Assembly (NCBI GenBank): GCA_905234865.1
Contig: CAJOJE010000004.1
Location: 62,001 to 126,000, forward strand
From: Candidatus Gastranaerophilales bacterium
GTDB lineage: Bacteria > Cyanobacteriota > Vampirovibrionia > Gastranaerophilales > Gastranaerophilaceae
Direction of reading: 5' to 3'
Length of the DNA: 64,000 bases
The position numbers were made by a program, and so were the translations under genes. Shown here piece by piece: positions 1 to 64,000 of this stretch; position 1 is the stretch's first letter, and the number at the start of each line of letters is the position of its first letter. Under the pieces are notes generated by a model that worked only from the letters and a program-made list of their open reading frames with translations, did not search any database and was not told where the DNA came from.

Positions 1-408
1 GTCATAAATACAAACCTTACGGGATTTTATAACGTTTTAAATCCGATTATTTTAAAAATGATACAAAAAAGAGAAGGAAGAATTGTTGCACTGTCCTCAA
101 TAGCGGGGCAAACGGGAAACAGAGGGCAGGTTAATTACAGTGCCTCCAAAGCAGGAATAACAGGGGCAACAAAAGCATTGTCAAGAGAAGTTGCAAAAAG
201 AAACATAACGGTAAATTGCGTAGCTCCGGGGATTATTAAAACCGATATGACAAAAGATATTGAAGATAGCATTGTAAAAGAATTGGTTCCGATGAGAAGA
301 ATAGGAACGGCAAAAGAAGTTGCTTCCGCCGTTAATTTTTTATTATCGGAAGATGCTTCTTATATAACGGGACAAGTTATTTCAGTAAACGGCGGTATGT
401 ATCTATGA
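1..408 (+). CDS. 3-oxoacyl-ACP reductase (FabG/ApeQ-like), 3' part
   Basis: The gene is cut by the window edge; the frame is open from base 2 region onward, so the first Met at 58 is internal. The protein is a short-chain dehydrogenase/reductase that reduces 3-oxoacyl-ACP with NADPH. Visible are the catalytic Ser in LSSIAG, the Tyr-x-x-x-Lys pair in NYSASKAG, the VAPGIIKTDM segment after strand 6, and the FabG-like ending SYITGQVISVNGG. The stop overlaps the start of the next gene in an ATGA arrangement, so the two are translationally coupled. Because the partner is an aryl-polyene-type ketosynthase, I infer a dedicated ApeQ-like role rather than housekeeping fatty acid synthesis. The general family is certain, the pathway probable. 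Confidence 0.9.
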   Translation, partial: VINTNLTGFYNVLNPIILKMIQKREGRIVALSSIAGQTGNRGQVNYSASKAGITGATKALSREVAKRNITVNCVAPGIIKTDMTKDIEDSIVKELVPMRRIGTAKEVASAVNFLLSEDASYITGQVISVNGGMYL

Positions 409-1637
409 CAAAAAGAGTTGTAATTACGGGAATGTCAATTGCAAGCCCGTTGGGTTTCGGGGTCCGTAATTCTTTTAACAAACTTCAAAAACTTGAAAAT
501 TGCATTGAATATCAAAAAGAACTTGAAGAATACGAAGGATTGCATACAAAATTAGCTGCAAGAATTAAAGATTTTAAAGTGCCCGATGACTTTACGAGAA
601 AAACAACCAGAACCATGGGGAATATCTCTATAATGTCAACCGCAACCGCAAAAGAAGCGTTAATTGATTCGGGGTTAATAAACGATGAAATTATAACGAA
701 CGGCAAAACGGGGGTTGCTTACGGCTCTTCAAGCGGCAGTTTGGATTCTGTTTTTGATTTTTATTCATTAAGTTTAACCAAAAAAGTTAAAAATATAAAT
801 TCAGGCTCTTATATAAGAATGATGTCGCACACATGTGCCGTCAACATTTCATTGTATTTTAAAACAACCGGAAGATTAATCCCGACCTCAACCGCCTGCA
901 CGTCGGGTTCAATGGCAATAGGCTATGCTTATGAGGCAATCAAATACGGCAATCAAACGGTTATGCTTGCAGGCGGAGCAGATGAATACAATGTGTGCAA
1001 CATAGGGGTTTTTGATACATTATTTGCAACAAGTACAAAAAATGATACTCCGAAATATACTCCCGCTCCTTTTGATAAAGAAAGGGACGGGCTTGTTTTA
1101 GGCGAGGGCGCAGGAACAATAATTCTTGAAGAATTGGAGCATGCCAAAAAAAGAGGCGCAAAAATTTATGCCGAGGTTATCGGCTTTGGAACAAATACGG
1201 ACGGAGTACATATTACAAACCCGAATTATGAAACAATGAGAGATGTCATGATAAAAGCACTTGATTGTGCCGAACTTGATAAAGATAAGATAGGATACAT
1301 CAATGCCCATGGTACATCTACAATTCAAGGCGATATTGCGGAATCAAAAGCCACTTATGAGGTATTCAAAAACAATTGCCCGATAAGTACGATTAAAAGC
1401 TACACAGGACATACTTTGGGCGCATGCGGAGTTATAGAAGCCGTTTTATCAATTGAAATGATGAATAAAAAAGCATTTTGCCCTACGTTAAATTTAAAAA
1501 ATATTGATGAACAATGCGCAAAACTCGACTATATAAAAAACGATTTCAGAGAAATCAACACCGATTATGTCATGACGAACAACTTTGCATTCGGCGGCAT
1601 AAACACATCCTTAATTTTAAAAAAGTTTAAAGGGTAG
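405..1637 (+). CDS. Beta-ketoacyl-ACP synthase, aryl-polyene (ApeR-like) type
   Basis: This 410-residue decarboxylating ketosynthase has the catalytic triad of the FabF family: Cys165 in TSTACTSGS, His302 in NAHGTST and His336 in SYTGHTLGACG. Blocks such as EYEGLHTKLAA, TRTMGNISIMST, TGVAYGSSSGS, YIRMMSHTCAVNI and DTLFATST resemble what I know of the ketosynthases of aryl polyene pigment clusters more than housekeeping FabF. It would condense malonyl-ACP onto a growing aryl-capped polyene chain. The start overlaps the reductase stop by four bases, and the next gene begins 3 bases after the stop, so all three look co-transcribed. Most of the cluster would lie left of the window. Confidence 0.85.
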   Translation: MTKRVVITGMSIASPLGFGVRNSFNKLQKLENCIEYQKELEEYEGLHTKLAARIKDFKVPDDFTRKTTRTMGNISIMSTATAKEALIDSGLINDEIITNGKTGVAYGSSSGSLDSVFDFYSLSLTKKVKNINSGSYIRMMSHTCAVNISLYFKTTGRLIPTSTACTSGSMAIGYAYEAIKYGNQTVMLAGGADEYNVCNIGVFDTLFATSTKNDTPKYTPAPFDKERDGLVLGEGAGTIILEELEHAKKRGAKIYAEVIGFGTNTDGVHITNPNYETMRDVMIKALDCAELDKDKIGYINAHGTSTIQGDIAESKATYEVFKNNCPISTIKSYTGHTLGACGVIEAVLSIEMMNKKAFCPTLNLKNIDEQCAKLDYIKNDFREINTDYVMTNNFAFGGINTSLILKKFKG

Positions 1638-1640
1638 GTT

Positions 1641-2780
1641 ATGCTAAATATCAACAAACTTTTTCCGACATTATTAATAATATTGTTATCAAACTTGCCC
1701 GTATGGGCAATAGTTGAAAATGAAATTCCTTTGGATGAAATTACGGTTGATAAAGATAATGTTGAACGGGAATTATCACCCGAAAACAAAACAAATAATA
1801 AATTCAAATTAAAAACGGCAAAATTTTTTGAAAACAGGAAGAAAATCAATTTTGAAAATTCATTTTTTAATGAACTTTCGGGAGAAATAAGATATCAGGG
1901 AATTTATTCTTTTGAAAAAGACGATAACAACTTGACCGGCAAATATCCTTTTTCGATAAACAGTGTTATTGAAACAAAATTCGATAAGGAAAAATACAGA
2001 TTTCTTGCGGAATATGCCTTTACGAGAAATGTAAAAGGATACGACAGCGAATTTTTCGCAAAATTTGCAAACCTCTATCTTGAAGGAAAAATTAACGATA
2101 AAAATAAATTTAAAATAGGAACATACACAGCTCCGATAGGAGTTGAAGGGCCTTTAAGCATGTTTTATCTTCCCTTACACCACAGAGGCCAAATTTCAAG
2201 AAATTTAACATCTTCTCTTGCAACGGGCTTGAGCTTTTTTGGGGAAAACGAAGTTTTTGATTATAACATTGGAACGTTTACCACGACAAGATACTCTCAA
2301 GGCTTTAAAGACGGCATGGAATTAGCAGGAAGATTAGGCGTAAAACCGTTCGGAAAAACGGATATTGAAGCTTTGAAAAACCTTAAACTGTATGGCGGAG
2401 CAGATATCGGTCACAGAAGCAAAGATTACGAAGTATACACAAGCGCAATTTATTACGATTATAAAAATTTTAGCGCAAATATAGAATACGCATACGCTAA
2501 CGGCTCAAACACAAGTAAATACAACGATAAAAAACGACAAGGGTTTTTCACAACAGTAACATATAAAGCGACACCAAAATTACACCTGATTGCAAGGTAT
2601 GATTTTTTTAACCAAAATTGCAAAGAAAAAAACAATATAAATCAAGAATATACGATAGGCATAAATTATTATATTTTTAAAGAAAGGCTTATGGTAGGAT
2701 TAAATTATCTTTTTGCGCATAACAATAAAACACACAAAAACAAAAACGGTGCTTATTTTATGACGCAGTTTTTTATTTAG
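1641..2780 (+). CDS. Outer-membrane beta-barrel protein, porin O/P-like
   Basis: The protein has 379 residues. A signal peptide is clear: a short positive start, a hydrophobic stretch LLIILLSNLPVWA, and cleavage probably after WA. The mature part is rich in alternating amphipathic strands with aromatic girdles (for example FKIGTYTAPIGVEG, LMVGLNYLF) and ends in aromatic FFI, as expected for a substrate of the Bam insertion machinery. Strand spacing and the ELAGRLGVKPF block recall phosphate-selective porins, but this is a fold-level resemblance only. It starts 3 bases after the ketosynthase and may be co-transcribed with it. Its presence shows a diderm envelope. The transported substrate is unknown. 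Confidence 0.7.
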   Translation: MLNINKLFPTLLIILLSNLPVWAIVENEIPLDEITVDKDNVERELSPENKTNNKFKLKTAKFFENRKKINFENSFFNELSGEIRYQGIYSFEKDDNNLTGKYPFSINSVIETKFDKEKYRFLAEYAFTRNVKGYDSEFFAKFANLYLEGKINDKNKFKIGTYTAPIGVEGPLSMFYLPLHHRGQISRNLTSSLATGLSFFGENEVFDYNIGTFTTTRYSQGFKDGMELAGRLGVKPFGKTDIEALKNLKLYGGADIGHRSKDYEVYTSAIYYDYKNFSANIEYAYANGSNTSKYNDKKRQGFFTTVTYKATPKLHLIARYDFFNQNCKEKNNINQEYTIGINYYIFKERLMVGLNYLFAHNNKTHKNKNGAYFMTQFFI

Positions 2781-2863
2781 CCCAAAAAACAGACTTGCAA
2801 TGACCGTATGTATTTTAGTCGTTACAAACCGATTGCGAATTTTAAAAAATGCCTTTTTGTTAT

Positions 2864-2892
2864 TTGACAGATATTTTCCTTGAACTTATAAT
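2864..2892 (+). promoter_or_regulatory. Consensus sigma-70 promoter of tRNA-Glu
   Basis: A perfect TTGACA at 2864-2869 and a perfect TATAAT at 2887-2892 are separated by 17 bases. The predicted start, about base 2899, lies a few bases before the tRNA 5' end at 2906. A full consensus promoter fits a strongly expressed stable RNA. Confidence 0.9.
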
Positions 2893-2905
2893 AATTAGTA
2901 TTAAT

Positions 2906-2980
2906 AGCGGTATCGTCTAGTGGTTAGGACGGGAGATTCTCATTCTCCAAACAGGGGTTCAATTCCCCTTACCGCCGCCA
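2906..2980 (+). tRNA. tRNA-Glu(CUC)
   Basis: A complete cloverleaf is readable: acceptor strand 2906-2912, D arm GUC/GAC, anticodon stem GGAGA/UCUCC around loop UUCUCAU (anticodon CUC at 2939-2941), T arm with GGTTCAA, and an encoded CCA at 2978-2980 after discriminator G. The first base pair is A1 with C72, a mismatch unusual for an elongator tRNA. The 3' 14 bases are copied twice downstream as part of a tandem repeat. Confidence 0.93.
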
Positions 2981-2982
2981 TA

Positions 2983-3008
2983 CTCTTGCTTATGGGCAAG
3001 AGCTTTTT
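2983..3008 (+). terminator. Intrinsic terminator after tRNA-Glu (copy 1)
   Basis: A 7-bp stem CTCTTGC/GCAAGAG (2983-2989 and 2996-3002) is followed by CTTTTT. It begins two bases after the tRNA CCA and is duplicated exactly at 3087-3112. Confidence 0.85.
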
Positions 3009-3086
3009 GTTATAAGGGGAATCAACCTCTCGAAAAACGTGACATTTAGTCACCTTTTTCTCGGCAGAGTCCTTACCGCCGCCATA

Positions 3087-3112
3087 CTCTTGCTTATGGG
3101 CAAGAGCTTTTT
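3087..3112 (+). terminator. Intrinsic terminator, second copy in the tRNA-Glu repeat
   Basis: This is an exact copy of the terminator at 2983-3008, with stem CTCTTGC/GCAAGAG followed by five T. It lies inside the second repeat unit, after a duplicated tRNA 3' end, so read-through transcripts would meet a second stop. Confidence 0.8.
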
Positions 3113-3315
3113 GTTATAAGGGGAATTATTACCTCTCCTCAAAAGCAAGGTGTCTTGCTTTCTCGTCGGCAGAGTCCTTACCGCCGTTTAACATGATTTT
3201 TTGTATTTATAGATAACTAAGCCGAGAACTTGTATTTATTAATGATTTATTAAGTTTTGCGAAGGTATAAATTAAGTAGTACTAAAATAAATGTACATGC
3301 AACCATTTATGCATA

Positions 3316-3344
3316 TTGAAAAGAAATACGCAATGTTATATAAT
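3316..3344 (+). promoter_or_regulatory. Sigma-70-like promoter of the first prepilin gene
   Basis: TTGAAA at 3316-3321 and TATAAT at 3339-3344 are 17 bases apart. The predicted start near 3351 gives a leader of about 30 bases before the ATG at 3381. Bases 3187-3315 upstream show nothing else I can support. Confidence 0.65.
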
Positions 3345-3380
3345 TAACAATACGTATGTATTACAAAGAAGGTTGGTTGT

Positions 3381-4634
3381 ATGAATTTTATAACGGGAAT
3401 AAATTCTAGAGAAATCAAACACCCCGCTAAAAAAGAATGTAAATCACATTCATGTCAAAAAGCTTTTACTCTTGCCGAAACATTAATTGCAATTGTTGTT
3501 ATAGGTATTATTGCAGCCGTAATGTTGCCCGCAATGAATCAATTATTTCAAAAAAAAGTACGAACACATCAAAGCGAAGTGGCTCAGATGAAGTTCAAAA
3601 AAGCAGCGGAAATGATGATGTTAAACGGCAAAATGGGTCCGTATTACGATAATACTTACGAATTTGTCAAAGAGCTGTCACATTATCTAAAAATAAATCA
3701 AATTTGTCGGGTTGGAGATTCTCCAAATAATCTGCCGCCTGTCGCAAGTTGTTTCGGTGAAGATTACGGCAGCATAACGGTTGATTCCAAAGGGCAAACC
3801 GTAGAGTTGAGCGATATTAAAACCGGAAGTGATTTAGGCATAGATAAAAATAACGACACAAATGACTGGACAAGCGACAACATTGGCATTTTAACGCTTG
3901 ACGGCACAAGGTTAATATTATCTTATAATTCCAAATGCGCTGCCGTTCAAGAGGGAGTGTACGGCGGGGACACCTCGTATGCATGCATAGCGGGCGTAGC
4001 CGATGTTGACGGGGATAAAAAACCTAATACTTTGGGTAAAGATGTTTATTTGTTTGGAAGTGCAAAAAATCTGGGAAAAAGCTGTATAGCAAATGAAATA
4101 GGCATGTGCTTATCAAAAGCCGTAAAAATATCCGACCTGATTGCTTCTAAAGGATTTGCAACTTATGATGAATGTATGGCTTCAGAATACGGTAGCGATG
4201 CTATATGCGGAAGCACCTTGGGAGAAGAAGAAAGGAATGAAAATTGGTTCTTTAGAGTTGTTGAAGAGTGTGAAGGTCAACTTAATATGCCGAGCTACAC
4301 CGAACTTAATGAAATTGTAGCATATCTCTTTGATTCTACGGCATCGGAAATTCCGTCACTGCTTGACTATGGAAATTTTAACAACATTATGAATAATTTA
4401 TTTACCTATAATGAAGAAAAATTTGCTGCAGCAGGCCTGCCCGTTGCGTCGTTCCACTTCGTATTAAGAGAAACGGACAGTAGCAGAATGACGGCACTTA
4501 CTTGTCCTATTATGAAACAAGGCGATACGTCACAAGCAAAAATATGGTGTCCGTTCTATTTTGCGCCTATTGTAAACTCATCAGACAATTTCGGACTTAA
4601 TAGCGGATATTTCTTCTGCAAACAATCACAATAA
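3381..4634 (+). CDS. Large type IV prepilin-like protein (paralogue 1)
   Basis: The 417-residue protein has a basic 28-residue leader followed by the prepilin site A|FTLAETLIAI and a hydrophobic helix, so it should be cut and methylated by a PilD-type peptidase and assembled or anchored in the inner membrane. The residue before the cut is Ala instead of the usual Gly; Glu5 is kept. The globular part has many Cys residues and an Asp-rich DVDGDKKPN segment, which recurs in the paralogues at 55532 and 60042. A GAAGG ribosome site lies 8 bases before the ATG, and a strong terminator follows. No pilus assembly genes are nearby. Its role as a minor pilin, secretion pseudopilin or surface adhesin is open. 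Confidence 0.85.
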   Translation: MNFITGINSREIKHPAKKECKSHSCQKAFTLAETLIAIVVIGIIAAVMLPAMNQLFQKKVRTHQSEVAQMKFKKAAEMMMLNGKMGPYYDNTYEFVKELSHYLKINQICRVGDSPNNLPPVASCFGEDYGSITVDSKGQTVELSDIKTGSDLGIDKNNDTNDWTSDNIGILTLDGTRLILSYNSKCAAVQEGVYGGDTSYACIAGVADVDGDKKPNTLGKDVYLFGSAKNLGKSCIANEIGMCLSKAVKISDLIASKGFATYDECMASEYGSDAICGSTLGEEERNENWFFRVVEECEGQLNMPSYTELNEIVAYLFDSTASEIPSLLDYGNFNNIMNNLFTYNEEKFAAAGLPVASFHFVLRETDSSRMTALTCPIMKQGDTSQAKIWCPFYFAPIVNSSDNFGLNSGYFFCKQSQ

Positions 4635-4645
4635 ACATTATGTTC

Positions 4646-4680
4646 AAAACGCCTCTTTTTATTAAAGGAGGCGTTTTTTA
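4646..4680 (+). terminator. Intrinsic terminator after prepilin 1
   Basis: A 10-bp stem AAAACGCCTC (4646-4655) pairs with GAGGCGTTTT (4668-4677) and ends in a T run. Bases 4681-4860 that follow are AT-rich with no recognisable feature. Confidence 0.9.
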
Positions 4681-4860
4681 TTACTAATCATTTCTATTAA
4701 TTATTATCGGATTTTACCCATTTATCAAAATAATTCTTAAAAGTTCAATAATTTATTTTTCTTTCCGTAAAAAATTATACAAAATTTACAAATTATGTTC
4801 AAATTAAATAAAAGAAACAAACAAAATCCTGTTTCGGTTTTAAAAAATTAGAGAACAAAT

Positions 4861-5169
4861 ATGAAGATAAACAACATTTCACAAAACAATTATAAAGGTA
4901 ATTTACCCAAAAGCCTTGCGTATAAGAAATTATTATACGAAGACGAGATTGACGAATTTGTATCGTCAATTATAAAAAAAGAAAGAGAAGATAAAGGGAA
5001 AATTTATAATTATTCAAATATAATTCCCAAAAAAGACATTGAATTATCAAAACAAGATTTTGAAGAATCTGTTTCATCTTTTATCTTGAACGATAAAATT
5101 CATTTTGTTAAATTCGGTGAAAAATTAGGCAGTTTTATAGATATCGTAAAAAAGCCCTTTAAAAATTAA
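4861..5169 (+). CDS. Small hypothetical protein with N-terminal NYKG motif
   Basis: I do not recognise this 102-residue protein. It is charged (many Lys, Glu, Asp), has no signal peptide or membrane segment, and its N-terminus contains NNYKGNLPKS, similar to the short Phe-Lys-Gly motif at the start of the unrelated proteins at 7818 and 52601. The ribosome site is weak (GAGAA a few bases before ATG). It stands alone, upstream of a long AT-rich gap, and its 3' end overlaps the convergent MBL-fold gene by 11 bases. Coding is likely because the frame is open and the composition is normal, but expression is not proven. Confidence 0.5.
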   Translation: MKINNISQNNYKGNLPKSLAYKKLLYEDEIDEFVSSIIKKEREDKGKIYNYSNIIPKKDIELSKQDFEESVSSFILNDKIHFVKFGEKLGSFIDIVKKPFKN

Positions 5170-5929
5170 ATTCATCACCCGTACAAACTTCAACAACATC
5201 AAACTCTTGAGATAAAATTACTTTTGATTTTAAAGAAGTGCAATGAGAAGGGTAAAGTTCCTTTATGCCTTTTTCTTTAAGATAAGAAGATATTCCTTTA
5301 ATTTCTTCTTCACTTTTATCCAAAAGATGAAAACCGCCCGTTATTGCGTAAATATTACTTTGCCCCGTTGTTTTTTCCGCTTTTTCAATAATATTTTTTA
5401 ACCCCGAATGAGAACAGCCCGTTATAATTACGACACCGTATTTTGATGTGTAAAATAATGCGGTTTCATCAATATTACCGTTTGATATTCTGCCCGAGTA
5501 ATATAAATTTTCCGTTAGCTTTATCGGGGCATCCGATAAGTTCGTTTTAAAATTTGCAATTAGCTGATTTTTAAAAACGGGAGAAGAAATACATCCGATA
5601 TTATCTTCATACAGAGGCTCGAAAATTTCTTTATGAGAAATAATTTCAGGGATTTTAAAAGGTATTTTATGTTCAATAAATTCTCTGTAAAGATTGTTTA
5701 AATAAAAAAGTCCGCCTGTGTGGTCATTATGAGAATGAGAAAAAACGATATTATCAATATTTTTTATATCAATTCCGAGTTTTAGCGCATTTTTTAAAAC
5801 AATATCACTATATCCCAAATCAAAAAATATTTTTTTGTTGCCCTCTTCAATATAAAAACAAAGCGCACTTTCAGACAAAAAATACCTGTCTGTTCTTGAA
5901 TTATTATCAACCGTAACTATAAGTTTCAT
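5159..5929 (-). CDS. MBL-fold metal-dependent hydrolase
   Basis: The 256-residue protein belongs to the metallo-beta-lactamase superfamily. The metal site HSHNDHTGG (HxHxDH) lies near residue 64, with a later GCSHSGLKN block and GGFHLL near residue 195 supplying further His ligands. The layout matches the subgroup often labelled dihydropteridine-synthase-like MBL hydrolases, whose substrates are mostly undetermined. It would act in the cytoplasm because no signal peptide is present. Its ATG overlaps the stop of the small secreted protein upstream in an ATGA arrangement, so it ends a three-gene minus-strand operon with the glycosyltransferase at 6152. Confidence 0.8.
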   Translation of the reverse strand: MKLIVTVDNNSRTDRYFLSESALCFYIEEGNKKIFFDLGYSDIVLKNALKLGIDIKNIDNIVFSHSHNDHTGGLFYLNNLYREFIEHKIPFKIPEIISHKEIFEPLYEDNIGCISSPVFKNQLIANFKTNLSDAPIKLTENLYYSGRISNGNIDETALFYTSKYGVVIITGCSHSGLKNIIEKAEKTTGQSNIYAITGGFHLLDKSEEEIKGISSYLKEKGIKELYPSHCTSLKSKVILSQEFDVVEVCTGDEFNF

Positions 5930-6144
5930 TCTTGCTCCAAATCAATCGTAACGCCGGTTTTTGTTTCCGGAATATTATCATCCGCCTCGTTTAAATCTTC
6001 TTTAGCGGTATTATTTACAATATCGGGCAAAGGCTCCATAACTTCAACTTCATCGGGTTCAACGGGAGAACACGAAAAAGATTCGTTCTCGCAAAATGCC
6101 GGTAAAACAAACATTAATATCAAAATTAATAGCATTTTTTTCAT
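5926..6144 (-). CDS. Small secreted acidic protein
   Basis: Starting at the ATG at 6144 gives 72 residues: a typical export signal MKKMLLILILMFVLPAFC followed by an acidic tail rich in Glu, Asp and Pro. A longer frame to 6237 overlaps the upstream glycosyltransferase heavily and adds a sequence with no export logic, so I chose 6144, which leaves 7 bases after the upstream stop. The Cys at the end of the hydrophobic run is preceded by Phe, so it is not a good lipobox. The product should be a short periplasmic peptide of unknown role, coupled by a 4-base overlap to the MBL hydrolase. Confidence 0.55.
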   Translation of the reverse strand: MKKMLLILILMFVLPAFCENESFSCSPVEPDEVEVMEPLPDIVNNTAKEDLNEADDNIPETKTGVTIDLEQE

Positions 6145-6151
6145 AATCAAA

Positions 6152-7657
6152 TCAGCCCTTAAATTTATAAACAAAAAATTTTTCAAAAGTTTCCATGGAT
6201 TTTTTAGGAATAAAAACAACCTCAAAACTTTTTTCAACTTCCGGATTGTTCAAGTCTTTCAAAATCGTCGGAGTTATAATATAAATCTCTTTATTTGTGA
6301 CTTTACGCTCCATTTTTGCATAATAAAGCCAATTAAGAGGACTAAAATAATTCCATAAATATTTACCCCAACGAACATAGGTATACGGTTTTCCCGTTTG
6401 TACCACATACAAATCGGGATTAACGTAATAATTGATTAAAACCGTATGCTGCGGAAAATCCGTCAAAATAAGAGAATTTTCAAGATTTATATCTTTTTTG
6501 ATTAATTCGGACACATTTTCAGAATTAGTGTAGTCAAATTTGTAATCAAGATAATTCCAATAAAACCCTGTCGGTATCAAAAACAAGAATAATAAAGACA
6601 GCGCTTGATTTAATTTCATTTTAACATCATTTGAATTATTTTCTTCTTGCACCATCCAAAAACAAAATATCAATACGGTATGCATAATATATATCCTAAA
6701 AGGAAAAATATATGCCGAATGAACATAAAGATGTATAAACATCCAATACAAAAAAGAAATTAAGAAAACATAAAACCACTTTTTACCTGTTTTGTAAAGC
6801 AAAATAACAGCATATATAAAAGCGGAAAAATATAAAAAACCCAAAACTAAAGTTATAATAAAAGGTGTTTGTAACGGCCCGAAGTAAGAAATTGCATTTG
6901 AAAAAAAGCGAAATACAAGACTTAACGTAAAAATTAAATCGGTAAGTATTGAATACAACAAATCACTGCCGAGAGAATAAGAATACATAACGTTTGACGA
7001 AGGAGTACCCCAAAGTTGGAAGAATAAGGCAACAAAGCCCGACAGAATTATAAAAAACGAAACATAAAACTTTTTTTGACATGGCTTTTTATATATTCTT
7101 TGAAAAAAGAAATCAGCCCCCAAAAGCAAGCAAAACATTGCACAAAGCACATGGGTATGAGATAAAAGCAAAATCAAAATTGCATATATAAAAGGGTGTT
7201 CCTCGTTTTTTTTATAAAAAATCGCAAGTAAAAAGCAAAAGAGAGGAATAAGCGTATAATTTCTTGAAACAATCGGAAAGATATAGATAAAAGGAGCGGA
7301 TAAAGTTAAAATTGACTTTGTTTTTACACTAAAATCAGAATATTTCCACAGAAGAAAAACCGAAAAACAAGAGATAAGCCAGCAAATGATTTTAAGCCAA
7401 ATTATATTTTGAAAAATTTTTGCAAAAGGCATTAATATCAAGAAAAAAACGCAAGGATGACCATCGTTTTCGAGATGTTTAAACATCTCGAAAAATCCCG
7501 CATACTTTGCAATCATAAAAGCCTGCGCTTCATCACACCATATCTCATGATGAAAAACGCCGATAAGAGTAAATATTGCATATCCGATTAAAACCAAAAA
7601 AGGTGCTTTGGTATCATTTATGCACATTTTTATATTCAATAATACTTTATTTAACAA
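6152..7657 (-). CDS. Multi-spanning GT-C-like glycosyltransferase
   Basis: The 501-residue protein has roughly ten or more hydrophobic helices. The first extracytoplasmic loop holds HHEIWCDEAQA, the acidic Asp-Glu pair typical of GT-C enzymes of the ArnT/PMT group, followed by NDGHPCVFFLILMPFAKIF, which matches the usual GHPP-like segment. Such enzymes transfer sugars from polyprenyl phosphate carriers to lipids or proteins on the outer face of the inner membrane. It heads a minus-strand operon with a secreted peptide and an MBL hydrolase. The acceptor and the sugar cannot be deduced. Confidence 0.7.
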   Translation of the reverse strand: MLNKVLLNIKMCINDTKAPFLVLIGYAIFTLIGVFHHEIWCDEAQAFMIAKYAGFFEMFKHLENDGHPCVFFLILMPFAKIFQNIIWLKIICWLISCFSVFLLWKYSDFSVKTKSILTLSAPFIYIFPIVSRNYTLIPLFCFLLAIFYKKNEEHPFIYAILILLLSHTHVLCAMFCLLLGADFFFQRIYKKPCQKKFYVSFFIILSGFVALFFQLWGTPSSNVMYSYSLGSDLLYSILTDLIFTLSLVFRFFSNAISYFGPLQTPFIITLVLGFLYFSAFIYAVILLYKTGKKWFYVFLISFLYWMFIHLYVHSAYIFPFRIYIMHTVLIFCFWMVQEENNSNDVKMKLNQALSLLFLFLIPTGFYWNYLDYKFDYTNSENVSELIKKDINLENSLILTDFPQHTVLINYYVNPDLYVVQTGKPYTYVRWGKYLWNYFSPLNWLYYAKMERKVTNKEIYIITPTILKDLNNPEVEKSFEVVFIPKKSMETFEKFFVYKFKG

Positions 7658-7817
7658 AAATTTTCCTCTTTTATTTTTGGATTAATTTTATTTAAAATTC
7701 CATATTTAGCTTTAAGAAAATAATACAAAATCAAAAAATTATTGTCAAATGAAAGCAAAAAATTATTTTTTCAAAACTTTTAAAAAACGTATAAGCAAAT
7801 ATCACGAAGGATTAACG

Positions 7818-9848
7818 ATGATTATTTTAAATTCAAGCCCTATTAGTGCGATAGGCAACAATTTTAATATGCAAAAAAATCAATTCCGAAACAATAAATT
7901 ATATGCAATGCCAAATGACAGTTTTACAAAAAACATTTCCTTTAAAGGTGTTGTCCCTAAAGAAATAAAACTTTCTAAGGAACAATATGCGATTTCTAAC
8001 ACACTTACAGCTAAAGAAGCTCAATTAACATCTCAAATAATGCAAAAAATGCCGACAGGGATAATGCTTGGTATGATGTCAAGACAAGAAAACGAAAATC
8101 AAAAATTTAAAAAATTAGAACAGCTTCAAGACCTTTATTCAAGCGAAGAAACACTGAATGATACGGAATTATACGATATGACGGGTAAATTTTTGTATAA
8201 TCCGAAATTAAATAATTTCGCAAAGAAGGGTCAAAATCTTGAAAAAAGTTTATTTGACCTGAATTTTTCTTCGCCCGATTTAAAAAATGATATTGATAAC
8301 GTTTTCAAAAACTATGATTTAAAAAATATCAATAGCGAAGCGCAGGAACTTTCAACGTTTATTGAAAATATTGATTTAAAAGATGAAGAAATGCAAATTT
8401 TAAATTCATACAAAGAAACAAAAGACAAAAACGACAAATATGTTAAAAGCGTTTTAAATTATGTCGACAAAGCACTCCCCATGGTTTCAGGCAAAAGCGA
8501 AGATGAAAAAATTGAAATATTACAACTTGCAAATATTATAAATTACGATGCAAAAAAAATTCAAACGGAGCTTCCTCAAAAATACGAAAACTTAAAAGAT
8601 ACGGCAAAAGCCAAAAAAAGCGCATTGAATTATGCGGATGAAGCCAAATGGGAAGATAAAGACGTTGATGAATATTTTGATAAAAATTCTTCAAAAATAA
8701 TAAAGACGATAATGTTAGCAGATGTTCAAGGCTTAAATTTTCAATTTGACAGAAAAATAGACAAATTTGACAGAACAATAAACATAGTAAACAATCTTCC
8801 GCTTCAAGACAAAGATTTACTTATTTCAATGAATAATGCAATTTTAAAAACTCCACAGCCCGAGGATAAAATCAAAATCATTGAAATGCAAAAAGGTTTT
8901 GGTGATTTAGGCAAAGACAATACATATAAAGAAGAATTGGACAAACTGAACAATAACAAAAAAATCACTCCGAAAGACATATCAAATATCGGAGAAAAGT
9001 ATATTAATGCCTTTTTGGACGAAAAATCAAACATAACAAGCAAGAATTTTGAACTTGATTATGCATACACTCTTCCTGCCATGGCTGACAGACTTAAATT
9101 TTTAGGTATGGAAAGTCATATAGAAACTTTGAAAGAACTGTTATCAACGATTTCAAATTCTATTGACTCTTCAAAAGAAAATTATAAAAATATGTTATAT
9201 GACAAAAATACCGACATCGGACAATCCAACATAAAAACAAAAGAAAATTTTGAACAAAACGGTCTTAATTACGATGTCTGGATGAATTATGACAAAAAAC
9301 AGGAATTTAATTCCAAAAATACGGGCGAAAAATTAAATCTTAACGTTTGGGAAAGAAACGTCGGGTATGATCTGTTTCAAGGCAATTATTCGGGCATTTG
9401 CATTGCAACAAACGGCAAAAACGCTTTCGGAGCAGTAGATTCCTTAATAAATACGTCGGTTCAAATAATTGAAATTTCAAACAACAAAAAAACAATAGGA
9501 AATGCTTACGCTTATTGGGCAAACAATGAAGAAAACAAAAAAACGTTTGTGCTGGACGGAATTTCACTCGATAATAATTATACGAATGACGAAAACATAA
9601 AAGAAAATCTTTTGGAGTACGCAAAAGAGTACGCAAAAAAAACTAAAGGAGATGACAATTTCATATTTCTTACGGGAGATAACTACAACAGCGTAAATAC
9701 CGACGAATACGAAAAAGGTAATTTTAATTTAACGCCTTTGGGAAATACGGGAAACAGAAAATATTATCTTGATTCCATAAAGGGCAAAAAATATATTCAA
9801 ATTGACGGTTCAAAAGCATATCCCGTTGATGTCAGAATTATAAAATAA
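7818..9848 (+). CDS. Large orphan protein with N-terminal ISFKG motif
   Basis: I do not recognise this family. The frame opens at 7749, but a GAAGGA site lies 8 bases before the ATG at 7818, so I use 676 residues. The N-terminal 40 residues are Asn-rich and end in ISFKGVVPKE, a motif shared with unrelated proteins here. The middle (about residues 60-440) looks helical and charged with coiled-coil character and no membrane segment. The last 200 residues are more globular, with YSGICIATNGKNAFGAVDS and FVLDGISLDNN; an acetyltransferase-like fold is conceivable but not supported. It is monocistronic and closed by a strong terminator. Confidence 0.7.
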   Translation: MIILNSSPISAIGNNFNMQKNQFRNNKLYAMPNDSFTKNISFKGVVPKEIKLSKEQYAISNTLTAKEAQLTSQIMQKMPTGIMLGMMSRQENENQKFKKLEQLQDLYSSEETLNDTELYDMTGKFLYNPKLNNFAKKGQNLEKSLFDLNFSSPDLKNDIDNVFKNYDLKNINSEAQELSTFIENIDLKDEEMQILNSYKETKDKNDKYVKSVLNYVDKALPMVSGKSEDEKIEILQLANIINYDAKKIQTELPQKYENLKDTAKAKKSALNYADEAKWEDKDVDEYFDKNSSKIIKTIMLADVQGLNFQFDRKIDKFDRTINIVNNLPLQDKDLLISMNNAILKTPQPEDKIKIIEMQKGFGDLGKDNTYKEELDKLNNNKKITPKDISNIGEKYINAFLDEKSNITSKNFELDYAYTLPAMADRLKFLGMESHIETLKELLSTISNSIDSSKENYKNMLYDKNTDIGQSNIKTKENFEQNGLNYDVWMNYDKKQEFNSKNTGEKLNLNVWERNVGYDLFQGNYSGICIATNGKNAFGAVDSLINTSVQIIEISNNKKTIGNAYAYWANNEENKKTFVLDGISLDNNYTNDENIKENLLEYAKEYAKKTKGDDNFIFLTGDNYNSVNTDEYEKGNFNLTPLGNTGNRKYYLDSIKGKKYIQIDGSKAYPVDVRIIK

Positions 9849-9853
9849 AACCG

Positions 9854-9890
9854 AATATGCCCCCTTTGTCAAAAACCAAGGGGGCATATT
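9854..9890. terminator. Bidirectional intrinsic terminator
   Basis: A perfect 13-bp stem (9854-9866 with 9878-9890, core GCCCCC/GGGGGC) separates the convergent orphan gene and manC. AT-rich flanks on both sides allow it to serve both strands. Confidence 0.9.
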
Positions 9891-9921
9891 TATTCAAATT
9901 ACAAAGAATAAAATTCTTTAT

Positions 9922-11328
9922 TTATGCCCGAACTCTGCCATATATGTCTTTATATCGGATGATATCTTCTTCAACGAGTTTATCGCCTTTTTGAACTTCT
10001 ATAATTTGCAATTCCTTATTATACGGATTTGCGAGAGAATGTTTCATCTTAACGGGAATATCAATACTTGAACCGGGTTTTAATATAAAGTTTTTCTCAT
10101 CCAACGTAACTCTTGCGGTGCCGTTTAATACAACCCAATGCTCGGAGCGAAAATTGTGGGATTGAAGGCTTAATTGTCCGCCCGATTTCACGCTGATAAA
10201 TTTTGTTAAATATCCTTCTCCCTGATTTAAAACGGTGTAATACCCCCAAGGGCGATATACGGTTGTATGGATTTTATGAACATCGTTTTTATCTTTTTTG
10301 AGTTTTTCATAGATATCTTTAACTTCCTGCGTTCGTGATTTTTCGCAAACAAGAACAACATCCGGAGTTTCTATTACAAGAATATTATCCAGCCCCAACC
10401 CCGCAACCAAACGGTTTGAAGAATAAAGCATGGAATTTTTACAATCTTTTAAAAGAGTGTTTCCTATATCAACGTTATTATTTTCATCTTTTTCGTTAGT
10501 ATCATAAATCGATTCAAAACACCCCAAATCGTTCCAGTCTGATTTAAGCGGAACAATCACTATGTTGTCGGCTTTTTCCATAACCGCATAGTCAATTGAA
10601 ATCGAGGGCATTTTGTCAAATTTCATAAAATCGATTGATGATTCTTTCGTAAAATCAAATTCGCACAAAACGGAATAAATATCCGGAGCATATTTTTTGA
10701 GCGCCTCAACAAATACGCTTGCCTTAAAGAGAAAAATTCCCGCATTCCAGAAATATTTTCCCGATTTAAAATATTTTACCGCCGTTTTTTCATCAGGCTT
10801 TTCTTTAAATTCCAATGCCTTAAAAACGCTTTTATCACCTTGTTGCTTGAAATCTTCTCCCGCTTTAATGTATCCGTAACCCGTCTGCGGGGATGAAGGA
10901 GTTATGCCGAATGTCACCATATAATTTTGTTCGGCATATTTAACCGCACTTTGCACCGTTTCAACAAAAGCCTTACTATCTTTAATTAAATGGTCGGAAG
11001 GGCAAACCAAAACCAAATCGTCGCCTTTTGTGTCGAGAATATGCTTAACGCAAACGCTTACGGCGGGAGCAGTATTTTTTTGCGCAGGCTCCGCCAAAAT
11101 GACGGGAGTTTTTGTTATGGTTTCAAGTTGGGATTTAACATCGGAATAATGTTTTTGGTTCGTAATTCCGATAATATTTTCTTCGTCACACAAATGAAGA
11201 AGTCTTAAATACGTTTCTTCAAGCAAACTTTTACTGTTATTAAATCTTAAAAGCTGTTTGGGGTAAAGTTCTCTTGATAAAGGCCAAAGTCTTGAACCCG
11301 AACCGCCTGCCAAAATAATACCATGCAT
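9922..11328 (-). CDS. manC: Mannose-1-phosphate guanylyltransferase/mannose-6-phosphate isomerase
   Basis: The 468-residue bifunctional enzyme makes GDP-mannose. The N-terminal nucleotidyltransferase domain opens with LAGGSGSRLWPLSRELYPKQ, and the C-terminal cupin domain carries PWGYYTVL, QSHNFRSEHWVVLNGTA and KMKHSLANP, as in type II phosphomannose isomerases. A longer frame to 11439 runs through a terminator-like hairpin, so I chose the ATG at 11328, which has GGGGAG 8 bases upstream and begins directly with the nucleotide-binding loop. The product feeds mannose or derived deoxysugars into surface polysaccharide. The leader hairpin at 11396-11423 suggests regulation by attenuation. Confidence 0.93.
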   Translation of the reverse strand: MHGIILAGGSGSRLWPLSRELYPKQLLRFNNSKSLLEETYLRLLHLCDEENIIGITNQKHYSDVKSQLETITKTPVILAEPAQKNTAPAVSVCVKHILDTKGDDLVLVCPSDHLIKDSKAFVETVQSAVKYAEQNYMVTFGITPSSPQTGYGYIKAGEDFKQQGDKSVFKALEFKEKPDEKTAVKYFKSGKYFWNAGIFLFKASVFVEALKKYAPDIYSVLCEFDFTKESSIDFMKFDKMPSISIDYAVMEKADNIVIVPLKSDWNDLGCFESIYDTNEKDENNNVDIGNTLLKDCKNSMLYSSNRLVAGLGLDNILVIETPDVVLVCEKSRTQEVKDIYEKLKKDKNDVHKIHTTVYRPWGYYTVLNQGEGYLTKFISVKSGGQLSLQSHNFRSEHWVVLNGTARVTLDEKNFILKPGSSIDIPVKMKHSLANPYNKELQIIEVQKGDKLVEEDIIRYKDIYGRVRA

Positions 11329-11395
11329 AAAACAAACTCCCCAAAACAAAATAATAACAAATGAAATTATATATTGAAAAATGAATATTTGCAAT

Positions 11396-11423
11396 AAAAA
11401 AAGGAGCTGATTTCTCAAGCTCC
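11396..11423 (-). promoter_or_regulatory. Terminator-like hairpin in the manC leader
   Basis: On the minus strand a 6-bp stem GGAGCT/AGCTCC with a 9-base loop is followed by seven T, a standard intrinsic terminator, yet it lies about 70 bases before the manC start. The 40 bases before it (CTGGTGATGGCAATACAGC and flanks) have low A/T compared with the surroundings. This may be an attenuator, an unrecognised riboswitch or the end of a small RNA. I could not match it to a known class. Confidence 0.6.
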
Positions 11424-11630
11424 GCTGTATTGCCATCACCAGTTAGATATAAATTGCTTTTCAGGATGTAATGTGTTTTTTGTATAGTTTTATAATACAC
11501 ATTTAAACGCTTTTTGGATATCAGTCTTTAGTTAGATTTTTCTCATACTTTCGTATAATTCCTTTACAAATATTTCCTTTTCAAATAATTTTATTCTATA
11601 CTTTTTTTCAAAAGAAAGGTTTTTATTCTC
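11424..11630. other. Divergent intergenic region between manC and dnaB
   Basis: The stretch between the divergent genes should hold the promoter of manC on the minus strand (TATTAT-like boxes near 11485-11500) and that of dnaB on the plus strand. The rest is AT-rich and shows no other feature. Confidence 0.4.
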
Positions 11631-12992
11631 ATGCCAAAAGGTGCAACAGAAAGCAGAAAAGTAAGTGCAAAACTGCCTCCCCACAGCATTGAAGCAGAAG
11701 AAGCGGTTTTAGGGGCAATCTTGTTAAATCCGACGGAAACCATGAATAGAGTTGTTGAAATTATTTCTCCGAACTCTTTTTACAGCCCCCGAAACAAACT
11801 TATTTTTGAAGCTATGATGTCTATGTTTAACAGAAATCAACCCATAGACAATCTTTCCGTTGCGGAATATTTTAATTCAAAAAACGAACTCGATTCCATT
11901 GGCGGAAGAGAATACCTGAATGACCTTGTCATTGATACGATTTTAACTTCAAATATCGAATATTACGCAAATATCATAAAGGAAAATTCGACAAAAAGAG
12001 AGCTGATAAATGCAGGTCAGCTTATTATAGAAGAATCTTTTAAAAATGCCGAATCTTCCGTTTCGCTTGAATATGCGGAAAAGAAAATCTTTGAAATTTC
12101 ACAGCAGAAAACCCAAGGACAACTGGAAACATTATCTTCAATACTCCCCGAAACAATCGAACAGTTAGAATACAAATACAATAACAAAGGAAGTTATACG
12201 GGAGTTCCTTCGGGTTTTTACGATTTAGACACTATGACGGCAGGGTTTCAAAAATCGGATTTAATTATTCTTGCCGCACGTCCTTCAATGGGAAAAACGG
12301 CTTTTGCGCTTAATATAGGTCAAAACGCCGCAATAAGAAATAAAGTTCCCGTTGCAATATTTTCTCTTGAAATGTCAAAAGTTCAGCTGGTGCAGAGAAT
12401 TTTGTGTTCCGAAGCGGAAATTGATGCTCAAAGAGTAAGGACCGGTGATATTCAACCGAGAGATTGGGAAAAATTATCCGAATGTATGGATGTTCTTCAT
12501 ACAAGCCCTCTTTATATAGATGATACGGCAGGTGTTACCATTTCGGAAATAAGAGCAAAATGCAGAAGGCTAAAAATGCAAAAGCCTGATTTGGGGCTCG
12601 TTATAATCGATTATTTGCAGCTTATAGAAGATAAAAGTTCTCAAGACAGAAACCAGCAGGTTTCAAATATTTCAAGGGGTTTAAAATCAATAGCAAGAGA
12701 ATTAAGCGTCCCGATTATAGCACTGTCTCAGCTATCCCGTAAAGTAGAAGACAGAAACGATAAAATACCGATGATGTCAGACCTTAGGGATTCAGGTTCA
12801 ATAGAGCAGGATGCCGATATTGTCATGTTTATACACAGGGAAGAATATTATGACAGGGATAACCCCAACGTTAAAAATAAAGCAAAAATCATTATTGCAA
12901 AACAAAGAAACGGCCCTGTGGGCGAAGTAGAACTTCTCTTTCAAGGAGCTACGACCAAATTTAAAAATCCTATTAAACAGGTTATGGAATAA
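11631..12992 (+). CDS. dnaB: Replicative DNA helicase DnaB
   Basis: The 453-residue protein is the hexameric helicase that unwinds DNA ahead of the replisome. The N-terminal domain begins with PPHSIEAEEAVLGAIL, the standard DnaB opening. The RecA-like domain has Walker A in ARPSMGKTAFALN (about residues 217-229), Walker B in LVIIDYLQLI (about residue 324), and the DLRDSGSIEQDADIV block with the arginine finger region. There is no intein, unlike some cyanobacterial DnaB proteins. An AGAAAGG ribosome site precedes the ATG, and a terminator follows directly. It is transcribed alone. Confidence 0.97.
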   Translation: MPKGATESRKVSAKLPPHSIEAEEAVLGAILLNPTETMNRVVEIISPNSFYSPRNKLIFEAMMSMFNRNQPIDNLSVAEYFNSKNELDSIGGREYLNDLVIDTILTSNIEYYANIIKENSTKRELINAGQLIIEESFKNAESSVSLEYAEKKIFEISQQKTQGQLETLSSILPETIEQLEYKYNNKGSYTGVPSGFYDLDTMTAGFQKSDLIILAARPSMGKTAFALNIGQNAAIRNKVPVAIFSLEMSKVQLVQRILCSEAEIDAQRVRTGDIQPRDWEKLSECMDVLHTSPLYIDDTAGVTISEIRAKCRRLKMQKPDLGLVIIDYLQLIEDKSSQDRNQQVSNISRGLKSIARELSVPIIALSQLSRKVEDRNDKIPMMSDLRDSGSIEQDADIVMFIHREEYYDRDNPNVKNKAKIIIAKQRNGPVGEVELLFQGATTKFKNPIKQVME

Positions 12993-13020
12993 AAAACGGG
13001 AATTTTTCCCGTTTTTTTTT
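12992..13020 (+). terminator. Intrinsic terminator after dnaB
   Basis: The stem AAAAACGGGAA/TTCCCGTTTTT begins at the dnaB stop codon and runs into nine T. Confidence 0.9.
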
Positions 13021-13029
13021 AAAATAAAA

Positions 13030-13050
13030 ACCCTTGAAAAATTCAAGGGT
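13030..13050 (-). terminator. Intrinsic terminator after bioA
   Basis: CCCTTGAA (13031-13038) pairs with TTCAAGGG (13042-13049). On the minus strand it is followed by a T run, so it ends the bioA transcript about 85 bases after the stop. Confidence 0.8.
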
Positions 13051-13134
13051 AATCATTCACAAGTGAGAAATATATCAATATGCACAAGATGTAATATAAT
13101 TTCTTTGCATAAAACGGTAAATCACCCGCTTGGG

Positions 13135-14415
13135 CTATATATTTTTCAAAAGGGAGAAAATTTTATCCAAACTTTCTTCTTTAATACAATAAGGAGGCAT
13201 AACATAAACCGTATTTCCCAAAGGACGCAGCAAAACACCGTTTTCAAGAAAATAAGAATAGAGTTTTGTTCCGATATTTGAAACATAATTATTTTGAGAA
13301 TTATCGGCTTCAAATGCGAAAATATCCCCCAAAATCCTTGCATTATTAAAATTTGGAAGCTGTTTTTTATAATATTCGTTTATCCTTTTGACTTCATTAA
13401 GCGGTTTTTTATCTTTCCATAAATCAAGATTTGCGCTTGCCGCCGCAAGTGAAACGGGGTTTGCCGAGTAACTTGAAGAATGGAAAAACATTTTTGATTT
13501 ATCGATTGAATAATAAGCATCGTAAATTTCTTTTGTACAAACCGTTGCAGCTAAAGGCAGAGTTCCTCCGGTTAAACCTTTTGATAAACAGATAATATCG
13601 GGAGTTATATTTGTTTGTTCATAAGCAAACATCGTGCCCAATCTCCCGAAACCCGTCATTACTTCGTCTAAAACGAACATAACATCATATTCTTTAGACA
13701 GACGATACAATTCATCCAAAACAAAAGGTTCATAAAACATCATTCCGCCCGAACCCAAAACTAAAGGTTCAAGAACAATAGCGCCAATTTCATCGGATTT
13801 TTCTTTCAGGATTTTTTCATAAGCCTTAATTGTTTTTTCTTCTTCATTTTTCTTTGGATAAGGAATTCTGATTACATCAAAAAGCATTTTTCTGTACGGA
13901 TAATTAAAAACGGATTCCGCACCGGACGACATGCCGCCAAAAGTATCCCCATGGTAAGAATGTTCCATAGCAACAATTTTTGACTTATTTTTGCCGAATT
14001 TGTTAAAATAGTATCCGACAGCCATTTTCAGGGCAACCTCTACACAAATTGACCCAGAATCCGAGTAAAAAATATGAGTATATTTATCGGGTAAAAAGGA
14101 TTTTAATTTTTGAGCAACCTCAATTGCGGGCTTGTGGGTAAAACCCGCAAAAATAATTTGCTGCATTAAATCCGCTTGTTTTTTTATCGCTTCTTTTATG
14201 TACGGATTATTGTGTCCTAAAGTATTTACCCACCATGAGGATATACCGTCAATTATTTTTTTGTCGTCATTTGTTATAAGAAATTCATCTTTTGTTTCTT
14301 TAATTTCAAATATAGGTTCACACAAACCATGCTGCCAAAACGGGTGCCAAATTTCAAGTGTATTCACGATTATTCTTCTTTCTGTTGCATTTAACGTTTT
14401 TATGCTAGTATTCAT
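13135..14415 (-). CDS. bioA: Adenosylmethionine-8-amino-7-oxononanoate aminotransferase
   Basis: The 426-residue PLP enzyme uses S-adenosylmethionine as amino donor to make 7,8-diaminopelargonate, the third-last step of biotin synthesis. Signature blocks are WWVNTLGHNNPYI, YSDSGSICVEVALKMA, YHGDTFGGMS, the PLP-contacting LDEVMTGFGRLG and the Schiff-base Lys in CLSKGLTGG. The length is normal. No other bio gene is nearby, so the pathway is scattered or partial here. It is divergent from tpiA with about 40 bases between starts. Confidence 0.95.
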   Translation of the reverse strand: MNTSIKTLNATERRIIVNTLEIWHPFWQHGLCEPIFEIKETKDEFLITNDDKKIIDGISSWWVNTLGHNNPYIKEAIKKQADLMQQIIFAGFTHKPAIEVAQKLKSFLPDKYTHIFYSDSGSICVEVALKMAVGYYFNKFGKNKSKIVAMEHSYHGDTFGGMSSGAESVFNYPYRKMLFDVIRIPYPKKNEEEKTIKAYEKILKEKSDEIGAIVLEPLVLGSGGMMFYEPFVLDELYRLSKEYDVMFVLDEVMTGFGRLGTMFAYEQTNITPDIICLSKGLTGGTLPLAATVCTKEIYDAYYSIDKSKMFFHSSSYSANPVSLAAASANLDLWKDKKPLNEVKRINEYYKKQLPNFNNARILGDIFAFEADNSQNNYVSNIGTKLYSYFLENGVLLRPLGNTVYVMPPYCIKEESLDKIFSLLKNI

Positions 14416-14457
14416 ACTATAAAAATATAAAATTTAAAAGAATAAGGAGTGTTTATT

Positions 14458-15255
14458 ATGACATCAAGAAAACCCATGATTGCGGGAAACTGGAAAATGC
14501 ACAACACAATTAAAGAAAGCATGGAACTTGTTAAAGGCTTAGGCGAAGAAATTAAAGATTTAGACAAAAATGCTATGCCGGAAGTTGTTTTGGCTCCCGT
14601 ATTTACTTCTTTATCGTCCGTAAACGACAAACTCGTTGAATGCGGATGTAAAAAAATGGTTTTAGCTTCTCAAAATTGCTACTATGAACCGAAAGGCGCA
14701 TTTACGGGCGAAGTTGCTCTTTCAATGTTGAAAGAATTTGAATCGCTTGAATATGTTATTATCGGACACTCCGAAAGAAGACAATATTTCGGCGAAAGCG
14801 ACGAAATGATTAATAAAAAAGCAATCGCCATTTTAGCAAACGGCTTAAAACCGATTATCTGCTGCGGAGAAACTTTGGAACAAAGAGAACAAGGCGTAAC
14901 CGATTCTCACATTCAAAAACAAATTACAACGGCATTAAATGAAATCTCGGCAGAAGATACGGCAAAATCGGTTATCGCTTACGAACCGATTTGGGCAATC
15001 GGAACCGGTAAAACTTGTGATTCAACCGAAGCAAACAGAGTAATCAAAATGATTAGAGAAACGGTTAAAAACTTAAAAGGCGAGAATGCCGCAAATTCAA
15101 TGAGAATTTTATACGGCGGCTCGGTTAAACCCGAAACCATCGAAGAACAAATGGCTCAATCCGATATAGACGGAGCGCTTGTCGGCGGAGCAAGCTTAAA
15201 AGCAGACAGCTTTGCTAAAATTATTAAAGGTGCAATGGTAAAAGCTGCAGTTTAA
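14458..15255 (+). CDS. tpiA: Triosephosphate isomerase
   Basis: The 265-residue glycolytic enzyme interconverts dihydroxyacetone phosphate and glyceraldehyde 3-phosphate. Catalytic residues are visible: Lys in AGNWKMH near the N-terminus, His in IGHSERR, Glu in AYEPIWAIGTG, and the phosphate-binding YGGSVKP. A GTG at 14449 would add three residues but overlaps the ribosome site AAGGAG (14444-14449), which sits 8 bases before the ATG at 14458, so I chose the ATG. It is followed by its own terminator. Confidence 0.97.
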   Translation: MTSRKPMIAGNWKMHNTIKESMELVKGLGEEIKDLDKNAMPEVVLAPVFTSLSSVNDKLVECGCKKMVLASQNCYYEPKGAFTGEVALSMLKEFESLEYVIIGHSERRQYFGESDEMINKKAIAILANGLKPIICCGETLEQREQGVTDSHIQKQITTALNEISAEDTAKSVIAYEPIWAIGTGKTCDSTEANRVIKMIRETVKNLKGENAANSMRILYGGSVKPETIEEQMAQSDIDGALVGGASLKADSFAKIIKGAMVKAAV

Positions 15256-15274
15256 TTTAAAATTTAAAAGTTAT

Positions 15275-15317
15275 AAAACCCGCACTTTAAAAAGTTTCTT
15301 TTCTAAGTACGGGTTTT
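15275..15317 (+). terminator. Intrinsic terminator after tpiA
   Basis: A stem formed by AAAACCCGCACTTA (from 15275) and TAAGTACGGGTTTT (to 15317), with one bulge, ends in a T run. The next gene starts 17 bases later. Confidence 0.85.
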
Positions 15318-15333
15318 TTGATATAATAAAACC

Positions 15334-15831
15334 ATGAACGAAAAAGATATTGAAATTATAAACAATCTTCACTACGAGCTGGAGCAAAACATTGATAACG
15401 GCAAGGGTCCTTTCTTGGCGGCAATTTATGATGAGGGCGGAAATTTGCTTTCAAAAGCGCAAAATTCCGTCATAAAAGATAATTGTTCAATGTGTCATGC
15501 AGAAGTAAACGCTATTATGCAAGCACAAAAAGAACTTAGAACGTACGACCTTTCTCCTTATAATGCAACGATTTACGTTACGGCAGAACCCTGTATGATG
15601 TGTCTCGGCGCAATTTTATGGTCAGGGATAAAAAGAATTTGTTTTTCCGTTTCGTCTGAAACGGTAGAAAAAATAACGGGGTTTGACGAAGGATATAAAC
15701 CCGATTGGATTAATCAATTTAAAAAACGAGGGATTGCCGTCAGACCTTACGTTTTAAGCAAGGCAGGCGAGAGAGTATTAAATTTGTATATGAAAAAAAA
15801 CGGAACAATATACAGCCCGAACAGAGATTAA
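15334..15831 (+). CDS. Cytidine/deoxycytidylate deaminase-family protein, guanine deaminase-like
   Basis: The 165-residue zinc-dependent deaminase has the two family motifs HAEVNAI (His ligand plus catalytic Glu) and EPCMMCLGAILW (two Cys ligands). The following GFDEGY segment and the short C-terminal extension resemble Bacillus-type guanine deaminases, which convert guanine to xanthine, more than the tRNA adenosine deaminase TadA, which has a different C-terminal helix. A housekeeping TadA is not excluded. It is cytoplasmic and sits just after the tpiA terminator with its own start. Confidence 0.8.
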   Translation: MNEKDIEIINNLHYELEQNIDNGKGPFLAAIYDEGGNLLSKAQNSVIKDNCSMCHAEVNAIMQAQKELRTYDLSPYNATIYVTAEPCMMCLGAILWSGIKRICFSVSSETVEKITGFDEGYKPDWINQFKKRGIAVRPYVLSKAGERVLNLYMKKNGTIYSPNRD

Positions 15832-15844
15832 TAAATAAAACATT

Positions 15845-15873
15845 AAAAAAGCGGGCAAACCGCTCGCTTTTAA
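15845..15873. terminator. Bidirectional terminator between convergent genes
   Basis: AAAAGCGGGC pairs imperfectly with GCTCGCTTTT around a short A-rich loop, with A and T runs on the two sides. It separates the deaminase and the zinc-ribbon gene. Confidence 0.75.
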
Positions 15874-15891
15874 ACTTTATTCAATATCTTT

Positions 15892-16161
15892 TTAAGCCTG
15901 TTGCCTTTTTTGAAAGCAGTCTTTGCAATAAATTTCTTTTCCTTCAATGGGCTTAAAAGGAACTTTGGTTTGTGCCCCGCATTGAGAACATACGGCTTCA
16001 TATAGTTTTTTTCTGTTTTTTTGACGTCTTAACCGGCGACATTCGGGACATCTTTTAGGCTTATTTACAAGCCCTTTTTGTGCATAAAATTCTTGTTCAC
16101 CCGCCGTAAACACAAATTCTTTGCCGCAATCCTCACATTGAAGGGTTTCATCTTGGTACAT
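15892..16161 (-). CDS. Small zinc-ribbon protein
   Basis: This 89-residue protein carries three CxxC pairs: CEDCGKEF, CPECRRLRRQK and CSQCGAQTKVPF, with a final CKDCF. The pattern fits the probable zinc-ribbon family found in many gut bacteria and cyanobacteria, whose function is not established; the basic stretch RRLRRQKNRKK suggests nucleic acid contact. The ATG is preceded by GGAGAC-like bases about 8 upstream on the minus strand. It is transcribed alone, convergent with the deaminase. Confidence 0.75.
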   Translation of the reverse strand: MYQDETLQCEDCGKEFVFTAGEQEFYAQKGLVNKPKRCPECRRLRRQKNRKKLYEAVCSQCGAQTKVPFKPIEGKEIYCKDCFQKRQQA

Positions 16162-16371
16162 TTTTTCTAGGTCTCCTTAAAGTTGTTTGTAATTTTTCAA
16201 CCTGCCTTGTACAACTTCTATTGCAAAAACGGTTGTATTCAATCCTTATTTTAATGTTTTTTAATCTTTTTTGCAAGAGATATTTAAAACTTTATATTCC
16301 AAAGCGGAAAGTTTGAAAAATAAGGTTTTTTTTGGTATTTTAAAGATTAATAACAATTGAAAGATATTATT

Positions 16372-16827
16372 ATGATTAAACCATGGGATGAATATTTTAT
16401 GGAAATCGCAAGAACTTGCGCTTCCCGCTCAAATTGCTTGAGAGCAAACGTCGGAGCCGTTATTGTCGGCGACGATAAAAAAATTAAAGCAACAGGATAC
16501 AACGGCACCCCCTCAAAAGTTATGTCCTGCCACGAATTGGGGTATTGCTACCGAATTAAAAACAATATACAATCCGGAACAAGGTATGAAACCTGCAGAT
16601 CAATCCATGCGGAACAAAACGCAATAATTCAAGCAGGGCAAGACAGATGCAAAGGTTCCGCCATGTATATTTTCGGACATACAATGATTTGTATTTTATG
16701 CAAAAGATTTATTGTTCAGGCAGGCATTAAAGATGTCTATCTTCAAAAAGAAGAAGGAAGCGAAATAATCCATATAGAAGTTGAGGACATCAAAAAAGAA
16801 TTGTCCGATACGGTTTTACCGGTATAA
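16372..16827 (+). CDS. dCMP deaminase-family protein (ComEB-like)
   Basis: The 151-residue enzyme should deaminate dCMP to dUMP for thymidylate synthesis. It has SNCLRANVGAVIV at the N-terminus, ATGYNGTP, the catalytic HAEQNAI and the zinc pair in MICILCKRFIVQAGI. In most relatives the first Cys of the pair follows a Pro, which is Ile here. A TTG at 16357 could extend the protein by five residues, but the ATG gives the standard start IKPWDEYFM. The next gene follows 12 bases after the stop, so the two are co-transcribed. Confidence 0.88.
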   Translation: MIKPWDEYFMEIARTCASRSNCLRANVGAVIVGDDKKIKATGYNGTPSKVMSCHELGYCYRIKNNIQSGTRYETCRSIHAEQNAIIQAGQDRCKGSAMYIFGHTMICILCKRFIVQAGIKDVYLQKEEGSEIIHIEVEDIKKELSDTVLPV

Positions 16828-16839
16828 ACAGAAAAATAA

Positions 16840-18153
16840 ATGGCAAAAATTTATAAATCAAAATGGATAATAGCATGTGACGGCACAATTTATGAAAATT
16901 GCGCACTTAAAGTTGACGAAGGAAAAATCGAAGAAATTATCGGACAAAATGACATCAATCAAGAAGGAACATACCATATTAAAGACTTTGAAAATGCTGT
17001 TATCACGCCGGGGTTTATAAATCTTCACAATCATCTTCAATATACAAACATAGGAAAAACAAAACTTAAAGGATTAAAAGAAAACATAAAAAAAGTTTTT
17101 ACCGATATAAAAAAACATTATCATTTAGCGGGAATTTCAAGACAATCTTTTGTCTATAAACTCGCCGACTTATTGAGCGAGTATTTTTGTTATACAAGAG
17201 AAGATAAAATAAAATCCTTTAAAAAGGGTCTTGAATTATCATTATTAAACGGAACAACCTGCATTTGCGAGCTTTCAAGAGAAACAAAATATTTTGAACT
17301 TTTAAACGATACCCCGATTAAAACATACCTTTTCTTTGAACTTTTCTCGGATTCAACCAAATCAAGCAAAGAGGAATTCAGAAATATCCAAAAGAAAATC
17401 AATAAACTGCTGAAACAAAAGTCAGAGAGCACCTTTGTCGGTGTTGCTCCGCATTCCGTTACTTGTGTTCATAAAAGGTTATTTAAAATACTTGCCAAAT
17501 ATTGTAAGAAAAATAACATCCTGACAACAATAAGAATATCCGAATCAAAAGATGAAACGGATTGGGTGAAATACGGTTTTTCGGATTCCGACATTTTAGG
17601 CGCTTTTTGCGGAAATAAAAAGTTTGAACCTGCAATAACGGGGGTAAGCCCCGTTGTTTACCTTATGAACTTGGGAGTTTTAAACAAACAAACAATTGCA
17701 ACTTACGGAAATTATTTAACGGAAAGCGACCTTGAAATTTTAAAAGAAAATAAAGTGTCCTTTTGTTATTGCCCGAGAGTTTCAAAAAAACTCCACAACA
17801 GTCTTTTGGATTTTAAAACGGTTAATGAAGTTTTTCAAAAAAGATACGGTTTCGGCTCAAACAGCCTTGCTTTCAATGACGATTTAAGCCTTTTGAACGA
17901 AGTTAAATCGGTGAATGACGGTATATTAAATACGGAAGAAGTTATTTTACATTTAACAAAATATCCCGCTAAAATTTTAAGACTGGATAACATGATAGGA
18001 ACACTGGAACAAGGAAAAGACGCCGATTTTAACGTTTTTAAACTCAATGAAAACGAAGATTATAATTCAATTTTAAATAAAATCCGCCCTGATTATGTTT
18101 ATATTAAGGGACATAAAATGGTGTCAAAAGGTAAAATCGTAAATCATATATAA
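16840..18153 (+). CDS. Degenerate amidohydrolase-family protein
   Basis: The 437-residue protein aligns throughout with the SAH/MTA deaminase group of amidohydrolases. The first metal motif survives as NLHNHLQY and the substrate His in APHSVTC, with the conserved Glu in ISES. However, the second metal His is Arg (TIRISES), the third is Tyr (ATYGNYL) and the final Asp is Asn (GFGSNSLAFND). Three of five usual ligands are therefore missing. It may be catalytically dead, may bind metal differently, or may have a regulatory role. It follows the dCMP deaminase by 12 bases and is intact, so it is probably still selected. Confidence 0.75.
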   Translation: MAKIYKSKWIIACDGTIYENCALKVDEGKIEEIIGQNDINQEGTYHIKDFENAVITPGFINLHNHLQYTNIGKTKLKGLKENIKKVFTDIKKHYHLAGISRQSFVYKLADLLSEYFCYTREDKIKSFKKGLELSLLNGTTCICELSRETKYFELLNDTPIKTYLFFELFSDSTKSSKEEFRNIQKKINKLLKQKSESTFVGVAPHSVTCVHKRLFKILAKYCKKNNILTTIRISESKDETDWVKYGFSDSDILGAFCGNKKFEPAITGVSPVVYLMNLGVLNKQTIATYGNYLTESDLEILKENKVSFCYCPRVSKKLHNSLLDFKTVNEVFQKRYGFGSNSLAFNDDLSLLNEVKSVNDGILNTEEVILHLTKYPAKILRLDNMIGTLEQGKDADFNVFKLNENEDYNSILNKIRPDYVYIKGHKMVSKGKIVNHI

Positions 18154-18211
18154 GCACGTTAAAAAGCTTTAAAGCCTCGCCTTAAAGCCGGATAAGATTT
18201 TTAAAATAAAC

Positions 18212-18460
18212 TTATGCCATAACGTTAAGTTTATTTTTGTTTTTTAAAGCCTGTTGCTGTGCTCTTGCCGTTTTTGCACGAATGCTTGCCTGCTCTTTTT
18301 GCATTTCGATTGCGTTTTCTTTTCTTGCGAGAGAATTAAAATCGCCGCAACCGTTTGAAAGCAAATTTTGCTGCGCCTGATTTAATCTGATTGAATCAAG
18401 TTCTGCTCTGTTTGCTTGCATAATTGCACTTTGCGCCGCAAGAGATGTTGTAATTGACAT
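18212..18460 (-). CDS. Small hypothetical helical protein
   Basis: I do not recognise this 82-residue protein. It is rich in Ala, Gln and Asn with heptad-like spacing (NQAQQNLL, IEMQKEQASIRAKTARAQQQ), so one long helix or coiled coil is likely. No signal peptide or membrane segment is seen. A very purine-rich GGAAGAAGG ribosome site lies before the ATG, which supports real and strong translation. It is downstream of metG on the same strand with about 50 bases between. Confidence 0.65.
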   Translation of the reverse strand: MSITTSLAAQSAIMQANRAELDSIRLNQAQQNLLSNGCGDFNSLARKENAIEMQKEQASIRAKTARAQQQALKNKNKLNVMA

Positions 18461-18512
18461 ATTTTAAAACCTTCTTCCTTATTTTTAAAAACACAAACTC
18501 GAAAAAAGTTGC

Positions 18513-20072
18513 CTATGATTTCTTTTTATCACCCGCAATTTCGGAATCAAGCCTTAAAAATACGGGTTTAATTTCTTCTTTTGTGATTAATTTGCCCGCA
18601 CTCAACATATAAGGAGTAATTTCATCATATTTCAAATTAATATCAAATTTTAACTGTCTTGCAATTTCATTTGCAATATTCGGACAATAAGGCTGAATCA
18701 ATAAACCTGTTTTTACCATTAAATTCAAAACGGTATAAAGACTTTGACCGCATTCTTTTATTTTACCCTCTTTATACAAAGTCCAAGGAGCATTATCGTT
18801 AATATATTTATTTGCTTCATCGGAAAGAGCAATAATTTTAGAAGCGGCACCAGCAACATCTATCTTATCAAAAAGGGATAAAACTTCCTTAACGGTACTA
18901 TCCGCAACATCTACAAGAGCATCGTTTTTAAATTCTTCTTTAATTTCGCCGTCAAAATATTTAACCAGCATATTTAAAGAGCGATTTAACAAATTACCCA
19001 TATTATTTGCAAGGTCGGCATTAACTTTTTCTTTAAAATCTTCATCGGAATAATTGCCGTCTTTTCCGCCGATTGCGCAGGTTGCCATAAAATATCTCAA
19101 AGCATCGGGCTTATCAAGCTCGAACGCTTCCATGACGGTTTTTGGAGAAATAACGTTACCCGTTGATTTTGACATTTTATTTTTATCTATCATAATCCAG
19201 CCATGGGCATAAATTCCCTTGGGAAGTTCAATCCCCAAAGCCATTAAAATTCCGATCCAATAAATCGAATGGAATTTTAAAATGTCTTTTCCGATTACAT
19301 GATAATTGACGGGCCAAAATTCTTTAAAATTATCTCCGAAATTACCCGAAACATCATATCCTAGGGCGGTTATATAGTTTGACAGGGCATCAATCCAAAC
19401 GTATATGACCTGACTCGGGTCGGATTTAACTTCAATGCCCCATTCAACATTCGTTTTAGCTCTTGAAACGGAAATATCTTCTATATTTTCCAATTGATTT
19501 AAAATTTCTTGTACCCTAAATTCAGGGGTAATAAATTCGGGATTGTTCTTAATATGTTCAATAATTCTTTCTTTATATTTCGTAAGTTTAAAAAAGTAAT
19601 TTTCTTCTTCGACGGCTTCGGGCTTTTTGCCATGAATAGGGCAACACCCGTCTTCGTCAAGGTCTTTATCCGAAAGGAAACACTCACACCCGGAACAATA
19701 CAATCCTTTATATTTATGTTTATAAATGTCACCTTTTTCAAGAAGTTTTTCAAATATATCCTGAACAACTTTTTTATGCTCGGCATCCGTTGTTCTTATA
19801 AATTTTGAATACTCAATATCCAACAATTTCCACGCCTCGACAAATTGAGAAGCGTTCTTGTCGCACAACTCCTTAGGGGTAATTCCTAAAGTTTTGGCGG
19901 TTTTTTGAATTTTAATTCCATGCTCATCAACACCGGTTAAAAAGAAAGTTTTATCCGCACGTTTTTTATAATGACGATGAATTATATCGCATAAAATCTT
20001 TTCATAAGCATGCCCTATATGGGGAGCGCCGTTGACATAATCAATTGCAGTTGTAAGTGAAAATTTTTCCAT
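18513..20072 (-). CDS. metG: Methionyl-tRNA synthetase
   Basis: The 519-residue class I synthetase charges elongator and initiator tRNA-Met. The HIGH signature is in NGAPHIGHAYEK near the N-terminus, the zinc knuckle in CSGCECFL with a second CCPIHG pair, and KMSKS in KNKMSKSTGNV. The C-terminal beta-barrel tRNA-binding extension of the longer MetG form is absent. A TTG at 20087 is an upstream alternative, but GGAG 9 bases before the ATG at 20072 decides the start. Confidence 0.96.
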   Translation of the reverse strand: MEKFSLTTAIDYVNGAPHIGHAYEKILCDIIHRHYKKRADKTFFLTGVDEHGIKIQKTAKTLGITPKELCDKNASQFVEAWKLLDIEYSKFIRTTDAEHKKVVQDIFEKLLEKGDIYKHKYKGLYCSGCECFLSDKDLDEDGCCPIHGKKPEAVEEENYFFKLTKYKERIIEHIKNNPEFITPEFRVQEILNQLENIEDISVSRAKTNVEWGIEVKSDPSQVIYVWIDALSNYITALGYDVSGNFGDNFKEFWPVNYHVIGKDILKFHSIYWIGILMALGIELPKGIYAHGWIMIDKNKMSKSTGNVISPKTVMEAFELDKPDALRYFMATCAIGGKDGNYSDEDFKEKVNADLANNMGNLLNRSLNMLVKYFDGEIKEEFKNDALVDVADSTVKEVLSLFDKIDVAGAASKIIALSDEANKYINDNAPWTLYKEGKIKECGQSLYTVLNLMVKTGLLIQPYCPNIANEIARQLKFDINLKYDEITPYMLSAGKLITKEEIKPVFLRLDSEIAGDKKKS

Positions 20073-20128
20073 AATATTAAGCTCCAAATAAAAAAATTAT
20101 AGATAAAATAAATTTTCTTATCAAGAAA

Positions 20129-21457
20129 TTATTTTCCGATACAAAATTTATCGAAAATTCCGTCCAATATTTCATCGTTGACGACTTCACCCGTTATTCC
20201 CCCCAAAGAAATAAGAGCGGATTTAATATCAATCAAAATTAAATCCTGCATTTCACCTTGTTTTGAAGCAAAAAGAACATTTTCAATAAAATTAAGGCAT
20301 TTTTTTAATTGTTCCTGCTGACGCTCGTTTGTCGTAAATTCAAGGTTATCGGGCTTTGTAGCAATTGCCTTTTTATAAATTTCCTGCTTTAATTTTTCGA
20401 TATTAAAGCCTGTTTTTGAACTTATATTAACGGCAAAACCCGATGTATCGGGCTTAATATCCGCTTTTGTGGAAACATACAGAGAATTATTTTTATCCGC
20501 AAGAGAAAATATTTCTTCATCCTCTTTAGTAATGCCTTTTGTACCGTCATACAAAAGAAGCGTTAAATTTGAGCTTTCAATCGCTTCTTTTGCCTGATTA
20601 ATTCCTATTTTTTCAACTTTATCGATATTATCATCGTCTCTTATTCCCGCCGTATCAATTAAAGTCGCAAAAATTCCTTCTATTTCAAAACTTTCCGTTA
20701 TTATATCCCTTGTGGTTCCCGCAATATCGGTGACAATTGCCCTGTCAAGGTTTAAAAGAGCATTAAAAAGCGAACTTTTGCCGACATTAGGACGCCCCGC
20801 AACGGCAATTTTAATTCCGTCCCTGATTAAATTGTGTGATGAAGCGTTTTTTAATATTTCTTCAATTTTAATTTTAACAGGCTCAATACTCGATATTATT
20901 TCACTGTGCGAAACTTCTTTTACATCCTCCGGAAAATCAACCCATGCCGTTATTTTTGAAGCAACGTCAAGGATTTTTTTCCTCAGGTTTTGAATTTCTT
21001 TATGTAATGCGCCCGATAAGTTCATAACATTTTTTGAAGCGGATTTTTGAGTTTTTGAAGAAATTAAATCCATGACGGCTTCCGCTTCCGATAAATCGAT
21101 TTTGCCGTTTAAAAAAGCTCTTTTCGTAAATTCTCCCCTCATAGCAAGTCTTGCGCCGTTTTTTTCGACTATATTCAAAATTCTTTTTATAATAACGGGC
21201 GAACCATGGGATTGAATTTCTATGACATCTTCTCCCGTATAGCTTTTAGGATTTTTAAAATAAAGAACGATTACTTCGTCGATTTTTTCTTCATTTTCAA
21301 CTATCCAGCCATGATTTATCGCATTTTGTATAATATTTTTGTTAAAAATTTTCTGAACGATATTTAAAGCGCTATCGCCCGAAACTCTTATTATTCCTAT
21401 ACCTCCGTATGATAGCGGAGTTGCAACGGCACAAATTGTATCAAAAAAGTTACTCAT
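20129..21457 (-). CDS. mnmE: tRNA uridine-5-carboxymethylaminomethyl modification GTPase MnmE
   Basis: The 442-residue protein, with partner MnmG, modifies the wobble uridine of several tRNAs. The N-terminal folate-binding domain starts DTICAVATPLSYGGIGIIRVSG. The GTPase domain has GRPNVGKSS (P-loop), DIAGTTRD and DTAGIRD, and the protein ends in the required FCIGK with its catalytic Cys. I use the ATG at 21457 because it places six residues before the conserved opening; the ATG at 21475 only adds a hydrophobic tail. The yidC start is divergent and about 70 bases away. Confidence 0.96.
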   Translation of the reverse strand: MSNFFDTICAVATPLSYGGIGIIRVSGDSALNIVQKIFNKNIIQNAINHGWIVENEEKIDEVIVLYFKNPKSYTGEDVIEIQSHGSPVIIKRILNIVEKNGARLAMRGEFTKRAFLNGKIDLSEAEAVMDLISSKTQKSASKNVMNLSGALHKEIQNLRKKILDVASKITAWVDFPEDVKEVSHSEIISSIEPVKIKIEEILKNASSHNLIRDGIKIAVAGRPNVGKSSLFNALLNLDRAIVTDIAGTTRDIITESFEIEGIFATLIDTAGIRDDDNIDKVEKIGINQAKEAIESSNLTLLLYDGTKGITKEDEEIFSLADKNNSLYVSTKADIKPDTSGFAVNISSKTGFNIEKLKQEIYKKAIATKPDNLEFTTNERQQEQLKKCLNFIENVLFASKQGEMQDLILIDIKSALISLGGITGEVVNDEILDGIFDKFCIGK

Positions 21458-21525
21458 AATTGTAAATACTACCATGTTTATATTAAAATCAACAGTATAT
21501 TTATTACCACTTGGAGTTAAAAATT

Positions 21526-22605
21526 ATGGATTTTACATCTCTTACGATAAACATTTTAAAAGTAATTGCCGATATTGCGGGCAATTGGGGCGTTGCAATC
21601 ATTATCTTTACATTAATTATAAGATGTATTTTATGGCCGGCTAACGTTTCTCAGCAAAAATCGATGAAAACCATGCAGACAATGCAGCCGAAGATTAAAT
21701 TAATTCAGGAAAGATACAAGTCAAATCCTCAGTTAATGCAGCAAAAAATGATGGATTTTTGGAAAGAAAACAAGGTAAACCCCATGGCGGGATGTTTACC
21801 CATGCTTATTCAACTTCCCATTTTTATTATGCTTTATACGGCTTTAATGAGCCCTCAATTTATTGAACAGGCAGGAAATGCCGACTTTCTTTTCATAAAA
21901 AGATTGGACGCAACAATTAGAAGCAATGCGGGATTATCCGGTGACGGACAGTTTCAGATAGAAAACTATGCAAGGCTTCAAGGCGCAAAAACGGCGGATG
22001 TAACATTTAAAAATAACGAAAAACTTGACGGGGTTAAAGTAACAAATCCCCAAAAAGCAATACTCGTTCAAGGAGAAATCACCCCCGGTGAACCGATTGA
22101 TCTTAAACTTCAAATGGACAGTTTAAACTTAAAATTTGAACAATTAAATTCAATCGACTCGGTTGAAATGAAAGTATCCAACGTTCAAACAAAAGAAGTT
22201 GAAACGGTAACGTTTAAAAGAACGGGCGATTTATTGATTGCGGAAGTTCCGACGATAAAGGCGGTTCAAACGATACATTATGACGTAATTTTCTTACTCG
22301 TTCTTTTTGTAGGCAGCATGATTTTAATGCAAAAAGTCATGATGAGCCAAAATAATACGGCGAATCAAGATCCTTCTCAAGCCGCAATTCAAAAATCAAT
22401 GATGACGGTCATGCCGATTATGATTACCGTAACGTTTATATTCGTGCCCATTCCCGCAGGTGTTTTGCTCTATCTTGTAACATCAAACATATTCCAAATA
22501 GTTCAAAGCATTATAATTAATAAGCAGCTTGAAAAAGAAGATATTAACAAAAATTCTTCAAAAAATGATATAATTGATGTTAAGTTAAATGATAAAGCTG
22601 AATAG
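21526..22605 (+). CDS. yidC: YidC/Oxa1 membrane protein insertase
   Basis: The 359-residue insertase places proteins into the inner membrane, alone or with SecYEG. The conserved core is clear: NWGVAIIIFTLIIRCILWPANVSQQKS split over the first helix, the cytoplasmic MQQKMMDFWKENKVNP hairpin, GCLPMLIQLPIFIMLYTAL, and the final PAGVLLYLVTSN helix. Unusually, about 120 residues are inserted between LFIKRLDAT and HYDVIFLLVLF, with beta-rich character, on the extracytoplasmic side. GGAG precedes the ATG at 21526; a TTG at 21511 overlaps that site. ribH follows 15 bases later. Confidence 0.92.
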   Translation: MDFTSLTINILKVIADIAGNWGVAIIIFTLIIRCILWPANVSQQKSMKTMQTMQPKIKLIQERYKSNPQLMQQKMMDFWKENKVNPMAGCLPMLIQLPIFIMLYTALMSPQFIEQAGNADFLFIKRLDATIRSNAGLSGDGQFQIENYARLQGAKTADVTFKNNEKLDGVKVTNPQKAILVQGEITPGEPIDLKLQMDSLNLKFEQLNSIDSVEMKVSNVQTKEVETVTFKRTGDLLIAEVPTIKAVQTIHYDVIFLLVLFVGSMILMQKVMMSQNNTANQDPSQAAIQKSMMTVMPIMITVTFIFVPIPAGVLLYLVTSNIFQIVQSIIINKQLEKEDINKNSSKNDIIDVKLNDKAE

Positions 22606-22620
22606 AAAGTTAAGGTATTT

Positions 22621-23169
22621 ATGGTAAACACATTTGAGGGTAAATTAACCGCAGAATCAAAAGACAGATTTTGTATCGTTATTTCAAGATTTAACGATTT
22701 TATCGGCTCAAAACTCTTGTCGGGCGCAATTGATACTTTTGTTCGTCTTGGAGTAAAAGAGAGCAACATTGATGTTATTTGGGTTCCGGGCGCTTTTGAA
22801 ATTCCCCTTATTTGCAGACGTGTCGCAAGAAAAGGATATAGCGCAATTGTTACTTTAGGGGCAATTATTAAAGGTTCAACCCCTCATTTTGATTATGTTG
22901 CAAGCGAACTTGCAAAAGGAATTGCCAATGTTTCCCTAAAAGAAGGAATACCGATTATGTTCGGTGTTCTTACGACAGATAACATTGAACAGGCAATTGA
23001 AAGGGCAGGTACAAAAGCGGGAAACAAAGGGGCTGATGCTGCAAAATCGGCAATTGAAGTGGTAAATCTTTTAAACGGAATTGAAACGGCAATGCCGAAT
23101 GTTCTTCCAAAAGCACAAACAGCTGTAACAACCACAAAAACAACAACCACAAAAACAACGAAAAAATAA
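22621..23169 (+). CDS. ribH: 6,7-dimethyl-8-ribityllumazine synthase with Thr/Lys tail
   Basis: The enzyme condenses the ribitylaminopyrimidine with a four-carbon phosphate in riboflavin synthesis and forms large hollow oligomers. Active-site blocks are [17 protein letters not shown] and [14 protein letters not shown], and the catalytic domain ends about residue 155. The last 25 residues are an added low-complexity tail of Thr and Lys, encoded by a repeated ACAACCACAAAAAC. It lies 15 bases after yidC and before a strong terminator. The kinase RibF is elsewhere at 44836. Confidence 0.95.
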
Positions 23170-23185
23170 TTAAAATATAAAAATT

Positions 23186-23222
23186 AAAAAAGCTCAAAAC
23201 TTTGTCAGTTTTGAGCTTTTTT
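23186..23222 (+). terminator. Intrinsic terminator after ribH
   Basis: A perfect 16-bp stem (23186-23201 with 23207-23222; core AGCTCAAAACT) contains its own A and T runs. It could also act on the minus strand. Confidence 0.92.
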
Positions 23223-23260
23223 AATTGCAATCTAAAATAAGTAAAATCTAAAGCGTGCAA

Positions 23261-23298
23261 AAACTAAACAGGAAGTTGTTTTGCTTCCCGTTTAGTTT
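23261..23298 (-). terminator. Intrinsic terminator after DAHP synthase gene
   Basis: AAACTAAAC and GGAAG pair with CTTCC and GTTTAGTTT across one mismatch. On the minus strand the stem is followed by T, about 65 bases after the synthase stop. Confidence 0.75.
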
Positions 23299-23364
23299 AA
23301 AAGCGATTTTATTATTTGAGGAGTTTTTGAGTATTCTCCTTTAAATCAAGTTTTACGCTAAAAG

Positions 23365-24378
23365 TTACCCGATTGTTTTATCGACAACGGGAGCAAGCTT
23401 TTTCAATTTCTCGTATAATTCGACAAATTGATTGGGATACAACGATTGCGCTCCGTCACATAATGCACATTCCGGCTTATTATGAACTTCTATCATAAGA
23501 CCGTCGGCACCCGCCGCAATTGAAGCGAGCGACATAGGTAAAACTTTATCTCTTAAACCCGTACCATGAGAAGGATCGACAATAACGGGAAGGTGGGATA
23601 ATTTTTTCACGACCGGAATTGCGCAAAGGTCAAGCGTATTTCTTGTCGCAACTTCAAACGTTCTTATTCCTCTTTCACAAAGAATAACGTCCCTGTTTCC
23701 GCCCGATAAAATGTATTCTGCCGCCATTAACCATTCGTTAATCGTAGCGGACAAGCCTCTTTTCAACACAACGGGCTTATTAATTTTACTTAATTCTTTT
23801 AAAAGATTGAAATTTTGCATATTTCTTGCACCGACTTGCAAAATGTCAACATATTTTATAAATAAAGGAATTTGATTAATTTCCATAACTTCGCTCGTAA
23901 CGGCAAGATTGTATGTGTCTGCAGCTTCTCTTATTAATTTCAGTCCTTCTTCACCTAAGCCTTGAAAAGCATAGGGGGACGTTCTCGGTTTAAAAGCGCC
24001 GCCACGAATAATTTTAACGCCCGCTTCAGCCATGGCTTTTGCACATTCAAAAATTTGCTCACGACTTTCAATCGTGCATGGTCCTGCAATCATGCCTGCA
24101 TATCCGCCGCCGAATTTTTCCCCGTTTACCTCAACAACGGTATCTTCATTTTTAAATAATCTCGATACCAATTTATAACTTGACGAAATTTTAATAACTT
24201 CTCTCACTCCGTCAAGCAACTCGAAATCTCTCGGGTCAACCTGCGAAGCTCCGACGGCGCCGATTACGAAATGCGATTCGCCTTGCGACAGATGAGGGGT
24301 TCTTCCTTTTAATTTAACAAATTCGACTACTTTGTCGATATCTTTCTGACTTGCGCCATGACGCATTACAATAATCAT
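23365..24378 (-). CDS. aroF: 3-deoxy-7-phosphoheptulonate (DAHP) synthase, AroF/AroH-type with N-terminal regulatory domain
   Basis: The 337-residue enzyme joins phosphoenolpyruvate and erythrose 4-phosphate at the entry of the shikimate pathway. The first 80 residues form the small ferredoxin-like (FL/ACT-like) domain that confers feedback inhibition in relatives such as the Thermotoga enzyme. The barrel follows with MIAGPCTIES, GGAFKPRTSPYAFQG, LQVGARNMQNFNLL, KRGLSATINEWL and the metal site in VDPSHGTG. The start ATG begins MIIVMRHGAS, as in close relatives. It stands alone on this strand. Confidence 0.95.
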   Translation of the reverse strand: MIIVMRHGASQKDIDKVVEFVKLKGRTPHLSQGESHFVIGAVGASQVDPRDFELLDGVREVIKISSSYKLVSRLFKNEDTVVEVNGEKFGGGYAGMIAGPCTIESREQIFECAKAMAEAGVKIIRGGAFKPRTSPYAFQGLGEEGLKLIREAADTYNLAVTSEVMEINQIPLFIKYVDILQVGARNMQNFNLLKELSKINKPVVLKRGLSATINEWLMAAEYILSGGNRDVILCERGIRTFEVATRNTLDLCAIPVVKKLSHLPVIVDPSHGTGLRDKVLPMSLASIAAGADGLMIEVHNKPECALCDGAQSLYPNQFVELYEKLKKLAPVVDKTIG

Positions 24379-24454
24379 AATTTAATTCCTTAAAATCTAA
24401 AACATCAAACTTAATTTATCATTAAAATAAATATTATGCTAGAATAAAATTATC

Positions 24455-25174
24455 ATGCCGCATTTTTTAATCGAAAAAAACAGTATAGAAAACAATAAAA
24501 TCCGAATTAAGGATAGAGAGATTCTTTGTCATTTGGTTCAATCGTTAAGAATTAAAGAAAATGAAATCGTAAAATTTATTAGCGATGAAATTGTTCATTT
24601 TACAAAAATTACTTCAATTTCTAAAAACGAACTTACGGGAGAAATTATAAACTCAATAAAATCAACGAGAAAACTTAATTTTGATTTATGCTGTTTAATT
24701 TCAATTTTAAAACAAGATGCCATGCATCTTGCAATAGAAAATGCGGTTCAAGTCGGGACAAAAGAAATTTATACGACTTATTCGGATAATTCGGCGGTAA
24801 AAAAAGAAAGTATTATGAAAAAATCGGAAAAATGGCAAAAAATAGCCCTGGAGAGCTTTAAGCAATGTGAAAGAGCCGACATTCCAAAAGTTTTTGATAC
24901 ACTATCTTTTGAAGAAGTTTTTAAAAAATTTAAAAAAGAAAATATTTTAATATTTGCGGAAAATTTTGCAAACCGCACAATTCAAGAAGGGGTAAAAAAT
25001 ATCGACAAAAAAGAAAAAATTCTTGCGGTTTTTGGACCCGAAGGCGGTTTTTCAAAAGAAGAATTTGAATATTTTAAAAAAGAAAATTTTAAATTAATAA
25101 CTTTGGGAAATTTAATATACAAAGCCCCGAATGCAATAACGGCAGGGCTTTTTGGAATAGTGCAATATGTATGA
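24455..25174 (+). CDS. rsmE: 16S rRNA (uracil-1498-N3)-methyltransferase RsmE
   Basis: The 239-residue SPOUT methyltransferase modifies U1498 of 16S rRNA. Family blocks are the opening MPHFLIEKN, the middle QVGTKEIYT and KWQKIALESFKQCERADIP, and the SAM-binding knot FGPEGGFSKEEF plus LGNLIYKAPNAITAG. In most relatives the last block reads ILRxETA; the Glu is Pro here, a mild oddity. The stop overlaps the next start by 8 bases, so rsmE, cca and rmuC form one operon. Confidence 0.92.
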   Translation: MPHFLIEKNSIENNKIRIKDREILCHLVQSLRIKENEIVKFISDEIVHFTKITSISKNELTGEIINSIKSTRKLNFDLCCLISILKQDAMHLAIENAVQVGTKEIYTTYSDNSAVKKESIMKKSEKWQKIALESFKQCERADIPKVFDTLSFEEVFKKFKKENILIFAENFANRTIQEGVKNIDKKEKILAVFGPEGGFSKEEFEYFKKENFKLITLGNLIYKAPNAITAGLFGIVQYV

Positions 25175-26477
25175 TGAATTAATTGAAAAAATAAAGCCGT
25201 ATATAAAAAATTACCCCGCTTTTCTTGTGGGAGGGTATATAAGAGATAATTTATCCGGAAAAAAATCTCTTGATAGAGATATTGTAATAAATTGCCCCGA
25301 TTTAAAAACCGTAGCAAAAAATATAGCGGACGATTTAGGGGGCGCATACGTTGAATTGGATAACGAAAATCAAATATACAGAGTTGTTTTCAATCAAGAC
25401 TATATTGATTTTGCATATATGGATAACATTGAAGATGATATCGACAGACGTGATTTTACGATTAACTCCATAGCATATGACATTCAAAAAAATGAAATTT
25501 ACGACAAAAACAACGGTATTGAAGATTATAAAAATAAAATAATCAAAACTCATGATACAAAAAACTTATCCGATGACCCTTTAAGAATGCTTAGGGCGTA
25601 CAGGTTTCAAGCAATTTTGGGGTTTAGTACGGATGATAATATAAAAGATTTTATTCAAAAAAACGGAAAACTAATCAATCAGGTTTCAAAAGAGAGAATA
25701 CAACAAGAATTAATGAAAATGTTCGAGGGAAAATATTTGACAAAGGCTCTTTTGGATATGGATAAATCGGGGCTTTTGGAAGTTATTTTTCCCGTTTTTG
25801 AAGAAATTAAAAAAATTCCCCCCAATTCTCATCATCATCTCGACCTGTTTCATCACCTTGTAGAAACAGCGGATAAAATCAGAATAAATAAACCCGAATT
25901 AAAACTTGCCGCTTTTTTGCATGATTTAGCAAAACCCGACTGTTGGACGATAGAGAAAGATACGGGCAGACACAGATTTATAGGGCATGATGAGCTGGGC
26001 GGAAAAAAAGTTATACCGATTTTAAAAGAGCTGAAATTTTCAAACAAGCAAATAGAATACATTTCAAAAATGATACAAAATCATATTTACCCCTCGGCTC
26101 TTATGCACTCAAAAGATACAACCGAAAAAGCAATTATCCGTTTTGTTAAAAAAATCGGCGAAGATACTCCCGATTTAATCGAGCTTGCAAGAGCGGACAG
26201 ACTGTCTGCAAGAGGAGAAGCGGTGAGCGATAAAATGGTTGAAGAAAATTTAGAAAATCTCGATATTTTAGAAAAAAAATATGAAGAAATTATCATAAAA
26301 TTAAAAGAGCTTCCAAAGCTTATTGACGGTTTTGAAATAATGGAAATTTTAAACATTCCTCCTTCTCCTTTATTAAAAAAGATTATTGACGAAATAAAGG
26401 ATATGCAGGCTCAAAATATCATAAACACTAAAGAAGATGCAATCAATTACATTAAAAGCTTAAAAGGGAAAATATAA
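25167..26477 (+). CDS. cca: CCA tRNA nucleotidyltransferase with HD domain
   Basis: The 436-residue enzyme adds or repairs the CCA tail of tRNAs. The class II nucleotidyltransferase head has LVGGYIRDNL, the metal Asp pair in DRDIVI, and RRDFTINSIAY; the neck has DPLRMLRAYRF and RIQQELMKMF. A C-terminal HD domain follows with HHHLDLFHHL and FLHDLAKPD, giving a phosphohydrolase-like extension. The three tRNA genes in this window encode CCA, so its role here is mainly repair. It overlaps rsmE by 8 bases and rmuC by one. Confidence 0.93.
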   Translation: MYDELIEKIKPYIKNYPAFLVGGYIRDNLSGKKSLDRDIVINCPDLKTVAKNIADDLGGAYVELDNENQIYRVVFNQDYIDFAYMDNIEDDIDRRDFTINSIAYDIQKNEIYDKNNGIEDYKNKIIKTHDTKNLSDDPLRMLRAYRFQAILGFSTDDNIKDFIQKNGKLINQVSKERIQQELMKMFEGKYLTKALLDMDKSGLLEVIFPVFEEIKKIPPNSHHHLDLFHHLVETADKIRINKPELKLAAFLHDLAKPDCWTIEKDTGRHRFIGHDELGGKKVIPILKELKFSNKQIEYISKMIQNHIYPSALMHSKDTTEKAIIRFVKKIGEDTPDLIELARADRLSARGEAVSDKMVEENLENLDILEKKYEEIIIKLKELPKLIDGFEIMEILNIPPSPLLKKIIDEIKDMQAQNIINTKEDAINYIKSLKGKI

Positions 26478-27688
26478 TGGAAAAAATTGTTTTGAGTCTT
26501 ATGTCAGGGGCAATTATCGGAAGTTTAATCTCATTTTTATTTTTCAATAAAGAAAACAAAAAATTAAAGGAAGAAAATTTTAATCTAAAAGTTCAAAACA
26601 CCGAAAATTCTACAAAACTTGAAATTATAAAAAATTTTCAACAAGAAAAATCGGAGCTTTTGGAGCTTATAAAAAATGATTTCACATCTATTGCGGCTCA
26701 AACATTATTAGAGAAAAATAAAATCATAAGAGAAGAAAATAAAACCGCTCTTGAAACATATCTTAATCCATTGAAAGAAAATATTAAAGAATTTAAACAA
26801 AAAGCAGACTTAATGAGCGAAACGGGAAAAATAAACACCGCTCTTTTAAAAGATAAGATTGAAGAATTAACAAAAGAAACAAAAATAACTTATCTTGCGG
26901 CGGAAAAATTATCGGAAGCCATCAGCAAAAATTCAAAATCAAGAGGAATTTTGGGCGAGATGATTTTAGAAAAATTATTAAAATCATCGGGATTAATTAA
27001 TAAAAAAGAAAATTTTGAAAAAGGAAACTTTGAAACTCAAAAAGGTTTTAAACCAAAAGACGGCGGAAATATAAGAATAGTTGACGCAATTATTTATCTC
27101 CCTAATGGCAATAAAAATATAATAATAGATTCAAAAGCACCCTTGGCGGAATTTTTAAATTATACGGAAAATTACAACGAGGATAGTTTAAATAATTTTT
27201 ATAAAGATGTAAAAAACAGAATAGATGAACTTACGGGAAAGTATGAAAATTTGGAAGAAATCAATACTCCCGACTTTACGATTATGTTTATTCCGTTTGA
27301 ACTTCCCTTATCTTATATTTATTCAAACAACAAGCTCATTGAATACGCACTTTCAAAAAATATAGTAGTTTCGGGCCCGTCAACTTTAATTGCGACTTTA
27401 AGAACAATAAATTATTGCTGGAGTCAAAAAAATCAATACGAAAATATTAAGGATATTACAAAATTAGGCCTAAATATTTATGAAAAAATGATAGTTTTTA
27501 TACAAAAACTGGAAGAATTAAAAACTTCTTTTGATACCGTACAAAAAAGATTTGACAGCGCCTTTAAAACAATAAAAGGACAAGGAAGTTTAATAGGACA
27601 AGTTGAAAAACTTAAAAACTACGGTTTAATTCCTCCAAGAAACATTGAAACAAAATATTTGGAAGAAAATATCGAAATAAATAATTAA
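26477..27688 (+). CDS. rmuC: DNA recombination protein RmuC
   Basis: The 403-residue protein has one N-terminal membrane helix (LSLMSGAIIGSLISFLFF), a long coiled coil to about residue 150, and a nuclease-like PD-(D/E)XK domain with RGILGEMILEKLLKSSG, DAIIYLPNGNKNIIIDSKAPL and FVPFEL-like MFIPFELPLSY. Relatives limit inversions at short repeats in Escherichia coli and help anti-phage defence in some systems. The ATG shares its A with the stop of cca. It ends head-on with recR with no base between. Confidence 0.9.
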   Translation: MEKIVLSLMSGAIIGSLISFLFFNKENKKLKEENFNLKVQNTENSTKLEIIKNFQQEKSELLELIKNDFTSIAAQTLLEKNKIIREENKTALETYLNPLKENIKEFKQKADLMSETGKINTALLKDKIEELTKETKITYLAAEKLSEAISKNSKSRGILGEMILEKLLKSSGLINKKENFEKGNFETQKGFKPKDGGNIRIVDAIIYLPNGNKNIIIDSKAPLAEFLNYTENYNEDSLNNFYKDVKNRIDELTGKYENLEEINTPDFTIMFIPFELPLSYIYSNNKLIEYALSKNIVVSGPSTLIATLRTINYCWSQKNQYENIKDITKLGLNIYEKMIVFIQKLEELKTSFDTVQKRFDSAFKTIKGQGSLIGQVEKLKNYGLIPPRNIETKYLEENIEINN

Positions 27689-28285
27689 TTACATTTCAAG
27701 TCTTGTTTCAAGCGCTCTTATTAAAGTTAATTCATCCGTATATTCTAATTCCGACCCCAAAGGGATGCCGTATGCTATTCTTGAAACTTTAATACCAAAG
27801 GGTTTTAAAAGTTTTGATAAATACAATGAAGTTGCTTCGCCTTCAACAGAAGGATTAAGCGCCAAAATTACCTCTTTAATATCGTCTTTATGGACTCTTT
27901 CCAACAGTTCTTTTACTTTAATATCCTCAGGTCCAATCCCGTCAATAGGAGAAATTAACCCGCCTAAGACATGGTATAAACCCTGATATTCGTTTGTTTT
28001 TTCAATAGCAATCAAATCTTTTGCTTCCGCCACAACGCATACTAATTCTTTTGTTCTTGATGTCGAAGAACAGATTTCGCAAGGGTCAACCGAAGATATG
28101 TTAAAGCAGATTGAACAATATTTAATGGTGGATTTTGCCTCAATCATAGCCTGCGCAAAATTCTCAACTTCGCTTTTATCCGTTTTTAAGATATGCAAAG
28201 CAAGCCTTTGCGCAGTCTTTGGGCCGATTGAAGGCAATTTTTGAAAATATTCTATTAACCTTGCAAGAGGTCTTGTATATTCCAC
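27689..28285 (-). CDS. recR: Recombination protein RecR
   Basis: The 198-residue protein works with RecO and RecF to load RecA at gaps. Visible are the N-terminal helix-hairpin-helix [18 protein letters not shown], the four-Cys zinc finger [16 protein letters not shown], and the Toprim domain with [12 protein letters not shown] and [13 protein letters not shown]. It overlaps the upstream ebfC by one base, forming the common ebfC-recR pair, though dnaX is not adjacent here. Confidence 0.96.
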
Positions 28286-28617
28286 TAGAATAACCCCGGT
28301 ATGCTGATACCGCCCGTTACGGCTTTCATTTTGGATTCCATTAATTCTTGTGCTTCATTAGAAGCATTTTTCATAGCTTCGGTAATTAAATCTTCAAGCA
28401 TTTCTACCGTTTCGTTATCGACAGAGTCAGGGTTTTCGGGATTAATTGCTTTTTTTGAAAGTTTAATACCGACAAATTTTGATTGTCCGTTTAAAGTAAC
28501 CTGAACAGCATCCCCGCCGGATTTTCCGACAACCTGCATTGAATTAAGTTCGCTTTGCGCTTCTTTAAGTTTTTTTTGCATTTTTTGCGCTTGCTGCATC
28601 ATTTGAATCATGTTCAT
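28285..28617 (-). CDS. YbaB/EbfC nucleoid-associated protein
   Basis: The 110-residue protein starts with a helix [24 protein letters not shown], followed by a sheet with [17 protein letters not shown] and a second helix ending [11 protein letters not shown]-like [11 protein letters not shown], the exact YbaB pattern. Dimers bind DNA with loose specificity. The stop overlaps the recR start by one base, so expression is coupled with recombination mediator RecR. Confidence 0.93.
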
Positions 28618-28670
28618 AAATTTAATTCCTCTTTTTAATTTATCTCTATTATGCTATATTTCTAATTATA

Positions 28671-29444
28671 ATGCAAAATAAAACATATTTAAAATATTGT
28701 CTTTCAAAAAGAGGTTGTCTTTCAAGATGGCCCGAAGCGCTAATGCCTTTATCCGTCTACATTGCGCCCTTCAGGTGGTATAAGTCAATGAGCGAAGGGG
28801 ACAGTTACAAATATAAATCTATGGTCATGAACGCTTTTAATACATGGCAGCAAGCCCTATCAGGCATGGTAAGATTTAATTTTGTAAATACTTTAAACGA
28901 ATCCCATATCAATCTTGAATGGAAAAGAGTAGACAGAAAATCTCTGGGAAGCTGCCAATTTAACTACGATAACGAGGGAAGATATTTTTCTGCGGAAGTA
29001 AATATCGGACTGTCAGACGGCATAATTCACAAACAATATATGGATGAGAACGAAGTTTATCATACAATCCTCCATGAAGTAGGGCATGCGATAGGTTTAG
29101 GGCACAGCCCGAATATTGAAGATATTATGTACACCCCGCACCGGTACGGTCGTGTTACGCTTACGCAAAATGACATTCAAACGGCAAGATTTTTGTATAA
29201 ATTTGATGTCGGAAAAACCGAACAGGAAATTTTAAACCAATATTCCAATCTTAATGCAACGGATTTAGATAACCTTGTTTCTATAATGCTCGAAGAAAAA
29301 AGCGATTTTCAAAAAACAATGGATAATATGTCGAATAACGGTTCTTCAAAAGATTTAGTGCAGGAAAATGCGAATATAGGAGAACTTAAAAAATATCTTT
29401 TACAAATTAATAATCTAAAATTTAATTTCAACAAAAAACAATAA
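28671..29444 (+). CDS. Matrixin-like zinc metalloprotease without signal peptide
   Basis: The 257-residue protein has the metzincin zinc site HTILHEVGHAIGLGH (HExxHxxGxxH) near residue 142, followed by IMY as the Met-turn. The region before (YKSMVMNAFNTWQQALSG and INLEW) matches the peptidase M10 fold in which substrate strands bind. There is no signal peptide or propeptide with a cysteine switch, so export, if any, needs another route. The last 70 residues are helical. It is divergent from ebfC with about 50 bases between and convergent with a zinc-ribbon gene. Confidence 0.82.
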   Translation: MQNKTYLKYCLSKRGCLSRWPEALMPLSVYIAPFRWYKSMSEGDSYKYKSMVMNAFNTWQQALSGMVRFNFVNTLNESHINLEWKRVDRKSLGSCQFNYDNEGRYFSAEVNIGLSDGIIHKQYMDENEVYHTILHEVGHAIGLGHSPNIEDIMYTPHRYGRVTLTQNDIQTARFLYKFDVGKTEQEILNQYSNLNATDLDNLVSIMLEEKSDFQKTMDNMSNNGSSKDLVQENANIGELKKYLLQINNLKFNFNKKQ

Positions 29445-29452
29445 CGATTCGG

Positions 29453-29764
29453 CTAATTATTTTGTGCATTTTCGTTTTGTTTTATAAAATCACACATAAC
29501 TTCAAGCCTTTTGTCTTCCATGGCATCTATTAATTCCTGAATATCTTTTATTTTGCCAAGCTTGAATCCTGCTTCCGCTAAAACGACACAGTCGTTACAA
29601 AGACGATATTTTTTATACTGAATACTTCCTGCAAGAGTTTTGTTTTCTCCGCAAGCGGAGCAGTCGAAAAACTCGTTTTCAATTTCAGGGTCTTCTTCGA
29701 TGTCGTCCAAATACATTTGTTTTGCAATTTCTTGCATTTCTTCGATTATTTTATTCTGTTCCAT
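29453..29764 (-). CDS. Small zinc-finger hypothetical protein
   Basis: This 103-residue protein has an acidic helical N-terminus (MQEIAKQMYLDDIEEDPEIE), a four-Cys zinc site made of CSACGENK and CNDCV spaced by 17 residues, and a helical acidic C-terminus. I do not know a named family. No export signal is seen. It lies 12 bases upstream of hemW on the minus strand reading direction reversed, that is, hemW is transcribed first and this gene follows it, so the two are probably in one operon. Confidence 0.65.
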   Translation of the reverse strand: MEQNKIIEEMQEIAKQMYLDDIEEDPEIENEFFDCSACGENKTLAGSIQYKKYRLCNDCVVLAEAGFKLGKIKDIQELIDAMEDKRLEVMCDFIKQNENAQNN

Positions 29765-29776
29765 AAAAAAATTTTA

Positions 29777-30850
29777 TCACAAAAAATCACACAAAATATA
29801 ATTTGAAATCAAAATACCGTCTAAGGTTAAAACACAGTTATTATTTTCTTTTTTAATATGTCCCGTATTAATATATTTTTCCAATATTTTTGAATATTTT
29901 TTCTCAAAATCAATACCGAAAGTTTTATTTATATCGGAAATATTTATACCCTCTTTTGTTCTAAAACCCAAAAATATTGTTTCCGAAAGTAAATCTGCTT
30001 CAATTACTTCCTCTTTTAAAAGAGGGTTTTCAAGATATTTTTTTATTAAATTAGAATTTACATACCGTTTTTTTCCGTCAAACCCTGAAGCAGAAACCCC
30101 AAAACCAAAATAAGGATTTAATTTCCAATAATTATAATTGTGTTTTGAGATAAAATTTTTATTTTTTGCAAAATTTGATATTTCGTAATGTTCATAATTT
30201 GAAAGGTCTAAAACCATTTCTCTATACATTTTTTCTTGAACTTCTTCATTTGGAAGATTATCGGGACAAAATTTATAAAATGCCGTTTTTTCTTCAATTT
30301 TAAGCCCGTAAGAAGATATATGAGGAATTTCAAAATCAATTAAAGTCATAATATCTTTTTTAAAATCTTCTAAAGTTTGATTAAAAAGCCCGTACATTAT
30401 ATCGCATGATATATTTTCAAAACCGGAAGAAATTGCATTTTGAATTGCATTTTTGGAACAACCGGAATCATGTATTCTGCCCAAAATTTTTAAAATATCG
30501 TCATTAAATGTTTGAACCCCGATACTCAATCTGTTTACTCCTAAATTTCGCAAACTTTTCAGGTAGTTCTTATTTCCGTTTTCAGGATTAATTTCAAAAG
30601 TTATCTCGGGATTTTTAAAAAAGTTAAAACAGGATAAAACTTTTTCTATTTGTTTTATATTTAATAACGAAGGTGTTCCGCCACCCAAATAAAGGCTTTT
30701 AAGGGGTGTGCCGTCATATTCTTTTTTGATTTGACATATAAGCGCATCGATATATTTTTCAATGTAATCCAAATTAATAAACGAAGTAAAAGCGCAATAA
30801 TTGCATTTATTTTTGCAAAAAGGAACGTGTACATAAGCGTATTCAATCAT
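29777..30850 (-). CDS. hemW: Radical SAM heme chaperone HemW-like
   Basis: The 357-residue protein opens with YVHVPFCKNKCNYCAF, the CxxxCxxC cluster motif with the extra Cys typical of HemW rather than the coproporphyrinogen dehydrogenase HemN. GGGTPSLL, SIGVQTFNDDILKILGRIH and YGLKIEEKTAFY are further family blocks, and a HemN C-terminal domain closes it. The frame extends upstream to 30958, but that adds a Phe/Tyr-rich stretch overlapping the divergent gene, so I chose the ATG at 30850. HemW hands heme to respiratory enzymes in characterised bacteria. Confidence 0.88.
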   Translation of the reverse strand: MIEYAYVHVPFCKNKCNYCAFTSFINLDYIEKYIDALICQIKKEYDGTPLKSLYLGGGTPSLLNIKQIEKVLSCFNFFKNPEITFEINPENGNKNYLKSLRNLGVNRLSIGVQTFNDDILKILGRIHDSGCSKNAIQNAISSGFENISCDIMYGLFNQTLEDFKKDIMTLIDFEIPHISSYGLKIEEKTAFYKFCPDNLPNEEVQEKMYREMVLDLSNYEHYEISNFAKNKNFISKHNYNYWKLNPYFGFGVSASGFDGKKRYVNSNLIKKYLENPLLKEEVIEADLLSETIFLGFRTKEGINISDINKTFGIDFEKKYSKILEKYINTGHIKKENNNCVLTLDGILISNYILCDFL

Positions 30851-30891
30851 ATACTTATTGTAACAAAAATAAAAAGGGTTATAATTAAAGT

Positions 30892-31917
30892 ATGATAACG
30901 GAAACGGAAAAAGAGATTTTATCTCAAAAAAATTTGATTGATAAAATTGTAAATACATATTTTAAAGGCAATAAATTAAATTTCCCCTCAATAGATAAAG
31001 AAAAATATAAAGAGGTAAAATTTATTGCTTCAGGCTCATCCTACAACGCCGCACGCTTAGGCCATAAATTTTTTGAGGAAAATTACGATATTATTGCAAA
31101 TTTTGAATATTCCTCGGAATTTATCTCTAACCCCAACAGAAAAATTAAAAACGACACTTTGTATGTTTTTGTATCTCAATCGGGAAAAACTTATGATACG
31201 GGGTATGCGCTTGATATAGTAAAAAAAGAAGGCGGAAACACTTTTTCTTTTGTTAATAATTCAAATTCAAAAATTTACAACGAAGCGGATTATAAAGTTG
31301 ATGTTATGGCAGGAGTTGAAAATTCAATCGCCGCAACAAAATCTTTCAGCGCTTGCGTTATTTGCCTTTGGCTCTTTTCAAAATATTTTTCATGCGAAAA
31401 TTCAAATATTTTAAACGAACTGACGGAAGCAAAAAAGGCAATTAACGATATTTTTTCAATGGAAAACGAAATTCTTAAAGGCGCAAATTTTCTGGCAAAA
31501 CAAAAATCCGTTTCCATAATAGGATACGGAACGGGCTATATTCTTGCAAAAGAAACCGCTCTAAAAATAAAAGAAACTTCATATATCCACTCTTGCGCTT
31601 ATCCGACGGGAGAATTTCTCCATGGGCACAGCGCAATTTTAAACGAACACAAAGCCCTTATCGAAATTTTTACATCCGATATGAAAAATTTTGAAAAAAA
31701 TACTTTGTTAAAAATTAAAAAAGATTTCAACCCCGAAATTTTATCAATAACCGATTTTGATACAAACGAGCTTTCGATTAAATTTCCAAAATACAATTAC
31801 GCAATATCAAAAATTTGCGCAATTTGTGTTATACTACAACTTTTGGCGCTCAAAACAGCTCTTATTTCAGGTGAAAACGTCGATAAACCAAAAGGATTAA
31901 ATAAAGTAGTAACTTAA
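30892..31917 (+). CDS. SIS-domain sugar isomerase/deaminase-like protein
   Basis: The 341-residue protein has two sugar isomerase (SIS) domains without a glutaminase domain. The first has FIASGSSYNAARLG and FVSQSGKTYDTGYAL, the second IIGYGTGYILAKETALKIKE and PTGEFLHGH, matching the isomerase half of GlmS and the AgaS/FrlB group, which act on phosphorylated amino or glycated sugars. The substrate cannot be told. It begins divergently from hemW and ends 1 base before the convergent wecB. Confidence 0.8.
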   Translation: MITETEKEILSQKNLIDKIVNTYFKGNKLNFPSIDKEKYKEVKFIASGSSYNAARLGHKFFEENYDIIANFEYSSEFISNPNRKIKNDTLYVFVSQSGKTYDTGYALDIVKKEGGNTFSFVNNSNSKIYNEADYKVDVMAGVENSIAATKSFSACVICLWLFSKYFSCENSNILNELTEAKKAINDIFSMENEILKGANFLAKQKSVSIIGYGTGYILAKETALKIKETSYIHSCAYPTGEFLHGHSAILNEHKALIEIFTSDMKNFEKNTLLKIKKDFNPEILSITDFDTNELSIKFPKYNYAISKICAICVILQLLALKTALISGENVDKPKGLNKVVT

Positions 31918-31918
31918 A

Positions 31919-33031
31919 TTAACCCAATTTTTCAATAATTATATCCGCAATTCTTTTCGAGGCAAGTCCGTCACCGTAAGGATTAACGGCTTTTGACATT
32001 TTTTCGTACTCGTTTTTATCACCTAAAAGGGTATTAACGATTGATGTAATTTTTGATATATCACACCCTGCAAGTTTAACGCCACCCGATAAAAGGGCTT
32101 CGGGACGTTCGGTTTCATCTCTCAAAACAATTGTAGGAACCCCGAGCGATGGTGCTTCTTCTTGAATGCCGCCCGAATCCGTTAAAATGATTTCAGCTTG
32201 TTTCATTAAGGAACAAAACGGAGCATAATCAAGCGGAGGTACGAGCTTAATTCTTTCATTTGAAGATAAGTACTTTTCAACCGTATTTTTTACGTTAGGG
32301 TTCGGATGAACAGGATAAATTATCTGCACATCGGAATTATCTTCAATGATTTTTAAAGCAGCCTTGCAGATATTTTCTAAAGGCTCTCCGAAATTTTCCC
32401 TCCTGTGGGAAGTTAAAAGAATTGTTCTTAAATTTTTATCTAAATTAAAATCATATTCGTTTTTGTCGTTTTGAATGGTGTGAAAGAGCGCATCAATTAC
32501 GGTATTTCCCGTTTCAAAAAATTCGTATTTGGGGTTTATGCCCGATTTTTTAAGGTTTTCGATTGAACCTTTAGTGGGACAAAAATGAAAATCACAGACG
32601 CTATCGACTATAACCCTGTTAATTTCCTCGGGGAACGGGTAATCCTTGTTAAATGTTCTTAAACCCGCTTCAACATGCCCTATCGGGATTTTCCCGTAAA
32701 AAGCGCTCAGAGCGGAAGCGGATGATGTCGTTGTATCGCCATGCACAAGAACAACATCGGGTTTAATTTCTTCAAAAACTTTTTTTGTTGAAAGAATAAT
32801 ATTTGAAGTTAATTCCCATAAATTTTGATTTTCCCTCATAAGATTAAGGTCAAAATCGGGGGTGATATTAAATAAATTCAATACCGAATCAAGCATTTGC
32901 CTGTGTTGCGCCGTTACAATCACTATCGGTTCAATTTCTTCTCTTTTTTGAAATTCAAGCACAACCGGAGCCATTTTAATTGCTTCGGGTCTTGTCCCGA
33001 AAACTATACCCGCTTTAATTTTTTTTGACAT
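31919..33031 (-). CDS. wecB: UDP-N-acetylglucosamine 2-epimerase (non-hydrolysing)
   Basis: The 370-residue enzyme converts UDP-GlcNAc to UDP-ManNAc for surface glycans. It begins with VFGTRPEAIKMAPV, and carries VHGDTTTSSASAL, HVEAGLRTFNKDYPFPEEINR, TSHRRENFG and TDSGGIQEEAPSLGVPTIVLRDETERPE, all diagnostic. The length is normal. Its start lies within the 3' end of the upstream membrane protein gene by 17 bases, implying coupled translation. Confidence 0.96.
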   Translation of the reverse strand: MSKKIKAGIVFGTRPEAIKMAPVVLEFQKREEIEPIVIVTAQHRQMLDSVLNLFNITPDFDLNLMRENQNLWELTSNIILSTKKVFEEIKPDVVLVHGDTTTSSASALSAFYGKIPIGHVEAGLRTFNKDYPFPEEINRVIVDSVCDFHFCPTKGSIENLKKSGINPKYEFFETGNTVIDALFHTIQNDKNEYDFNLDKNLRTILLTSHRRENFGEPLENICKAALKIIEDNSDVQIIYPVHPNPNVKNTVEKYLSSNERIKLVPPLDYAPFCSLMKQAEIILTDSGGIQEEAPSLGVPTIVLRDETERPEALLSGGVKLAGCDISKITSIVNTLLGDKNEYEKMSKAVNPYGDGLASKRIADIIIEKLG

Positions 33032-34073
33032 AGAATTTCCTCGTTATTGAATTACAAAGTAAAATTACCGCCCCAACAAGAGGGGATAAAATACTCAATA
33101 AAAAGTATCCCACAAAAATAACTTTTTCAAAGCGAGTTTTAAAAGACATCTTAATATTTTTTATCAAATATTGTGTTAAATATAATAAAAGCGTTGACAT
33201 TACAACGGATAGAGGGATAAATTTTGCAACATTGCCGTATTCAAACAAAACGAAAAATAAGAATATCGCATACAATAACTTTACACCGTTTGATTTTATA
33301 AAAAATCTTGAAACTGAGCCCGAAATAACCCCTGTTATTGAAGATAAAATCAAAGAACAGCCCGTCAGTAAAAGATTTTTTTTGTTAATAATTCTTTTCG
33401 GGATAAATTCATTCGTCACAAAAACAAATAAAAAAGACAGGCACAAAAGTTTAAATATATGCGCAAAATCGGCACTTGCCGGAAATTTAACCGAATTTAT
33501 ACCGTAAGCCAAACTTATATAAGAAAGTCCGAATATAAAATTTACAAAACAAGTACAAACTAAAGAAAAAAATATTTTCGGAACTTTTTTATTTGCAAAA
33601 AAATAGTAAAAAGCAAAAAACAAAAGAGACAGTATAATTTCATTTTGAGATACGGGTTGAAAAAAATCATAATCGAAAAAAAGATTAAACGAAGAAACGG
33701 TTTTAAGCCCCAAAAGAACAGGGATTGCAAATAATATTGCAGTTACAAAAAGAGAATTAAAGTAAACTTTTTTTAATCTCTCATCCGCTTTTAATTTTAA
33801 AATAGGATACAACATAAAAAATATGCCCGATAAAAACAACAATGAAAGCAGAGAGTCAACTTTTCCGCCGAGAAAGTAATTTGCACACCCTAAAAAAATG
33901 CAGGACGGAATTGAAATAATAAATAGATTTTTTGATTTAAAAATTAAAGAAAGGACGGAAGAAATAAAAAAACCGAATAATGTTAAATACCCGCCAAAGC
34001 CGACTAATATTCCCATTCCCGCCACAATCGGAATTAAATCAAACAAAAAACCGTAATCTTTTTTTATTACCAC
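33015..34073 (-). CDS. Multi-spanning membrane protein of unknown function
   Basis: I do not recognise this 352-residue protein. It has about ten hydrophobic helices, short charged loops and a basic C-terminus (RKFYVKKN). The GGKVDSLLSL loop and the N-terminal ten-helix layout are compatible with a glycan or lipid transporter, or with MraY-like glycosyl-1-phosphate transferases, but the catalytic Asp motifs of the latter are not visible. It overlaps wecB by 17 bases, so a job in envelope polysaccharide assembly is a reasonable inference. Confidence 0.6.
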   Translation of the reverse strand: MVIKKDYGFLFDLIPIVAGMGILVGFGGYLTLFGFFISSVLSLIFKSKNLFIISIPSCIFLGCANYFLGGKVDSLLSLLFLSGIFFMLYPILKLKADERLKKVYFNSLFVTAILFAIPVLLGLKTVSSFNLFFDYDFFQPVSQNEIILSLLFFAFYYFFANKKVPKIFFSLVCTCFVNFIFGLSYISLAYGINSVKFPASADFAHIFKLLCLSFLFVFVTNEFIPKRIINKKNLLLTGCSLILSSITGVISGSVSRFFIKSNGVKLLYAIFLFFVLFEYGNVAKFIPLSVVMSTLLLYLTQYLIKNIKMSFKTRFEKVIFVGYFLLSILSPLVGAVILLCNSITRKFYVKKN

Positions 34074-34133
34074 TTATTAAAACTCCAATTTACCGAAATT
34101 TTTTTTATATTATAATACTACCATAACAGGAAA

Positions 34134-35861
34134 ATGTTGGAGTATTCAAAAAAGATGACGAACGAAGTATGTACAGGCGCACAAATTCTTTTAAAATCAC
34201 TTGTGAAAGAAGGGGTAAAAGAGATTTTCGGCTACCCCGGCGGCGTTATTTTAACGGTGTACGAAGCCCTGTATAACCAAAAAGACATTAAACACTACCT
34301 TGTTCGTCATGAACAAGCGGCAGTTCATGCGGCCGAAGGTTACGCAAGAGTTACGGGGCGCCCCGGAGTTGCTCTTGTAACGTCGGGACCGGGCGCCTGT
34401 AATACGGTAACGGGAATTGCAAACGCTTATTATGACGGCTACCCGATAGTTGTTTTTACGGGGCAGGTCGGATTAAATCAAATAGGAAACGACGCCTTTC
34501 AGGAAGCCGATGTTGTAGGAATTACACGTTCATGTTGCAAGCATAATTATTTGGTAAAAGACGTAAAAGATTTACAAAGAATAATAAAAGAAGCTTTCCA
34601 CATAGCAACAACGGGAAAGCCCGGTCCTGTCGTCGTCGATTTACCAAAGGATATTTTAACTCAAAAAACAACTTTTGATTACCCGAAAGAAGTTAAAATC
34701 GCAGGATATAACCCGAATTACAAAGGTCATCCGATTCAGATTTCAAAAGCATTAAAAATGTTGTCCGAAGCTCACAGGCCGATTATAATTTCAGGAGGCG
34801 GGGTTTTAACTTCAAGCGCACATGAAGAACTTTTAAAAGTCGCCAATATGTTAAAAACCCCTGTTTGTCATACTTTAATGGGAACCGGAACTTTCCCTGC
34901 AAATTCCGAGTTAGATTTAGGAATGCTCGGCATGCATGGGAATTTTTGGGCAAACCATGCAGTTTCTCATGCCGATGTTATTTTTGCACTCGGAACAAGG
35001 TTTAACGATAGAATAACAGGGTGCTTACAGCGCTTTGCAAGAGATGCGCATGTAATTCATGTTGATATTGACCCATGCTCCATTTCAAAAAACGTTAAAG
35101 CGGATATTCCGATTGTCGGCGACGTTAAAAATGTTTTAGAAGGCATGATATCGGAATTTGAAAAAACAAACCCGAATATCTACGTTGAAGATAAAAATAA
35201 TTGGCTCAATCAAATTGAAGAATGGAAAAGAAACAGAGCGGTCGTAAAATCGCCGGAAGGAAAACTTTCCGCAATTGATGTTATAAATAAATTGTATGAA
35301 ATGACAAAAGAATATGACCCGATTGTATGTACGGAAGTAGGGCAGCACCAAATGTGGACGGCGCAAAACTTTAAATTCAATAAACCCAGACGTCTTGTAA
35401 CATCGGGCGGGTTGGGCACCATGGGTTTCGGTTTTCCTGCCGCAATGGGTGCTTGTGCGGCATACCCCGATAAATTGGTTTTAAACATCGCAGGTGACGG
35501 CTCAATTCAGATGAACATACAAGAAATGGCGACTTGCGCCGATTACGGATTTAAAGTTATTAATTGCATTATTGATAACGGATATTTGGGCATGGTTCGT
35601 CAATGGCAAGAAAAATTATTCCATGAGCATTATTCGGAAACAAAAATTTCTCACCCCGATTTTGTTAAACTCGCCGAAGCATACGGAGCTTTGGGCATAA
35701 GAATAGAAAAAGAAGAAGAAATCGAACCTGCGATTAAAAAAGCTATTGAGGCAAAATGCCCCGTCATACTTGATTTTGTAACAGAAAGTATGGAAATGGT
35801 TTATCCTTGGGTTCTTGCGGGCGAACCACTTACAAAAGTATTATTATCTAACGATTGCTAA
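34134..35861 (+). CDS. ilvB: Acetolactate synthase, large subunit
   Basis: The 575-residue ThDP enzyme makes acetolactate or acetohydroxybutyrate for branched-chain amino acids. Blocks are FGYPGGVILTVYEAL with the following RHEQAAVHAAEGYAR, SGPGACNTVTGIANAY, and the ThDP-binding motif GDGSIQMNIQEMATC ending in IDNGYLGMVRQW. An ATG at 34155 (MTNEVCTG) matches the usual N-terminus and has GGAG 12 bases upstream; the first ATG at 34134 has only a very close AGG, so the true start may be 34155. A TATAAT box at 34111-34116 is nearby. ilvN follows after 12 bases. Confidence 0.96.
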   Translation: MLEYSKKMTNEVCTGAQILLKSLVKEGVKEIFGYPGGVILTVYEALYNQKDIKHYLVRHEQAAVHAAEGYARVTGRPGVALVTSGPGACNTVTGIANAYYDGYPIVVFTGQVGLNQIGNDAFQEADVVGITRSCCKHNYLVKDVKDLQRIIKEAFHIATTGKPGPVVVDLPKDILTQKTTFDYPKEVKIAGYNPNYKGHPIQISKALKMLSEAHRPIIISGGGVLTSSAHEELLKVANMLKTPVCHTLMGTGTFPANSELDLGMLGMHGNFWANHAVSHADVIFALGTRFNDRITGCLQRFARDAHVIHVDIDPCSISKNVKADIPIVGDVKNVLEGMISEFEKTNPNIYVEDKNNWLNQIEEWKRNRAVVKSPEGKLSAIDVINKLYEMTKEYDPIVCTEVGQHQMWTAQNFKFNKPRRLVTSGGLGTMGFGFPAAMGACAAYPDKLVLNIAGDGSIQMNIQEMATCADYGFKVINCIIDNGYLGMVRQWQEKLFHEHYSETKISHPDFVKLAEAYGALGIRIEKEEEIEPAIKKAIEAKCPVILDFVTESMEMVYPWVLAGEPLTKVLLSNDC

Positions 35862-35873
35862 GGAAAGAAAAAA

Positions 35874-36380
35874 ATGACAAATTTTCATACAATATCAATA
35901 CTCGTTTCAAATGAGTCCGGTGTTTTATCAAGAATAGTCGACCTTTTTTCAGGCAGAGGCTACAATATAGAAAGTCTTACGGTAGCTCCTACGATAGACA
36001 GACTTTTTTCAAGAGTAACAATCGTAACCGACGGAGACGAAGCGGCAATAGAGCAAATCAACAAACAACTGAACAGAGTTGTTCCCGTTATTAAAGTTGC
36101 CGATTTAAACATTGGAGAATCCGTCGAAAGAGAGATAGCGCTGGTTAAAATTCAAGTTAAAGATGAAGAAAAAAGCGATATTTTAAGAATAGCAGAAGCG
36201 ACAAATTCCAAAATTATCGACGTAACGGATAAAACGTATATTCTGCAAGCAATCGGCGATGAAAAACAAATTCAGGCACTTGTTGAAATGGTAAGGCCGT
36301 ATTCGGTTAAAGAATTTGTAAGAAGCGGAAAAGTCGCAATTTCAAGAAACAGCCAATTTTCAAATATTAAAAATTTATGA
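35874..36380 (+). CDS. ilvN: Acetolactate synthase, small regulatory subunit
   Basis: The 168-residue subunit activates IlvB and gives valine feedback. The N-terminal ACT domain reads TISILVSNESGVLSRIVDLFSGRGYNIESL, split over the valine-binding turn, and the C-terminal domain ends MVRPYSVKEFVRSGKVAISR, both typical. AGGAAAG lies before the ATG. It is the second gene of an ilvBN operon ended by a terminator at 36402. Confidence 0.96.
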   Translation: MTNFHTISILVSNESGVLSRIVDLFSGRGYNIESLTVAPTIDRLFSRVTIVTDGDEAAIEQINKQLNRVVPVIKVADLNIGESVEREIALVKIQVKDEEKSDILRIAEATNSKIIDVTDKTYILQAIGDEKQIQALVEMVRPYSVKEFVRSGKVAISRNSQFSNIKNL

Positions 36381-36401
36381 TTAAAATGTTATTATATCTT
36401 T

Positions 36402-36432
36402 AAAAAAGAGGTTTTTTATAAGCCTCTTTTTT
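36402..36432 (+). terminator. Intrinsic terminator after ilvN
   Basis: AAAAAAGAGG (36402-36411) pairs with CCTCTTTTTT (36423-36432) and supplies the T run. Confidence 0.88.
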
Positions 36433-36590
36433 GTTTGCAAACAAAAATAAATTTTAATTCGCCGCAAAATGCTCTTAAAAGAGTTCCTGACAGCTTAGAA
36501 AACCATTACCTTTATGTTTAACATTGTAAGTAATATCAAAAAACTTGTAAAACCGCTAAAAAACATCTAAAGGACTTTTTTGGAAAAACA
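36433..36590. other. Noncoding AT-rich stretch
   Basis: Between the ilvN terminator and the tRNA-Val tail remnant no gene is visible. A short palindrome GTTTGCAAAC begins it. I see no promoter or RNA that I can support. Confidence 0.4.
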
Positions 36591-36672
36591 GGCAATTGCA
36601 GACTTGAACCTCTAAACGCCATAAAGCGTTTATGCATTTTTGCACATAATCCCGCAATCGGCATTGTGGGGG
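36591..36672 (-). repeat. tRNA-tail element downstream of tRNA-Val
   Basis: Read on the minus strand after the tRNA terminator, bases 36672-36657 are complementary to the tRNA anticodon arm and variable loop (15 of 16 bases, complement of 36746-36761). Then comes a 7-bp hairpin TAAACGC/GCGTTTA (36613-36632) and a decayed sense copy of the T arm at 36611-36601 (11 exact bases, offset 130 from the tRNA), with partial similarity continuing to 36591. The order equals that found after tRNA-Glu and tRNA-Pro. Confidence 0.75.
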
Positions 36673-36683
36673 AATATATAAAA

Positions 36684-36715
36684 TTAAAAGACAAGCCGTA
36701 AAACTTGTCTTTTAA
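36684..36715 (-). terminator. Intrinsic terminator after tRNA-Val
   Basis: A perfect 12-bp stem (36684-36695 with 36704-36715; core AAAAGACAAG) follows the CCA with no gap. The T run is partly inside the stem. Confidence 0.8.
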
Positions 36716-36791
36716 TGGTGGGCGATACGGGACTTGAACCTGTGACCCCCACAATGTCGATGTGATGCTCTACCAACTGAGCTAATCGCCC
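36716..36791 (-). tRNA. tRNA-Val(GAC)
   Basis: The acceptor stem GGGCGAT/ATCGCCC, D arm GCTC/GAGC, anticodon stem TCACA/TGTGG and encoded ACCA are clear in 76 bases. The loop reads TCGACAT, so the anticodon is GAC but position 33 is C instead of the nearly universal U. The T stem has an A51/C63 mismatch. It is probably functional but divergent. Confidence 0.9.
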
Positions 36792-36827
36792 TTAATATTG
36801 AGGTCAAAACCATTTTATCATAAAAAA

Positions 36828-38126
36828 TTAAATTTTACCATACAAATCATAATCCGAATATGAAGTAATTTCAACATCAAAAATATCTCCGGGGGTTAAA
36901 ATTTCATTAGTGTCAATATAAATTAACCCGTCAACATCCGGAGCATCTTTATATGTCCTTGCGATTGCAAGCCTGTCCGATTGAACGATTTCTATAATTG
37001 AAGGAATTTTTTTCCCGACCAGAGCAGAATTTATTTCGTTTGAAATTCCTTTTTGAAGCGCCAAAATTTCATTTTTCCTCTTTTCTTTTATTCTTTTTGG
37101 TACTTGTGGCTTAAGATTATACGCATACGTTTCTTTTTCTTTGGAAAATTCAAAAACGCCGAGCCTGTCAAACCTTGTTTTTTCAACAAATTTATAAAGA
37201 TGTTCAAAATGCTTGCCGCTTTCTGTGGGATATCCCGTTATTAAAGTTGTCCTTACGGCAAGATTATCTATTTCATCCCTCAATTTTGAAACAAATTCAT
37301 ACCCGTCAATAACGGGGCGGCGCATAGCTTTTAAAATATCGGGGTGAGAATGCTGCAAGGGAACATCGACGTATTTTACAAGTCGGTCAATTTTTTTATA
37401 CGCTTCAATCAACCCTTTTGTGAAATTTGTAGGATAAGTATACAAAACTCTTATCCAGTTTAGATTTTTAATTTTATCAAGCTCAAATAAAAGTTTATCC
37501 AAAGAAGGCTTATTATAAAGGTCAATACCGTAACTTGACGTATCTTGAGCAATTAAAATAATTTCGCTCACGCCCTTATCAGCCATATTTTTAGCTTCTT
37601 CAACAATATTTTCAATCGGTCTTGAAACGTACGGACCTCTTAATTTCGGAATAACGCAATATCCGCAAGAATAATTACACCCTTCCGCTATTTTTATGTA
37701 AGAGGATGAACCGACGGTAATTTGCGCTCTTTTTGTTGTTTCGGGATAGGCGCAAAGGGGTTTTTCCGTCACATAGTAAAATTCTTTTCCTCTTTTTATA
37801 AGCCCCGCAATTTTATCAATGTCCGACGTTCCGATAAATCCGTACGCTTCCGAAATTAATTTTTTTAAATGTTTTTTATGTTTTTGAGGCAAACAACCCG
37901 TTATAATAACTTTTTTACCCATTTCAATCATATCAAAAATAGATTTAACGCTTTCTTGTTCCGCATCGAAAATAAACGAACAAGTATTTACAATAACATA
38001 TTCAACATCAGGATTATAAGCATCAAGTGTAACTTCAAACCCTTCTTCAATAAGTTTTCCGGAAATTAATTCCGTATCAATTAAATTTTTTGCGCACCCA
38101 TGGTGGACTATACCGATTTTTTTCAT
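36828..38126 (-). CDS. rimO: Ribosomal protein S12 methylthiotransferase RimO
   Basis: The 432-residue enzyme adds a methylthio group to an Asp of ribosomal protein S12. The N-terminal cluster domain has three Cys in HHGCAKN, NTCSFI and TGCLPQ; the radical SAM domain has EGCNYSCGYCVIPKLRGPY; the C-terminal TRAM domain ends near VEITSYSDYDLYGKI. The paralogue MiaB has a different cluster-domain start, so RimO is the better call. It lies directly upstream of nothing else on this strand. Confidence 0.94.
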   Translation of the reverse strand: MKKIGIVHHGCAKNLIDTELISGKLIEEGFEVTLDAYNPDVEYVIVNTCSFIFDAEQESVKSIFDMIEMGKKVIITGCLPQKHKKHLKKLISEAYGFIGTSDIDKIAGLIKRGKEFYYVTEKPLCAYPETTKRAQITVGSSSYIKIAEGCNYSCGYCVIPKLRGPYVSRPIENIVEEAKNMADKGVSEIILIAQDTSSYGIDLYNKPSLDKLLFELDKIKNLNWIRVLYTYPTNFTKGLIEAYKKIDRLVKYVDVPLQHSHPDILKAMRRPVIDGYEFVSKLRDEIDNLAVRTTLITGYPTESGKHFEHLYKFVEKTRFDRLGVFEFSKEKETYAYNLKPQVPKRIKEKRKNEILALQKGISNEINSALVGKKIPSIIEIVQSDRLAIARTYKDAPDVDGLIYIDTNEILTPGDIFDVEITSYSDYDLYGKI

Positions 38127-38191
38127 ATATCTTTTTTAACAAAAAAAAATTTTTTAGGCAATTATTACACGGAAATTGTTTTATTTTAAAT

Positions 38192-38482
38192 ATGAGCATT
38201 AACGGTCTGACAACAAATACAATTTGCAATCAATATCCCCCGAAAAGACTTGATACGGCTTCGGAGCTTGTGGGATTTGACATTGATAAATATGTTTTTG
38301 AAGATACTTTTGAAAAAAGTGAATATAACCCTCTTCCCACAAACAATTTTGATCAGGGAAACCCGTTGACAAGAAACGTTGATTCAAATAAAAAAGCAGG
38401 ACTGCTGGCTCTTGGAGCCTTGGCGGTAGGAACAATCGCCGCTATTAAATTCGGAAAAAACATAAACATTAAAAAACCGTAA
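38192..38482 (+). CDS. Small hypothetical protein with C-terminal membrane helix
   Basis: I do not recognise this protein. Starting at the ATG at 38192 gives 96 residues; the longer frame from 38090 would overlap rimO and adds Phe/Lys-rich sequence. The N-terminal 60 residues are polar (MSINGLTTNTICNQYPPK), and a hydrophobic stretch AGLLALGALAVGTIAAIKFG near the C-terminus is followed by a Lys-rich end, suggesting a tail-anchored protein facing the cytoplasm. The ribosome site is weak. It precedes a secreted protein on the same strand. Confidence 0.5.
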   Translation: MSINGLTTNTICNQYPPKRLDTASELVGFDIDKYVFEDTFEKSEYNPLPTNNFDQGNPLTRNVDSNKKAGLLALGALAVGTIAAIKFGKNINIKKP

Positions 38483-38546
38483 TTTATTTAGCCCAAAACT
38501 TTTTGATTTTGTTGAATTTTTAGGAAAAACCATTATATTTAAAAGT

Positions 38547-39170
38547 ATGAAACACTTACTTATTGTTTTTGTTATATTGGTTTTTCAAAATATTACTTAT
38601 GCCGCAATCGATGATAACATTGATTACGACTTTATAAATAATGTATTCTCAAACCCAAACCCGACAACAAACAAAGATTTTGAAAAGGTTATGCAGGAAT
38701 ATGAGGCGCCAAAAAAAGAAGGCTTTTTAAAAAGGATGTATAAATTTTTTGACAGCGATAAAGTAAAATATGATACTGCGTTTAAAACAAAATACGAAAA
38801 TTCAAGCAATCAGCCCGCAAGGTTAAAAAATGTCCAAAACGACATGCCGACAATCATGATTAGCGCAAATTCGGAAGATTCAAGCGGTAATTTTGTGCAA
38901 ACGGGATATTATCAGGTAAAACACAAAAAAAATGACGACGGCACATACAGGCTTGAATTATATCAAGGTTCAAACAATTTAATTGCAACTTTGGTTGCAC
39001 ACCAAATTAAAGAAGATGAAAAATCGACGACAATAATGTACGCAAGAAGCGAAAGCACAAATAACGGTTTTATTAAAGTATTTTACGGCAATTTAGACGT
39101 TACCCTGCTCGGATATTTAAAAATAAAAGAAGAATCCGATATGGCGCTTGAACCCGTTTATACGTTTTAA
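38547..39170 (+). CDS. Secreted hypothetical protein
   Basis: The 207-residue product has a clean signal peptide (MKHLLIVFVILVFQNITYA, cut before AIDDN). The mature part has a charged helical section (residues about 25-75) and a beta-rich C-terminal half with TYRLELYQGSNNLIATLVAH and EKSTTIMYARSES, resembling small periplasmic beta-sandwich proteins. No family can be named. It lies between a small membrane-anchored protein and a glycosyltransferase, all on the plus strand but with gaps of 60-70 bases. Confidence 0.65.
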   Translation: MKHLLIVFVILVFQNITYAAIDDNIDYDFINNVFSNPNPTTNKDFEKVMQEYEAPKKEGFLKRMYKFFDSDKVKYDTAFKTKYENSSNQPARLKNVQNDMPTIMISANSEDSSGNFVQTGYYQVKHKKNDDGTYRLELYQGSNNLIATLVAHQIKEDEKSTTIMYARSESTNNGFIKVFYGNLDVTLLGYLKIKEESDMALEPVYTF

Positions 39171-39239
39171 TACACAGGTGCGTTTTATGTTGCCCTGAGT
39201 GTTAATTTTTGGTATCATTGAAGCGAAAGAGGAGCTAAA

Positions 39240-40031
39240 ATGATAAACGGAAAAAAGATAGTAGTTGTCATGCCTGCATACAACGCCGAAAAAACGCTTG
39301 AAATCACATATAATGAAATTTATAAAGATTTTGTAGATAAAGTTATTCTTGTGGACGATAATTCTTCCGACAACACAAAAGAAATTGCAAAAAAATTAAA
39401 CATAACAACAATTGTTCATAAAGAAAATTTAGGATACGGCGGAAATCAAAAATCCTGCTATCTTGCAGCTTTAAAAGAAGGTGCCGACATTGTCATTATG
39501 GTTCATCCCGATTATCAATACACCCCAAAACTCGTTCCCGCAATCGCTTCGATGATAGCTTTCGGCGAATACGACGCAGCCATTGCTTCAAGAATGCTCG
39601 GAAATTCCGCAATAAAAGGCGGTATGCCTTTATATAAATTCATTTCAAACAGGTGTCTTACAACATTCCAAAACATTCTTATGGGTCAAAAATTGTCCGA
39701 ATATCATACCGGTTTTAGAGCATTCAGCAGAAAAGTTCTGGAAACTCTTCCCCTTAAAGATTGTGACAATGATTTTATTTTTGATAACGAAATGCTTGCT
39801 CTGGCTTTTTATTACGGTTTTACCGTCGGAGAAATCTCATGTCCCACAAAATACTTCCCCGATGCAAGCTCAATCAATTTAAAGCGTTCTATTAAATACG
39901 GTTTGGGGGTGCTTGACGTTAGTTTAAATTATCTTCTTGCAAGACTTTCAATATACAAATCAAAAATTTTCAAAAAAAATGCCGCAAAACTTAATATTAA
40001 CGACGAAATTGAATATTATTACAACAACTGA
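39240..40031 (+). CDS. Family 2 glycosyltransferase
   Basis: The 263-residue GT-A enzyme resembles dolichol/polyprenyl-phosphate mannosyl- or glucosyltransferases. The nucleotide-sugar part has VVVMPAYNAEKTLE and ILVDDNSSDNT; the metal motif usually written DxD is HPDYQY here; the acceptor region has YHTGFRAFSRK and the end ARLSIYKSKIF. There is no membrane helix. GAGGAG lies 6 bases before the ATG. It could supply polyprenyl-linked sugars to GT-C enzymes such as the one at 6152, but that is inference. Confidence 0.85.
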   Translation: MINGKKIVVVMPAYNAEKTLEITYNEIYKDFVDKVILVDDNSSDNTKEIAKKLNITTIVHKENLGYGGNQKSCYLAALKEGADIVIMVHPDYQYTPKLVPAIASMIAFGEYDAAIASRMLGNSAIKGGMPLYKFISNRCLTTFQNILMGQKLSEYHTGFRAFSRKVLETLPLKDCDNDFIFDNEMLALAFYYGFTVGEISCPTKYFPDASSINLKRSIKYGLGVLDVSLNYLLARLSIYKSKIFKKNAAKLNINDEIEYYYNN

Positions 40032-40219
40032 CTAACATCGAACGTCTGTTAATTTTTTCCTGTCCTCTTTGAAAGATTATACCTTTTGAAATTTTTTCCA
40101 AGGTCAATCTAACGTCCTTGACAAGAACAGCCCTGCGGCAATATGAAAATATATAGAGAATGTGAGAGGAGATAAAAATCTAAAATCAAAACTTTTGAAT
40201 ATTTAGGTTTTATTTTTGT
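40032..40219. other. Intergenic region with terminator-like hairpin
   Basis: The region is AT-rich. A short stem CAAGG/CCTTG sits near 40102-40123, and near 40186-40213 an imperfect hairpin with AAAACTTTTG at its centre may end the minus-strand GGDEF/HD-GYP transcript. No coding potential is seen. Confidence 0.4.
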
Positions 40220-42097
40220 TTATGCACTGGTGGATAAACTGGGAGCAATTATAATAAATTGCCTTACAAGGTCCTTATCCCATTGAACGTCAGCGCCCAA
40301 TTTAAGTATTTCACACGCTTTTTCAACGCCGAGCCCCTTTCTGTACGGCCTATCGGATACAAGAGCATGAAACGCATCCGCAATTGCGACAATTCTTGCC
40401 GATAAGGGAATTTCTTCCCCTTTGAGCCCGTAAGGATAACCTGTTCCGTCATAATGTTCATGGTGATATTTAACCATAGGAATTAAATCTCTTAAAGACT
40501 CATTCGGTGCAAGAACCTTTTCCGCTCCGATAACGGGGTGTTGTTTCATGATTTCCCATTCTTCATCGGTAAGCCTTGAAGGTTTTCTTAAAACATTTTC
40601 GGGAATACCGATTTTTCCGATATCATGGAGCAAACCACCCAGTCTTATTCTTTCAACTTCAGCTTCCGGAAGTCCGATTGCTCTTGCGAGAGCTTCTGCG
40701 TATCTGGAAACAAAAGTTGAATGGCCTTTTGTGTATGTATCTTTTGCATCTATGGTGTTTGCAAGAGATGTTACAACATCAAGCAAGTGCGAACTTGAGA
40801 AAATTTGTTCATTGTGGAATTTGTTAATTAACTCATCCTCAAATTGCACACCTATTTGAGCATGTTTTTTGGTTAAAACTTCAGCAAAGCATTTAAGCGC
40901 TTCATCATCCCAGAAATTGTAATCTTCACTTGTAATTACTTTGCAATTTCCTGATTCTTGCGATTTACCCTTTGAAATATACATGGCTTGCTCGGCAAGA
41001 ATGAGAAGTTTTTCCTGATTTTCAGACGATGAGGGGTAAGAAGATATACCCATACTGACCCTTATCGGACCAACATCATCAATATATACGCAAGACAAAA
41101 TATACGAAAGATATTCCGCTATATATTTTGCTTCGCTAAGACTCGTATTCGGCATAACAACGACGATTTCATCTCCGCCGTAGCGCCCTGCAAAATCAGT
41201 ATTTCTGATATTTTGTTTAATTTTTTGCGCAACGGTCTTTATGACCTCATCGCCTCTTGCATGTCCTAAATCTCTGTTAATCTTTGAAATATTTGCAACA
41301 TCTGCTATAAGAACGGATAATTCTTGTTTTTTTCTGTCGCAAATTTGAATTTGATTGTGCAGTTCTTCCTGCAAGTGCTTATGATTAGCAAGCCCCGTTA
41401 AAGAATCCGTATCAGAATTTGTTTCTACAAGCTCGAGAAGATTTTTTGTCTGAACATAAAACGCAAGCATTGAAGATAACAACTGACAAAATTCAATCGT
41501 TGCCGCAGCATGGTAGTTACCTACTATATAAATTCCGACACATTCATCAAATACAACCATGGGAATAATTGCAGTTGAAGCATGGGTTTGATACCAGGAA
41601 CTCAAAAAGCCGGTATCTTGAGTTGTTAAAACTTTTTTTGTCTGAATTGCCCTAACTACGGGATTTTGATCATTTGTCATGATGATTTTTGTAGTATAGG
41701 TTGACCCGATTTTATCAATAAGCCTGATATTAACCGAGTTTGAATGCTTATTGTAAAGCCCGAGCGCCGTAAAGGCAACCTGAAACTTATTGACCAAAAT
41801 GTTGTTAAGCGCATAAAACAATTGTCCTACATCGTTTTTATTTGCAAATGCGTCATTTATAAAGCGCATTGTTTCTTGAAAACCGATGTTGACTTGCCTG
41901 ATTGCATGGTTTCTTTGCGAGCCTGCCGCATAGAGCCTGTTTGCCGAAGTTTTGGACCCTACGGGGATACCTCCCGTCATAATCGGATTTGTTAAAATCG
42001 AACCTAAAAACGGGCTCACGGACGAGGTTTTTTGTTCGTTTTGCGTATTCAAGGATGTATTTTGAACATCGCTTTTGGTGTGTTCATTCGCAGTCAC
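40220..42097 (-). CDS. GAF-like/GGDEF/HD-GYP cyclic-di-GMP signalling protein
   Basis: The 625-residue soluble protein has a polar, Ser/Thr-rich 60-residue start, a GAF-like sensor (about 70-230), a GGDEF domain (about 235-385) and an HD-GYP domain (about 430-610). GRYGGDEIVVV and an upstream RNTD inhibitory site mark the diguanylate cyclase; the second metal Asp of the usual DxD is Ala (ADVANISK), so cyclase activity may be weak. The phosphodiesterase has HDIGKIGIP, HHEHYDGTGYP and ADAFHALVSDRPYR, all intact. It would sense a ligand and set cyclic-di-GMP, perhaps controlling surface pili. Confidence 0.92.
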   Translation of the reverse strand: MTANEHTKSDVQNTSLNTQNEQKTSSVSPFLGSILTNPIMTGGIPVGSKTSANRLYAAGSQRNHAIRQVNIGFQETMRFINDAFANKNDVGQLFYALNNILVNKFQVAFTALGLYNKHSNSVNIRLIDKIGSTYTTKIIMTNDQNPVVRAIQTKKVLTTQDTGFLSSWYQTHASTAIIPMVVFDECVGIYIVGNYHAAATIEFCQLLSSMLAFYVQTKNLLELVETNSDTDSLTGLANHKHLQEELHNQIQICDRKKQELSVLIADVANISKINRDLGHARGDEVIKTVAQKIKQNIRNTDFAGRYGGDEIVVVMPNTSLSEAKYIAEYLSYILSCVYIDDVGPIRVSMGISSYPSSSENQEKLLILAEQAMYISKGKSQESGNCKVITSEDYNFWDDEALKCFAEVLTKKHAQIGVQFEDELINKFHNEQIFSSSHLLDVVTSLANTIDAKDTYTKGHSTFVSRYAEALARAIGLPEAEVERIRLGGLLHDIGKIGIPENVLRKPSRLTDEEWEIMKQHPVIGAEKVLAPNESLRDLIPMVKYHHEHYDGTGYPYGLKGEEIPLSARIVAIADAFHALVSDRPYRKGLGVEKACEILKLGADVQWDKDLVRQFIIIAPSLSTSA

Positions 42098-42245
42098 TTA
42101 ATTCTAACCTTCAAATATCTATTTTTCTTTTCTTTATATAAGTATTAAGTTCAAACAAGTAAATAATTGACATTTTCTAATCGAATTGTAAAGAAATTGT
42201 ATTGTTTCTTAACACTTGTATAAATTCCATTCCCATAACGAGTTA

Positions 42246-42530
42246 TTACATTATATGGTTTTTTGGAATAATTCGCAAGTCCTTTATTGAGTTTTTTTCA
42301 CCCGTTACGATTTGAATATTTTTCTTCGGAACGGAAAATTCTTCCGCAAGAATTTCTATTATCGCCTTATTTGCCTGTCCTTCAACGGGCTTTTTATTTA
42401 TTTTAACTTTAATCATTTGATTGTCAAAATTTTCTATTAAACATTTTTTTGCGCCCGCAACTGCTTTAACCTTAAAAGAAACGACTTCCCCGTTATTTAC
42501 TTTATTTTTTAATTCAGATAAAAAGTCCAT
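42246..42530 (-). CDS. DUF167/YggU family protein
   Basis: The 94-residue protein matches the YggU family: VSFKVKAVAGAKK, MIKVKINKKPVEGQANKAIIEILAEEF and NIQIVTGEKNSIKDLRI follow the family pattern closely (the usual PVDGKAN is PVEGQAN). The biochemical function of the family is unknown. It is divergent from the relA/spoT gene with about 65 bases between. Confidence 0.88.
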   Translation of the reverse strand: MDFLSELKNKVNNGEVVSFKVKAVAGAKKCLIENFDNQMIKVKINKKPVEGQANKAIIEILAEEFSVPKKNIQIVTGEKNSIKDLRIIPKNHIM

Positions 42531-42595
42531 AAAAATACTTTCAATAGTTTATTGTAAAAGATTAAAAAAAGTGTATTATCATTATAAGGCAAATA

Positions 42596-44836
42596 ATGAC
42601 ACATTTAACACATTTTCTTGAAGTAAAACACATATTAATGTCACAAAAAAGGCGTCCCGAAGATATTTCAAAAATTGAGGAGGCTTACCTTTTTGCCGCT
42701 AAACTTCATGAAGGACAATACAGAATTTCGGAAGAACCGTACATTATTCACCCGATTGAAGTTGCCAAAATTTTATCCGAATTAAGAATGGATACAAATA
42801 CGATTATTGCGGCTTTTTTGCATGATATTTTGGAAGATACCGAAACGCAACCCGAAGAGATTGTCGAAAATTTCGGAGATGACGTATTAAAGCTCGTACA
42901 AGGAGTTACAAAACTCGGCAAATACAGTTTTAAATCAAAGGAAGAAAGACAAGCCGAAAATTTCAGGCGAATGTTTATTGCAATGGCGGAAGATGTCAGA
43001 ATTATTTTCTTGAAACTTGCCGACAGATTACACAATATGCGAACGTTAAACTACATGGCGGCAGCAAAACAAAAAAGAATTGCACAAGAAACTTTGGATA
43101 TTTTTGCTCCGCTTGCAAACCGCCTCGGTATCGGTAAAATTAAAGCAGAACTTGAAGATTTATCATTAAGATATATTGATCCCGAAAAATATTATCAAAT
43201 AGCAAAACTTGTCGCACAAACAAAAAACGAAAGAGATGCACTCGTTAATTCTTTAATTGAAATAACCAAAAAACATCTTGAACAAAACGGCGTGGAAGCC
43301 GTTATATACGGCAGAGCGAAACATTATTATTCAATTTACAATAAAATGCGCCGTCTTAACGTTTCTTTTGACCAATTGTACGACATAACGGCAATAAGGG
43401 TTATCGTAAATGACGAAAAAGATTGTTACAATGCTCTCGGTATTATTCACTCCCAATTTAAACCTATACCCGGGCGCTTTAAAGATTACATAGCGATGCC
43501 AAAAGGGAATATGTACCGTTCATTACACACATCCGTCATAGGATTAAAAAACAAACCTTTTGAAATTCAAATAAGAACAAAGGAAATGCACGAAGTTGCG
43601 GAGTACGGTCTTGCGGCACATTGGAGATATAAAGAATCGGGTTCCGTCAAAGCAAAAGATTCCGTTGACGTTAAATTCAACTGGATGAGAAAACTTATTG
43701 AAATATCGGAAGATGAAAAAGATGCAAAAGAATTTGTTGAATCGGTCAAATTGGATTTATTTTCGGATCAGGTTTTCACATTTTCTCCCGCAGGAGACGT
43801 AATAGACCTTCCTTACGGTTCAACCCCGGTTGATTTTGCATACAGGATACACACCGAAGTCGGGCATAAAACCGTAGGTGCGCTTGTAAACGGAAGAATA
43901 GTACAACTTGATACAAAACTTCAAAACGGTGACATTGTTGAAATTTTAACATCTAAACAGTGTATGCCGAAAATTGACTGGCTCGATTTTGTTGCAACAA
44001 AAAATGCTTCGGGAAAAATCAGAGCCTGGTTTAAAAAATACAAACGTGAAGACAACATTGAAATCGGACGTGCAAACCTTGAAAACGAACTTACAAAAAC
44101 CGTTTTTGAAGAACTTTTAAAATCAGGTGAGTTTGAACATACCGCACATGAGATGAACTATAAAAATACGGACGATCTCTTTGCGGCAATAGGGTATGGC
44201 GAAACAACTCTCAGAAAAGTTTTAAACAAAGTAAGACGCCCAAAAGAAGAAGATTTGGTTGAAATAGACCACCAAAAGCAAACCTACTCAAGAAAAAAAC
44301 CCTCTAAACAAAATGATATAATAGGACTTGAAGGAATGATGTGGTCGCTTGCAAAATGCTGTTCGCCAATCCCCGGAGAACCTATCGTGGGTGTTGTCAC
44401 AAAATCTAAAGGGGTTTCCGTCCACAGGCTTGATTGCAAATGCCTGTTTGATATTGACCCCAACAGAATGATGGACATTCAATGGTCCGACACGATTTCC
44501 CATGGAACTTACGTTGCACATTTAAGGATTGAAGCGCAAGAGAGAATGGGACTTTTAAAAGATGTTCTTGTTAAAATAGCCGATACAAATACAAATGTTT
44601 CTTACGCATACAGTTATTCAAAAAACAAAAAATTTGGTATAATTGATATCGGAATAGAGTTATCGGATGTAGAAACTCTAAAAAAAATCGTCACCAATCT
44701 TCAATCCATGCCGGATGTTTTTTCGGTCAGAAGATTGCAGCAAAAAATAGATATCCTATCTCAAAGAGCGCCTAAAAAAACTCATAAAAGCAAGCCGAAA
44801 AAACCGCAGCAGGATAACAGCAAACAGGCAAAATAA
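42596..44836 (+). CDS. relA: Bifunctional (p)ppGpp synthetase/hydrolase, RelA/SpoT
   Basis: The 746-residue stringent-response enzyme has an HD hydrolase domain with the intact AFLHDILEDTE motif, a synthetase domain with YSIYNKMRRLNVSFDQLYDITAIRVIV in consecutive parts and the catalytic EIQIRTKEMHEVAEYGLAAHW region, a TGS domain (FTFSPAGDVIDLPYGSTP), a Cys-containing CC region (KCCSPIPGEPIVGVV) and a C-terminal ACT domain. Both activities look intact, so it is probably the sole long Rel. AAGG precedes the ATG. The stop overlaps the ribF start by one base. Confidence 0.95.
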   Translation: MTHLTHFLEVKHILMSQKRRPEDISKIEEAYLFAAKLHEGQYRISEEPYIIHPIEVAKILSELRMDTNTIIAAFLHDILEDTETQPEEIVENFGDDVLKLVQGVTKLGKYSFKSKEERQAENFRRMFIAMAEDVRIIFLKLADRLHNMRTLNYMAAAKQKRIAQETLDIFAPLANRLGIGKIKAELEDLSLRYIDPEKYYQIAKLVAQTKNERDALVNSLIEITKKHLEQNGVEAVIYGRAKHYYSIYNKMRRLNVSFDQLYDITAIRVIVNDEKDCYNALGIIHSQFKPIPGRFKDYIAMPKGNMYRSLHTSVIGLKNKPFEIQIRTKEMHEVAEYGLAAHWRYKESGSVKAKDSVDVKFNWMRKLIEISEDEKDAKEFVESVKLDLFSDQVFTFSPAGDVIDLPYGSTPVDFAYRIHTEVGHKTVGALVNGRIVQLDTKLQNGDIVEILTSKQCMPKIDWLDFVATKNASGKIRAWFKKYKREDNIEIGRANLENELTKTVFEELLKSGEFEHTAHEMNYKNTDDLFAAIGYGETTLRKVLNKVRRPKEEDLVEIDHQKQTYSRKKPSKQNDIIGLEGMMWSLAKCCSPIPGEPIVGVVTKSKGVSVHRLDCKCLFDIDPNRMMDIQWSDTISHGTYVAHLRIEAQERMGLLKDVLVKIADTNTNVSYAYSYSKNKKFGIIDIGIELSDVETLKKIVTNLQSMPDVFSVRRLQQKIDILSQRAPKKTHKSKPKKPQQDNSKQAK

Positions 44837-45741
44837 TGGAAGTTATACATAATATTAAAGAAATAAAAAATCTCTCCTTGGCGTTAGGGTTTTTTGACGG
44901 AGTTCATTTGGCGCATGAAAAAATTATCAAAAGAGCGGTTTCGGAAGGGCAAAAAAATTCCTTAAAAAGCGCCGTTATAACTTTTTCAACTTCCCCGAAC
45001 TCAATTATACGAAAAATTGAACCCGTATATTTGACGACTATGGAAGAAAAAATAAACCTAATAGAAAATTTAGGAACAGATTACCTGTTTATTCTTGATT
45101 TTAAAAAATTAGTCGATATTGAAGCAAAAGATTATATTAATAATGTTTTAATTAAATATTTTTCCCCCAAAATAGTAGTAACAGGCTTTAATCATACTTT
45201 TGGAAAAAACGGCAAGGGAAATTCCGCATTATTAAAAAAAATTAATTTATTTAACTATATAGAAATTCCAATGATTAAAATTGATAACGAACAGGTTTCA
45301 AGTACAAATATCAAAAATAAAATTACAAACGGAAACATTGAAGAAGCAAACAAAATGCTCGGCAGAAATTTTTCAATAACGGGAAAAATCGTTAAGGGAA
45401 ATCAAATTGCAAGAACTTTAGGGTATAAAACGGCAAATATAATCAAAGACAAGAACATTGTAACTCCAAAATACGGCGTATACTTTGGATACGGAGAAAT
45501 TGACGGTAAAAAATACAAGGCTTTAATTAATTTTGGAATACGCCCTTCCGTTGATAAATTTTTAAAAGAAACTCTCGAAGTACATTTATTTAATTTTGAT
45601 GAAGATATATACGGCAAAAACCTGAAAGTCGAGTTTGTAAAAAGAATAAGAGAAGAAAAAAAATTCAACTCACTTGAAGAATTAAAAAAACAAATCGACA
45701 AAGATTACAATTTAATAAAAAATGCAATTTGTAATTTTTAA
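44836..45741 (+). CDS. ribF: Bifunctional riboflavin kinase/FAD synthetase
   Basis: The 301-residue enzyme turns riboflavin into FMN and FAD. The N-terminal adenylyltransferase has LGFFDGVHLAHEKII and VTGFNHTFGKNGKGN, with the SSTNIKNKI block (usual SST.IR). The kinase domain has GNQIARTLGYKTANI and KYKALINFGIRPSVD, then EVHLFNFDEDIYGK. The length is normal. It shares one base with the relA stop, so it is translated with the stringent enzyme. ribH is separately located at 22621. Confidence 0.95.
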   Translation: MEVIHNIKEIKNLSLALGFFDGVHLAHEKIIKRAVSEGQKNSLKSAVITFSTSPNSIIRKIEPVYLTTMEEKINLIENLGTDYLFILDFKKLVDIEAKDYINNVLIKYFSPKIVVTGFNHTFGKNGKGNSALLKKINLFNYIEIPMIKIDNEQVSSTNIKNKITNGNIEEANKMLGRNFSITGKIVKGNQIARTLGYKTANIIKDKNIVTPKYGVYFGYGEIDGKKYKALINFGIRPSVDKFLKETLEVHLFNFDEDIYGKNLKVEFVKRIREEKKFNSLEELKKQIDKDYNLIKNAICNF

Positions 45742-45980
45742 GTCTTTATTTATTACATAAAAGTCGGCACCCGCTTTTAAGTTATATGCCAAACAAGGGG
45801 GTATTTATTTTATAAAAGAATGCAAACAAAAACAAGTACAAAAAGAGAGCAAAAAATGGGGTAAGCTCCCACAAATTCATTATATATCATATTTTTTTCC
45901 TTAAACTTGACTTAAAAATATATTAAATCAAATTAAAAATATAAAACCTGCTTTGTTTCCTAACCCGTAAGGGTATTAAA
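45742..45980. other. Noncoding AT-rich gap
   Basis: Between the convergent ribF and acyl-CoA synthetase genes lie about 240 bases with A-rich tracts and no open frame of note. No clear plus-strand terminator for ribF can be identified here. Confidence 0.4.
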
Positions 45981-46004
45981 AACCCGTCAAATATTTGACG
46001 GGTT
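45981..46004 (-). terminator. Intrinsic terminator after acyl-CoA synthetase gene
   Basis: A 24-base perfect palindrome with arms AACCCGTCAAAT/ATTTGACGGGTT is followed on the minus strand by a T run. The loop would open to about four bases. Confidence 0.85.
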
Positions 46005-46012
46005 AATGATTT

Positions 46013-47689
46013 TTATTGAGCAAGGGAATATGATTCCTGAACCGCTTTCCTTTTTACTTTATTTGTTGTGGTTCTCGGAAGAACATCTTCTCTCACTATG
46101 ATTTTAATTGGTCTTTTATAGTGTGCAAGTTGCTTTGATAAGGCTTTTACTTCGGAAGTTACCGCATTTTCAAGTTCCTTTTTATCGGAAAAACTATCGG
46201 CATATTCTTTTTTCGGAACAATGATTGCCGCAATTTCTTCATTTCCGTCTTTTTCGCCAAAAGTTTTTGATAACCCCACAACGCAAACTTCCGCAAAATT
46301 GGAACTTTTTTCAAGAACGGATTCAACCTCTTCGGGGAATACTTTTTTTCCACCCGATAATACGATAAGGTTTTTAATTCTGCCCGTTATATAAATCAGC
46401 CCATGCTTATCTATTTTTGCAATATCGCCCGTATGGAGCCAACCGTCCTCGGTTATTGTTTCTTTTGTAATTTCATCTCGTTTATAATAACCTTTCATAA
46501 CGGAAGGTCCCTTAACAAGAAGTTCGCTTGTTTTTTCATCAACTTTAACTTCAAAAGATTTTAAAGATTGACCGACGGATTTTAAATCCTGATATTTACC
46601 TCTGTTCATTGCAACAACAGGGCTTGCTTCAGACAATCCGTACCCTTGGAAAATTCTAAAACCGAGTCTTGCAAAAAATTTTCCTATCGGATAATCTAAA
46701 GGAGCGCCACCCGGTAAAAATCCGTATAAATTTCCTCCGAATTTTTTATGAACACCCTTAAACAAATACTTTCTTAGACCCATAGGTAAGTATTTTGCAA
46801 GGCGATATCTAAACCAAAACATGGTTTTATGAAAAGGTTCAAGTTTTGATACATCGGATTCAATCGAGCTTTTTAACAATTTCAAAAAAGCGGGAACCGT
46901 AATCATAAACGTTGTTTGTTTTTCGTTCATAACCTGCATGATATCTTTTGGTTTCAAACTTTTAGCGTAATAAATCGAAAAGCCTCTGTTTAAAAAGGTA
47001 AAGAAACCGACCGTAAGCTCAAACAAATGATTCATCGGAAGAATTGACAAAATATTCATTTTTCTTCCTTTGGGAAGCATTTCATCCATAACGTATTTTA
47101 AATCATGCATTTGAGAGAGCATGTTTTTATACGTTGTTTCAACGCCTTTGGGAGTTCCCGTCGTACCTGAAGTATAAATTATAAGAGCAGTATCCCTTAA
47201 AGGACGGCGGCGCCACTTTGCATTATAATTTTTCGGAATTGAATATAACGATTGAAATTCGTTATCGTTTTCGCATTTTTCCATTAAAATAACATGTTGT
47301 ATTGACGGAATTGAAGCCTGCAATTCTTTTGCCCTGTCTATATTTGACAAAGAACACATCAAAACAACCGGTTCCGAGTCGGATAAAATATTTTTTAATT
47401 CATAAATGGTAAGTTTATTATCCAAAGGGACAATCGTAAGTCCCGCCAAAACCGCCCCAAAAACGCAAGCGCCGTATTCCGGCATGGATTCGGATAAAAT
47501 TGCGAGTTTTTGACATTTTTCAATCTTTAAATCATCCATCAAATAACATGCAAGCTGTCTTGACAAAAGTCCTAAACCTTTATATGTGAATTCATTCCAA
47601 CCTAAAGAGGTCTTTATTCCGAGTGATATATTTTCACTGTTTTCTTCGGTTATGTTCTCTAAAAGAGAAAAAATATTTTCGTATTTCAC
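46013..47689 (-). CDS. AMP-binding acyl-CoA/acyl-ACP synthetase
   Basis: The 558-residue enzyme activates a fatty acid as acyl-adenylate. Motifs are IIYTSGTTGTPKGVE (P-loop, about residue 172), GYGLSEASPVV, DGWLHTGDIAKID and the C-terminal Lys in PRTTTNKVKRKA. The Met/hydrophobic LNILSILPMNHLFE block is typical for long-chain enzymes. The product could be acyl-CoA or acyl-ACP; in cyanobacterial relatives the acyl-ACP form recycles free fatty acids. The gene is transcribed alone. Confidence 0.88.
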   Translation of the reverse strand: MKYENIFSLLENITEENSENISLGIKTSLGWNEFTYKGLGLLSRQLACYLMDDLKIEKCQKLAILSESMPEYGACVFGAVLAGLTIVPLDNKLTIYELKNILSDSEPVVLMCSLSNIDRAKELQASIPSIQHVILMEKCENDNEFQSLYSIPKNYNAKWRRRPLRDTALIIYTSGTTGTPKGVETTYKNMLSQMHDLKYVMDEMLPKGRKMNILSILPMNHLFELTVGFFTFLNRGFSIYYAKSLKPKDIMQVMNEKQTTFMITVPAFLKLLKSSIESDVSKLEPFHKTMFWFRYRLAKYLPMGLRKYLFKGVHKKFGGNLYGFLPGGAPLDYPIGKFFARLGFRIFQGYGLSEASPVVAMNRGKYQDLKSVGQSLKSFEVKVDEKTSELLVKGPSVMKGYYKRDEITKETITEDGWLHTGDIAKIDKHGLIYITGRIKNLIVLSGGKKVFPEEVESVLEKSSNFAEVCVVGLSKTFGEKDGNEEIAAIIVPKKEYADSFSDKKELENAVTSEVKALSKQLAHYKRPIKIIVREDVLPRTTTNKVKRKAVQESYSLAQ

Positions 47690-47781
47690 CCCTCTTACTC
47701 CTTTCCATAGCCTGTTTATAAACTCTGTTTCATCTTAGCCAATATATTTTATCATTAAATATTTTTTTTATGCAATTCCTG

Positions 47782-47798
47782 TTGTAAAAAGTTTACAA
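47782..47798. promoter_or_regulatory. Operator-like inverted repeat upstream of the polyamine operon
   Basis: TTGTAAA (47782-47788) and TTTACAA (47792-47798) form a perfect inverted repeat with a 3-base spacer, about 45 bases upstream of a TATAAT box at 47842-47847 in the gap between divergent genes. A dimeric regulator could bind it. The regulator is unknown. Confidence 0.4.
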
Positions 47799-47934
47799 TA
47801 TCACGCATTAAATAAAATATTTCTTTCCCTTAGAAAATTTGTATAATATAATGATTTAGTCACAAAATTTTAAAGAAAACGGCAATATGCAAAAAACAGG
47901 CTATATTTAGCGTTATAAAGGAAAATCAAGAGAA

Positions 47935-49431
47935 TTGAACAAGCAAATATCAGATAAAGCTGCCCAAAGGCATGCTCCAATATATGAAGCACTCGAAAGA
48001 TTCAGAAAAATGAGAATAGTGCCGTTTGATGTACCCGGACATAAACATGGAAGGGGCAACCCCGAGCTTGTAGAACTTTTAGGCAGTAAATGCGTCGGTA
48101 TAGATGTCAATTCAATGAAACCCTTGGATAATCTTTGCCACCCCATATCCGTTATAAAAGAAGCCGAAGAACTTGCAGCCTCCGCTTTCGGTGCGGCTCA
48201 TGCCTTCCTTATGGTCGGAGGAACAACTTCTGCCGTTCAAAGTATGATTTTATCATGCTGCAAAAAAGGCGATAAAATTATAATGCCGAGAAACGTACAC
48301 AGAAGCGTAATTAACGCTCTTGTATTGTGCGGAGCAAAACCGATTTATGTAAACCCCGAAGTAGATAATCATTTGGGGATTTCATTGGGAATGAAAGTAA
48401 GCGAGGTAGAAAGAACAATTCAAGAAAACCCCGATGCGGTTGCGGTTCTTGTAAATAATCCGACTTATTACGGAATTTGTTCGGATATTAAAAAAATAAC
48501 GGAAATTGCACATAAAAACAATATGTACGTTTTAGCCGACGAAGCCCATGGAACGCATTTTTATTTTGGGGATAATATGCCAATCTCCGCTATGGAAGCG
48601 GGAGCCGATATGTCCTCAATCAGTATGCACAAATCGGGCGGAAGTTTAACCCAAAGTTCGCTTTTATTAATCGGACCGAACGTAAATCAAGGATATGTCA
48701 GACAAATTATCAATTTGACTCAAACCACAAGCGGTTCATACCTTTTATTATCAAGCCTCGATATTTCAAGAAGAAATTTAGCCCTCAGAGGGAGAGAATC
48801 ATTTAACGAGCTTGTTAAAATGGCAGAATACGCAAGAGGAGAAATAAATAAAATTGAAGGATACTATGCTTTTTCAAAGGAAATGGTGAATAAAGACGAT
48901 ATTTTTGATTTCGATACAACGAAATTATCCGTACATACTCTTGATATCGGGCTTGCAGGAATTGAAACATACGATATTTTAAGAGATGAATACGACATAC
49001 AGATTGAATTCGGAGATTTGGGAAATATTCTCGCTTATTTATCAATAGGCGACAGAAAACAGGAAGTAGAAAGACTTGTAAGCGCTCTTGCAGACATAAA
49101 AAGAAGATATCAAAAAGATAAAACGGGTATGCTTTCTCAAGAATATATTTCTCCGATTGTTGCAATGACTCCGCAGGAATCGTTTTATTCGGGAAAAGAA
49201 TCACTCCCGATTAAAGAAACAAAAGGAAGAATATGTTCGGAATTTGTTATGTGCTATCCGCCGGGTATCCCGATTTTAGCCCCCGGAGAAGAAATAACCG
49301 ATAAAATTATTGACTATATATTATATGCAAAGGAAAAAGGGTGTTCTTTGACAGGGCCCGAAGATGAAAAAATTGAAAGATTAAATGTGGTGAAGGAAGG
49401 AAAAAATAATGGATATATGGTATTCCGATAA
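47935..49431 (+). CDS. speA: Arginine/lysine/ornithine decarboxylase (fold III, short form)
   Basis: The 498-residue PLP decarboxylase has FDVPGHKHGRGN near the N-terminus, GGTTSAVQSM, the PLP-contacting ADEAHGTHF and the Schiff-base Lys in SMHKSGGSLTQSS. Short forms like this, without the wing domain, include Bacillus-type arginine decarboxylases; lysine or ornithine as substrate is possible. The start appears to be TTG at 47935 with AAAGGA about 12 bases upstream; no ATG fits before the conserved region. It leads a four-gene polyamine operon and overlaps the next gene by 23 bases. Confidence 0.88.
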   Translation: MNKQISDKAAQRHAPIYEALERFRKMRIVPFDVPGHKHGRGNPELVELLGSKCVGIDVNSMKPLDNLCHPISVIKEAEELAASAFGAAHAFLMVGGTTSAVQSMILSCCKKGDKIIMPRNVHRSVINALVLCGAKPIYVNPEVDNHLGISLGMKVSEVERTIQENPDAVAVLVNNPTYYGICSDIKKITEIAHKNNMYVLADEAHGTHFYFGDNMPISAMEAGADMSSISMHKSGGSLTQSSLLLIGPNVNQGYVRQIINLTQTTSGSYLLLSSLDISRRNLALRGRESFNELVKMAEYARGEINKIEGYYAFSKEMVNKDDIFDFDTTKLSVHTLDIGLAGIETYDILRDEYDIQIEFGDLGNILAYLSIGDRKQEVERLVSALADIKRRYQKDKTGMLSQEYISPIVAMTPQESFYSGKESLPIKETKGRICSEFVMCYPPGIPILAPGEEITDKIIDYILYAKEKGCSLTGPEDEKIERLNVVKEGKNNGYMVFR

Positions 49432-50260
49432 TCACACAGACAATATTAACTTTTCCCTAAGAATAAACAGACAACTTTTTAGTGCCGAGAGCGAACTGCA
49501 AAGAATAGATATTTTAGAATCGGTAGAAATGGGTAAAGTTTTAGTATCGGACGGCGACCTTGTTTTTACCCAAAAAGACGAATTTATATATCATGAAATG
49601 ATTACGCATCCTGCCATGGCCGTTCATCCCAACGTCAGAAAAGTTCTTGTTATAGGCGGCGGCGACGGGGGCGTTGTTCGTGAGCTTATAAAATATTCAA
49701 CCATTGAAAAGATTGACGTTGTGGAACCCGATAAACTTCTTGTTGAAGTTTGCAGCGAATACTTCCCCGAAATTGCGGGAAGCCTCAATGATAAAAGAGT
49801 TTCAATAAGATATGAGGACGGCTTGCGCTTTATTCGCTCAAAAACAGACGTTTATGACCTTATTATTATTGATTCGCCAAATCCTTTCGGGCATGGAGAA
49901 GGGCTTTTTACCAAAGAATTTTACGGCAACTGTTATAATGCACTGAGAGATGACGGCATTATGATTAATCAAAACGAATGCCCGTTTTATGAAGAAGAGG
50001 CATATCAATGCCAGAGAATGCACAATAAAATCGTAAAAACTTTCCCGATTGTTAAAGTTTATCAGGCGTTTATCCCTTCTTATCCTTCGGGACACTGGCT
50101 TTTCGGGTTTGCTTCAAAACAATATCACCCCACAAAAGATTTAAACAAAGTTGACTGGTACATAAAAGGAATCGGCACGAAATATTATCAGCCGACAATC
50201 CACGAGGGCGTTTTTGCGCTTCCCGTTTATGTTGAAGAATTATTGAAAAATGTTGAATAA
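49409..50260 (+). CDS. speE: Polyamine aminopropyltransferase (spermidine synthase family)
   Basis: The 283-residue enzyme moves an aminopropyl group from decarboxylated S-adenosylmethionine to a polyamine acceptor. The diagnostic block VIGGGDGGVVREL and the later DLIIIDSPNPFGHGEGLFTKEFY (read in two parts) are intact, as is the N-terminal FSAESELQRIDILES. The acceptor could be putrescine or agmatine. The donor needs SpeD, which is not in this operon. It overlaps the decarboxylase by 23 bases and precedes the carboxy-polyamine genes by 15. Confidence 0.9.
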   Translation: MDIWYSDNHTDNINFSLRINRQLFSAESELQRIDILESVEMGKVLVSDGDLVFTQKDEFIYHEMITHPAMAVHPNVRKVLVIGGGDGGVVRELIKYSTIEKIDVVEPDKLLVEVCSEYFPEIAGSLNDKRVSIRYEDGLRFIRSKTDVYDLIIIDSPNPFGHGEGLFTKEFYGNCYNALRDDGIMINQNECPFYEEEAYQCQRMHNKIVKTFPIVKVYQAFIPSYPSGHWLFGFASKQYHPTKDLNKVDWYIKGIGTKYYQPTIHEGVFALPVYVEELLKNVE

Positions 50261-50275
50261 AGGAGAATATTAATA

Positions 50276-51478
50276 ATGGGAAAAATAATGGTTATAGGCT
50301 GCGGCGGAGTTGCAAGCGTTGCAATCCATAAAATTTGTCAAAACCATGAAGTTTTTGACGAATTAATGATTGCAAGCAGAACAAAAGAAAAATGCGACAA
50401 GTTAAAAGAAAAGTTAGCTCCGCATACAAAAACCAAAATCCAAACGGCAAAAGTTAATGCGGATAATGTTGATGAGCTTGTTCGATTAATTAAAGAATTT
50501 AACCCCGAAGTAGTTTTAAATTTAGCGCTTCCCTATCAAGATTTAAAAATAATGGATGCCTGCCTTGAATGCAAAGTTCATTACGTCGATACGGCAAACT
50601 ATGAACCCGAAGATACGGCAAAATTTGAATATAAATGGCAATGGGCATACAGAGAAAAATTTGAAAAAGCAGGCATAACGGCACTTTTGGGAAGCGGGTT
50701 TGACCCCGGCGTAACAAGCGTATTTTCGGCTTACGCCATGAAGCATTATTTTGACGAAATTAATTATATTGACATTTTAGATTGTAACGGTGGCGACCAT
50801 GGATATCCTTTCGCTACGAATTTTAATCCCGAAATTAATATAAGAGAAGTTTCCGCAAAAGGCTCATACTGGGAAAACGGCAAATGGATTGAAACAGAAC
50901 CTATGGAAATTAAAAAAGTATACGATTTTCCGCAAGTAGGCAAAAAAGATATGTATTTATTGCACCATGAAGAAATTGAGTCGCTTGCGTTAAATATTAA
51001 AGGAATTAAAAGAATAAGATTTTTTATGACTTTCGGACAAAGCTACCTTACTCACCTTAAATGTCTTGAAAATGTCGGTATGACATCAATTGAACCCATT
51101 ATGTATGAGGGAAAAGAAATTGTCCCCTTGCAGTTTTTAAAAGCGGTTTTGCCCGACCCTGCAACGTTAGGCCCGAGAACTAAGGGTAAAACAAATATAG
51201 GCTGCATTTTTAAAGGCAAAAAAGACGGAAAAGAAAAAACATTGTATATTTATAATGTTTGCGACCACCAAGAATGTTACAAAGAAGTAGAATCACAAGC
51301 CGTTTCATACACAACGGGTGTTCCCGCAATGATTGGAGCTATGATGATTATGAAAGGTATTTGGGACAAAAAGGGTGTCTATAATATTGAAGAATTTGAC
51401 CCCGATCCTTTCATGGAAGCTCTTAATAAATGGGGCTTACCTTACATTATTGATGAAAACCCGGTATTGGTAGATTAA
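50276..51478 (+). CDS. Carboxynorspermidine synthase-like dehydrogenase
   Basis: The 400-residue protein is of the saccharopine dehydrogenase family and matches the carboxy(nor)spermidine dehydrogenase branch. It has a Rossmann start MVIGCGGVASVAIHK, the ASRTKEKCDKL cofactor-selecting segment, ALLGSGFDPGVTSVFSAYA and DCNGGDHGYPFATNFNPE. These enzymes reductively couple aspartate semialdehyde to a diamine with NADPH. A ribosome site AAAGGAG precedes the ATG. It lies between the aminopropyltransferase and the matching decarboxylase. Confidence 0.92.
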   Translation: MGKIMVIGCGGVASVAIHKICQNHEVFDELMIASRTKEKCDKLKEKLAPHTKTKIQTAKVNADNVDELVRLIKEFNPEVVLNLALPYQDLKIMDACLECKVHYVDTANYEPEDTAKFEYKWQWAYREKFEKAGITALLGSGFDPGVTSVFSAYAMKHYFDEINYIDILDCNGGDHGYPFATNFNPEINIREVSAKGSYWENGKWIETEPMEIKKVYDFPQVGKKDMYLLHHEEIESLALNIKGIKRIRFFMTFGQSYLTHLKCLENVGMTSIEPIMYEGKEIVPLQFLKAVLPDPATLGPRTKGKTNIGCIFKGKKDGKEKTLYIYNVCDHQECYKEVESQAVSYTTGVPAMIGAMMIMKGIWDKKGVYNIEEFDPDPFMEALNKWGLPYIIDENPVLVD

Positions 51479-51481
51479 TTT

Positions 51482-52600
51482 ATGAAAAAAGAAGAATTAA
51501 AAACACCCTGTTATGTTATTCAAAAAAATAAAATAATCAGAAATCTTGAAATTTTAAAATCCGTTCAAGAAAAAACAGGGTGCAAAATTCTTCTTGCACA
51601 AAAAGCCTTTTCTATGTATTCTCTATACCCTCTCATCGGAGAATATTTATCCGGCGCAACGGCAAGCGGATTGTATGAGGCAAGATTATCTTTTGAAGAA
51701 ATGAGGAAAGAAAATCATATTTATTCTCCCGCCTATAAGGAAGAAGAATTTGAAGAAATAGCGAAAATTTGTGACCATATTATTTTTAATTCACCCTATC
51801 AAATCGAAAAATTTCAAAATATAGCGCTAAACAAAAATAAAAGTACGGGTTTAAGAGTAAATCCCGAAATTTCCACTCAAGAAAAAGCAATTTACGACCC
51901 TTGCGCATACGGTTCAAGATTGGGCACAAAACTTGAAGATATTAACGATGAAGTTTTAAAAAATATTGACGGGCTTCATTTTCATACTCTTTGCGAACAA
52001 AATTCAGACGCACTCAAAAAAACATTGGATGTTTTTGAAGAAAAATTCGGAAAATTTCTTTATAAAATGAAATGGGTAAATTTTGGCGGCGGACACCATA
52101 TTACAAGAGATGATTACGATTTGAAAACATTATATAACTGCATTGATAAAATTCAAAATAAATATGATGTTCTGGTTTATTTGGAACCGGGCGAAGCAAT
52201 TGCACTAAATGCGGGGGTTTTATATACAAAAGTTTTGGATATCGTAAAAAACGGGATTGATATTGCAATTTTAGACGTATCTGCCGCATGTCATATGCCC
52301 GATGTTATGGAGATGCCCTACAAACCGCCTCTAAAAGGAGGATATAAGGAATTTGAAAAAGAATACACATACAGATTATCTTGCCCTACTTGTCTTGCAG
52401 GGGATGTCATAGGGGACTATTCCTTTGAAAAACCGTTAAAAAGAGATGATATTCTTGAATTTCAGGATATGGCAATTTATACGACCGTAAAAAATAACAC
52501 GTTTAACGGAATGAAACTGCCCGATATCATCCTTGAAGAAAACGGCGAATATAAAGTCATTCGCTCGTTTTCATACAAAGATTTTAAAGAAAGATTATAA
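51482..52600 (+). CDS. nspC: Carboxynorspermidine/carboxyspermidine decarboxylase
   Basis: The 372-residue PLP enzyme belongs to the alanine-racemase-fold decarboxylases. The PLP Lys is in LLAQKAFSMYSLYP, the glycine loop in WVNFGGGHHITR, and YLEPGEAIALNAG and the Cys-containing SCPTCLAGDVIGDYSF give the second active-site half. It removes the carboxyl group made by the preceding dehydrogenase to yield a triamine (norspermidine, spermidine or an agmatine derivative). It starts 3 bases after that gene and ends the operon. Confidence 0.93.
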   Translation: MKKEELKTPCYVIQKNKIIRNLEILKSVQEKTGCKILLAQKAFSMYSLYPLIGEYLSGATASGLYEARLSFEEMRKENHIYSPAYKEEEFEEIAKICDHIIFNSPYQIEKFQNIALNKNKSTGLRVNPEISTQEKAIYDPCAYGSRLGTKLEDINDEVLKNIDGLHFHTLCEQNSDALKKTLDVFEEKFGKFLYKMKWVNFGGGHHITRDDYDLKTLYNCIDKIQNKYDVLVYLEPGEAIALNAGVLYTKVLDIVKNGIDIAILDVSAACHMPDVMEMPYKPPLKGGYKEFEKEYTYRLSCPTCLAGDVIGDYSFEKPLKRDDILEFQDMAIYTTVKNNTFNGMKLPDIILEENGEYKVIRSFSYKDFKERL

Positions 52601-53797
52601 TTAAACCAAAATATTTACGCCTTCAACGCTTTTTGCATTTTTGATTTGTTCTCTGTCAGGATTTAAGTTAGAGGAAAAATTAATAAACGGCGTTTTACCG
52701 TCGAGTTTTATTCTCTTTTTAAAAGATGATTGAATTTCATCGGCAAAATTTTTCGGGAAATTTTGAAGATAGGTTCCTTCCTTTTTAACATCGTCAAGGA
52801 AAGAATAAAGCGCTTTAGGCTCGCCTACATCCTCCCATTTTTCAACCGTCATGACTTCCGATGCTTCTTTAGAATCAAGATTAAACCAATCATTTGTTTT
52901 GGAATGAACGTATTTTACGGCATTTGCAAAATCGTAAGGCTCTTTATCGCTCTTTTTGATATTATTTTCGCCGTTTTTAATTTCATCAATTAAATTTGTC
53001 ATAGCTTCTTTACTTATATAGAAAAGCCCCGTATTTGCAATATTTTTACCATTTACTGCAAGTTTTTGCGCAACATCAAGAGGCGGTTTTTCACTAAAGC
53101 CCAATAACTTATAATTATCGCCGTTTTCCTGTTTTTCAACTTCAAGAACGCCAAATCTTCCGGCAACTTCTTCCGGCGTTCTTTCAACTCCGACAAGGGC
53201 AACATGTTTATTTGGGTCGTTTATTGCTTTTGTAAAAAAGCTCATAATTTTCTTTGAATCATCCCCAAAAACATTATCTCCGCAGCAAACAACCGTATCT
53301 TTTATTTCATTTTCATCATCAAGATAATGTTTTACGATATCGCCAAAACTCCCCGAAGCCTTTGAACTTACGATTGTTTGAACTCCTTTGTCGTCAATAA
53401 AATTTTTACCCATTGCCATGGCAAAATCCAGCATGTGTACATCTCTATCAGGATTTTCCGTTTTATAAGGCAAGCTTATTTTATTATAATCTCCGACCGT
53501 TTGAGCCAATTCCCTAAATCTGCTTCCTGACCCCGCCCCGAGTGCAAAGAAATTCACCTTGTTTTTATAATCATCGGGAGTTTTAATTACCCTGCCCTGT
53601 CCGCCCGCCATTTCAATCGTTTCAAGAGAATCTTCTTCTTGAGTTGATTGAATATCGGGAAGAATATTTCTGTTAAAAGTATCTACGACATTTTCTTTTA
53701 TACTGTCCCCTAAATTTGCTTTTGATAAGGTAACAATACTTGATTTAAACGAAACCGAATTATTGCCGATGTACGGCAAAACACCCTGAACTTGCAT
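52601..53797 (-). CDS. Sugar nucleotidyltransferase-like protein with N-terminal VSFKS motif
   Basis: The 398-residue protein has a nucleotidyltransferase-like core: ALGAGSGSRFRELAQ near residue 73 in place of the usual GGxGTRL, CCGDNVFGDD for the metal site, and GRFGVLEVEK followed by GFSEKPP. It resembles glucose-1-phosphate adenylyl- or thymidylyltransferases but no subgroup is clear. A 60-residue N-terminal extension (MQVQGVLPYIGNNSVSFKS) resembles those of other orphan proteins here. The ATG at 53797 has AAAGG upstream; a TTG at 53818 overlaps it. It ends head-on with nspC with no gap. Confidence 0.75.
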   Translation of the reverse strand: MQVQGVLPYIGNNSVSFKSSIVTLSKANLGDSIKENVVDTFNRNILPDIQSTQEEDSLETIEMAGGQGRVIKTPDDYKNKVNFFALGAGSGSRFRELAQTVGDYNKISLPYKTENPDRDVHMLDFAMAMGKNFIDDKGVQTIVSSKASGSFGDIVKHYLDDENEIKDTVVCCGDNVFGDDSKKIMSFFTKAINDPNKHVALVGVERTPEEVAGRFGVLEVEKQENGDNYKLLGFSEKPPLDVAQKLAVNGKNIANTGLFYISKEAMTNLIDEIKNGENNIKKSDKEPYDFANAVKYVHSKTNDWFNLDSKEASEVMTVEKWEDVGEPKALYSFLDDVKKEGTYLQNFPKNFADEIQSSFKKRIKLDGKTPFINFSSNLNPDREQIKNAKSVEGVNILV

Positions 53798-53897
53798 ATG
53801 TTCAACACCCTTTCCCAATATTTATCGACATGTTTTGAGTTAAAAAACTTTTTGGTAATCTGACAAAACATGTAAAAAAAATTTTTTGCGAAAAAAA

Positions 53898-54650
53898 TTA
53901 TTTAATTAAATCTTTAATAACAACACCTGCCATAATAAGCCCCATAACAGACGGGACAAAGGAAAGACTACCCGGTATTTGACGCCTTATCGTACATGTT
54001 CTTTTTGTATCTTTCGGACAAATGCAATTATTACGGCATGAATTTTCAATATTATCGTCAGGCTTAACGGGTTGTTCTTTTGAATAAACGACTTTTAGTT
54101 TTTTTATTCCTCTCTTTTTGAGTTCTCCCCTCATAACTCTTGCAAGGGGGCAAACAGAAGTTTTAAAAATATCATCTACCTCAAATTTAGTCGGATCAAA
54201 CTTATTTCCCGCACCCATAGCAGAAATTACGGGAACATTCAATTCATTGCATTTAACAACAAGCTCGATTTTTCCTTTGACGGTATCAATCGCATCAAGA
54301 ACATAATCGTAATTTTGAAATTCAAATTCATTGGAATTTTCGGGAAGAAAAAAAGTTTTATATGTTTTAACTTCACAATTCGGGTTGATATCTTTAATTC
54401 TGTCTTTCATAACATCAACTTTATACATCCCTACGGTTTTTCTCGTTGCAATAATTTGTCTGTTAATATTGGTAAGACAAACTTTGTCATCATCAATTAA
54501 ATCAAATTTTTGGACTCCCGCTCTGCAAAGAGCTTCTGCAGCATACCCTCCGACACCGCCTATGCCGAAAATTGCAACTCTCGAATTTTGAAGTTTCAAA
54601 AGCGCATCTTTTCCTATTAATAATTCAGTTCTTGAAAATTGATTTAACAT
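53898..54650 (-). CDS. tcdA: tRNA threonylcarbamoyladenosine dehydratase TcdA
   Basis: The 250-residue E1-like ATPase cyclises N6-threonylcarbamoyladenosine in tRNAs that read ANN codons. Motifs are FGIGGVGGYAAEALCRAG, LIDDDKVCLTNINRQIIA, DYVLDAIDTVKGK and SAMGAGNKFDPTKF, followed by VCPLARVMRGELKKRGI. A Cys-rich insert (CRNNCICPKDTKRTC) near residue 210 replaces the shorter loop of many relatives. It is transcribed alone. Confidence 0.92.
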   Translation of the reverse strand: MLNQFSRTELLIGKDALLKLQNSRVAIFGIGGVGGYAAEALCRAGVQKFDLIDDDKVCLTNINRQIIATRKTVGMYKVDVMKDRIKDINPNCEVKTYKTFFLPENSNEFEFQNYDYVLDAIDTVKGKIELVVKCNELNVPVISAMGAGNKFDPTKFEVDDIFKTSVCPLARVMRGELKKRGIKKLKVVYSKEQPVKPDDNIENSCRNNCICPKDTKRTCTIRRQIPGSLSFVPSVMGLIMAGVVIKDLIK

Positions 54651-54803
54651 AATTTAATTGTATTAAAAAAATAAAATTAGAGCAGCAAGTTATTGAATTT
54701 ATTTTAATATATTTGCAAGTAGTATAAAATAATTATTTACAAAATTTGAAATATAATGCATAATGAAAAATATAAATTATGTAAAAATTAGAAAAGAAAT
54801 TAT

Positions 54804-55523
54804 ATGAAAATCGGAATTATAGGCGGAAACGGCGTAGCAGCAACAAATAAACTTCTTACATTAATCGAAGAAGAAATGACAAAAAAGGGTGCTTTTAAAG
54901 ATTGCCACCACCCCGAACTTATTGTTTGGTATGCAACAAAAGCACTTTCGGACAATTCAAACTCCGAAAATTTTATTGAAGAATATGTTGAGATTGCAAA
55001 AAAGTTAAAGGATTGCGGTGCAGATAAAATTTGTATTTCATCAAGCAGCGCATATTCCGCAATGGATAAAATTTCAAAAAAAGCCGATATTGAAATTATT
55101 AACCCCGTTGACGAAATTGCAAAAGAAGCAAAAAAATATAAAAAAGCGGGATTAATAACAACGGATTATGCAATTGATAAGAAAGTTTTTAAAAATGCGT
55201 TTGATAAAATTTGCCCCGAAGTTGAAATAATCTATCCTGATGATGAATTTCAAAAAATGATTGCAAAAGGAATTAACAATATTAAAGATTACCACAGATT
55301 TGAACCCACAGAATCACAAACAAGACCGAATAACATCTTTAAAAAAATTCAGGAACATCTTAAATCCAAAGGCGCAGAAACAATCATCACAGGCAGCATA
55401 GATATTAGGGTTGATTATTTTGAAAGAACGAACATTGATTTCGCCGAAGTATTGAAAAACTTAATCTTAAAAGAGGCTCTAAAATCAGTCATTAAATATA
55501 AAGACAATAACAACGAAAGGTAA
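54804..55523 (+). CDS. Aspartate/glutamate racemase-family protein lacking both catalytic cysteines
   Basis: The 239-residue protein follows the aspartate racemase fold: MKIGIIGGNGVAATNKL at the start, ADKICISSSSAYSA where the family has a CNT motif, AGLITTDYAID in the middle, and TIITGSIDIRV where the family has GCTEI. Both catalytic Cys are Ser here, so ordinary cofactor-free racemisation should be lost or much changed. All structural segments and the length are kept, and there is no frame damage. The prepilin gene follows 8 bases later, suggesting joint transcription. Confidence 0.78.
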   Translation: MKIGIIGGNGVAATNKLLTLIEEEMTKKGAFKDCHHPELIVWYATKALSDNSNSENFIEEYVEIAKKLKDCGADKICISSSSAYSAMDKISKKADIEIINPVDEIAKEAKKYKKAGLITTDYAIDKKVFKNAFDKICPEVEIIYPDDEFQKMIAKGINNIKDYHRFEPTESQTRPNNIFKKIQEHLKSKGAETIITGSIDIRVDYFERTNIDFAEVLKNLILKEALKSVIKYKDNNNER

Positions 55524-55531
55524 TACCGATT

Positions 55532-56656
55532 ATGTTTTTTAGGTTCATAAGGACGTACAAAAAATCAGCATTTACCCTTACGGAAACATTAATTGCACTG
55601 ACAGTATTAGGAATTGTCGCAGCAATTACAATTCCCTCGCTAAATTATTTAATTCAAAACAAAGTAAGGCAAAATCAGGTTGACGTAGCTAAAACAAAGT
55701 TTACGAAAGCAATGGAGGCTATGGCGCAAAACAATAAAGTGGGTCCGTATTATGAAAATACGGAAGAATTTGTAAAAGAGCTTTTAAATTATCTTAAAAT
55801 TTCAAGAATATGTGATAAAAACCACCTTCAAGAGTGCTTTAATTATGACAAAATTACCATGCCGGACGGAACGGAATATGAACTTTCAAATATGAAAAAC
55901 GGAAAAGTATTCGGAATGCCAAAAACGGATACAAGCGATTTTGAAGGCGACACTATGGGAATTGTTACACTGGATGGCACCCCTATGGTAATAGCTTGGA
56001 ATAAAAAATGTCCTGCCTTGGAACCCGGAACTTATAAATGGGGGAAAGAAAGCCGCACCAATGTTTCTACAAGCTGTACGGCAATAGCCATGGATATTAA
56101 TAATGATGCTAAACCAAATGTATACAATAAAGATTTTGTATTATTTAATGCTTTGCAATTAAACACTAACGATAAAAGCGGTTGCGGCATGAATTTTGAG
56201 TATAACAATCAGGAATTTTGCTGGTCGGCACCGATTGCTCTAACGGAAGGGCTTCAAGATTGCGAAAGCAAGAAAGATGCTTTAGGTATTAAAAATTGTT
56301 ACACAGGTTCAGGACAGGATTATTGGGGCAGAGCCGTTGAAATATGCGGCGGAGTTCAAAACATGCCGACGGTAGAAGAACTTTATTCTTTTGCAAATCT
56401 TGTATACGACAGGACGGATATAAATTCAATGCACGATTATGATGACCCGAGTATGCAAATTAATGCAACTACTCTTGCAGAAATATCACCCGTTCTTCCC
56501 GTAGAAGAATTCAGCATTTTTACCGGAACGGAAGAATCCGCAAATAGCGCAAAGGTAGCTCATTTTAACTCTAATGCGCTTTATTGGGCAAGCAATAACA
56601 CTTGGAGCAAAAGGGACTTAGAAGCCGTATGGTATGCATTTTGTGTATCACACTAA
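55532..56656 (+). CDS. Large type IV prepilin-like protein (paralogue 2)
   Basis: The 374-residue protein has a short 14-residue basic leader, the cleavage site A|FTLTETLIAL and a hydrophobic helix, as for pilins and pseudopilins. Like its paralogues at 3381 and 60042 it has Ala before the cut, the block GPYYENTEEFVKELLNYLKI, and DINNDAKPN followed by KDFVLF. It is Cys-rich in the second half (CWSAP, DCESKKD, CVSH), so disulfides in the periplasm are likely. It follows the racemase-like gene by 8 bases. Confidence 0.85.
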   Translation: MFFRFIRTYKKSAFTLTETLIALTVLGIVAAITIPSLNYLIQNKVRQNQVDVAKTKFTKAMEAMAQNNKVGPYYENTEEFVKELLNYLKISRICDKNHLQECFNYDKITMPDGTEYELSNMKNGKVFGMPKTDTSDFEGDTMGIVTLDGTPMVIAWNKKCPALEPGTYKWGKESRTNVSTSCTAIAMDINNDAKPNVYNKDFVLFNALQLNTNDKSGCGMNFEYNNQEFCWSAPIALTEGLQDCESKKDALGIKNCYTGSGQDYWGRAVEICGGVQNMPTVEELYSFANLVYDRTDINSMHDYDDPSMQINATTLAEISPVLPVEEFSIFTGTEESANSAKVAHFNSNALYWASNNTWSKRDLEAVWYAFCVSH

Positions 56657-56686
56657 CAGTTTAATAAGTTAAAAAATATCAAATAT

Positions 56687-56725
56687 AAAAATACCCGATT
56701 TCTAAATATAAAATCGGGTATTTTT
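56687..56725 (+). terminator. Intrinsic terminator after prepilin 2
   Basis: AAAATACCCGATTT pairs with AAATCGGGTATTTT around a 9-base loop, ending in T. It would also work on the minus strand. Confidence 0.88.
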
Positions 56726-56842
56726 AATTTTAACGAAATTAATAATAATTATCGGTTGAATTTTTCCGTAAAATTAAAAAATATAAAGTAATTATTTAAA
56801 CTGACATTATAGGAAAATCAAAGAATTTCAAACGCTTGGGAT
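56726..56842. other. Noncoding AT-rich stretch before the tRNA-Pro tail remnant
   Basis: No gene, promoter or RNA can be supported here. The sequence TTCAAACGCTTGGGA near 56828 may be decayed tail material continuing the element at 56843, but the similarity is too weak to assign. Confidence 0.35.
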
Positions 56843-56930
56843 TTTTAAATAAATGGTCAAAAACGACAGGACATTAAAACGGCTCGACGTTTTAAGCAGA
56901 CTTGCAAAAATTTAATGCAGGTTCAAATCC
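56843..56930 (-). repeat. tRNA-tail element downstream of tRNA-Pro
   Basis: On the minus strand after the tRNA terminator, bases 56930-56917 are an exact 14-base complement of the tRNA T arm (57004-57017). A perfect 8-bp hairpin TTAAAACG/CGTTTTAA (56874-56895) follows, and then a sense copy of the tRNA 3' end: 10 exact bases (AACGACAGGA on the plus strand), a short mismatch, and 16 exact bases at 56843-56858 that include the CCA and sequence beyond it (copy of 56979-56994). Confidence 0.88.
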
Positions 56931-56944
56931 GATAAATTAAAAAC

Positions 56945-56982
56945 AAAAAAAAGACTTCTGACAAAATCGCCAAAAGTCTTTT
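56945..56982 (-). terminator. Intrinsic terminator after tRNA-Pro
   Basis: AAAAGACTT pairs with AAGTCTTTT (56949-56957 and 56974-56982) and is followed on the minus strand by eight T. It starts about 8 bases after the CCA. Confidence 0.85.
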
Positions 56983-56989
56983 AAATAAA

Positions 56990-57066
56990 TGGTCGGAACG
57001 ACAGGATTTGAACCTGCGACCCCCACCACCCCAAGGTGGTGCGCTACCAAGCTGCGCTACGTCCCG
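56990..57066 (-). tRNA. tRNA-Pro(GGG)
   Basis: Acceptor CGGGACG/CGTTCCG (one G-U pair), D stem GCGC/GCGC, anticodon stem CCACC/GGTGG around TTGGGGT (anticodon GGG), T stem GCAGG/CCTGT and encoded ACCA are all present in 77 bases. A possible promoter on the minus strand has TTGATT near 57113-57118 and TACAAT at 57091-57096, overlapping the end of the radical SAM gene. Confidence 0.94.
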
Positions 57067-57119
57067 ATACATAAAATATATCGCAACTAAATTGTACCAA
57101 ATAAAGAAGGTAAATCAAG

Positions 57120-58070
57120 TTATTTTTTAAATTTTAACGACTGAATTAATTTAGTTTTTAAAATTTCTCGATTTTTAACGGCATAATAAGGTAAATATAA
57201 GCCGTTGTAACAAGATAAGCACAATGCTTTGAAATAATCCGAAGAATTAAAATCAATCAAGTTATTAATAATTGGTTTCGGGCAAGTGCATTTTTTATTC
57301 AGGCATGGAACGGGCGCAGAATATAATTTAAAATTTTTATCCTTGATATTTCCCATGGAATGAATTTTATTAAATCGAGAAGAATAACACCTGTATACTT
57401 CTCCCGTTTCATAAATAAAAATAAAATTTATTCCGGCATAACAAATTTTACCGTAGGTATCAGATTTTTCTCTGATTTTTTCAATCGGAAAATTTTTAAT
57501 AAATTCTTTCGCTTCTCCTTGATATTCAACAAAAGCATTTTTAATTCTTAAATGTTGAAGCTCGAATTTTATATTGTTTTCTTTTAAAAATGCGGAAACT
57601 TTCTTCAATTCGGATAAATTTTCTTCACTTAAAACCGAACCTACGGTAAAATTTGTATTCCCTTTTATTTTCTTAAATTCAAGCGCTTTATCTAAAAATA
57701 AATTAATATCGTCAACTTGCCCTATATGTAAAGATATAAACAGTTCCGACAAATTATCGCCCGCTATTTCTTTTAACAATTTATACTTTTCAAAAGGAAA
57801 AGAAAAATTCGATACAACAGAAATTTTAAACCCTAAATTAACAATATCCCGAACGATTTTAAAAAAATCGGGATGACAAAGAGGCTCGCCGCCCGACAAA
57901 GTTATTTCGTATTCTTTATCTATTGTCGATAAAAATTTTAAAAATGCATTAATAACGTTTTTATCGGCATTTAACAATGTGTCCTTATTTTCAAATTTTT
58001 TGGATTGAGAACAATAAGGACACCTGTAATTACATTTTCTTGTTAATAAAAAGTCGATAGATTTTTTCAT
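57120..58070 (-). CDS. Radical SAM protein with SPASM-like C-terminal cysteines
   Basis: The 316-residue protein opens with LLTRKCNYRCPYCSQSKK (CxxxCxxC cluster) and SGGEPLCHPDF for SAM binding. The C-terminal part carries about eight more Cys (CYAG, RCYSS, CLNKKCTCPK, CLSCYNG), arranged like a SPASM domain with auxiliary clusters, as in peptide- and protein-modifying radical SAM enzymes. No short precursor peptide is visible nearby. Its start overlaps the glyoxalase stop by 4 bases, and gltX lies upstream, so it ends that operon. The substrate is unknown. Confidence 0.8.
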   Translation of the reverse strand: MKKSIDFLLTRKCNYRCPYCSQSKKFENKDTLLNADKNVINAFLKFLSTIDKEYEITLSGGEPLCHPDFFKIVRDIVNLGFKISVVSNFSFPFEKYKLLKEIAGDNLSELFISLHIGQVDDINLFLDKALEFKKIKGNTNFTVGSVLSEENLSELKKVSAFLKENNIKFELQHLRIKNAFVEYQGEAKEFIKNFPIEKIREKSDTYGKICYAGINFIFIYETGEVYRCYSSRFNKIHSMGNIKDKNFKLYSAPVPCLNKKCTCPKPIINNLIDFNSSDYFKALCLSCYNGLYLPYYAVKNREILKTKLIQSLKFKK

Positions 58071-58462
58071 TGTTTTTCAATAATTTCAATTTCATTTCCG
58101 TCAGGGTCATTGATGAAAGCTGCTTTTACGGTTTTTTCGCCATTTTCCGTTTTTAACACAATATCAAACGGTTCATATAAATATTCATACCCCAATTCAT
58201 GTACTTTTTTTGTAAATTCATCGAAATTATCCGTTTCAAAAGCAAAATGACCGAACGCTTCACCGTTTACATATTTATCCTCGGGCTTTTCAAAATTTTC
58301 CGTAAGTTCAATTTCAACCCCTGTTGATAAATCGGTTAAATAATAAAGCGTACAGTCTTCTAAATCCGCTTTATGGTTGAATTTCATATCGAAAAGTTTA
58401 GTATAAAAATCTAAAGATTTTTGAATATCATAAACTCTTATCATGGAGTGCAAAAATTTCAT
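58067..58462 (-). CDS. Glyoxalase I/VOC-family protein
   Basis: The 131-residue protein has the vicinal-oxygen-chelate fold of lactoylglutathione lyase: RVYDIQKSLDFYTKLFDM with its His replaced but FLHSM at the start, VEIELTENF, GHFAFETDNFDEF and FINDPDGNEIEIIE. Metal-ligand positions (His5, Glu56 region, His in GHFAF, Glu in EIEII) look present. It probably detoxifies methylglyoxal adducts, although other VOC chemistry is possible. It lies 2 bases after gltX and overlaps the radical SAM gene by 4. Confidence 0.85.
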   Translation of the reverse strand: MKFLHSMIRVYDIQKSLDFYTKLFDMKFNHKADLEDCTLYYLTDLSTGVEIELTENFEKPEDKYVNGEAFGHFAFETDNFDEFTKKVHELGYEYLYEPFDIVLKTENGEKTVKAAFINDPDGNEIEIIEKQ

Positions 58463-58464
58463 TA

Positions 58465-59940
58465 TTAGACTCCTAACGTGATTTTTTGCGCATTTTTGGT
58501 TCTTAAAAGAACTTTATCTTTACCTAAAATCATCAAAATACCGACCATATCAGCGCCTCTTGTGCGCCCTGTAATTGCGGCTCTGATTGCCCACATGGTT
58601 TCTTTTGGTTTATATCCGAATTTTTCTTTAAAATCGGCTCTTAGGTCGGCTAAATCGTTATGAATTTTTTCTTCGTCGGTAAAATCGCCGTTACCGTCTG
58701 TTTCCCAGCCGTTTACAAGTTCAAGGAATTTTGTCAATACATTTTTTGAAAGCTCGCTTGATAACAACTCTTTCACTTCATCTAGCGGAACGTTTTTTCC
58801 AAAGAAATAAGGAACATCATCTTCAATATCTTTTAAAACGGTCAAGGGTTCTCTTGTAATTAAAACCATACGTTCCAATTTTTCTCTTGATAATTCGGAT
58901 AAATCATATTTGCTTAAAAACGGAATAATCATATCGGTTAATTTTTTAATATCCATTTTTTTAATGTATTGCCCGTTCATCCAATTCAATTTGTCATATT
59001 CAAAAATTGAATTTGAACTTGAGATTTCATGAATTCTAAAATCTTGCGCAATTTCATCAACCGTTTTGATTTCCTGCCCGTCTGAAGGTGCCCAGCCTAA
59101 AAGCGCAACAAAATTAATCAAGGCGTCCGTTAAATAACCTTCTTTTACAAAATCAGAAACGGCGGTTGCTCCATGGCGTTTTGATAATTTGCTTCTATCG
59201 GGTGCTAAAATCATTCCCAAATGTCCAAATTCAGGAACCTTAGCACCAAGCGCCTCATAAATTAAAATTTGCTTAGGTGTATTTGAAATATGGTCTTCGC
59301 CTCTTATAATATGAGAAATTTTCATCAACATATCATCTATTACGACGGCAAAATTATATGTAGGCGTGCCGTTCGATTTCATAATGACAAAATCGCCGAT
59401 TAAGCTTGTATCAAATTTCAGTTCGCCTTTTACCATATCATTGAAAACAAGTTCTTTATGTTCAACTTTAAACCTTATTGCGGGTTTTCTGCCCTCTTTA
59501 ATATATTGTTCTCTTTGTTCTTTTGTTATATTCAAACATTTTCTTGAATAAACGTATGCTTGTTTATTTTTAACGGCTTCTTCTTTTTCCTGTTCCAATT
59601 CTTCATTGGTACACCAACATTCATACGCATATCCTTTATCCAAAAGCATTTGAGCGTATTTCGGGTAAATATCAAACCTCTCTGATTGCGTATAAGGACC
59701 GTATTCTCCGCCGACATCGGGACCTTCATCCCAATTTAAACCAAGCGCTTTTAGAGAATCAAAAATATTATCTATATATTCCTGTTTTGTTCTTTCAGCG
59801 TCGGTATCTTCAATTCTTAAAACAAAAGTACCGTTCATTTTTTTTGCATACAAATAATTAAATAAAGCTGTTCTTGCAGTACCTATATGTAAATTTCCGC
59901 TCGGCGAGGGAGCAATTCTAACCCTTATATCATCACTCAT
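58465..59940 (-). CDS. gltX: Glutamyl-tRNA synthetase
   Basis: The 491-residue class I synthetase attaches Glu to tRNA-Glu, which also feeds C5 heme synthesis. The HIGH motif is in APSPSGNLHIGTARTAL, and the KMSKS equivalent in DRSKLSKRHGA. The helical anticodon domain ends with MWAIRAAITGRTRGADM. An open frame to 60015 adds a hydrophobic start, but GGAG 9 bases before the ATG at 59940 and the conserved opening decide the start. It leads an operon with the glyoxalase and radical SAM genes. Confidence 0.97.
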   Translation of the reverse strand: MSDDIRVRIAPSPSGNLHIGTARTALFNYLYAKKMNGTFVLRIEDTDAERTKQEYIDNIFDSLKALGLNWDEGPDVGGEYGPYTQSERFDIYPKYAQMLLDKGYAYECWCTNEELEQEKEEAVKNKQAYVYSRKCLNITKEQREQYIKEGRKPAIRFKVEHKELVFNDMVKGELKFDTSLIGDFVIMKSNGTPTYNFAVVIDDMLMKISHIIRGEDHISNTPKQILIYEALGAKVPEFGHLGMILAPDRSKLSKRHGATAVSDFVKEGYLTDALINFVALLGWAPSDGQEIKTVDEIAQDFRIHEISSSNSIFEYDKLNWMNGQYIKKMDIKKLTDMIIPFLSKYDLSELSREKLERMVLITREPLTVLKDIEDDVPYFFGKNVPLDEVKELLSSELSKNVLTKFLELVNGWETDGNGDFTDEEKIHNDLADLRADFKEKFGYKPKETMWAIRAAITGRTRGADMVGILMILGKDKVLLRTKNAQKITLGV

Positions 59941-60041
59941 AATTAATTTCTCCAAAATGTATAAAATAATAATACAACAAATAAAAAATAATGAAAAACA
60001 AAAACCTCTGTACAAAAGGTATTAAATTTGAAAATAATAAT

Positions 60042-61301
60042 TTAATTCATGCGGCAAAGAGTGTAGATATTTGAAGATGTAAAAAATACCGCTTTATCAT
60101 CATCGATACCAAATCCCGCAAATTCACTCGTATAAAATGCATAAGGGCGATTAACGGAACCAAATCTATCTATACTTTCCGGTCCGGAAACAGTCAAATA
60201 ATAGTCGGTGTCGGCAAATCCGTAAAAAGGATTTAGAGGAGTTGTCGGATCAACAAGTCCTAAATCACCTGCACTTCCTTCAATATATTTGCTAAAACAA
60301 CATTCTGTGACATCAACACCACGCACATCCACAGCAGATGAAAGCTCCGCTTCATATTCTTCATACATGTTTAAAAAAAGTTCCTTAACTTCGTCTTTAG
60401 CGATTAAATTGGCTTTGCCGCCACATGTTTTTGCAGCACCTGCATAGTAATCGCCGCCATAATTATAAAAATCTAACTCAATCTCATCATTAGTTTCGCC
60501 CATACAATAAGTGAGCCCCCATTCGTCTTTATGCTCCATACATTCTTCTAAGCTCATCACTCCATCAGGTTGAAACATTGCCCCAAAGCATGCATCGCCT
60601 ATTTTGATTATGCAATTGTCGCCTATGCCTGTTGCGTTAATGAAGGATATGTCTTTTCCTACTCTGTTTGGGGCTTTGTTTCCGTCTATGTCGATTATTG
60701 CTGCGATACAATTCATGGCATTATTATTTGTGCCGTTACTGTTCCAAGTGAAAATTTGAGGGTCAAGTTCATTGCAGTTTTTGTTATACGATAAGATGAA
60801 ACGGGTTCCGTCAGTTCCTAATATTCCTCTTGTTTCATTATCATAATCATCGGCTAAGTTTTCATTTCCGCCGTTTTTAAAGAGTTTTCCGTTTAAATTT
60901 ATTATTTTATATCCCCAACAATCATCTAAAGAATTAGTATCGCAAATTCTGTTTATTTTATAATATTGGCTTAATTTTTGTACAAATTCGCTTGTTGCAT
61001 CGTATTTTTCTTCTCCCGTACCGTAGTATGGCCCTATACCGTAGTTTAGAGCCATATTTTCGATTGATTTTGCAAATTTATGTTTTGAAGCTATGGTATG
61101 TTTTGCTCTTACGTTATCCATAACTTTTCCGAAGATAAAATTTATCATAAGGATTGATATTATTCCTATGATTGCAAGAGCGATGAGGGTTTCTGCGAGA
61201 GTGAAAGCGACTTTCCTATTGTATTTCTTCTTATTTTTCTTCTTAACCCCGCTTAAACCCCGTTTTTCTTCGGGGGGGGGGGTAAACCGTTTTAAATTCA
61301 T
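60042..61301 (-). CDS. Large type IV prepilin-like protein (paralogue 3) with C11 tract
   Basis: The 419-residue protein has a 32-residue basic leader, the cut site A|FTLAETLIAL and a hydrophobic helix; like its paralogues it keeps GPYYGTGEEKYD, GTDGTRFILSYNKNC and DIDGNKAPNRVGKDI. Codons 7-10 (Thr-Pro-Pro-Pro) are written as A followed by eleven C, a homopolymer that is striking in this AT-rich DNA and could slip and switch the frame off. At the present length the gene is intact. It is transcribed away from the MlaE gene and ends near the start of gltX. Confidence 0.87.
   Translation of the reverse strand: MNLKRFTPPPEEKRGLSGVKKKNKKKYNRKVAFTLAETLIALAIIGIISILMINFIFGKVMDNVRAKHTIASKHKFAKSIENMALNYGIGPYYGTGEEKYDATSEFVQKLSQYYKINRICDTNSLDDCWGYKIINLNGKLFKNGGNENLADDYDNETRGILGTDGTRFILSYNKNCNELDPQIFTWNSNGTNNNAMNCIAAIIDIDGNKAPNRVGKDISFINATGIGDNCIIKIGDACFGAMFQPDGVMSLEECMEHKDEWGLTYCMGETNDEIELDFYNYGGDYYAGAAKTCGGKANLIAKDEVKELFLNMYEEYEAELSSAVDVRGVDVTECCFSKYIEGSAGDLGLVDPTTPLNPFYGFADTDYYLTVSGPESIDRFGSVNRPYAFYTSEFAGFGIDDDKAVFFTSSNIYTLCRMN
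61272..61282 (-). repeat. Poly-C (poly-G on plus strand) 11-base tract
   Basis: Eleven G on the plus strand, inside the first 12 codons of the prepilin gene. A gain or loss of one or two bases would shift the frame before the signal sequence. It is the only long G/C homopolymer I see in the window. Confidence 0.95.
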
Positions 61302-61443
61302 AAATTACCCCTTTTTGATATTTTTATTATAAAAAATTTTTTATTACATTGCAAGGAGAATAGAGAAAATTAAGGTAAAAAATTACTCTCAATATAAATT
61401 TAACAAAGTTGAAATCATCTTATTTTAATTGTAAAATCAGCGT

Positions 61444-62199
61444 ATGATTTCATTTTTGGGAAAATGTATAGAAAATTTTATAATTTCCGTAAAATATACT
61501 CTGCAAGGCAATGTGACATTTAAAAGCGTAATTTCGCAAGCGGCAAAAATCGGGTACGATTCTTTGGGGATATGTCTTATGATTGTTATAATCGCATCAT
61601 CCGTTATTGCGCTTCAAGTTTCAAAACAGTTTTTATTATCGGGTGCCGATGATTATATCGGAGGGTTTTTAGGAATTGCACTCATAAGAGAACTTGCTCC
61701 GGGGTTTGCTTCCCTTGCTATGGGCGCAAGAGCGGGAACCGCAATAACGGCGCAGGCGGCGAATATGAAAGTAACATCTCAAGTGAGCGCTATGGAAGTT
61801 TTAGGAGTTAATTCAATCGGATATTATTTTGCCCCGAGAATTATAGCAGGCGCAATAAGCTGTGTGCTTGTAATTATTCTTGCGGAATTTTTAGGCGTTT
61901 TGGGCGGAATGGCAGTATCATATTTTACGATAGACCTTCACCCGAACAGATACTTAAACTCCGTTTGGCTTATGCTTAATACAAAAGATATTTACATTAG
62001 CCTTTTAAAAGGACTGTTATTCGGCGGAATTATAGCAACTGTTTGTGCAACGGTCGGTTTTGATACCGAAGGCGGAGCGAAAAACGTCGGAGATTCAACG
62101 ACAAAATCGGCAATTTTGTGTACGGTTTATCTTCTTTTAGCTGATTTATTCATGGACTTTTTATTCTATACAAGCGATATTATTCAGCAATTAAATTAA
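61444..62199 (+). CDS. mlaE: MlaE/YrbE-family ABC transporter permease
   Basis: The 251-residue inner-membrane permease has five or six helices and the family signature ALIRELAPGFASLAMGARAGTAITAQ followed by VTSQVSAMEVLG. In Mla systems it moves phospholipids between inner and outer membranes with an MCE protein, an ATPase and carriers, and a similar set acts in plastid lipid import. The ATPase and MCE partners are not adjacent. The stop overlaps the convergent phosphorylase gene by 4 bases. Confidence 0.9.
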   Translation: MISFLGKCIENFIISVKYTLQGNVTFKSVISQAAKIGYDSLGICLMIVIIASSVIALQVSKQFLLSGADDYIGGFLGIALIRELAPGFASLAMGARAGTAITAQAANMKVTSQVSAMEVLGVNSIGYYFAPRIIAGAISCVLVIILAEFLGVLGGMAVSYFTIDLHPNRYLNSVWLMLNTKDIYISLLKGLLFGGIIATVCATVGFDTEGGAKNVGDSTTKSAILCTVYLLLADLFMDFLFYTSDIIQQLN

Positions 62200-62996
62200 A
62201 TTTCTTCCAATATAGAGTTTAAAAGCGTTACAATTTTAAATGACGCCGTTTTACCCGCTTCAATAACTTCATTATGACTTAATTTTTTTCCCGAAATTCC
62301 TGAAGCAAAATTTGTAACAAGACTTAACCCTAAAACATTCATGCCTGCCCAATTTGCAACGATAGCTTCAGGTACGGTAGACATACCGACGACATTACCG
62401 CCTAAAATTTTCAACATTTTAACTTCTGACGGTGTTTCATAAGAGGGCCCCGTTGTCCCGACGTACACACCCTCATGTAAGGGAATATTATTTTCTTTAG
62501 CGCATAAAAGAGCAAGTTCTCTTAATTTTTTATCATAAATTTCACTCATATCAGGAAATCTTTCCCCCGTCAAATCGTCATTTTTGCCGATTAGAGGGTT
62601 TGAGCCCATAAAATTAATATGATCTTTAATCAACATTAAATCCCCGGGGGGCAATTCTTTATCGAGAGAACCTGCGGCATTTGTTATAATAAGTTTTTGA
62701 ACGCCGATTTTTTTAAAAAGTTTAACGGGAAAAGTAACCTGTTCCATTGAATATCCTTCGTAGTAATGCACTCTACCTTGCATTACCACAACGGTTTTAC
62801 CGAATTTTTCCGTAAAAAACAAGGAGCCTTTATGCCCTTTTACGCTCGAAACGGGAAAACCGTCGATTTCAGAATAAGGAATTGTGATTCCTTCCATGCC
62901 TGTCGTATAATCGCCGAGTCCGGAACCTAAAATTAAAGCAGTATCGGGCTTTAAACCGCCTGTTTTTTCTTCAATGAATTTAATGGCAGAATTCAA
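62196..62996 (-). CDS. Purine nucleoside phosphorylase, trimeric class
   Basis: The 266-residue enzyme splits purine nucleosides with phosphate. Motifs include LILGSGLGDYTTG (phosphate), GHKGSLFF, MQGRVHYYEGY, ITNAAGSLD and GTTGPSYETPSEVKM, followed by MSTVPEAIVANWAGM, all of the PunA/DeoD class I type. It provides purine salvage together with the guanine deaminase-like enzyme at 15334. The omega-like gene lies 17 bases upstream on the same strand, so the two may share a transcript. Confidence 0.93.
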   Translation of the reverse strand: MNSAIKFIEEKTGGLKPDTALILGSGLGDYTTGMEGITIPYSEIDGFPVSSVKGHKGSLFFTEKFGKTVVVMQGRVHYYEGYSMEQVTFPVKLFKKIGVQKLIITNAAGSLDKELPPGDLMLIKDHINFMGSNPLIGKNDDLTGERFPDMSEIYDKKLRELALLCAKENNIPLHEGVYVGTTGPSYETPSEVKMLKILGGNVVGMSTVPEAIVANWAGMNVLGLSLVTNFASGISGKKLSHNEVIEAGKTASFKIVTLLNSILEEI

Positions 62997-63013
62997 CTAA
63001 AATTCCTTTTTTA

Positions 63014-63259
63014 TTATCCGACCAAACCGCTGTCGTCCGATTCTGACGCCTTAACCATGATTGCATGTTGAACGGGTTTTTCTTTTTTTATATTCATGTC
63101 ATAAGTAGTTTCAAAATCATACCCGAAATCATCTTTATTTTTTTTGATTTGGGATTCATCGACGAGCCTTTTGGCAATTTCAATTAATTCATATACCAAT
63201 TGATATCTGTTTTCCGTTTTTTCGTTTAAATCCCATGCAATTTTAGTAATTTGATTCAT
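63014..63259 (-). CDS. rpoZ: RNA polymerase omega-like subunit
   Basis: Starting at the ATG at 63259, which has AGGAG 8 bases upstream, gives 81 residues. The core TENRYQLVYELIEIAKRLVDE followed by KPVQHAIMVKASESD matches the omega helix (NRYxLVxxxAKRAR) and the later KPVxxAI strand. The omega subunit helps fold and protect the beta-prime subunit and can carry a ppGpp site. The usual N-terminal Pro-rich start is shorter. An alternative start at 63346 would run through a terminator. The assignment rests on short motifs. Confidence 0.7.
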   Translation of the reverse strand: MNQITKIAWDLNEKTENRYQLVYELIEIAKRLVDESQIKKNKDDFGYDFETTYDMNIKKEKPVQHAIMVKASESDDSGLVG

Positions 63260-63332
63260 TGTAAATTCTCCTAGATAAAATAATACAATGATATTGATAT
63301 TCTTGCAAGAAAAATTTTGAATAAAAAAACAC

Positions 63333-63366
63333 AATAACCCGCCCATTTAGATAAGAGCGGGTTATT
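63333..63366 (-). terminator. Intrinsic terminator after the Ycf23-like gene
   Basis: ATAACCCGC pairs with GCGGGTTAT around a 14-base loop and is followed by T on the minus strand; the plus strand also ends in T, so it may act both ways. Confidence 0.8.
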
Positions 63367-63387
63367 TTTTTAAAAATTGAAATAAAA

Positions 63388-64000
63388 TTATAGAACCGCA
63401 GTTCTTGTTCTTTCTTCGGTTTCAACAAGATTTTTGTAACGAAGAGTTCCTACTATTTCTCTTACAACTTGAGCCATAGCAATTTGGGTTCTCAATTTAT
63501 TAACCGCAGAACCTACGCCGACTGCGCTTGCACCTGCAGCAAAAGCTAAAGGAGCAGTTTGAGCGGTAATTCCGGAAGCGGTCATAACGGGAGTTGAAAC
63601 AGCTTTTGCTATTTCCATTGTATTTGCAATTGTCATATGAGCAATTGATAATAATTTATCGGAAGAACTTCCATTAGAGAGCGTTGAAGGTTTAACGCCT
63701 TCCGTTTGGATAAGGTCAACGCCCAAAAGTTCAAGTTTTTTAGCAAGCTCGATTTGTTCTTCAATGGGAACGCACCCCGGAATTGTAACGCAAGTGAAAA
63801 TTTCATCGTTTTGGGTTAAATCCATTGTTTCTAACGCAACATCATAAACCATATCTGCGGTAAAGGTTTTACCTTTTGCGTATAATGCATCAAAATTCCC
63901 GACTTCAAGAGCATCCGCACCCCATTTTACGGCTTTTTTCAAGCTAAAAGGGTCAACCGAAGAAACAAATACGGGAAGGGCCGTATTTTCCTTTGCCGTT
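63388..64000 (-). CDS. Ycf23/DUF561-like protein, partial
   Basis: The frame is open to the window edge, so the N-terminus is missing; the Leu-Lys-Lys at 63942 is internal. The visible part has VSSVDPFSLKKAVKWGADALEVGNFD, then IPGCVPIEEQIELAKKLELLGVDLIQTEG, PVMTASGITAQTAPLAFAAGASAVGVGSAVNKL, all matching the TIM-barrel Ycf23/DUF561 family of cyanobacteria and plastids. Its function is not firmly known; it resembles IMP dehydrogenase/PdxJ-like barrels in its phosphate loop. Its presence supports a cyanobacterial sister lineage. Confidence 0.85.
   Translation of the reverse strand, partial: TAKENTALPVFVSSVDPFSLKKAVKWGADALEVGNFDALYAKGKTFTADMVYDVALETMDLTQNDEIFTCVTIPGCVPIEEQIELAKKLELLGVDLIQTEGVKPSTLSNGSSSDKLLSIAHMTIANTMEIAKAVSTPVMTASGITAQTAPLAFAAGASAVGVGSAVNKLRTQIAMAQVVREIVGTLRYKNLVETEERTRTAVL

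Follow-up and report, generated by a model that had tools for sequence, protein, structure and literature searches.

A dispersed palindromic element at the tRNA genes of Gastranaerophilales

Introduction

tRNA genes are expected to resist insertion. In the E. coli tyrT operon (rtT RNA), a tandem 178-bp unit downstream of the tRNA carries the tRNA 3' end, and cyanobacterial SDRs and Rickettsia palindromic elements (RPE) are tiny hairpins that invade the loops of RNA genes and one another. The hairpin elements of mitochondria (RHE) behave in the same way (PMC2800124). Repeats of the REPIN/REP-RAYT type are short, non-autonomous and present in high copy number, with conserved ends around a variable hairpin spacer, compensatory changes and tandem clusters (PMC3116915). 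Template switching is marked by perfect stems and by double substitutions that occur without G-U steps (PMC8794818).

The window analysed here is a stretch of 64,000 nucleotides from a Candidatus Gastranaerophilales bacterium, whose genome (G000) was examined as sequence stretches around its tRNAs. A preliminary description of the window had reported a tandem 56-nt block with a third, partial copy behind the gene for tRNA-Glu, each full block holding the tRNA 3' end with CCA, a terminator and a segment exactly complementary to part of the tRNA. All of these features are confirmed, with every coordinate (Table 1). The description had overlooked a palindromic element, E, between the blocks, as well as mirror-image units on the 5' side of other tRNAs. 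Judged from sequence comparison, E is probably a small mobile palindrome, similar to REPINs and SDRs, that colonises tRNA genes in Gastranaerophilales and is inserted together with a template-switch duplication.

Results

Table 1. Coordinates of the units behind tRNA-Glu, tRNA-Val and tRNA-Pro in the window.
Feature	Position	Strand	Basis or remark
tRNA-Glu (CTC), intact, CCA encoded	2906..2980	+	ARAGORN; Rfam RF00005
Direct-duplication block D, copy 1, 56 nt: tRNA 3' end from T-arm, terminator, anti-tRNA segment	2967..3022	+	
Intrinsic-terminator-like hairpin CTCTTGC/GCAAGAG with T-run, copy 1	2983..3008	+	sequence
Anti-tRNA segment TAAGGGGAAT, copy 1, exact complement of 2962-2971	3013..3022	+	sequence; p=0.013
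Palindromic element E, copy 1, ACTCTGCCGAGAAAAAGGTGACTAAATGTCACGTTTTTCGAGAGGT, pointing into tRNA	3025..3070	-	pattern match G000:C4:65025-65070:-; dispersed copies
Block D, copy 2, made up of a tRNA 3' end (3071-3084), a terminator (3087-3112) and an anti-tRNA segment (3117-3126)	3071..3126	+	
Anti-tRNA segment, copy 2	3117..3126	+	sequence; p=0.003
Palindromic element E, copy 2, stem differing from copy 1 (GCAAGACACCTTGC)	3131..3175	-	pattern match G000:C4:65131-65175:-
Final partial tRNA 3' end copy CCTTACCGCCG, no terminator after it	3176..3186	+	
tRNA-Val (GAC) unit: anti-tRNA segment	36657..36672	-	antisense to tRNA nt 31-46, one mismatch
tRNA-Val (GAC) unit: degenerate tRNA copy	36601-36624		unrelated hairpin between copy and segment
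tRNA-Pro (GGG) unit: anti-tRNA segment GGATTTGAACCTGC	56917..56930	-	14 nt exact
tRNA-Pro (GGG) unit: tRNA 3' copy	56871 down to 56862		copy and segment separated by a hairpin of a different class

The repeat behind tRNA-Glu consists of two copies of a hairpin element of about 45 bases, with the tRNA kept intact. The two copies of block D are 100% identical over 56 nt at a spacing of 104, and chance is excluded for this exact repeat. A 21-nt block at 3061-3081 recurs at 3166-3186 and yields the third, partial copy of the tRNA 3' end. The segments between the blocks (46 and 45 nt) are minus-strand copies of E, a dispersed element. In Rfam, the repeat unit has no match at the gathering threshold, nor any up to an E-value of 1; the tRNA alone gives a convincing match, and no family covers the unit.

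Read in the direction of the tRNA, E consists of ACTCTGCCGA, a variable self-complementary stem-loop and GAGAGG, 39-47 bp in all. When a segment of the window was used to search congeners, the matches fell on the two E copies and not on the tRNA part, and the E core has matches in 8 of 9 congeneric genomes, next to tRNAs for Thr, Leu, Arg, Met, Pro and Lys. With its middle left free, the pattern occurs in 247 of 286 sampled genomes and 36 of 50 genera of Gastranaerophilales, an order of gut bacteria, reaching 75 copies in one genome, and the reversed pattern gave no match in the same 286 genomes. E is a real and widespread element family. It appears to be absent outside the order, where a scan of about 110 genomes of the phylum returned only three chance matches, none of them palindromic; among the named GTDB records that contain E, almost every one belongs to Candidatus Gastranaerophilales or to an unnamed gut bacterium. 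No description of E was found in a search of non-subscription literature.

Several occurrences lie apart from this pattern. A record labelled Muribaculaceae (JAMPCZ010000013.1) has a single E 442 bp from the contig start, and is possibly mis-binned or the result of transfer. Almost all of the first 80 loci from a viral scan with a loose E pattern are chance matches, the one real copy being an intergenic E with a full palindromic stem on a contig with phage-like genes (IMGVR_UViG_3300011008_000426). E is also nested in larger dispersed multi-hairpin repeats that have been amplified genome by genome (G085, L312-L322; G050, L323-L331; G096, L144-L169), for example GTCTGAGTGGGACCTCGCT...GGGGTCAGTTGACTATATGA and TTCCCCGGCTTGGGGAAGCGAATTTGC[E]...GCAAATTC.

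E copies are concentrated at tRNA genes and face them. Among 60 sampled copies, 41 lie within 350 bp of a tRNA and a further 8 at contig edges, with such space making up roughly 1.6% of the genome, and more than 15 tRNA species have E in their flanks. All 58 near-tRNA copies of the first set point into a tRNA, the six whose nearest tRNA lies behind them also having one ahead, and so do 95 of the 98 near-tRNA copies in an independent GTDB set, with 74 in sense orientation on the 5' side and 21 in antisense orientation on the 3' side. Targets extend beyond tRNAs, since six copies of the GTDB set point at tmRNA genes (L374-L453 and further loci), and E also adjoins a 5S rRNA gene, where an incomplete 5S rRNA copy accompanies it.

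Each unit holds E inside the D-arm or T-arm of an incomplete tRNA copy. The breakpoints of 5' units fall in the D-arm, at about tRNA nucleotides 11-12 or 17-20, and those of 3' units in the T-arm, about 11-14 nt from the tRNA 3' end. In nearly all units, the sequence between flank and breakpoint is present as a direct duplication, and the adjacent tRNA is always intact, so that a unit reads D, E, then the rest of the arm with a second hairpin and often an inverted arm copy, then D again and the rest of the tRNA. At one locus (G003:C24:11931-12040), E and a Met-tRNA 3' copy stand without a neighbouring tRNA, which suggests that it was lost or relocated.

The middle of E is free in sequence and constrained in pairing. 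Of 76 distinct cores, 72 pair at 8 or more of 9 positions, compared with 5% of shuffles. In two alignments of same-length copies, 33 and 41 stem cells differ at both pairing partners, as against 0 and 3 that differ at one partner only; none of 500 shuffles reaches the observed covariation, and all controls favour the stem. At 1.8% of paired positions, G-T pairs are scarcer than in the tRNA acceptor stems of the genome under study, where they reach 6.6% (p=0.0003). Covariation with so few G-T pairs favours selection or copying at the level of DNA, because selection on a DNA stem, or its copying as DNA by a process such as template switching, would be expected to give double changes without wobble intermediates (PMC8794818). 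We infer that the substrate of E is DNA rather than RNA; the scarcity of G-T pairs could also stem from recent common ancestry.

In genus g21, synteny at the Thr-TGT/Tyr/Thr-GGT locus allows filled and empty sites to be compared. E is present at 15 loci, at some of them in tandem; a further 6 are empty and have no more than 11-35 bp separating Tyr from Thr, while remnants or other hairpins occupy another 5. The tree of the Thr-GGT locus requires four state changes, at least 2 of them forced by well-supported branches, which shows gain or loss of E at this one orthologous site; the presence and absence pattern may include deletions, as in the sister pair G117/G183. Glu orthologues in G002, G007 and G008 lack the unit, the flanks there being non-syntenic, and at the eMet flank synteny is too poor for empty sites to be compared.

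The anti-tRNA segment bears on another reading, that of a tRNA-like leader or trailer in which the segment, by pairing with the tRNA, would control how the tRNA folds or matures. At p<0.01, 16 of 51 units have a stretch antisense to their neighbouring tRNA, where about 0.5 are expected; at p<0.05, 23 of 51 do. In some 5' units, such as those at Thr-GGT, the segment closes a tRNA-like three-way junction; units of this kind accompany their tRNA between genera, and E carries a conserved purine-rich internal loop, GA opposite GAGA. An RNA function could follow from this loop and from the tRNA-like folding of some 5' units. Against it, the segment is undetectable in most units, which indicates that it is no conserved requirement, every 3' unit has E in antisense orientation to the tRNA, the E stems are almost without G-U pairs, orthologous empty sites exist, and the same E is found in the phage contig and in unrelated dispersed repeats. 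A functional RNA is for these reasons unlikely, and the earlier suggestion of an RNA that buffers the tRNA is weakened. The three-way junction was rejected as a universal fold, as it holds for some 5' units only. The segment looks like a by-product of fold-back copying, sometimes kept as an optional stem, and not like a conserved tRNA regulator.

E might also not transpose at all, if tRNA loci were to swap D-E units with one another, using shared D-arms, T-arms and leaders for template switching or ectopic recombination. The Arg and Met units of G001 have E, the second hairpin and ATCCCGA in common, as their tRNAs do the T-arm, and Thr-GGT loci with near-identical flanks bear wholly different E stems, both in favour of such exchange. 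Yet E shifts between 5' (sense) and 3' (antisense) contexts and occurs in the phage contig, beside the 5S rRNA copy and in dispersed repeats away from tRNAs, and we regard exchange alone as quite unlikely.

Scars of site-specific integration, whether tyrosine-recombinase att sites or integron-like cassettes, are very unlikely. tRNA ends are classical att sites, and each unit is flanked by direct repeats of the tRNA 3' end; but the units, of about 100-130 bp, contain no gene, and at tRNA-Glu the unit of about 104 bp has no ORF, where a tyrosine-recombinase integrative element would have an integrase gene between att repeats. The same element, moreover, occurs with reversed orientation at tRNA 5' ends, the terminator or leader forms part of the duplication, and the stem is free in sequence but paired, unlike a double-stranded att core. 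Of the proposal that the repeat is a remnant of tRNA-targeted integration, what survives is that a probably mobile element colonises tRNA genes, without an integrase-type att site or cargo.

Local slippage or chance, as an isolated tandem duplication at one tRNA, would suit the variable tandem copy number but is refuted by a core that recurs throughout the order in fixed orientation and at so many tRNA species. The preliminary description had held that absence of such units from most tRNAs of the same genome would point this way; by inspection, about 11 of its 39 tRNAs have one and 28 do not, yet the pattern recurs in related genomes.

Two enzymes were considered as mobilisers. RAYT genes are commoner in high-copy genomes (12 of 19 versus 3 of 22, p=0.0014, uncorrected for kinship), and RAYT-type Y1 transposase genes of about 178 aa (L175-L191) occur in many Gastranaerophilales, often near tRNA genes. 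The RAYTs of related genomes are flanked by GTAGGTTGGGC..GCCCAAC, and 5 of 16 have an E within 200 bp, several of these being linked to tRNAs. RAYT was rejected as mobiliser of E because RAYT loci carry their own GTAG palindrome and RAYT is absent from the genome under study, in which no Y1_Tnp was found. Reverse transcriptase was rejected as well, showing no association with E copy number (7 of 19 versus 9 of 22). The RAYT and reverse transcriptase tests thus identified no mobilising enzyme for E.

Similar units are built around other hairpins. The same order had been reported at tRNA-Val and tRNA-Pro, and the sequence of tRNA, terminator, anti-tRNA segment and partial 3' copy is present at both, with hairpins that are unrelated and 3' copies that have decayed. 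An architecture of D, hairpin, anti-tRNA segment and D with hairpins unrelated to E is seen at tRNA-fMet (L039), Val (36601-36672) and Pro (56862-56930), from which it follows that several element families use tRNA arms. In the genome under study, the intergenic region between tRNA-Thr TGT and GGT (L017) holds an array of another hairpin class, GCCCATGTGGCAGGGTCGCCC..GGGGCAGGC, in which each unit begins with the Thr-GGT 5' end.

Discussion

E differs from REPINs and the other small palindromic elements compared in its placement in tRNA arms and in the regenerated tRNA. It has the free-sequence hairpin spacer with compensatory changes between conserved ends that characterises REPINs, but REP and REPIN sequences bear a GTAG/CGTC tag at the foot of the palindrome, whereas E starts with ACTCTGCCGA and ends with GAGAGG without such a tag. 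They also have a RAYT with a cognate repeat, whereas E differs from the sequence flanking the RAYTs of these genomes, and REPs are scattered extragenic singlets, whereas E lies in tRNA arms with part of the tRNA duplicated. With SDRs, RPE and RHE it shares dispersal, hairpin formation, lack of an ORF and patchy presence at orthologous sites; those elements insert within a gene, whereas in E units an intact tRNA is regenerated beside the partial copy, in fixed orientation into the gene. The parallel drawn earlier with tyrT extends to tandem units with a tRNA 3' end and stops there, the tyrT repeats having neither E nor an antisense segment and occupying a single locus, whereas E is a dispersed family.

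Template-switch footprints and E units have in common perfect stems and double substitutions without G-U steps; the footprints also show reverse-complement copies next to their source (PMC8794818), which may be shared by some E units, 16 of 51 having an antisense match at p<0.01. Template switching, one of the origins first proposed for the repeat, is in a fold-back form probably the source of the direct and inverted copies. The direction of synthesis would account for the orientation rule, and the low share of G-T pairs fits such an origin; alone it cannot supply a conserved sequence such as E.

If E is a mobile palindrome, it would join the gene in the first arm met from outside, which is the D-arm on the sense strand and the T-arm on the antisense strand. 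Synthesis running into the gene would halt at this arm, gain E and resume behind the halt, and the orientation rule would follow because the strand grows into the gene and stops at the first arm to acquire E. Resumption would synthesise the segment from flank to arm twice (leader and tRNA 5' end, or tRNA 3' end and terminator), giving the direct copy, with an intact tRNA to follow. A brief reverse excursion would lay the short inverted arm copy, the anti-tRNA segment, between the copies in many units. Units would then multiply in tandem, twice here at 104 bp, and decay. We advance only tentatively, as one possibility, that an undescribed recombination system acting on single-stranded hairpins targets the first arm of genes for tRNA, tmRNA and 5S rRNA and inserts E there, with the gene regenerated by re-copying of the flank.

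The strict orientation rule informs on how E is copied, and E sites with empty and filled orthologues, of which there are many, form a natural data set for long-open questions on the spread of REP-like palindromes and on how hairpins retain perfect pairing. E also explains contig breaks caused by repeats near tRNAs, and its units caution against taking such anti-tRNA segments as regulators. If such a recombination system is at work, essential RNA genes would serve as safe and renewable insertion sites for a whole bacterial order.
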